Of a stretch of 24,039 bases of DNA, positions 1 through 24,039 are shown piece by piece (the first letter of the stretch is position 1; the number at the start of each line of letters is the position of its first letter). The position numbers and the translations under genes were made by a program. The notes below the pieces were generated by a model, which was not told the origin of the DNA, did not search any database, and saw nothing but the letters and a program-made list of their open reading frames with translations. Source of the DNA: a virus. The stretch is taken from positions 1 to 24,039 of the IMG/VR virus record IMGVR_UViG_3300023235_000134; one strand, written 5' to 3'.

Positions 1-388
1 AGTATTCATACATACCTGTTATGTCGTCCTTGTTAGGAAGCGGCTCACTAACTCTACGGTAGTGTAAACGTGCCATAACTGTTGCGTACCTGAGGTCATA
101 CACAAGCCTGTCCGCGTCTATGTTACCATTGCAATGAAAATTCATTCCTAAAATTGTCATCAAAGACATCCTGCTGTGTATATAATTAATCCAGATATCT
201 TGATGAGTTGCAGGCTCCATTTGGTAAATCCCAAGCGCAGGCCCTTTAATTTGTCTTACATAGGAACCGCCGTTACTCTCTACAGCACAGGTAAAAACCA
301 AAAGCTCGACCGCATCATCGCAATACATTTGCATCGTCGAAAGGGCGGGGGTAATAATTGACTCTCTAAATTGCTCAACGTTTAACAT
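1..388 (-). CDS. SLT/lysozyme-like peptidoglycan hydrolase, probable endolysin (partial, C-terminus off left edge)
   Basis: An open frame runs leftward from ATG at 388 to the window edge without a stop, giving 129 residues. An AAGGA ribosome site lies at 396-400 (minus strand), 7 bases before the ATG, which fixes the start. Residues 35-41 read AVESNGG and residues 49-59 read GPALGIYQMEP. Together they match the ES...G(L/I)xQ.xP layout of soluble lytic transglycosylase/lysozyme-fold enzymes, with Glu37 the likely catalytic acid. No signal peptide or membrane segment is visible, so export would need a holin. It stands alone on the opposite strand to the late genes, behind its own perfect TATAAT box. 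Endolysin is the likely role by inference. A virion-associated lysozyme is possible but less likely given its isolation from the structural genes. The missing C-terminus could hold a cell-wall-binding or other domain. Confidence 0.75.
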   Translation of the reverse strand, partial: MLNVEQFRESIITPALSTMQMYCDDAVELLVFTCAVESNGGSYVRQIKGPALGIYQMEPATHQDIWINYIHSRMSLMTILGMNFHCNGNIDADRLVYDLRYATVMARLHYRRVSEPLPNKDDITGMYEY

Positions 389-415
389 TTTGTAATCCTT
401 GAAATAAGTATTATA
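389..415 (-). promoter_or_regulatory. Candidate promoter -10 box and ribosome site for the minus-strand hydrolase
   Basis: On the minus strand a perfect TATAAT lies at 415-410 and AAGGA at 400-396, ahead of the ATG at 388. The hexamer 17 bases upstream of the -10 is a poor match to TTGACA, so the promoter would be weak, activator-dependent or recognised by a phage-modified polymerase. The 62-base gap 389-450 must also serve the rightward small terminase gene. On that strand only TTGAAA (399-404) stands out, without a well-spaced -10. Confidence 0.4.
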
Positions 416-450
416 CTGACTGGGTAATGATAACACATTAAGGATGTGCC

Positions 451-1041
451 ATGACTAAGCCCGTATTTAACGCAAAGAAAGCATATTTAAATATCGCCAA
501 AGGTGGAACGAAATATCAAGAAGAAAAGCACTGCGTAATGCTATTAAAAATGTTTAATAGCAGCGGCTCAGTAGCAACTTTCTGCAAAGAAGTGAATATA
601 GGTGACTCAACTTTTTGGGACTGGACAAGACGGCATAAAGTCTTTGATGACTGCCATAGATTAGCGGTTATGGTTGCTCACAGTAACTGGGAAGAGGAAG
701 GCGAGATAAACAAAGACAACCCTGAGTTTAACGCTGACCACTGGAAGATAACAGGATCATCAAGATTCAATCTAGGTAAGTCAGCCAGAGTAAGGCTGGG
801 CGTTGACTATAAATCAAACCCGCATCAAATGTTCCAGCACTTAATGAAGCAGGCTGCCGAAGGTGATTTCACAGCAACAGAGCTTAAGCTGTTAATGGAG
901 TCGGTGGGCGCAGGCACAAGAGCATTCGAAACATTCAAACTTCAAAATGAATTAGACGAACTTAAAACTGACTTAGAGAAAATGGGAAGGCACAATGGCG
1001 ACAATATCATCCCAATTGAGAGCACTAAGAAAACAAGTTAA
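451..1041 (+). CDS. Terminase small subunit-like DNA-packaging protein
   Basis: This 196-residue protein starts at ATG 451 behind AAGGATG. The region around residues 38-70 (SGSVATFCKEVNIGDSTFWD onward) reads as a helix-turn-helix of the kind that opens small terminase subunits: a short 'cell type' of helices in which a FCxEVxIxxSTFWxW stretch is followed by an Arg/His-rich turn and a helix ending in Ala/His. The acidic, Lys-rich C-terminal third (about residues 150-180) looks coiled coil, consistent with ring oligomers and contact with the large subunit. Its position at the head of the structural cluster, just before the portal, also fits. The large subunit is not adjacent but sits at 22496-23809. 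The assignment rests on motif and context; sequence divergence among small terminases is high, so another DNA-binding phage protein is possible. Confidence 0.65.
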   Translation: MTKPVFNAKKAYLNIAKGGTKYQEEKHCVMLLKMFNSSGSVATFCKEVNIGDSTFWDWTRRHKVFDDCHRLAVMVAHSNWEEEGEINKDNPEFNADHWKITGSSRFNLGKSARVRLGVDYKSNPHQMFQHLMKQAAEGDFTATELKLLMESVGAGTRAFETFKLQNELDELKTDLEKMGRHNGDNIIPIESTKKTS

Positions 1042-1129
1042 CATACCTTATATTATTAAGTACGTTGATAGATACATTCCCCCAGAAGAATGGGAAGATA
1101 AGGTAATTTACATACATATAACTGTTTAA
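995..1129 (+). CDS. Small hypothetical protein overlapping the terminase small subunit gene end
   Basis: A 44-residue frame starts at ATG 995 inside the preceding gene and ends with TAA at 1127-1129. It begins MATISSQLRALRKQ and contains IPYIIKYVDRYIPPEEW, a well-formed basic-then-acidic sequence rather than random translation. GGGAAGG stands just before the ATG. It overlaps the upstream gene by 47 bases and stops 9 bases before the next ATG (1139), so it exactly fills what would otherwise be the gap 1042-1138. No family is recognised and no membrane segment or motif is seen. Acceptance rests on fit within a tightly packed operon; it could be a chance frame. Confidence 0.45.
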   Translation: MATISSQLRALRKQVNIPYIIKYVDRYIPPEEWEDKVIYIHITV

Positions 1130-1138
1130 GGAGAAGCT

Positions 1139-1414
1139 ATGAGCTGGCTTAGTAAATTTGTAGATAACAACATCACGCACAGCAGCGAAAGACGTGAAGC
1201 AAGAGATAGAGCTGATAAGCAAATCGCAGAATATGACGCACTAAAAGCCGAGACTAAATCAAAAGCCGACCAGCTTGACAGAGAAAAGAAGTATGAAGCG
1301 AATAGAGTCAACGCGAGTAAAGTAAGAAGAATGCGAGGCGGCGCAAGAAAAACAGGATTCTTAAACGAATCAACTGATGATGGTAGAGCGGAATTAGCAG
1401 ATAAATTAGGTTAA
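1139..1414 (+). CDS. Small charged hypothetical protein between terminase small subunit and portal genes
   Basis: This 91-residue protein has a strong ribosome site (TAAGGAG, 1128-1134) before ATG 1139. Residues 16-55 are rich in Arg, Lys, Glu, Asp and Ala with no Pro, predicting one long charged helix or coiled coil. The C-terminal part contains MRRGG-like basic text (VRRMRGGARKTGFLNES). The region ARKTGFLN resembles the short C-terminal tails seen in small proteins encoded next to podovirus portal genes, but no function is known to me. It contains no membrane segment or cysteine. Its location between packaging and portal genes suggests a head-related role by inference only. Confidence 0.7.
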   Translation: MSWLSKFVDNNITHSSERREARDRADKQIAEYDALKAETKSKADQLDREKKYEANRVNASKVRRMRGGARKTGFLNESTDDGRAELADKLG

Positions 1415-1435
1415 AAAATAGCGGAGTCTATAAGA

Positions 1436-3028
1436 ATGTCGCAGGAAATTTTTGATAAAATAAGACGTAGATATAAATCAGCAAAAGCAAATGCAGACTT
1501 ATGGTCTTCGCTGTTAGAGGCTTGTTACTTTCAAGCTGTACCCTTTAGAAATAGATTTTATAATTCAAATCAGCAGCAAGGTGAGGAGAAAAATGCTCGC
1601 CTGTATGACACAACGCTGCCTGAAGCCACAAAAACTTTTGTCTCTAAAATACAAGATGCAATGACGCCACCGCAAACGCAGTGGGGTTTCCTTGAAGTAG
1701 ACAAAGAGTGGTTAAAAGAAGAGCTCGATGAAGCTGAAATATCAAAAGCTCAAGCAGACGTCGATACCTACATGAGGAACCTATTCAAATACATTCATTC
1801 ATCTAACTTTGATGTATCAGTAAATGAAAGTTTCTTTGATTTAGCGATAAGCACAGCCTGCCTGGTAGTGAACCAATACACTGATGAGCAACCCTTACTA
1901 TTCACTTCAATTCCAGCCGATAAGCTATGTATTGAAGAGTCTCTTAACGGAAAGGTTGAGAGTTGGTTTAGAACATGGGATGACATAAAGATTTCCGAGC
2001 TATCAACGCGATGGAAAAAAGCACAGCCCACCGAGCAGATGCTTCAATCGCTTAAAGATGATCCGGAATCAAAGATAAAGAAAGTATATGAGGGTGTATG
2101 CTACTACCCTAACGATAAAAAGAAATATATTTATGGGGTGTGGACTGATGATACTTATTTGTTTTTTGAGCCTTTAGAGTCGAACCCAGCCATTGTTTGG
2201 AGATTCCAGAAAACAAATAATGAAACGTGGGGGCGAGGACCTGTTATGGACGCGCTACCTAGTGCTAGGTCACTTCAAGAAATGGCAAGAATCGAATTAG
2301 CCAGCGCCAACTTAAACACATTTAGACCGTACATGGCCTCAAGTGACGGCGTGTTTAACCCGCACACATTCAAGTTGAGGCCGCTCTCTGTAATACCAAT
2401 CGCCCCCGTTGGCGCTGGCGGAGTATTTCCATTAACGCCACTTCCTGACTCAAGCAACCCTCAGTTTGCGCAATTAACTATAGCCGACTTAAGGCAGCAA
2501 ATTAGAACAGTTATGTATGCTGATGACCACGCAAATACTGATAGTGTTCAGCCGCAAACAGCTACTGAATTACTAATGAAGCAACAAAGTTTAGCTAAAA
2601 AAATTGGGCCTTTGTTTTCAAGACTTCAACACGAGTTCTTAGAGCCGTTGATTGAGCGGTGCTCCTATATTCTTCATAAATCAGGGCACCTCCCAAAGCC
2701 TATGATTGATGGGAGATTAGTTAAGTTTAAGTACCGCTCACCATTAGCGCTTGCAAAAGGCGTTGATGACATTGAGAAGCTAGGAAACTATATAAGGTTC
2801 TTACAAGGAACTATTGGTGAGGACGAAACTAAGATGGTTATAAACCAAGAAGAGCTTCCTTGGTTAGTGGCAGAGAATCTTCAAATCGACCCAAGATATA
2901 TAAGCACACGGGACGAGGTGAAAGAAAAAGCACAGAAGCTATCAGACCAACAGCAGCAAATGATGGCAGCAGAGCAAGCGCAAGGGCAGCCGAGCGACCA
3001 AATGCCACCACCACCAGAAGGGCAATAA
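1436..3028 (+). CDS. Portal (head-to-tail connecting) protein
   Basis: The 530-residue product matches the podovirus portal family known as bacteriophage head-to-tail connecting protein. It has the family's expected length, the opening pattern of a helical N-terminus (residues 1-40) followed by a stretch with Q..PFRNRFY, then LYDTTLPEATKTFVSKIQ, where a DxTxxxAxxxFxxxxQdxxxPP layout is typical, and a later GRGPVMDALPSARSLQEMAR segment characteristic of portal clip/stem regions. The C-terminal 40 residues are rich in Gln, Met and Pro and are probably flexible. Twelve copies would form the DNA entry and exit channel and dock the terminase during packaging and the tail afterwards. The start at 1436 follows GCGGAG. 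The next gene begins one base after the stop codon, implying coupled translation. Confidence 0.92.
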   Translation: MSQEIFDKIRRRYKSAKANADLWSSLLEACYFQAVPFRNRFYNSNQQQGEEKNARLYDTTLPEATKTFVSKIQDAMTPPQTQWGFLEVDKEWLKEELDEAEISKAQADVDTYMRNLFKYIHSSNFDVSVNESFFDLAISTACLVVNQYTDEQPLLFTSIPADKLCIEESLNGKVESWFRTWDDIKISELSTRWKKAQPTEQMLQSLKDDPESKIKKVYEGVCYYPNDKKKYIYGVWTDDTYLFFEPLESNPAIVWRFQKTNNETWGRGPVMDALPSARSLQEMARIELASANLNTFRPYMASSDGVFNPHTFKLRPLSVIPIAPVGAGGVFPLTPLPDSSNPQFAQLTIADLRQQIRTVMYADDHANTDSVQPQTATELLMKQQSLAKKIGPLFSRLQHEFLEPLIERCSYILHKSGHLPKPMIDGRLVKFKYRSPLALAKGVDDIEKLGNYIRFLQGTIGEDETKMVINQEELPWLVAENLQIDPRYISTRDEVKEKAQKLSDQQQQMMAAEQAQGQPSDQMPPPPEGQ

Positions 3029-3343
3029 ATGCAAAATAATGAATTTGGCGATGAGAACTATTTCGATGGCTACAACAAGAGTATTGAGAGCTTAAAAGAT
3101 AAGCCTGAAACGGTGCAAATAGATAAGCTTTTATATGCTGTTTTTGAAACACCTAACGGCAAAGCTTTAATGAGCGAGCTTGAAAGACGATATGTTATCC
3201 CAGGCCTTGCAAGCAGGTCTTCAGCAAACTACAGCGAAGAGCTGATTTACTGTGAAGGCTTTAAAGAAGCGTTTAGATTTATGAAAACATGCATAACCTC
3301 GCATAAACAAAGAATAGCAGTGGAGACTGAAAGTAATGACTGA
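3029..3343 (+). CDS. Bbp19-like structural protein
   Basis: This 104-residue protein begins immediately after the portal stop codon, with GAAGGG in the end of the portal gene as its ribosome site. Residues 30-60 hold LLYAVFETPNGKALMSELER, which follows the VFxTxxGkxvLxxL pattern of the Bbp19 family, and the second half has YCEGFKEAFRFM, equivalent to the family's YxeGqRe segment. Bbp19 was named from Bordetella phage BPP-1, where it belongs to the head gene region. The exact position of the protein in virions is not something the sequence shows. It overlaps the scaffold gene by 8 bases, so the portal, this protein and the scaffold look like one translational unit. Confidence 0.7.
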   Translation: MQNNEFGDENYFDGYNKSIESLKDKPETVQIDKLLYAVFETPNGKALMSELERRYVIPGLASRSSANYSEELIYCEGFKEAFRFMKTCITSHKQRIAVETESND

Positions 3344-4031
3344 TGAATTAATTGATAGCACCTCAGAAGCAGAAGATGCGCCAATCGAGACTCAAGAGCC
3401 AAGTTGGCACTGGGATGAGGGTGTCGCGGGAACGGGTGATAGACCTGACTACCTTGCTTCTAAATTCAAATCCGTTGCTGATGCTGCGAAAAGCTACAAC
3501 CAACTTGAGAAGAAGTTAGGCTCAGCCCCAAAAGAGTATAGCTTTGATATTGCAAAAGACTGGCTAGACCCTGATTTCGAGCCATTAAAAGAAGCAGCGG
3601 CATTCGCTAAAGACAAGCATGTTTCTCAAGATGTTATTGATAATATTCTAGGTGCAGCAACACTATATATGCAGCAAGGACAGGTCGACACTAAGGCGGA
3701 GATTGAAAAACTTGGCCCGGATGGCGCAGAAAGAGCTGAGGTTTTAACAAACTGGGCTAAGTCTAATTTGTCTGAGAGCGCATTTAATACTGTAGTGAAT
3801 ACCTTTGATACCGCAGAAGCAATTAAAGCAATTGAGGAAATTAGATCAATTGCAATGGGGGAATCAACAATGGTACCGCCTGGTAATGATGCCGCTCAAA
3901 ATTCACATGAAAGTATTGGTGATATCCAGCAAGAAATGATTGAAAACCTGGCTAAATATAAGTCTGACCCATCATACAGAAAGCAGCTGACTGCTAAGTT
4001 TGAAAGAGCTACTTCAGGGTTAAGAAAATAA
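3336..4031 (+). CDS. Capsid assembly scaffolding protein
   Basis: This 231-residue acidic protein lies between portal and capsid genes, the standard place for a podovirus scaffold. Residues 1-25 are strongly acidic and disordered. Then comes PDYLASKFKSVADAAKSYNQ followed by LEKKLG, the conserved opening of phage scaffold/capsid-assembly proteins, and a predominantly helical middle with no Cys or Trp after residue about 140. The C-terminal 35 residues are Lys/Arg-rich and helical (around YRKQLTAKFERATSGLRK), as expected for the helix that binds the capsid protein. It would guide procapsid assembly and leave before or during packaging. Its start overlaps the previous gene by 8 bases. The gene is followed by the largest gap of the head region. 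Confidence 0.85.
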   Translation: MTDELIDSTSEAEDAPIETQEPSWHWDEGVAGTGDRPDYLASKFKSVADAAKSYNQLEKKLGSAPKEYSFDIAKDWLDPDFEPLKEAAAFAKDKHVSQDVIDNILGAATLYMQQGQVDTKAEIEKLGPDGAERAEVLTNWAKSNLSESAFNTVVNTFDTAEAIKAIEEIRSIAMGESTMVPPGNDAAQNSHESIGDIQQEMIENLAKYKSDPSYRKQLTAKFERATSGLRK

Positions 4032-4045
4032 ATAGGCAATTTGAG

Positions 4046-4073
4046 TTGATTTATCACTAGGTAGGTTTAGAAT
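4046..4073 (+). promoter_or_regulatory. Candidate promoter upstream of the capsid gene
   Basis: TTGATT (4046-4051) and TAGAAT (4068-4073) are separated by 16 bases and resemble sigma-70 -35 and -10 boxes (4 of 6 and 5 of 6 matches). The site lies in the 161-base gap 4032-4192 between scaffold and capsid genes, where extra transcription of the most abundant virion protein would make sense. In AT-rich DNA such a match may occur by chance, and the -10 overlaps the left arm of the hairpin at 4062-4095. Confidence 0.35.
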
Positions 4074-4095
4074 ATATACATAGGTTCTAAACCTA
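4062..4095 (+). other. Perfect 11-bp inverted repeat (hairpin) in the capsid gene leader
   Basis: TAGGTTTAGAA (4062-4072) and TTCTAAACCTA (4085-4095) are exact reverse complements around a 12-base loop (4073-4084). No T-run follows the right arm (the next bases are ACTAC), so this is not a standard Rho-independent terminator. It sits about 100 bases before the capsid ATG. It could be an operator for a dimeric protein, an RNA processing or stability element that protects the capsid transcript, or a weak attenuator. A shorter imperfect pairing (GGAC/GTCC) is present at about 4102-4123. Confidence 0.6.
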
Positions 4096-4192
4096 ACTAC
4101 ATGGACAACTTGTCTTAGAGTCCGTTCTCGGTAAACTCATATTGATACAAGCCCTGTTAGCACTAAATTCATTTAACTAATAGGGGACAATT

Positions 4193-5023
4193 ATGTCTAT
4201 CTCATTGACAGCAGTACAACAAACAGAGTTTGACTCGCTTGTAAAAGCAGAATACCAATCTTCAGGATTCAAATTAAAAGATGCAATGCGCATGCGTTCA
4301 GATGTTACTGGCTCAGCAGTTGACTTCAGAAAAGTTGGCCAAATCATCGCTAATGCAGCAGCATATCAACAAACTGTAACCGCTCAAGACCCTGGTTATA
4401 GTAAAGCAACTGCAAATCTTCAAAAATATATGGCACCTGTATATGTTGATACCGTCCAAGAGTTAACAGTAAACTTTGACTCAAAAATGGAAAGTGCATT
4501 ATTAGTATCTGATGCTATGGGCAGACGTTGTGACCAAATCAGTATTGACGCTATGACAGCAGACCCAGGTACAACCATCGCTAATGGCGGAACAAACTTC
4601 TCATATACTAAGTATCGTCAAATCCTTGAAAACTTTGATGATAACTCAGTCCCTATGGCTGAAAGATATGTTGCTATGAGCGCAAACAACTTTAGCTCAT
4701 TATTAACAAATCAAGAGTTCACAAATATTGACTTCACATCAAACCGTGTACTTGATAATGCTATGGCTCAAAGATACTTAGGTTTTAACATTATTGTTAT
4801 ACCTAAAATGCTTGAGGGTGGCTTACCTAAAACAGGAAACATCCGTACAGCGTTTGCTTTCCATAAGATGGCTATTGGTAATGCGGTTGGTCATGACTTT
4901 AGAACTGAAATTAACTACGTTGCAGAAAAAGCATCTTATTTAGTGAACGGTATCTTTAGCATGGGTTCTATCGTAATTGATAATGAAGGCGTTATTGCCA
5001 TAGCCTGTGACGAATCAGCTTAA
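4193..5023 (+). CDS. Major capsid protein
   Basis: The 276-residue product has the features of the phage capsid protein family found with head-to-tail connector portals, with an HK97-type fold expected. Hallmarks are the N-terminal helix and the stretch DAMRMRSDVTGSAVDFRKVG, the later VYVDTVQELTVNFDSKMES, a SDAMGRRCDQISIDAM helix, the segment YVAMSANNFSSLLTNQEF (typical of this family where test proteins read vxpxxxxxLL.d..f), and a C-terminal AFHKMAIGNAVGHDFRTEIN followed by MGSIVIDNEGVIAIACDES. AGGGGA precedes the ATG. The length of about 275-300 residues is normal for the family. It is separated from the scaffold by a long leader and followed 10 bases later by the decoration gene. Confidence 0.9.
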   Translation: MSISLTAVQQTEFDSLVKAEYQSSGFKLKDAMRMRSDVTGSAVDFRKVGQIIANAAAYQQTVTAQDPGYSKATANLQKYMAPVYVDTVQELTVNFDSKMESALLVSDAMGRRCDQISIDAMTADPGTTIANGGTNFSYTKYRQILENFDDNSVPMAERYVAMSANNFSSLLTNQEFTNIDFTSNRVLDNAMAQRYLGFNIIVIPKMLEGGLPKTGNIRTAFAFHKMAIGNAVGHDFRTEINYVAEKASYLVNGIFSMGSIVIDNEGVIAIACDESA

Positions 5024-5033
5024 GGAGTAATTT

Positions 5034-5660
5034 ATGACATATAATGTAGATAATTTTTCAAGAGTAAGTGCTGGTGGTAACACAGGTGGTGTTACTGTAG
5101 ATTCTGTTATTTATAACGCGCCTGCTATGTTTTCGTATCGAAGTGCCGGTGATGCTTCAGCTACTATTTCAGCAGCTAATTACTTTGCTGATGCTGTATA
5201 TAGCTTAGCAGTTAGTGACTTAATTTTCTGCCAAGGCAGTGACACATTCCAAGTTTTAAGTGTTGCTACAATTGATAGAGAAGCAGGTACAATTACAACT
5301 TCAAGCACAGGTATTGCTACTTCAGTTGGCACAAGTAATATCGTTGCTGATGCTGTAACCAATGCTAAAATTGCTGATGATGCGGTTTCGCTAGAGAACT
5401 TAGACTCAGGTATTGCGCCAAGTCATATTGTTGTTTATGCGGGCCAACCTACAACAGCAGGCGGCGCAGCAGCAGAAGCAATTACTGTAACTGGCGCAGC
5501 AGCAACTGACCTTGCTTTTGTTGAAATGGTTGATAACGGAACAAACAATACTACTATCGTTAGTGCTGTAGTTACGTTGAATACATTAACCGTAACATTT
5601 AGTGCCAATCCAGGCGCTGATGCGGTAATCAACTATCAGTTATTAAGAGCGGCATCGTAA
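5034..5660 (+). CDS. Capsid decoration / head-fibre-like protein
   Basis: This 208-residue protein is low in charged residues and rich in Ala, Thr, Val and Ser, predicting beta structure. Residues 100-125 contain IVADAVTNAKIADDAVSLEN, a motif common in trimeric phage fibres and head fibres (the ADAVTNAKIADDAV type). The C-terminal domain, about residues 135-208, includes LTVTFSANPGADAVINYQLL and AFVEMVDNGTNNTT, a beta-sandwich layout often seen in proteins coded just after capsid genes in podoviruses and probably forming the outer knob. A strong AAGGAG precedes the ATG. It is likely a surface decoration of the capsid; a minor tail protein is a less likely alternative, because of gene position directly after the capsid gene. 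Confidence 0.65.
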   Translation: MTYNVDNFSRVSAGGNTGGVTVDSVIYNAPAMFSYRSAGDASATISAANYFADAVYSLAVSDLIFCQGSDTFQVLSVATIDREAGTITTSSTGIATSVGTSNIVADAVTNAKIADDAVSLENLDSGIAPSHIVVYAGQPTTAGGAAAEAITVTGAAATDLAFVEMVDNGTNNTTIVSAVVTLNTLTVTFSANPGADAVINYQLLRAAS

Positions 5661-5679
5661 TAAAATAAAGGAGTGGCTA

Positions 5680-6276
5680 ATGAGCTTAACAAAAGTACAA
5701 GTAATCAGTAACAGTTTGGCGATACTTGGCCACTCCCCAATCATCACTTTAGATGATGGGGATGACCTGGTTGTATCGGCTGAGCAAGCCTATGACATGT
5801 TATTACCCTCGGTATTATCCCAAACAAGCTGGAGATTCGCGGTTCAGATACAGCAGCTATCTCAAACGACAGAGACGCTTCCTTCCTACGTGCCGTGGGA
5901 ATATGTATACCTACTACCAGCAGACTTCATTAAAACTATACGAGTCTTTCCTCAGTCCTATGACTGGGAGATTTTTGAAAGCAGAAAAATATACGCTAAT
6001 ATCTCATCAGACTTTTACATGGAGTACGTCTTTCAGCCAGACGAGTCATATATACCTTTGTATTTTTGGCATTACTTTACTCATGAAATAGCAAGTTACT
6101 TAGCGCTAAGCAACGCACAAAAACCAGAATTTTATAACGCTATTGAGACAAAGAAAGCGATACTATTTAGCATGGCCGCAGCAGCTGACTCTCAAAATAG
6201 GCCGCAATCAAGCCAGGTGGACTTCCCAGTGCTGAGCTCAAGATATGTATCTGGTCTAGATAACAACGCAAGATAA
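5680..6276 (+). CDS. Tail tubular protein A-like (T7 gp11-type gatekeeper)
   Basis: This 198-residue protein is close to the size of T7 gp11. It carries family marks: an N-terminal helix with SNSLAILGHSPI, the LLPSVLSQTSWRFAV segment (family pattern .lp..L...pW.FA), then VPWEYVYLLPADFIKTIRV (P.W.YaY.LPaDflr...), and Y.F.PDES.IP..FW.Y...eiA.yLA, equivalent to the downstream helical adaptor part. In T7 this protein forms the ring joining the portal to the nozzle. AAAGGAG precedes the ATG. The following gene starts 9 bases after its stop codon, and the two are expected to assemble together. Confidence 0.88.
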   Translation: MSLTKVQVISNSLAILGHSPIITLDDGDDLVVSAEQAYDMLLPSVLSQTSWRFAVQIQQLSQTTETLPSYVPWEYVYLLPADFIKTIRVFPQSYDWEIFESRKIYANISSDFYMEYVFQPDESYIPLYFWHYFTHEIASYLALSNAQKPEFYNAIETKKAILFSMAAAADSQNRPQSSQVDFPVLSSRYVSGLDNNAR

Positions 6277-6285
6277 GGATTATTG

Positions 6286-8838
6286 ATGAGCCTCTCATTG
6301 TGGACGCAAGACAATTTCTCCAAGGGAGAACTATCTCCTTTGATGTATGCCAGAACTACGACTAAAGCTTATTTCGAAGGCGTCAAGACTGCCAAAAACG
6401 CCCTATCCTTTCCTCAGGGTGGATTAGGGAAAAGATTCGGGACAGAATATCTAGACGAAGTTGATTCATCGGTTACAAGTTCTGACGAAATATACTTTGA
6501 TACCTTCCAGTATCTTGATGAGTGTGTTTACGTAATTCTAATTAGACCTGGCTATGCAGATATATATCTTGAAGGGTCTTTAAATGCCACCGTTACATTG
6601 TCAGACATTACAGCTGAAGATATATTTAACTTAGATGCCACTGTCCTTAAAGATAGGTACAGAATGACTATTGGTAGCGTAATACCTTTTGAGCTTATAA
6701 GAGGAAGTGCCACTGGTATAAACGTAACAAGCTTTGATGCTGGCGATGATACTATCACTTTAGCTTCAGGCTATGCAGCAGGCCTGATTTACCCCTGTGT
6801 TTTTACTGTGGATGTTCCGACAACAACGCCGGCAATCTCTATAGGAACAACCTATTTTTCTAAATGGATAACAACAACGACAGCACAACTATTTAAAACC
6901 GCCGAAGATGCCAAAGATAATGTTAATGCTTACGAAATCTCAGGCGCTGGCACTGGGGCAGTTTATACGCCCCTAATAAGTTGGGTTAAGTCAGATATAT
7001 CCTTTCAAAATACACCTGTTTTTGATTTTCAAGATGGTGCGAGTAATGCGATAGGGGATGGGAATTACAATGCTATAAACTTTAAAGTGAACATTGTAGG
7101 CCCAGGCCCCGCAACCTTAACTTCCTCCGGGACAGGCTCAGGTATATTCACGACCGCATACGTAGGTGGCGCTTATATCCAAGGCCCTGGAGTTGCAAGA
7201 ATCACAGGCTATACCAGCGCAAATATTCTTGTGATTGAGATAACCAAGGCGTTCGATGTTACATCCGTAGTGTCCGGAACTTTCGTTTATTTAGCAGAGC
7301 CCGCCTGGAGCACAACAAGAGGCTACCCCTTAAAGTGTTCATCATTCCAAAATAGAGCTGTGTTTGCTAATTCCTCAGGGCTACCAAATGGGTTATGGCT
7401 TTCTGCTATTAATGATTTTAATGAGTTTAGCGAAATCATTGTGGAAGATGAGGCGTCCATCGCCTACTATCCAACAAGTGGCGAACTTAATATTATTAAA
7501 TACATAACGCCTTATCGAAGCTTAACTATCCAGACCAATAATGGTTTTTATTCAACACCTTTGGCAAGTGATACAGCTTTAACCCCAACGAACTTTTCAT
7601 TAAATATTCAAGATTTAATTCCTGCGGGTGACGCAAAACCAGCCTCGATTGATAATCAGATTATTATTATCTCAGGTAATGACGCTTATTCAATGCTATG
7701 GGATGGCGTTAATAATTCCTATATTTCTAGGATGATTTCATCAATGAGCGAACAGGTGCTGACAAACCCAGTTAAGATGGCGCCTTTTGTTGATTTAGAG
7801 TCCCAAGGAAGTAGATATCTGATAGTTATCAATGAAGATGGTTCTGTTGCTATATATCAAACATTATTGGCTGAGGAAGTCTCAGGTTGGACGCCTGCTT
7901 ACACAGAGCAGTCCTACGGAGAGGCTTATTTTAGGCATGTAGCTTCTAACTTTGATGGTAGAGCGTGGTTTGTTGTAGAGAGACAAATAGGTGAACTTGA
8001 TGCTACAGGGGCAATAACCGCAATTAATTCTACAGGCGCTGATACGATAACGGGCACTGCACTAGGGCTGGTGATTGGAGATACAATTCAAGTTGCCTTT
8101 GAAACGACTGGGACACTACCAACAACGGTGCCTCAAATTGTAATTGATATACATTATTGGGCTACTGGGATTTCAGCTACTGAGTTTGCGATATATTCCA
8201 GTAAGGCAGATGCTATAGCTGATGTAGACAGGTATGTGATTTCCGCAATAGGAGCAACCTCAAGTGTTAATACATTTCCATTAGCAACTAAATTCTATAT
8301 TGAAGAGCTTGATTTCGATTCTTATGTTGACTGCGCAAATAAATATGATGGAACTGCAATAAGTAGCATAACAAGCGTTCCTAGATTTAACGGGCAAGAA
8401 ACAGTCTCAAATGGAGATGGTTATGGTTATGCCTCCGAGGGTTATAATGACAGCGTTTTTTATGAAGCGCACGGTGAAAGCTCAGAGGTTGAGGTGGTTC
8501 AAACTGGATTCCCAATTAATGTAGCAATACAACCTATGCCTTTGTCTATAGCTATGGGAAGTAATTCATCAACATCAAATATCGTTGAGCCTAAACATAT
8601 TAGAAGCGCACAGTTTATGTTTAATAATACTATCGGCGGAGAGGTTAATGATATCCCTATTGCTTTGAAAACATTTTCTGAGACAGACTTTGGCCAACCA
8701 CCCTCCGCAGCGACAGGTACTTTTCAGCTATCCTTAATGAAAGGGTGGAATGAATTTAAATATAACTCCATAAGTATCACGCATTCATCCGCTTTTGATA
8801 TAAAGTTAATCGGAATATTTTACAAAATAGAGGTTTAA
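6286..8838 (+). CDS. Tail tubular protein B-like (T7 gp12-type nozzle protein)
   Basis: I chose ATG 6286 because AAGGA (6275-6279) is 6 bases away; the TTG codon just before it would be too close. This gives 850 residues. The N-terminus reads WTQDNFSKGELSPLMYART and then FPQGGLGKRFGTEYL, the NF..GElSP.l..R and P.Ggl.rRpGt.y pattern of podovirus nozzle proteins. The middle has the ..YPLKCSSFQNRAVFANS segment (P...fyqqRl.f) and a KYITPYRSLTIQTNNGFYS region typical of the beta-propeller part. Two beta-domain insertions of related design lie at about residues 144-225 and 572-665. Six copies would form the tail nozzle below the gp11-like ring. A length near 800-900 residues is usual for this group. 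Confidence 0.88.
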   Translation: MSLSLWTQDNFSKGELSPLMYARTTTKAYFEGVKTAKNALSFPQGGLGKRFGTEYLDEVDSSVTSSDEIYFDTFQYLDECVYVILIRPGYADIYLEGSLNATVTLSDITAEDIFNLDATVLKDRYRMTIGSVIPFELIRGSATGINVTSFDAGDDTITLASGYAAGLIYPCVFTVDVPTTTPAISIGTTYFSKWITTTTAQLFKTAEDAKDNVNAYEISGAGTGAVYTPLISWVKSDISFQNTPVFDFQDGASNAIGDGNYNAINFKVNIVGPGPATLTSSGTGSGIFTTAYVGGAYIQGPGVARITGYTSANILVIEITKAFDVTSVVSGTFVYLAEPAWSTTRGYPLKCSSFQNRAVFANSSGLPNGLWLSAINDFNEFSEIIVEDEASIAYYPTSGELNIIKYITPYRSLTIQTNNGFYSTPLASDTALTPTNFSLNIQDLIPAGDAKPASIDNQIIIISGNDAYSMLWDGVNNSYISRMISSMSEQVLTNPVKMAPFVDLESQGSRYLIVINEDGSVAIYQTLLAEEVSGWTPAYTEQSYGEAYFRHVASNFDGRAWFVVERQIGELDATGAITAINSTGADTITGTALGLVIGDTIQVAFETTGTLPTTVPQIVIDIHYWATGISATEFAIYSSKADAIADVDRYVISAIGATSSVNTFPLATKFYIEELDFDSYVDCANKYDGTAISSITSVPRFNGQETVSNGDGYGYASEGYNDSVFYEAHGESSEVEVVQTGFPINVAIQPMPLSIAMGSNSSTSNIVEPKHIRSAQFMFNNTIGGEVNDIPIALKTFSETDFGQPPSAATGTFQLSLMKGWNEFKYNSISITHSSAFDIKLIGIFYKIEV

Positions 8839-8839
8839 A

Positions 8840-9379
8840 ATGGATCCACTTTCACTTTTTCTTATCTCAATGGGCGGCACTGTTCTTGATATATTCGGAA
8901 ATAATGCTCAGCGCGACTTTAACCAAATAGCAGGAAGGTTAAATGACGCAGAATTAAGCACCAATATGGAGTTTATCGCAGCTAAAGCCAAAGATGAATC
9001 GCTCAACGAAATGATTGCGTTACGTCAAAACTTGAGTCATATGTCCGCAGTACAAAATGCCAGGGGTGCAAATGTTGGCGCTGGAAGTGCTCTTTTTGTT
9101 AGGCAAGAGTCTGAGCAGGTTGCTAAACGTGACGAGGATATGCGAGAGCTGAATATGAAGGCTGATATGCTTACTACTAAAGGTAAGTCTTTACAGTCTG
9201 GCTTGCAAACAACAGCAACTGATATGAAGCTTAAGTCTGATTTAACATCAAGAATATTTAACACTGCCTCGAGCGCTGCCTCAGGGTTTAGCTCTAAAAG
9301 CTTTACCCCTACCTCTGATAGTTCATCAAGCTTTTCAACGCCTAAATCACGCAGCGGGTTTGGCATGGAACCAGTTTAA
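8840..9379 (+). CDS. Internal virion protein, small (T7 gp14-like position)
   Basis: This 179-residue protein begins one base after the nozzle gene's stop codon, with AGAGG as ribosome site. It has a short hydrophobic N-terminus (LSLFLISMGGTVLDIFG), then a helical, Gln/Ala/Glu-rich centre including LRQNLSHMSAVQNARGANVG and SALFVRQESEQVAKRDED, and a Ser/Thr-rich low-complexity C-terminus. The ARGANVGxGSALxVRxE layout, with an N-terminal membrane-like segment and alanine-rich helix, matches the small ejection proteins of podoviruses, which enter the outer membrane after ejection. The role follows from layout and gene order rather than strong sequence identity to T7 gp14. Confidence 0.72.
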   Translation: MDPLSLFLISMGGTVLDIFGNNAQRDFNQIAGRLNDAELSTNMEFIAAKAKDESLNEMIALRQNLSHMSAVQNARGANVGAGSALFVRQESEQVAKRDEDMRELNMKADMLTTKGKSLQSGLQTTATDMKLKSDLTSRIFNTASSAASGFSSKSFTPTSDSSSSFSTPKSRSGFGMEPV

Positions 9380-9395
9380 AATTAGGAAATAAATA

Positions 9396-12300
9396 ATGGC
9401 TACCGAAGATTTAGCACCACTTAATAGAACAACAGGTCTTGGCTCGGGGGTAGGCGTTACTGACTTCCATCAATCATTGAATGAGTTTGCATCAGAAGCT
9501 AATACGTTAGGCCAAATTGGCTCTAAGATTGCTCAAACAGCAGCTAATTCCTTTTCTGAAAAGATGGGGTATGAGTCAGGAGAAAACCCAACTGGCAACC
9601 TATTCCCTGCAATGACGGAAAGTGGCAAGCATTATGAGGCAGCTTATAAAGCCAGCGCTCAAGCATCTCTTGGTACAAAATTAAATAGCTTATTATCAGA
9701 AGGTCAGATTGAACTTGCTAAGCTACCCAAGTTAACGCCTGACGCTATACAGTCATTTAATGACAATATGCCAAAAGGGGCTCAGTCAATTTTTGACCTA
9801 GCACCAGATGACGTAAAAGTTTCTTTGAGAAAAAGCTTTGAAAACTCAATGACTCAGATTAACGGTAGCCTAAATACAAAAATGATATCTAGGCAAAGGA
9901 AAGCTGAGCACGATAACCAGATTGGGTCTGGGAATAGTGGCACATTAAATATTTATGACACTGCTATGTCGGGCGATATTTCCGGCGCAGCTGATGAGCT
10001 CCAATCATTAATGGAAAATAATCAGCGTAGCCTTGATGCTGGTCTGATAAGCCAAAAAGAACACGACGTAATTAATTCGCAAGCTTTATCGTCACTACAC
10101 AAGGGGCAGTATAATAACCTGCTTAGTGTTGCTCAATCCCAAGGGAAAGAAGATGAGTTTCTTTCTGCCTTAGCTGAAAACAAGCCTAATGAGCTTAATT
10201 ATCAGCAGTGGGAAGAGGTAAAGGGAAGTGTAATAAAGCAAAATAAAGCAGCCAGCTACTTAAGAAAAAGCGAACAGCAAGCTTTGATTGCCGCTTACAA
10301 AATCAAAGACGTTATAACGCCTGATAATGTGATAACGCTAAAAGATAAATTGACAGATACACAGTTTTACAAGTTCATGTATGACTATAAAGTCAAAAGC
10401 ATTGGCAGGATTCAAAAAGAAGACTCAAGACAAAATACAATGAAAGTTTGGAGCGACAGCAAAGGGTTCTCGGCGCTTTCAAATAAAGAAAAGTCCGAAG
10501 GATTAGCCGCTACAACCAAAAGCATACAAAAAAATATGGTTGACCCTGAGTCGGGCGCTCCACTTTACTCTGAAGACCAAGCGGAAAGGGCGGCTGTTAA
10601 AGCAGCGGGCGGCCCTATACCCTCTTATGTTGATGGCGTTGAGGCGCAGATGCTCTCAGGAAATGGCGAGCAAATGACGATGGCTGTAGAAGCTTATGAG
10701 GATATAAATAGAAATCATCCTAATAATCTACCTTTATCTACCAGAGCCAAAGCTACCATGCTAGCGTTTACAGACAGGCTCCAAAAAACGGGTGAGTCAA
10801 ATTTAGCAGCTCAGGAAGCAAGTCAAATAATTAGCAATAAAAGCAGTGAGCAATTAGAATTTGCAGCTAAAATGACGGCTGACTATGGCAAAACTAATTT
10901 CAAAACAAGCGCCATGGTAATGAAGTTTGCGAAAAATCTAAATGGCATCAATCTTAACGAGCTTCAGTCAGAATACGAATACGCTTATGAAGCAAAAAGA
11001 CGGTTTAATGAGAACTTATCTCTGACAATGAGTGAATCCAGCGCCAAGAAGCTAACGCAAGAAGAAATGGCAAGCCTTTATGGGCATACAAATGTAAATG
11101 GCAAAAAACAGTTAGTAAAGTTCCCTATCGAACGCACTGTTAACATGCCAGAAACCAAATCATCTTCAGCTATTATTAATTCAGATATCGCAGCACAGTT
11201 AAAAGCTCAGTATGCAGAAACTAACCGACTCTATGATGAAATAGGCGAAAACGGACAGAGAAAATCTCCTTTTTATTTTAGAATAACCAATGAGCCAGAT
11301 ATTCAAGCCGCTATGGAAGCCTCTAAGAATTTAGAAAGCCTTGATTCATTAGACCCAGATGAAGGCAAATACTACTCCGAGCTAAAGAAAAACATGAAAG
11401 CGCTTAATGATTTTAACGACTTTAAGCAAATAGAATTAGAGCAAGTTTATCCTGATGGAACCTCATATAAGCATGTTATATCGGCTAAAGCCGGGCTATT
11501 AATGACCAAGAATGACGACCCATCAAATCCAACCATCCATGGGTACGACTTACTATCTACGCAAGAAGGCGGCGGAACTGGCCCTATTCACGGCTCTAAC
11601 CAAGAAACAATAAATGGCTTTAAATATCACCCAAGCCAGGAAAGATTAGGTCAGGTATTTTTTGAGCTTAATAAACATCCTGAGCTTATCGGTGATTCAA
11701 TTCAAGAAAAATTTGAAGAGTTCAGTAAATCTAATGATGCTAAGGAAGAATTCCTAAAAGACGCCACATTCTCTATGGTTGATCCATTTACAGCCATGGC
11801 AGTTAGAAATGAAGTTGAAGCTAGGGCCAAAGCAACGCCTTCGAAAGCAGCGACTAATGAAGAGAGTGCCGGGAAAACTGATAAATTTAACTTGGCATTA
11901 AAAGTTAAAGCTACTGCGCCGGAAGCTACAAAAGCATACTCCAAAGTAATAGAAAATAATACCAAATTGCTAGACAGCTATGGCATTAACAACGAGCGAA
12001 GGATGAATTATTTTGTCGCTCAAATAGCACATGAGAGTGATGGGTTCAGGGCTACCGTAGAAAAAATAAGTAATGACAAAGCCGAGGCAAAATATGGGAA
12101 CAAATCCTCTATAGGCCGAAAGCTAGGGAATACTCAGCCAGGCGATGGCGCAAAATATAAAGGTCGTGGGTTAATTCAGCTAACTGGTAGGGGAAATTAT
12201 AAGACTATTGGAGATATGATTGGCGTTGACCTAATTAATAACCCAGAAAAAGCAGAAAACCCATTAGTAGCGCTAAAAGTTGCGGCCGCATTTTGGGAGT

Positions 12301-12437
12301 CAAGAGGCTTGAATAAGCTTGCAGATGAAAAAAAATACACTGAGATAACTAGGTTAATTTCAGGCGGAAGCACAGGGCTACAACAAAGAAAAACTAGACT
12401 TGCTAGAATTGAAGGGGTTAAAAATGGCAGAAGATAA
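9396..12437 (+). CDS. Internal virion (ejection) protein with C-terminal GH19-type lysozyme domain
   Basis: The 1013-residue product occupies the place of T7 gp15. Residues 1 to about 830 are helical, Gln/Asn/Lys-rich, without Cys, as in internal core proteins that form the ejection channel. From about residue 845 a GH19 (chitinase/lysozyme) domain follows: YFVAQIAHESDGFRATVEKI, with Glu880 in the HES motif as the probable catalytic acid, then a YGNKSSIGRKLGNTQPGDG stretch, KYKGRGLIQLTGRGNY (strong GH19 signature KY.GRG.iQlTGr.NY), NPEKAENPLVALKVAAAFW, and ISGGSTGLQQRKTR at the end. GH19 enzymes cut peptidoglycan or chitin glycan chains; here it would open the cell wall during genome entry. 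Its end overlaps the next gene by 14 bases. AGGAAA precedes the ATG. Confidence 0.88.
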   Translation: MATEDLAPLNRTTGLGSGVGVTDFHQSLNEFASEANTLGQIGSKIAQTAANSFSEKMGYESGENPTGNLFPAMTESGKHYEAAYKASAQASLGTKLNSLLSEGQIELAKLPKLTPDAIQSFNDNMPKGAQSIFDLAPDDVKVSLRKSFENSMTQINGSLNTKMISRQRKAEHDNQIGSGNSGTLNIYDTAMSGDISGAADELQSLMENNQRSLDAGLISQKEHDVINSQALSSLHKGQYNNLLSVAQSQGKEDEFLSALAENKPNELNYQQWEEVKGSVIKQNKAASYLRKSEQQALIAAYKIKDVITPDNVITLKDKLTDTQFYKFMYDYKVKSIGRIQKEDSRQNTMKVWSDSKGFSALSNKEKSEGLAATTKSIQKNMVDPESGAPLYSEDQAERAAVKAAGGPIPSYVDGVEAQMLSGNGEQMTMAVEAYEDINRNHPNNLPLSTRAKATMLAFTDRLQKTGESNLAAQEASQIISNKSSEQLEFAAKMTADYGKTNFKTSAMVMKFAKNLNGINLNELQSEYEYAYEAKRRFNENLSLTMSESSAKKLTQEEMASLYGHTNVNGKKQLVKFPIERTVNMPETKSSSAIINSDIAAQLKAQYAETNRLYDEIGENGQRKSPFYFRITNEPDIQAAMEASKNLESLDSLDPDEGKYYSELKKNMKALNDFNDFKQIELEQVYPDGTSYKHVISAKAGLLMTKNDDPSNPTIHGYDLLSTQEGGGTGPIHGSNQETINGFKYHPSQERLGQVFFELNKHPELIGDSIQEKFEEFSKSNDAKEEFLKDATFSMVDPFTAMAVRNEVEARAKATPSKAATNEESAGKTDKFNLALKVKATAPEATKAYSKVIENNTKLLDSYGINNERRMNYFVAQIAHESDGFRATVEKISNDKAEAKYGNKSSIGRKLGNTQPGDGAKYKGRGLIQLTGRGNYKTIGDMIGVDLINNPEKAENPLVALKVAAAFWESRGLNKLADEKKYTEITRLISGGSTGLQQRKTRLARIEGVKNGRR

Positions 12438-15400
12438 ATTTGGGATTGATACTGACGAGATTATAGCTAACGCCACACCTCAAGAGCCTGCCTCAGAGTC
12501 AGTTCCGCCGCAGGTATCTCAAAGCTTAAAATCTATGAGCCCTGATGAGAAATCCTCCCCTTTAAAAGTACCTAAAAACATTGAGGCACCAGGATTTTTT
12601 GCTAATGCTGCCCATTCTTTTGCTGAAACCAGCGATGTAATGAATATAGGCAAGGGGATTTTCAGAGAGTTCGATCATCTTCAAGAAGAAACCCCTCCTG
12701 ACTGGAGCCCAGTCCACGATAAGTTTGACCTATACAAAACGGTAGACCAAAAGTATTGGGGGCGATTAGCTAGCGCTACAGGACCAGAAGACCAGCAAAA
12801 GATATTAGATGCAGTCAGAGAAGATGAACATGATGATGAGTTTTACAATAACGGTTCATTTTCAAGTGCTTTATTTGGTGGGATTGCAGGAGGGTTATTA
12901 AGTCCCACAACACTACTTGCCTTTTCCTCGACAGTTAAATACGCAAATCTAGCAACACGAATTGGCTCAACACTTAAAGATAACGTGCCAAAAATTGCAG
13001 CGCTATCTCTTGAGCAAGAAACAGCAAAGCAGTTTGGTAACCAAAACTTAAACGCCTCACAGATTGCTTTTGATACGATGAGAGATACTCTTTTCGGAGC
13101 AACTTTAATAGCAGGTGGGGTTGGTCTTGGGAAAGGCTATGAAGGCATAAAAATGTATCGAAATAAGTTTTCATTGAATGCTTTTAACGAAGGGTTAACC
13201 TTAGAGCCAACCATTAAAGATGGCGTCTATACAGGAAAGGCAAAAGTCGTTCCGATACAAGGTCAAAATGTCGGTGCCGCCAAGGTCGATAAATGGCAAG
13301 AAGTTTATGATAACTCGCTTGTTCTTGAAGGTGCTTTTGCTGTACCTGTATTAGGTAAATTGCTAACTAAAGCAAATCCAGTGATACGCGGATTATCTCA
13401 CCCGTTTGGCACAGTAAGATTATGGACAAACAAAATTGTTGAGCATTCATTGAATGTAGAAGGCGTTAAGAAAGGCATCCCTCAAGGCGCAAACGTCGAG
13501 CGTTTAATTCAAGATATCAGAGAGAAGTCTAAGCTCATGGATATTGATATTAAAGGCGCCTGGCAGAGCAGTCTTGGGATAGATAGCAGAACCCAAGGCG
13601 TTAGGGCAATTAAAACTTTCCAGCAAAAAATCAACTCAGATGGCTTTAAAACACTGGCTGAATTTAATCACGAAGTTAGGGGCGTCATTATAAATGGGGA
13701 GCTTTCTAACATAAAAGAAGTTAACGACATTGCTGAAAAAGTAAGAAAGCATGTCGATGCAACTTGGGAAAGGTTCCGTGATGCTATGGGCCTTCCAAAA
13801 GACTACCTATCACCAAGAACTGCGCGCGCCTATCTTATGAAAGTCTACGACAAAGAGGCCATATCTCAAAATGAAGAAGAATGGATTAAAGTTACCGCTG
13901 ACTACCTGCTTAAAGCAGATGAGGCAATATCTACTCTTAACGCGCCAGTTGACACTGTAAAAGAAGAACTTAAACGACTTAAAGAGTTAAAGCTAAACAG
14001 TCGAGGAGATCAAGAGTCTTTAAAAAATCAAATAAAAATCCAGCAAGATAATTTAAAGATGCAGAAAAATATCCTAGAAAGAAAGCTAAGAGACAATGAA
14101 GAGCATGCAATTTACCTTGATAAAAGAAACGTTTTAACGACTGAAGATGTTAGAGATATAGATAACTTAAACTTACCCCAAGTAAAGCTTAATAAAGACC
14201 TTAATAAAGTCGATAAGCAAGTTAAACTTCTTCAAAAGAAAGTGTCAGAATATAAAGCAAAGCATGCTAAAACAGCTGGAGTTAACAAAACTGGTCCCGT
14301 AGCTACAGAAAAAGCAAGCGCCGTTAAAGCTGATTTACATATCGCTCAAAAAGAGCTGGAAAAAGCTAAAGAAGCACAAGATAAACTTCGCGGTGCTATA
14401 GAAGCCGAAAAAGTTAAGATTTCAATTGCCGCAAACGAGGGCAGCATCCCTAGACGCCTATATACTAAAAACAGCGACGGCATAATAAACTTGCTCAATG
14501 TTGCCGAAGACAAGCCAGTATTACGAAAGGTTTTTAATGACGACAATGAAAGATTGGCAGCAGCTAAAGCCTATGGAAACACAATCACTGGCCATACCGC
14601 AGAGCAAATAAGCCGCTCCCTACTTGCTAAACTAGTGCCAAGTATTGGTGAAAATCCAATTAAAGCAAGAACATTAATGATACCCGACTCGGTACATCAT
14701 AAGGCTGGGTTCCTTTCATCAAATCTAGGTGGGGATATCGCTACCTATGATTTAGCACTGGGAAGAGTGTCATCAATGAACGAGGTTTTTGAAGGAATAC
14801 ATGACCAGAAACCAGCAGAATACTTTAGCTCATTGCTTATTGAAGAAAGAGAAATTAAAAGGCAAGCAGCTAGCAGGAAGTTTGAAGGCCAAGGACTCAA
14901 AAGCGAATATAAAAAGATTGATGATGAGCTAACAAGCGCTAAAAGCTTTATTAATAATTCATATAATATAGTTATGGGTAGAACTGGTGCCTCATTAACC
15001 GAGCAGAAAATGACTGCCATAGCTAGAAACTTTACAATATCTACCTTATTAGGGGCTGTCCCTCTAACCCAGGTCGCTGACCTTGGCGCACTGATACTAA
15101 AAAATGGGCCGTGGCGATTCATTAGAGACGCATTAGTCCCAACCCTTAAAGCCATGTCCTCAGGATTCCAAGGAGAATATGCAAGAGGTATGAAATTAGA
15201 TGCCGCGCACGCTCACCTTGGCATGGAGCACTTACTTTCTGGCCATATGGATAAACATTTCAATCCTGACATAATTGGGGATACCTCTATTACAGGAAAG
15301 ATAAACAGAGGCCTAAAGAAGACTGCCGAAGTTTCGGGGAATGTCTTTGGTACAACCTATATTGATAACCAGCTTCAAACACTATCGGCACATATGACTC

Positions 15401-16206
15401 AAGCTAAAATTATGGAGTTTATGTACAGCTTTCAAAAAGGAGCGCTGAGAAAAGTCGACAAAGAAACCATGCTTAGAAATGGAATCGACCCTAAAGAGTG
15501 GTCTAAACGATTTATTGATAATTTTGAGGCTAAGGGAGAAAAGAGCGCACTAGGCTCTTATAACTCTAAATGGTATGACTGGTCAGATATTAATGCTTCT
15601 AATCAGATGGGCGATGTTATTGGGCGAATGCTTCGAGAAACAATCCTAAAACGCGGGATACTTGATAACCCGTTTTTTAACAATAGCCCAGTTAAGAACC
15701 TTGCCCTGCTTTTCAAAGGATGGGTATTCACAGCAACATCAAGATATACACTGCCTTTATTGCAACATGGTGAAGTAAAAGATTTAATGAGTATATCCGC
15801 AGGTCTCGCTTTTGGGTCTTTAGTCGACCCATTAAGAAAGATGGCAAGAGGTGAATCCCCTGATTACGGAGGAGACGGGCAGTTCATGGCTGCGCTTGGT
15901 CACAGTGGAGCGCTGGGGTATATACACCCGGTTGTAGAAACCGCTAATGCGCTATTAAACGAAAAGTTTTATACCAGTGGAGATAAATACAAAATGCAAC
16001 TAGCAGCAGGGTTAATTGCTGGGCCCGCAGGCTCCCAAGGCGTTGCTTTTGGTAAGGCAATAATTTCCTTGGTAAAAAATGACATTAACGAAGCGGATTT
16101 GAAAAGAACTGTTAAACTAATACCGTTATCTCAAGCCTGGTATCTGCGATATTTATCAGCTAAGTTTATTGAAGGACTAGGCCTTCCAGAGAAAAGCCAA
16201 AACTAA
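12424..16206 (+). CDS. Large internal virion (ejection) protein (T7 gp16-like position, no lytic domain seen)
   Basis: I chose ATG 12424, 7 bases after GAAGGGG, giving 1260 residues; an earlier in-frame ATG at 12400 has no such ribosome site. The protein is the largest in the window and lies where T7 gp16 does. The N-terminal 60 residues are Pro/Ser-rich. A small-residue-rich hydrophobic helix lies near residues 145-175 (SSALFGGIAGGLLSPTTLLA), a second near 225-240. DYLSPRTARAYLMKVYD (460-476) matches the YxPRxYD-type motif of phage internal core and large polyvalent proteins. Residues 512-670 form a long charged coiled coil. T7 gp16 has a transglycosylase at its N-terminus; nothing like that is seen here, and the lytic domain is in the preceding protein instead. 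Confidence 0.78.
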   Translation: MAEDKFGIDTDEIIANATPQEPASESVPPQVSQSLKSMSPDEKSSPLKVPKNIEAPGFFANAAHSFAETSDVMNIGKGIFREFDHLQEETPPDWSPVHDKFDLYKTVDQKYWGRLASATGPEDQQKILDAVREDEHDDEFYNNGSFSSALFGGIAGGLLSPTTLLAFSSTVKYANLATRIGSTLKDNVPKIAALSLEQETAKQFGNQNLNASQIAFDTMRDTLFGATLIAGGVGLGKGYEGIKMYRNKFSLNAFNEGLTLEPTIKDGVYTGKAKVVPIQGQNVGAAKVDKWQEVYDNSLVLEGAFAVPVLGKLLTKANPVIRGLSHPFGTVRLWTNKIVEHSLNVEGVKKGIPQGANVERLIQDIREKSKLMDIDIKGAWQSSLGIDSRTQGVRAIKTFQQKINSDGFKTLAEFNHEVRGVIINGELSNIKEVNDIAEKVRKHVDATWERFRDAMGLPKDYLSPRTARAYLMKVYDKEAISQNEEEWIKVTADYLLKADEAISTLNAPVDTVKEELKRLKELKLNSRGDQESLKNQIKIQQDNLKMQKNILERKLRDNEEHAIYLDKRNVLTTEDVRDIDNLNLPQVKLNKDLNKVDKQVKLLQKKVSEYKAKHAKTAGVNKTGPVATEKASAVKADLHIAQKELEKAKEAQDKLRGAIEAEKVKISIAANEGSIPRRLYTKNSDGIINLLNVAEDKPVLRKVFNDDNERLAAAKAYGNTITGHTAEQISRSLLAKLVPSIGENPIKARTLMIPDSVHHKAGFLSSNLGGDIATYDLALGRVSSMNEVFEGIHDQKPAEYFSSLLIEEREIKRQAASRKFEGQGLKSEYKKIDDELTSAKSFINNSYNIVMGRTGASLTEQKMTAIARNFTISTLLGAVPLTQVADLGALILKNGPWRFIRDALVPTLKAMSSGFQGEYARGMKLDAAHAHLGMEHLLSGHMDKHFNPDIIGDTSITGKINRGLKKTAEVSGNVFGTTYIDNQLQTLSAHMTQAKIMEFMYSFQKGALRKVDKETMLRNGIDPKEWSKRFIDNFEAKGEKSALGSYNSKWYDWSDINASNQMGDVIGRMLRETILKRGILDNPFFNNSPVKNLALLFKGWVFTATSRYTLPLLQHGEVKDLMSISAGLAFGSLVDPLRKMARGESPDYGGDGQFMAALGHSGALGYIHPVVETANALLNEKFYTSGDKYKMQLAAGLIAGPAGSQGVAFGKAIISLVKNDINEADLKRTVKLIPLSQAWYLRYLSAKFIEGLGLPEKSQN

Positions 16207-16228
16207 GGCAAAACATAGGGTAATTTAA

Positions 16229-18586
16229 ATGAGCATAGTTATAAATGACATACTACCATTAGACCAGTTTACAGCCTCAGCAAGCCAAACTGTTTTTAGT
16301 GTAACCTGGACTGTAGATGAGACGACAGATGTTGTTGTTTATGCTAGAGCCTCAGGCACAGAATCCGATGATGCAACCGACATAGTAACAAGTGGGTACA
16401 CAGTTACTTTGGTCGGCGGTACCGAGGCTGTTAGAGTCACTTTTGATTCAGGTAGAACCGTGGGAGATATCATAACAATCACTCGCGCTACACCAGCCAC
16501 CAGAGATAATCTTTATATAAACACTAACTTTACCCCTTCAATGCTCAACGGTGACTTTAAGCGATTAGTCCTAATTGAACAGCAAAACCAAGTGCTTAAA
16601 GATGCGTTAGGGCCAAGGTACAATATATCATCTACCTTAAATGGTACTGTCGATACCATACTACCTATATTGGGTGCAGACCAAACCTGGGTTAAAAATA
16701 CTGCCGATACTGCTATTGTGGCTTCAGATTTTCCTTCAGTAGGCGCAGCTCCTTTGGATGCAACATACCTACTTCAAATTGCTGATAGCGACCTCCCTAA
16801 TGCTCAAGATATTGGCTCACTAACTAGTGGGATTTTAGTTGGAACCACTACTACAGGTGTTGTTCTTTCAAGAGAATTAACTGGAACTTCAGAACAGATA
16901 GATGTTACGTATGGCGACGGAATTAGCGGCGACCCAACGATTTCATTGACTGACAACTTAACAATGCCTGGCATCTCTCACTTCTACCCACCGCAAGGAA
17001 CTACCGCTGAAAGGCCGGCGTCACCACTCGATGGGATGGTTAGATATAACACAACTTTAGGCGCGCTTGAAGTTTATGAGTCCAGTGCTTGGGACCCTTT
17101 AAGTGGCGGCGTAGTTGATACTGTGACAGGGACAACAAACCAAGTTGACGTTGATAGTACAGATGGGGCAAACCCTATTGTGTCTTTATCTTCAACAGCT
17201 GATATACCTGGGACCTTCACGATTCAAAGTACAACAGCAATTGACTCAATCATTGACGATGACACTATGGCCACAGCAAGCGCCACTAACGTTCCTACCG
17301 CTGAGTCTGTGGTAGCTTATGTTTCAACCGCAGCCGTAGCGGCAGGTGGAAGCACGACGCAGGTTCAATATAACAATGCTGGGACACTAGGTGGTGACTC
17401 TGGATTTACTACAGATGGCGCGGGAAGTTTAACTGTTACAGGTGATTTATCTGTTGATAATATTAATCTTGATGCTAATACAATTTCTATCACTGACACC
17501 AACGGCGACTTAAACCTAGCAGCTAATGGAACAGGCGACATTAAAACAAATGATTTCGATTTAATCTGCGGCGACCCAGGAACCGAAGCCAGTGGTATAA
17601 ATATTAATGGAGTTACTTATGATTCGGTTTTTAAAGTAAGTAATATCGACGGAGGGAATGAAGCGCAATTTATTATGCATCGACACTCTACTACTTTACA
17701 GCCTTTATTAATTGGCTCAAGAAGTAATAGTGATGATACTAGCCATTCGCCCGTCACCTCAGGTCAGTCCTTGTTTTCAATATACGCCGCAGGCTGGACG
17801 GCATCACATTATGATTTATTTGGCGCCATTGATATATCCGTCGACACCACCGGCACAGTCAGTGCAACAAGCTCTCCAGGAAGAATGAGATTTCAAGTAA
17901 CGCCTGAAAGTTCGAACACCCCTGTAACTTGGCTTACTGCTACTAACGATGGAAGCGCTGCTTTTGCCGGGGATGTTACGATTGGTTCAGGTTCTAGCAC
18001 ACTTTTATTAAATTCTAGCACCGCAATTGACGGCGTAATTGATGATGACACAATGGCTACAGCAAGCGCGACTAATGTCCCAACGGCTGAATCAGTTGTC
18101 TCATATGTAACGACTAGAACACCCACTTTAACTAATGGTCAGCTATGGATTGGTGATACAGGCAATGAAGCAACCGCGTCAACTTTAACCGCGGGAACAG
18201 GTGTTACTATTGTTAATACTGCCGGCACTATCACCCTCAGTAGTGTAGGTGGCGGGTACAGCTGGACTGAGGTTACAGGCACAACCCAAGCAATGTCCTC
18301 GAATAATGGATATATATTAAACAATGTTGCTCTTATCACTGCAACCCTGCCAGCTACAGCCTCGGTTGGAGACACGTTCATTCTACAAGGAAAAGGGGCT
18401 GGACTTTATAAAATAGCTCAAAACGCAAGCCAAACAATTCACTTTGGTTCTAGCGACACAACAACAGGAACAGGTGGGTCTCTAACAGCTACGAATCAGT
18501 ATGACTCTATAGAGTTAATTTGTATCACCGAAAACTCTGACTTTGCTGTATTGACGGGTAGCCAGGGGTCGTACACAGTTGCTTAA
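16229..18586 (+). CDS. Tail fibre protein with T7 gp17-like N-terminal attachment domain
   Basis: This 785-residue protein opens with a domain of about 135 residues like the T7 gp17 N-terminus: TASASQTVFSVTWTVDETTD, then IVTSGYTVTLVGGTEAVRVT and TITRATPATRDNLYINTNFT (..vTitR.tp..r...y......). That part joins the fibre to the tail. The shaft is modular: SPLDGMVRYNTTLGALEVYE (a widespread phage fibre motif), two copies of the ID(D)DDTMATASAT module (residues 336-365 and 598-627), and NTISITDTNGDLNLAANGTG (triple-beta shaft text). The C-terminal 130 residues probably form the tip or receptor contact. There is no chaperone or enzyme domain recognised. Its stop is 26 bases before a second fibre gene carrying the same repeated module, suggesting related origin. 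Confidence 0.85.
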   Translation: MSIVINDILPLDQFTASASQTVFSVTWTVDETTDVVVYARASGTESDDATDIVTSGYTVTLVGGTEAVRVTFDSGRTVGDIITITRATPATRDNLYINTNFTPSMLNGDFKRLVLIEQQNQVLKDALGPRYNISSTLNGTVDTILPILGADQTWVKNTADTAIVASDFPSVGAAPLDATYLLQIADSDLPNAQDIGSLTSGILVGTTTTGVVLSRELTGTSEQIDVTYGDGISGDPTISLTDNLTMPGISHFYPPQGTTAERPASPLDGMVRYNTTLGALEVYESSAWDPLSGGVVDTVTGTTNQVDVDSTDGANPIVSLSSTADIPGTFTIQSTTAIDSIIDDDTMATASATNVPTAESVVAYVSTAAVAAGGSTTQVQYNNAGTLGGDSGFTTDGAGSLTVTGDLSVDNINLDANTISITDTNGDLNLAANGTGDIKTNDFDLICGDPGTEASGININGVTYDSVFKVSNIDGGNEAQFIMHRHSTTLQPLLIGSRSNSDDTSHSPVTSGQSLFSIYAAGWTASHYDLFGAIDISVDTTGTVSATSSPGRMRFQVTPESSNTPVTWLTATNDGSAAFAGDVTIGSGSSTLLLNSSTAIDGVIDDDTMATASATNVPTAESVVSYVTTRTPTLTNGQLWIGDTGNEATASTLTAGTGVTIVNTAGTITLSSVGGGYSWTEVTGTTQAMSSNNGYILNNVALITATLPATASVGDTFILQGKGAGLYKIAQNASQTIHFGSSDTTTGTGGSLTATNQYDSIELICITENSDFAVLTGSQGSYTVA
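17234..17323 (+). repeat. DDDTMATASAT module, copy 1
   Basis: A 30-codon module (residues 336-365 of the large fibre) centred on IIDDDTMATASATNVPTAES. It matches copy 2 at 27 of 30 residues, while 21 of 90 bases differ, mostly at synonymous third positions. The protein sequence is therefore kept by selection and the duplication is old. Confidence 0.9.
18020..18109 (+). repeat. DDDTMATASAT module, copy 2
   Basis: The second 30-codon copy (residues 598-627 of the large fibre), differing from copy 1 only at Ser/Gly, Ile/Val and Ala/Ser positions. It ends shortly before the C-terminal tip region. Confidence 0.9.
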
Positions 18587-18612
18587 TAAAAATATCACAA
18601 GGATTAATTGTC

Positions 18613-19239
18613 ATGGCCACAAATAATAGCATAAATCTTTCGCTTTCTGGGCAGACCGGTACGGGAAGTTTAGTCGGAAGTAATACTCCGACCCTAGTAG
18701 CCCCTTCGATTGGCGCTGCAACAGGAGCGAGCATTAACTTAGGCTCATCAACCACTATAGATGGCTTTATAGATGACGATACAATGGCAACTGCAAGCGC
18801 GACGACTGGCGCAACTAGTGAATCTATAAAGTCGTATGTGGATGCTAACACTGCTACGGCTTTGCAAAACTGGACCCCAGTCCCTAAAGGCTCATCAACC
18901 GCAGGAAGCCCTTCCGGCACATTTTCCGGGCAGTATTTAGAGACAGCAGGGCAAGTGTTTATCACGGGGAAAATAGTTTTTTCTGACCTAGATACTATGG
19001 CAGGAAATTTTCAAATAGGTGGCCTTCCTGTTACAGCTAGCACCTCGTCAACTCACAGGGCTGGCATAGTAGTATCATTTAGAAATAACTTTACTAATGA
19101 TTACGTAATGTGTGGTTACACAAACGCGTCCGACACTATTGGTATACTAAGAGCCGATATAGATAATACCACTATAGGTATTGCTGACTTAAGCGCAACC
19201 TCCAATTTATATTTTTCAATGTGGTACATCAAAGCATAA
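18613..19239 (+). CDS. Second tail fibre / receptor-binding module protein
   Basis: This 208-residue protein follows the large fibre by 26 bases, with AAGGATT as ribosome site. The N-terminal half has fibre-shaft text (QTGTGSLVGSNTPTLVAPSI and GAATGASINLGSSTTIDG) and a third copy of the DDDTMATASAT module at residues 47-76. The C-terminal half, from about residue 95, reads FSGQYLETAGQVFITGKIVF and FQIGGLPVTASTSSTHRAGI, ending in FSMWYIKA, a beta-rich domain like those used as exchangeable receptor-binding tips. It has no T7-type attachment domain, so it presumably docks onto the larger fibre through the shared shaft module. A separated distal fibre subunit is the likely role; an alternative is that it is a remnant of a duplicated fibre C-terminus. 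Confidence 0.68.
   Translation: MATNNSINLSLSGQTGTGSLVGSNTPTLVAPSIGAATGASINLGSSTTIDGFIDDDTMATASATTGATSESIKSYVDANTATALQNWTPVPKGSSTAGSPSGTFSGQYLETAGQVFITGKIVFSDLDTMAGNFQIGGLPVTASTSSTHRAGIVVSFRNNFTNDYVMCGYTNASDTIGILRADIDNTTIGIADLSATSNLYFSMWYIKA
18751..18840 (+). repeat. DDDTMATASAT module, copy 3 (in the second fibre gene)
   Basis: The third 30-codon copy, residues 47-76 of the 208-residue fibre, matches copy 2 at 22 of 30 residues. The core FIDDDTMATASAT is kept, while the following NVPTAES is replaced by TGATSES. Confidence 0.88.
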
Positions 19240-19248
19240 GGAATAAAC

Positions 19249-19524
19249 ATGACAACTGAATTAAAATATGAGCTTTCCGAGTTCAATTTAAGTAAAAAAA
19301 ATATGACCGTGCAAGTGCGGATAGATTGTGTTGTATATGAGGGGGGTGTCGAGGCTATGCGAAAGCAAAAATCTACACGTAGCTTTATGCCTGGGCGATA
19401 TGATGAGATTTCTAACTTTGTAGGTGATATTGATATAGCTAAAGAAGTTGCTTATTTGCAATCTGTGTGGACAGACGAGGTTGTTGAAAAGTACACAGTC
19501 TTAAACACTGTAAATGACGAATGA
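19249..19524 (+). CDS. Small hypothetical protein of the fibre cluster
   Basis: This 91-residue protein starts 10 bases after the second fibre gene, behind AAGGAA. It contains beta-prone text at residues 18-33 (NMTVQVRIDCVVYEGGVE), then STRSFMPGRYDEISNFVGD and an ending YLQSVWTDEVVEKYTVLN. The VRTFxPGxxDE and AYxxSxWTxEV patterns look conserved in small genes next to phage fibre genes, but I know no assigned function. It has one Cys and no membrane segment. A fibre chaperone, fibre-bound minor protein or lysis-timing factor would all be guesses; the first two fit the location best. Confidence 0.65.
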   Translation: MTTELKYELSEFNLSKKNMTVQVRIDCVVYEGGVEAMRKQKSTRSFMPGRYDEISNFVGDIDIAKEVAYLQSVWTDEVVEKYTVLNTVNDE

Positions 19525-19584
19525 ATTAAGCAATAATTAGCATAATAAAAACTGGATGCGCCATTACTAAAAAAGGATGTATTT

Positions 19585-19686
19585 ATGAATAAATTAAATT
19601 TAATTCGATGGATTACTATCATAGTTCTTTTTGTTGTCGGTTTCGGTGCGTTTCTCTATACTAAAAAACCAGATATCTTAAAATGA
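19585..19686 (+). CDS. 33-residue single-span membrane protein
   Basis: A small gene with a good ribosome site (AAAGGATG, 19572-19579) and ATG at 19585. The product starts MNKLNLIRW, has a membrane segment at about residues 9-25 (ITIIVLFVVGFGAFLYT), and ends KKPDILK, giving N-in/C-out or dual topology with one positive end at each side. Residues 19-30 (GFGAFLYTKKPD) match residues 21-32 of the 58-residue protein at 21881 (GFGAFFFTGKPD) at 9 of 12 positions, while nearly all matching codons differ at their third base. That shows real protein-level kinship and supports it being expressed. Its stop overlaps the ATG of the next frame (ATGA). Holin-like or holin-modulating function is inference only. 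Confidence 0.6.
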   Translation: MNKLNLIRWITIIVLFVVGFGAFLYTKKPDILK

Positions 19687-19754
19687 AAGAGCTTTTTCTG
19701 TTTGAAGCAAAAAGAGCATTACGTGTATTAGCACGAAATGGTTTTAGGCAGTAA
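19683..19754 (+). CDS. 23-residue basic peptide, ATGA-coupled
   Basis: A 23-codon frame starts at ATG 19683, overlapping the preceding stop codon as ATGA. It begins MKELFLFEAKRALRVLARNG and is an amphipathic basic helix. There is no independent ribosome site other than the coupling; AT-rich surroundings make a chance frame possible. No family is known. Confidence 0.3.
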   Translation: MKELFLFEAKRALRVLARNGFRQ

Positions 19755-19796
19755 ACTAGTTGTACATTAAACGAAATAGAGTAAAAGGAAATTATT

Positions 19797-19979
19797 ATGG
19801 CTATACAAGCAATAGCGCCACTTTTTTATATACCATTTGAAAAGCTTGAGCAGACGTTTACTTATTCAGGCGGATTTATTTCATCTATTACTTCCGAATA
19901 TGAAGACGTTACTTACGTGCAAACATTTACTAATGATGGAACATACATCACAAACATTACCAAGTGGGTGGCGCAATGA
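19797..19979 (+). CDS. Small fibre-associated protein
   Basis: This 60-residue product begins at ATG 19797 behind AAAAGGAA. It is aromatic-rich and beta-prone: EQTFTYSGGFISSITSEYED, then YVQTFTNDGTYITNITKWVA. The pattern YVQTFTNDGTxITxIxxWVxQ recurs in short proteins and fibre C-termini of phages and looks like a beta-strand-turn repeat (two similar halves: FTYSGGFISSIT and FTNDGTYITNIT). Its stop codon overlaps the next ATG (ATGA), so it is translated together with the beta-roll fibre protein downstream. It may be a small virion component bound to that fibre; the function is not known. Confidence 0.68.
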   Translation: MAIQAIAPLFYIPFEKLEQTFTYSGGFISSITSEYEDVTYVQTFTNDGTYITNITKWVAQ

Positions 19980-21133
19980 GCTCAAATACAAATGACTCAA
20001 CATCTATATCTGCCTCAGAGTTTTTAAAATGGCTCAAAGTCTTTAATATATCCTCTGGAGGCGGATCCGGAAGCGGAACGGTAAGCACAGGAACTGAAAA
20101 CGAAGTTGCTATTTATGCAGCTAATGGGACAACAGTTAGCGGGTTAACTACTGCTAACGATGGCGTTCTAGTCACTTCGGGCGCTGGCGTCCCTAGTATA
20201 AGCTCAACGCTACCTGCAGGTATTTCAGCAACAAACATGAGCTTAACTACGCCTAACCTTGGAACGCCATCCGCAGGAACAATGACAAACGTTACCGGCC
20301 TACCCTTAACGACCGGCGTAACAGGCGTTCTTCCAGTCGCAAATGGCGGCACTAACCTATCGGCAACCACAGCCAATCAAATACTTTATAGTTCGGCTAC
20401 TGATACATTGGCAGGATTAACCACTGCAAACGATGGTCTACTTGTAACCAGCGCCACAGGCGTTCCTAGCATCGGAAATGCTATTGGTGCGGACATTACG
20501 GTAAATTCAATATATTTCGGTGTTGGAAACTCAGGCACTGCAACTAATATTTGCGTCGGTACTTACTCAGGGGGTTCTGCTACTGGTACCAGGAACTTAT
20601 TAATCGGAGATTCGTCAGGTATCGCCCTAACAACAGCAAATAATAACGTTGCAATTGGATCGAGTGCTTTACTTTCTGCAAATACTGGGTCAAACAATAT
20701 GTCCATAGGGACTTACTCTCTAATAAATTTAACTACTGGCGTTGCCAATGTAGGGGTTGGTCATTCGTGTTTCCCTTCTTTAAATTCTGGGGGTGATAAT
20801 ATCGGATTTGGTCGAGAAGCGGGTACGGGAATTGGCGCAGACCAAGTGGCCTTAACAAGTGGGTCAAAAAATGTATTTATAGGATATCGAGCATCTTCGG
20901 ATTCCGCTACATCGTCAGGAACAATTGCAATCGGTGCAACGTCATCCGCGGAATCATCGACGGGCGCAACATCGGGCGACGACGGTTCAGGCATTGCTAT
21001 TGGGTCGTCCACTTTTCCTGTAGGATTTAGGGGTGATGGGTCTATTTACCCAAGCGCAGGAACCAGTGCAGGGTATTTACGTGTTAAAATTAATGGCACA
21101 AATTACAAAATATTACTAATGGCTGACGCTTAA
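19976..21133 (+). CDS. Fibre protein with YadA-head-like beta-roll repeats
   Basis: I chose ATG 19976, which overlaps the previous stop codon (ATGA), giving 385 residues. Residues 30-36 are a Gly/Ser linker. A 19-residue repeat LTTANDGVLVTSGAGVPSI / LTTANDGLLVTSATGVPSI occurs at 57-75 and 148-166, bracketing NLGTPSAGTMTNVTGLPLTT and VTGVLPVANGGTN, which are common phage fibre motifs. Residues about 215-350 are an array of NVAIGSSAL/NMSIGTYSL/NVGVGHSCF/NVFIGYRAS/TIAIGATSS units, spaced like the left-handed beta-roll of trimeric adhesin heads. The end, AGYLRVKINGTNYKILLMAD, is a frequent phage tail protein terminus. The protein is probably a trimeric second fibre or spike. No T7-type attachment domain is present. 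Confidence 0.78.
   Translation: MSSNTNDSTSISASEFLKWLKVFNISSGGGSGSGTVSTGTENEVAIYAANGTTVSGLTTANDGVLVTSGAGVPSISSTLPAGISATNMSLTTPNLGTPSAGTMTNVTGLPLTTGVTGVLPVANGGTNLSATTANQILYSSATDTLAGLTTANDGLLVTSATGVPSIGNAIGADITVNSIYFGVGNSGTATNICVGTYSGGSATGTRNLLIGDSSGIALTTANNNVAIGSSALLSANTGSNNMSIGTYSLINLTTGVANVGVGHSCFPSLNSGGDNIGFGREAGTGIGADQVALTSGSKNVFIGYRASSDSATSSGTIAIGATSSAESSTGATSGDDGSGIAIGSSTFPVGFRGDGSIYPSAGTSAGYLRVKINGTNYKILLMADA
20144..20200 (+). repeat. LTTANDG repeat, copy 1
   Basis: A 19-codon unit (residues 57-75 of the beta-roll fibre) that recurs at 20417-20473 with 16 of 19 residues identical. Confidence 0.85.
20417..20473 (+). repeat. LTTANDG repeat, copy 2
   Basis: The second copy of the 19-codon unit (residues 148-166). 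Codons differ from copy 1 mainly at silent positions, so conservation is at the protein level. Confidence 0.85.
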
Positions 21134-21144
21134 GGAATTTAATT

Positions 21145-21492
21145 ATGGTTGATATAGTTTTTGACGGGTCTGTCTCTCTCGCGACGGTTATTGCAACAAA
21201 AGTTGATGGGACAGAGGCATCAAACGCAGTAACGGCAAGCGGCGGTGCTGGTGTTATCACAACTTCAGCGCTAACCACTGCGGCTGGCGGCACTTACGCA
21301 ATCACGTGGACCAACACACTGATTACTGCTACTTCAACAGCGGCTGTCACACTTCAAGGCGGAACAAATACAATAAAAAATATATCGTTTGAATTTATAC
21401 CAGGAAGTGGATCAGCAACGCTAACTATACATAATAATCATGCTTCAAGTTCATTAGATGGCACGGTTCTTATTGGGTACACAATTTTCTAA
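21145..21492 (+). CDS. Small beta-sandwich fibre/virion-surface protein
   Basis: This 115-residue protein begins 11 bases after the beta-roll fibre gene, behind TAAGGAA. It has almost no charged residues after position 25 and is built of beta-prone text: GVITTSALTTAAGGTYAITW, TATSTAAVTLQGGTNTIKNI, then SGSATLTIHNNHASSSLDGT and the ending IGYTIF. This arrangement recurs in small phage proteins and fibre C-terminal domains that form beta-sandwich knobs, so it is probably a tip or decoration of the fibre encoded upstream. It has no cysteines and no membrane segment. Assignment to virion structure is by composition, motif and neighbours. Confidence 0.65.
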   Translation: MVDIVFDGSVSLATVIATKVDGTEASNAVTASGGAGVITTSALTTAAGGTYAITWTNTLITATSTAAVTLQGGTNTIKNISFEFIPGSGSATLTIHNNHASSSLDGTVLIGYTIF

Positions 21493-21503
21493 AGGGGAAT
21501 AAA

Positions 21504-21701
21504 ATGTCATTTGTAAATGAAGAATTACCAGCAAGCATTAGTAAAATGTGCTGCCAAACAGGCAAGATTACGGTTGTTTATACTAATTTAGTTAAAGAAG
21601 ATGGCGTTTCCATCCTTGCTCAGTCAAAAGAAGTAGAAATGGTTTTAGAAGGTATGGATGAATGCCTAGCTAAAATCGCAAAAGCAATTTCAAGAGCATA
21701 A
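21504..21701 (+). CDS. Small hypothetical protein
   Basis: This 65-residue protein starts at ATG 21504 behind AAAGGGGA. It opens with FVNEELPASISKMCCQTGKI (two adjacent cysteines at 16-17), has a beta-prone KITVVYTNLVKEDGV segment, and ends in a helix DECLAKIAKAISRA. It has no membrane segment. Its central ITVVYTNLVKEDGVS text is loosely reminiscent of the middle of the 91-residue protein at 19249 (MTVQVRIDCVVYEGGVE), and both lie between a fibre gene and a small membrane protein gene. That similarity is weak and could be chance. No known family is recognised. Confidence 0.6.
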   Translation: MSFVNEELPASISKMCCQTGKITVVYTNLVKEDGVSILAQSKEVEMVLEGMDECLAKIAKAISRA

Positions 21702-21717
21702 ACTAATAGGAATCATT

Positions 21718-21861
21718 ATGAATTTAGAAAAATTAAAAGAGAAAATCGAAGAATTAGAAAAACGAAGAGAAGAAACAGCTCAATTACATCTTAAATTGTT
21801 AGGTGCTATTGAGGTTTTAGGTGCTTTAGCTAAAGAAGAACTTGAAGCTAAAGAAGATTAA
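21718..21861 (+). CDS. 47-residue coiled-coil protein
   Basis: A small gene behind TAGGAA with ATG at 21718 and TAA at 21859-21861. Residues 1-20 (MNLEKLKEKIEELEKRREET) form a clear heptad coiled coil with Leu/Ile at core positions; then LKLLGAIEVLGALAKEE forms a second helix, suggesting a helical hairpin. Short proteins of this design (MxLEKLKxxIxELExxR..., a second helix with GAI) are frequent near phage lysis and fibre genes, but no function is established to my knowledge. It has no membrane segment or cysteine. It may oligomerise or act as an adaptor for the adjacent membrane protein. Confidence 0.6.
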   Translation: MNLEKLKEKIEELEKRREETAQLHLKLLGAIEVLGALAKEELEAKED

Positions 21862-21880
21862 TTTGTATCCGGGGGCTAAT

Positions 21881-22057
21881 ATGAACATTAAAAATTTATT
21901 AAGTAAATCGATTATTACTATTGCGGTCGCCGGAGCAATTGGGTTTGGAGCTTTCTTTTTCACAGGAAAGCCAGACTCCCCTGTAGAGCAGACAGCCGAG
22001 GCAGTCCTTAGGGCTCACGGTATCGAAATAGACTTTTCTCCTGAGGGCGGCAAATAA
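21881..22057 (+). CDS. 58-residue single-span membrane protein
   Basis: I chose ATG 21881 (MNIKNLLSKS), which follows GGGGG; an in-frame ATG further left would overlap the coiled-coil gene. One membrane segment spans about residues 10-28 (SIITIAVAGAIGFGAFFFT), followed by a soluble tail, PDSPVEQTAEAVLRAHGIEI then DFSPEGG. Small podovirus proteins with a span followed by (D/N)SPVEExAExVxxxxxGxxxDxSP are familiar from lysis and packaging regions, but their role is not established. Residues 21-32 resemble those of the 33-residue protein at 19585. The stop overlaps the nuclease start (TAATG), so the two are coupled. A lysis-related function is a guess. Confidence 0.68.
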   Translation: MNIKNLLSKSIITIAVAGAIGFGAFFFTGKPDSPVEQTAEAVLRAHGIEIDFSPEGGK

Positions 22058-22458
22058 TGGCATGGGCCAAAACAGCGAAAGTATCAAAATTATATCCTGA
22101 AACGCTAACGCAAATCGCTATCGTTAAGTGGTTTAATCTTCAGTATCCACAACTGAAAGGACACTTAATTAAGATAGGGAATGGTGGTAAAAAGTCTGTG
22201 CAAGGGCACGTCCTTTCTAGGCGTATGGGCGAGATAGTGGGAGCATCAGACCTCTTTTTAGCCTACCCATCAAGTGGGTTTTGTGGGCTCTGGTTAGAGG
22301 TGAAGCCGGAAAAATTTAAAGCTAATAAAAGCAACTCAGCCCATATAAATCAGCAGCTTGATTTTATCGAAAGTATGCGCGAAGTCGGTTACGACGGTGA
22401 GATGGTGGTTGGGTCTAAAGAAGGTATTGAGGTTATTAAGTCGTATATGGCTAATTAG
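22057..22458 (+). CDS. VRR-NUC-type nuclease
   Basis: The 133-residue product has the marks of the VRR-NUC branch of PD-(D/E)XK nucleases. Around residues 38-65, KIGNGGKKSVQGHVLSRRMG leads to the catalytic Asp65 in GASDLFLAYP; Glu81 and Lys83 follow in LWLEVKPE; a QQLDFIESMREVGYDGEMVV stretch contains the expected Gln99/Gln100 and the terminal GYxGxVVxxxE segment. The size of about 100-140 residues is typical for free-standing phage VRR-NUC proteins. It cuts DNA, perhaps junctions or branched structures. It is translationally coupled to the 58-residue membrane protein and lies just before large terminase, so it may help resolve or trim concatemers before packaging. That link is inference. Confidence 0.85.
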   Translation: MAWAKTAKVSKLYPETLTQIAIVKWFNLQYPQLKGHLIKIGNGGKKSVQGHVLSRRMGEIVGASDLFLAYPSSGFCGLWLEVKPEKFKANKSNSAHINQQLDFIESMREVGYDGEMVVGSKEGIEVIKSYMAN

Positions 22459-22460
22459 TA

Positions 22461-22466
22461 TATAAT
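22461..22466 (+). promoter_or_regulatory. TATAAT box before large terminase
   Basis: A perfect TATAAT lies 30 bases before the terminase ATG, in the 37-base gap after the nuclease gene. No convincing -35 hexamer sits 16-18 bases upstream (the region reads around AAGTCG). It might be a weak or activated promoter, or simply AT-rich chance. Confidence 0.25.
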
Positions 22467-22495
22467 GAAAAATCGGAATCATTGAGTAATATCTA

Positions 22496-23809
22496 ATGTA
22501 TGTTCAAATCCCCACTAGGGAAATAAAACTTTACCCTTATCAAGAAGAGATATTTAAAGCAGTCAATGGTGGTATGAATGCACTCATTGTGATTCATAGA
22601 AGAGCAGGCAAGGATGTTACATGTGTTCAACTTTGGCTAATGAGAGCACTGCAAAGAGTTGGGACTCATATATACCTTTTTCCTTTGGTTCGGCAGGCGA
22701 GGGAAGTTATATGGCAGGGCCTTATGTTTTCAGGGAAGTCATTCCTAAGCGTGATACCCAAGGAGCTTATAGCTAAAAAAAACGAAGCGCGAATGGAAAT
22801 CACTCTCATTAACGGTTCTAGGATGGTCTTAGGTGGCAGCAATCTATTTGATGCTTGGATGGGGAGTAATCCTTGTACGATTATATATTCAGAGTTTGCG
22901 CTACATAATCCACAGGCTCGCCAATATTTAAATCCTATTTTAGTTCAAAACAAAGGCATTGAGATTATTCAATCAACCCCAAGGGGCCTTAATCACTTGT
23001 ACGAATTGCTGCAAGTGGCCCAAGATAATCCTAAATACTTAACCAGGGTTTTATCGATTGACGATACCAGAGACAATAATGACGACCCAATTATTACAGC
23101 GGACATGATTGACGGCGCTAGAAAAATGGGTATGTCAGACGAGAAGATAAGACAAGAGTTTTACTGTGATTTCGAGGTGGGTAATGTGGGGTCGTATTTC
23201 ACACTTCAAATGACAGATATGAAAAATGAAGGGCGAATGACTCGACTTCCAGTTAATCCAAACCTGCCTTTAAATACTGCCTGGGATTTAGGCGGAACAG
23301 ATTCTACAGCATGTTGGGTTTTTCAGGTTGATGGGCAAAATATTAATTTACTTCAATTGATTGTCGGTAATGACCAAGGGCTTAAGTACTACCTTGACCA
23401 GGCCGAGAAAATAAGAGTTGGATATAACTGCCCATGGGGTCAGCACTTCATGCCACATGACGTTAAACAAAAACATCAAGGCTGGGAGCAGGCTGAATCC
23501 AGGTTAATGACAGCAAGAAGAGCAGGATGGTTCTTTACCGTCACTCCTAAGGTTGATATCGAGGATGGTATCGAGGCTATGAGATTTATTTTGCCTCGAG
23601 TCAGGATTAATATGCCGGATTGCGACCTTGGCGCGAGAGCGTTAAGGGAGTATCAGCGAGAATATGACGATGCCAATGCCTGCTTTAGGCAGAAGCCGCT
23701 TCATAACTGGGCCAGCCATATTGTTGATGCGTTTAGGTATTTAGCCTTAAATCATAAAAGACTTTACCAGGCACCCATGCCCATGACCAGCTACTCATAC
23801 TCAGACTAA
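22496..23809 (+). CDS. Terminase large subunit
   Basis: The 437-residue protein has an ATPase and a nuclease domain. The Walker A-like loop is HRRAGKDV (34-41), a known terminase variant with Asp in place of the usual Thr/Ser. Walker B is TIIYSEF (128-134), ending in catalytic Glu133. The coupling motif is STPRG (160-164). The RNase H-like nuclease follows: Asp264 in WDLGGTDST, Asp322 in PHDVK and Asp411 in HIVDAFRYLAL, the three metal ligands. It cleaves concatemers and drives ATP-powered packaging through the portal at 1436-3028. Length is typical of short podovirus/prophage-type large subunits. The ribosome site is weak (GAGTAAT), but no other in-frame ATG follows the upstream stop. Its partner small subunit is the gene at 451. 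Confidence 0.93.
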   Translation: MYVQIPTREIKLYPYQEEIFKAVNGGMNALIVIHRRAGKDVTCVQLWLMRALQRVGTHIYLFPLVRQAREVIWQGLMFSGKSFLSVIPKELIAKKNEARMEITLINGSRMVLGGSNLFDAWMGSNPCTIIYSEFALHNPQARQYLNPILVQNKGIEIIQSTPRGLNHLYELLQVAQDNPKYLTRVLSIDDTRDNNDDPIITADMIDGARKMGMSDEKIRQEFYCDFEVGNVGSYFTLQMTDMKNEGRMTRLPVNPNLPLNTAWDLGGTDSTACWVFQVDGQNINLLQLIVGNDQGLKYYLDQAEKIRVGYNCPWGQHFMPHDVKQKHQGWEQAESRLMTARRAGWFFTVTPKVDIEDGIEAMRFILPRVRINMPDCDLGARALREYQREYDDANACFRQKPLHNWASHIVDAFRYLALNHKRLYQAPMPMTSYSYSD

Positions 23810-24025
23810 TTACTTTCCTGAAAACTGTAGGCAGTCATTAGTCTCTATGCTTTTAAAGCAGCCTCTACACATAAGCTCAGTTACGCGCTTAGAAGACCCT
23901 GAAGTCGACCATGCGATAGGCATCCAGTCATGGTTATCACCCTTAGATACACACTCGGACAGAGTCGATTTACACCATACCTCTTCCTTATCTTTAATAT
24001 GCTGCGCGTATTCTTCACTGTTCAT
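23810..24025 (-). CDS. Small Cys-rich, putative zinc-binding protein
   Basis: This minus-strand gene is convergent with the large terminase, the two stop codons directly abutting. I chose ATG 24025, 5 bases after AGGTGG, giving 71 residues; an upstream GTG at 24034 would bury that ribosome site. The sequence contains VWCKSTLSECVSKGDNHDW and later LMCRGCFKSIETND. A CxxC knuckle plus the preceding Cys/His cluster (C.....H) suggest one bound zinc, as in small zinc-ribbon proteins of phages (C..GDHDW......C..C layout). It may bind DNA or a protein partner. It is the first gene of another leftward-reading module at the right edge. The function is unknown. Confidence 0.62.
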   Translation of the reverse strand: MNSEEYAQHIKDKEEVWCKSTLSECVSKGDNHDWMPIAWSTSGSSKRVTELMCRGCFKSIETNDCLQFSGK

Positions 24026-24039
24026 TATTGCCACCTAAA

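Follow-up and report, generated by a model that had tools for sequence, protein, structure and literature searches.

Single-helix membrane proteins as candidate holins of environmental podoviruses, and a tail-less second member in one mosaic viral genome

A 58-aa protein with one predicted transmembrane (TM) helix, encoded by an uncultivated virus of bacteria, belongs to a probably undescribed family of small lysis-cassette membrane proteins, and the same genome encodes a second, 33-aa member that ends directly after the helix. On balance, we lean towards the account in which the 58-aa protein is a holin-type component of a lysis cassette and the tail-less second member was derived by recombination. 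Judged from sequence comparisons, the tail-less copy looks like a by-product of genome mixing in one virus and not like a conserved two-protein switch.

The window, meaning the whole stretch of DNA that was analysed (24,039 nt; IMG/VR record IMGVR_UViG_3300023235_000134), comes from a podovirus-like genome, of which it forms a linear 24-kb fragment encoding a head-tail adaptor, a major head protein and tail proteins. Its relevant features are given below, with related loci cited by L-numbers.

11991..12308 (+): GH19-type domain (PF00182, E 1.7e-10) at the C-terminus of a 1013-aa virion protein (9396-12437)
19249..19524 (+): 91-aa protein with a weak match to phrog_6228, 91% identical to L052:252-521
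19585..19686 (+): 33-aa tail-less single-TM family member, identified as an ORF and by the family HMM
19683..19754 (+): gene of the 23-aa peptide MKELFLFEAKRALRVLARNGFRQ, its ATG overlapping the stop codon of the 33-aa gene (ATGA)
19797..19979 (+): 60-aa protein, the right-hand neighbour kept in L052 (69% over 49 aa)
21504..21861 (+): 65-aa and 47-aa proteins, 61% and 38% identical to L052 counterparts, the last genes of the L052-like part
21881..22057 (+): 58-aa full-length family member and holin candidate, with a TM helix at about residues 10-28 and a conserved tail at 32-55
22057..22458 (+): VRR-NUC-like nuclease (phrog_824, E 1e-19), with a 1-nt ATGG-type overlap with the stop codon of the 58-aa gene
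22496..23809 (+): terminase large subunit (TerL; phrog_2, E 2e-25)

The GH19 domain, of the chitinase class I type, was the only muralytic domain detected by Pfam among the window proteins scanned, and PF00182 occurred in the window's virus alone among 17 records searched, the 16 others being without it. The 47-aa protein matched phrog_580 (E 1.8e-4). A scan for promoters and terminators gave nothing beyond chance. Stretches of 74-89 bases repeat at 76-78% identity within and between two fibre-like genes (17234-17322, 18020-18108 and 18751-18824).

Both ORFs, which a preliminary description of this DNA had placed at 19585-19686 and 21881-22057, were confirmed together with their products. The 33-aa product is MNKLNLIRWITIIVLFVVGFGAFLYTKKPDILK, and its gene is preceded by the Shine-Dalgarno-like sequence AAAAGGA. 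For the longer gene, a TTG located 39 nt upstream would give 71 aa, but the ATG at 21881 was preferred because the relatives have 52-65 aa. Apart from these two, the window contains no well-formed small TM ORF; among such ORFs, the 58-aa one is hidden within its TTG-extended frame. The motif GFGAF..T.KPD, reported to be common to both proteins despite divergent codons, is indeed identical at 9 of 12 residues, with 10 of the 12 third positions changed and 8 of the 12 codons representing synonymous replacements. The shorter protein also lacks the 26-residue tail, as had been described.

Conservation at the protein level and common ancestry of the two copies, likewise proposed earlier, were supported by profile scores and shuffling. 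A tblastn search of the window with the 58-aa protein recovered the 33-aa site (E 8e-5), and a family HMM built without the window rows scored the 33-aa ORF at 28.5 bits (E 9e-8). The best unrelated ORF among 1902 hydrophobic ORFs reached 9.9 bits with the same HMM, and none of 5000 composition-preserving shuffles, performed freely or within three blocks (N-terminus, helix and C-terminus), attained the score of the 33-aa protein; thus the likeness is not a chance similarity of two membrane helices. The match spans HMM positions 5-33 (E 2.9e-9, or E 9e-8 in a larger set) and comprises the family helix with its invariant glycine, the flanking Lys/Arg residues and the subsequent Asp. The protein ends before the tail (EQxxExxLxxxGIxIDxS), and no tail remnant was found downstream of the gene in any frame.

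Profile scans of IMG/VR collected about 33 loci of the family with 24 distinct viral sequences. In an alignment of 23 rows, G21, E36, Q37, E40, L43, G47, D51 and S53 were invariant. In general, the N-terminus varies and is usually basic; it is followed by a single hydrophobic helix that contains the invariant glycine, by an Asp that hardly varies and by a tail with the motif [VIL]EQxxExxLxxxGIdIDfS. AlphaFold2 predicted helices at residues 3-28 and 34-45 of the 58-aa protein with moderate confidence (mean pLDDT 74). The small size and at least one TM helix expected of a holin were found for the 58-aa family from both hydrophobicity and the model. Searches of Pfam, PHROGs and NCBIfam gave nothing significant, with no holin match for any of the 23 members, PADLOC and the PDB yielded no significant match, and the 58-aa protein had no significant counterpart in 50,697 deposited phages. 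An assignment to DUF5415 was rejected, the best match (E 6.6e-4) being below the cut-off of that family in the members shown and covering the tail only. In cellular genomes, one profile search found no member and another found a single metagenome-assembled contig (L087). On this contig, which is labelled Alphaproteobacteria, the gene of a 52-aa member overlaps (ATGA) a spanin-like gene for a protein with one TM helix, a lipoprotein-like gene lies upstream (L087:4367-5129), and the contig ends just past the locus.

The genetic context of the family points to lysis. An endolysin is encoded within about 2 kb of 17 of the 24 distinct viral members, and 13 of the 24 lie directly upstream of it, with gaps of 0-115 nt or small overlaps. 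The next gene encodes a PF00959 (Phage_lysozyme) enzyme in L046, L048, L051, L060, L070, L071, L072 and L076, and a PF08291 (Peptidase_M15_3) enzyme in L056, L064, L065, L067 and L073, these families being assigned by Pfam profile on representatives and otherwise by tblastn to those. The endolysin is within this distance, not directly adjacent, in four further loci, lying downstream in L052, L075 and L078 and upstream in L077; another gene separates the family member from the enzyme in L075 and L078. The two endolysin folds are unrelated and both of the soluble type, and with two unrelated enzymes and changed gene orders the neighbourhood is unlikely to reflect inheritance alone. Furthermore, the family member is usually the one well-formed small TM ORF near the enzyme, and no N-terminal hydrophobic segment was present in the six neighbouring endolysins that were checked. 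A lysis cassette beside an endolysin without its own export signal, as would be expected for a holin, is found in the family, not inside the window.

Because endolysins of two unrelated folds adjoin the family, a lysis role of the long form, most simply as a holin, is well supported by context, and timed membrane permeabilisation with lethal action would be the candidate activity of the 58-aa family. The preliminary description had envisaged the short and long proteins as an effector and a modulator of lysis, for example a pinholin/antiholin-like pair; its lysis role stands for the long form, backed by the adjacent endolysins, and its conserved pair does not. A pinholin in the strict sense is unlikely, since the six endolysins checked did not show the N-terminal hydrophobic segment of a SAR endolysin and would need a hole that passes protein, as provided by a holin rather than a pinholin.

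In the window, no free endolysin adjoins the 58-aa gene in this part of the genome. Here and in L043, L049, L053 and L054, the member is followed instead by VRR-NUC or RusA and by terminase, and PF00959, PF08291 and PF00182 were absent from the parts of these four loci that were examined. In L055 and L074, the member lies among head genes and no endolysin was recognised. The L074 member (L074:5929-6138) is flanked by portal-like and scaffold-like ORFs and is encoded on the other strand from the head genes.

The position of the 58-aa gene recalls the late region of T7-like phages, in which the holin gp17.5 lies near the terminase; both have a small membrane protein among the late genes between the tail fibre and the terminase large subunit. 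However, the 58-aa family matched neither T7-type nor other holin families in Pfam, PHROGs and NCBIfam. In layout, it resembles the T4 holin T (class III, single TM, N-in/C-out), which likewise has one helix, a periplasmic C-terminal part and a soluble lysozyme partner. T4 holin T differs from the family in its much greater size and in having a globular domain in the periplasm and an amphipathic helix in the cytoplasm, and no sequence relation between them was detected with Pfam and PHROGs. The periplasmic domain of T4 holin T is dispensable for hole formation and thought to be regulatory (PMC12162936). Two holin-like proteins in one genome, as in the window's virus, also occur in N4 (gp62/gp63; PMC12642591) and in F1 mycobacteriophages (LysF1a/LysF1b; PMC13056207), where they are not described as mutual copies. 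The two proteins of N4 and of F1 have different layouts and are maintained together, whereas those of the window are paralogues paired in one virus only. The multi-holin cassettes of Gordonia phages also hold non-duplicated genes (PMC9671378).

Profile searches found exactly one family member in 29 of 30 records and two only in the window's virus. Tail-less relatives of the 33-aa protein were not found in the IMG/VR profile scans, including a search with a two-row alignment, and the one further contig that carries the 33-aa gene showed 100% identity across the 7933 bases that were compared. In L052, the place of the 33-aa gene is taken by a full-length 63-aa member, flanked by homologues of the 91-aa (91%) and 60-aa (69%) window proteins. 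The proposed conservation of the two proteins as an effector/modulator system across related phages, which would entail their co-occurrence in other phages and homologues of the 33-residue form, was thus not borne out; a modulator function local to this virus would still be compatible with these results.

Beyond its 63-aa gene, L052 continues with a lysozyme gene and its own VRR-NUC gene; at this place, the window carries the 58-aa gene and a VRR-NUC gene of another lineage. Of the VRR-NUC homologues, that of L052 scored above and that of L043 below the cut-off of PF08774. The genes from 18613 to 21861, except a 115-aa gene, best resemble L052, with identities of the left-part genes ranging from 38% to 95%. 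The window TerL is 58-62% identical to those of L004, L005, L031, L043, L049 and L053. Since the left genes are nearest to L052 and TerL is nearest to other lineages, the window is by sequence comparison a mosaic of an L052-like left part and a right part (58-aa gene, VRR-NUC and TerL) from another lineage. Each side carries one TM gene, the left one without a tail. The 8-kb right part had no match in deposited phages by megablast and none by tblastn; a Listeria match at E 6 was discarded as noise.

The nearest relative of the 33-aa protein is not the L052 member but the 55-aa member of L072 (57% over 30 residues). Between these two, dN was 0.34 and dS 1.38 over 30 codons; this sample is small, and selection on the L072 branch contributes to the values as well. 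The mean identity of the retained half to the family (0.36) falls within the range of intact members (0.17-0.37), and the start codon, the Shine-Dalgarno-like site and the helix are all intact. On these comparisons, the most fitting reading of the 33-aa gene is a second copy that was truncated but can still be translated and shows no decay in the half that it retains.

The 23-aa peptide encoded directly after the short copy has homologues at L052:527-601, L064:577-651, L065:643-717 and L072:3486-3560. The L072 copy, whose end diverges, was found independently by a profile not trained on it (E 2.6e-11). The 23-24-aa peptides follow the pattern LxEAxRxL......GFxQ, are below the usual gene-calling size and are usually ATGA-coupled to the preceding gene. 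In L064 and L072, the peptide start overlaps (ATGA) the end of whichever gene occupies the position of the 91-aa gene, and in L052 and L064 the full-length TM gene closely follows the peptide gene. The next gene in L072 (L072:3557-3757), joined to the peptide gene by a GTGA overlap, encodes a 66-aa protein that is coiled-coil-like at its N-terminus, has a TM anchor at its C-terminus and is possibly a further cassette member. We also considered the 23-aa stretch as the missing tail of the 33-aa gene, reached by a -1 frameshift. The combined length of 56 aa (33+23) is that of the family, and AAAAAA and TTAAAA runs occur just before the 33-aa stop codon. However, the peptide is unlike the tail motif in any frame and is a gene of its own in L052, L064, L065 and L072, whose family members are complete. 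Such a fusion is extremely improbable and was rejected, because L052 and L064 carry the separate peptide gene beside a complete TM gene.

In the account that we favor, the 58-aa protein would most simply be a single-helix holin. Its short basic N-terminus would be cytoplasmic and its conserved, mostly acidic tail of about 25 residues periplasmic, an N-in/C-out topology predicted from charge. On building up in the inner membrane, it would form oligomers and create a hole for the passage of a soluble endolysin. The 33-aa protein is a second member that stops directly behind the helix, and its C-terminal lysines leave its topology ambiguous. This short copy most likely originated when an L052-like left arm, which retains its TM gene behind the 91-aa gene, was fused to a right arm carrying another TM gene in front of VRR-NUC and terminase. 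If it is produced and active, the short form would most likely act by joining the hole of its full-length paralogue as a subunit that lacks the periplasmic, regulatory tail, thereby shifting the time of lysis, and it is at least as likely that the 33-aa gene is a relic on its way out.

As a decaying relic, the gene would have become redundant after recombination, been truncated where it meets the 23-aa peptide gene, and persisted because it is young or because it serves ATGA-coupled translation of the peptide. We regard this as a serious possibility, somewhat short of an even chance. It agrees with the presence of two members only in the window's virus, the lack of a tail-less form elsewhere, the full-length gene at the same place in L052 and a truncation exactly at the start of the conserved peptide gene, but not readily with a retained half as conserved as intact members, intact translation signals and a synonymous excess relative to L072. 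Those same signals, together with the shared helix motif at separate sites, would suit a working short/long pair in which the tail-less form acts as an antiholin or accelerator co-assembling with the 58-aa holin. The cassettes of N4 (PMC12642591) and F1 (PMC13056207) provide precedents for two holin-like proteins, and T4 holin T for a dispensable periplasmic domain (PMC12162936). Nevertheless, no other record contains both forms and the Gordonia cassettes are not built from duplicates (PMC9671378), and we consider a working pair rather doubtful.

Slightly less probable still is that the family, instead of being holins, has a different membrane role in the late cassette, for example as a spanin-like protein of the inner membrane or as an endolysin anchor. 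An N-in/C-out arrangement is also compatible with inner-membrane spanins, Rz-like matches were obtained that were weak and non-significant, and the cellular contig L087 has spanin-like neighbours upstream. However, the tail, at about 25 residues, is not long enough to cross the periplasm, an outer-membrane lipoprotein partner was seen neither embedded in nor next to the genes of the viral loci, and the family member is the main small TM ORF near the endolysins. More speculatively, and with a low probability, this could be a minimal-holin family with a regulatory periplasmic tail, in which the tail-less paralogue makes mixed holes that reset the lysis time and the coupled 23-24-aa peptide is a third lysis component.

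These very small candidate holins are missed by standard libraries and by deposited phage genomes, and the lysis cassettes of a set of environmental podoviruses could be annotated through the family. The tail-less copy represents a natural truncation of a candidate single-helix holin, which, even if it is a relic, would be useful for probing the function of the periplasmic tail.
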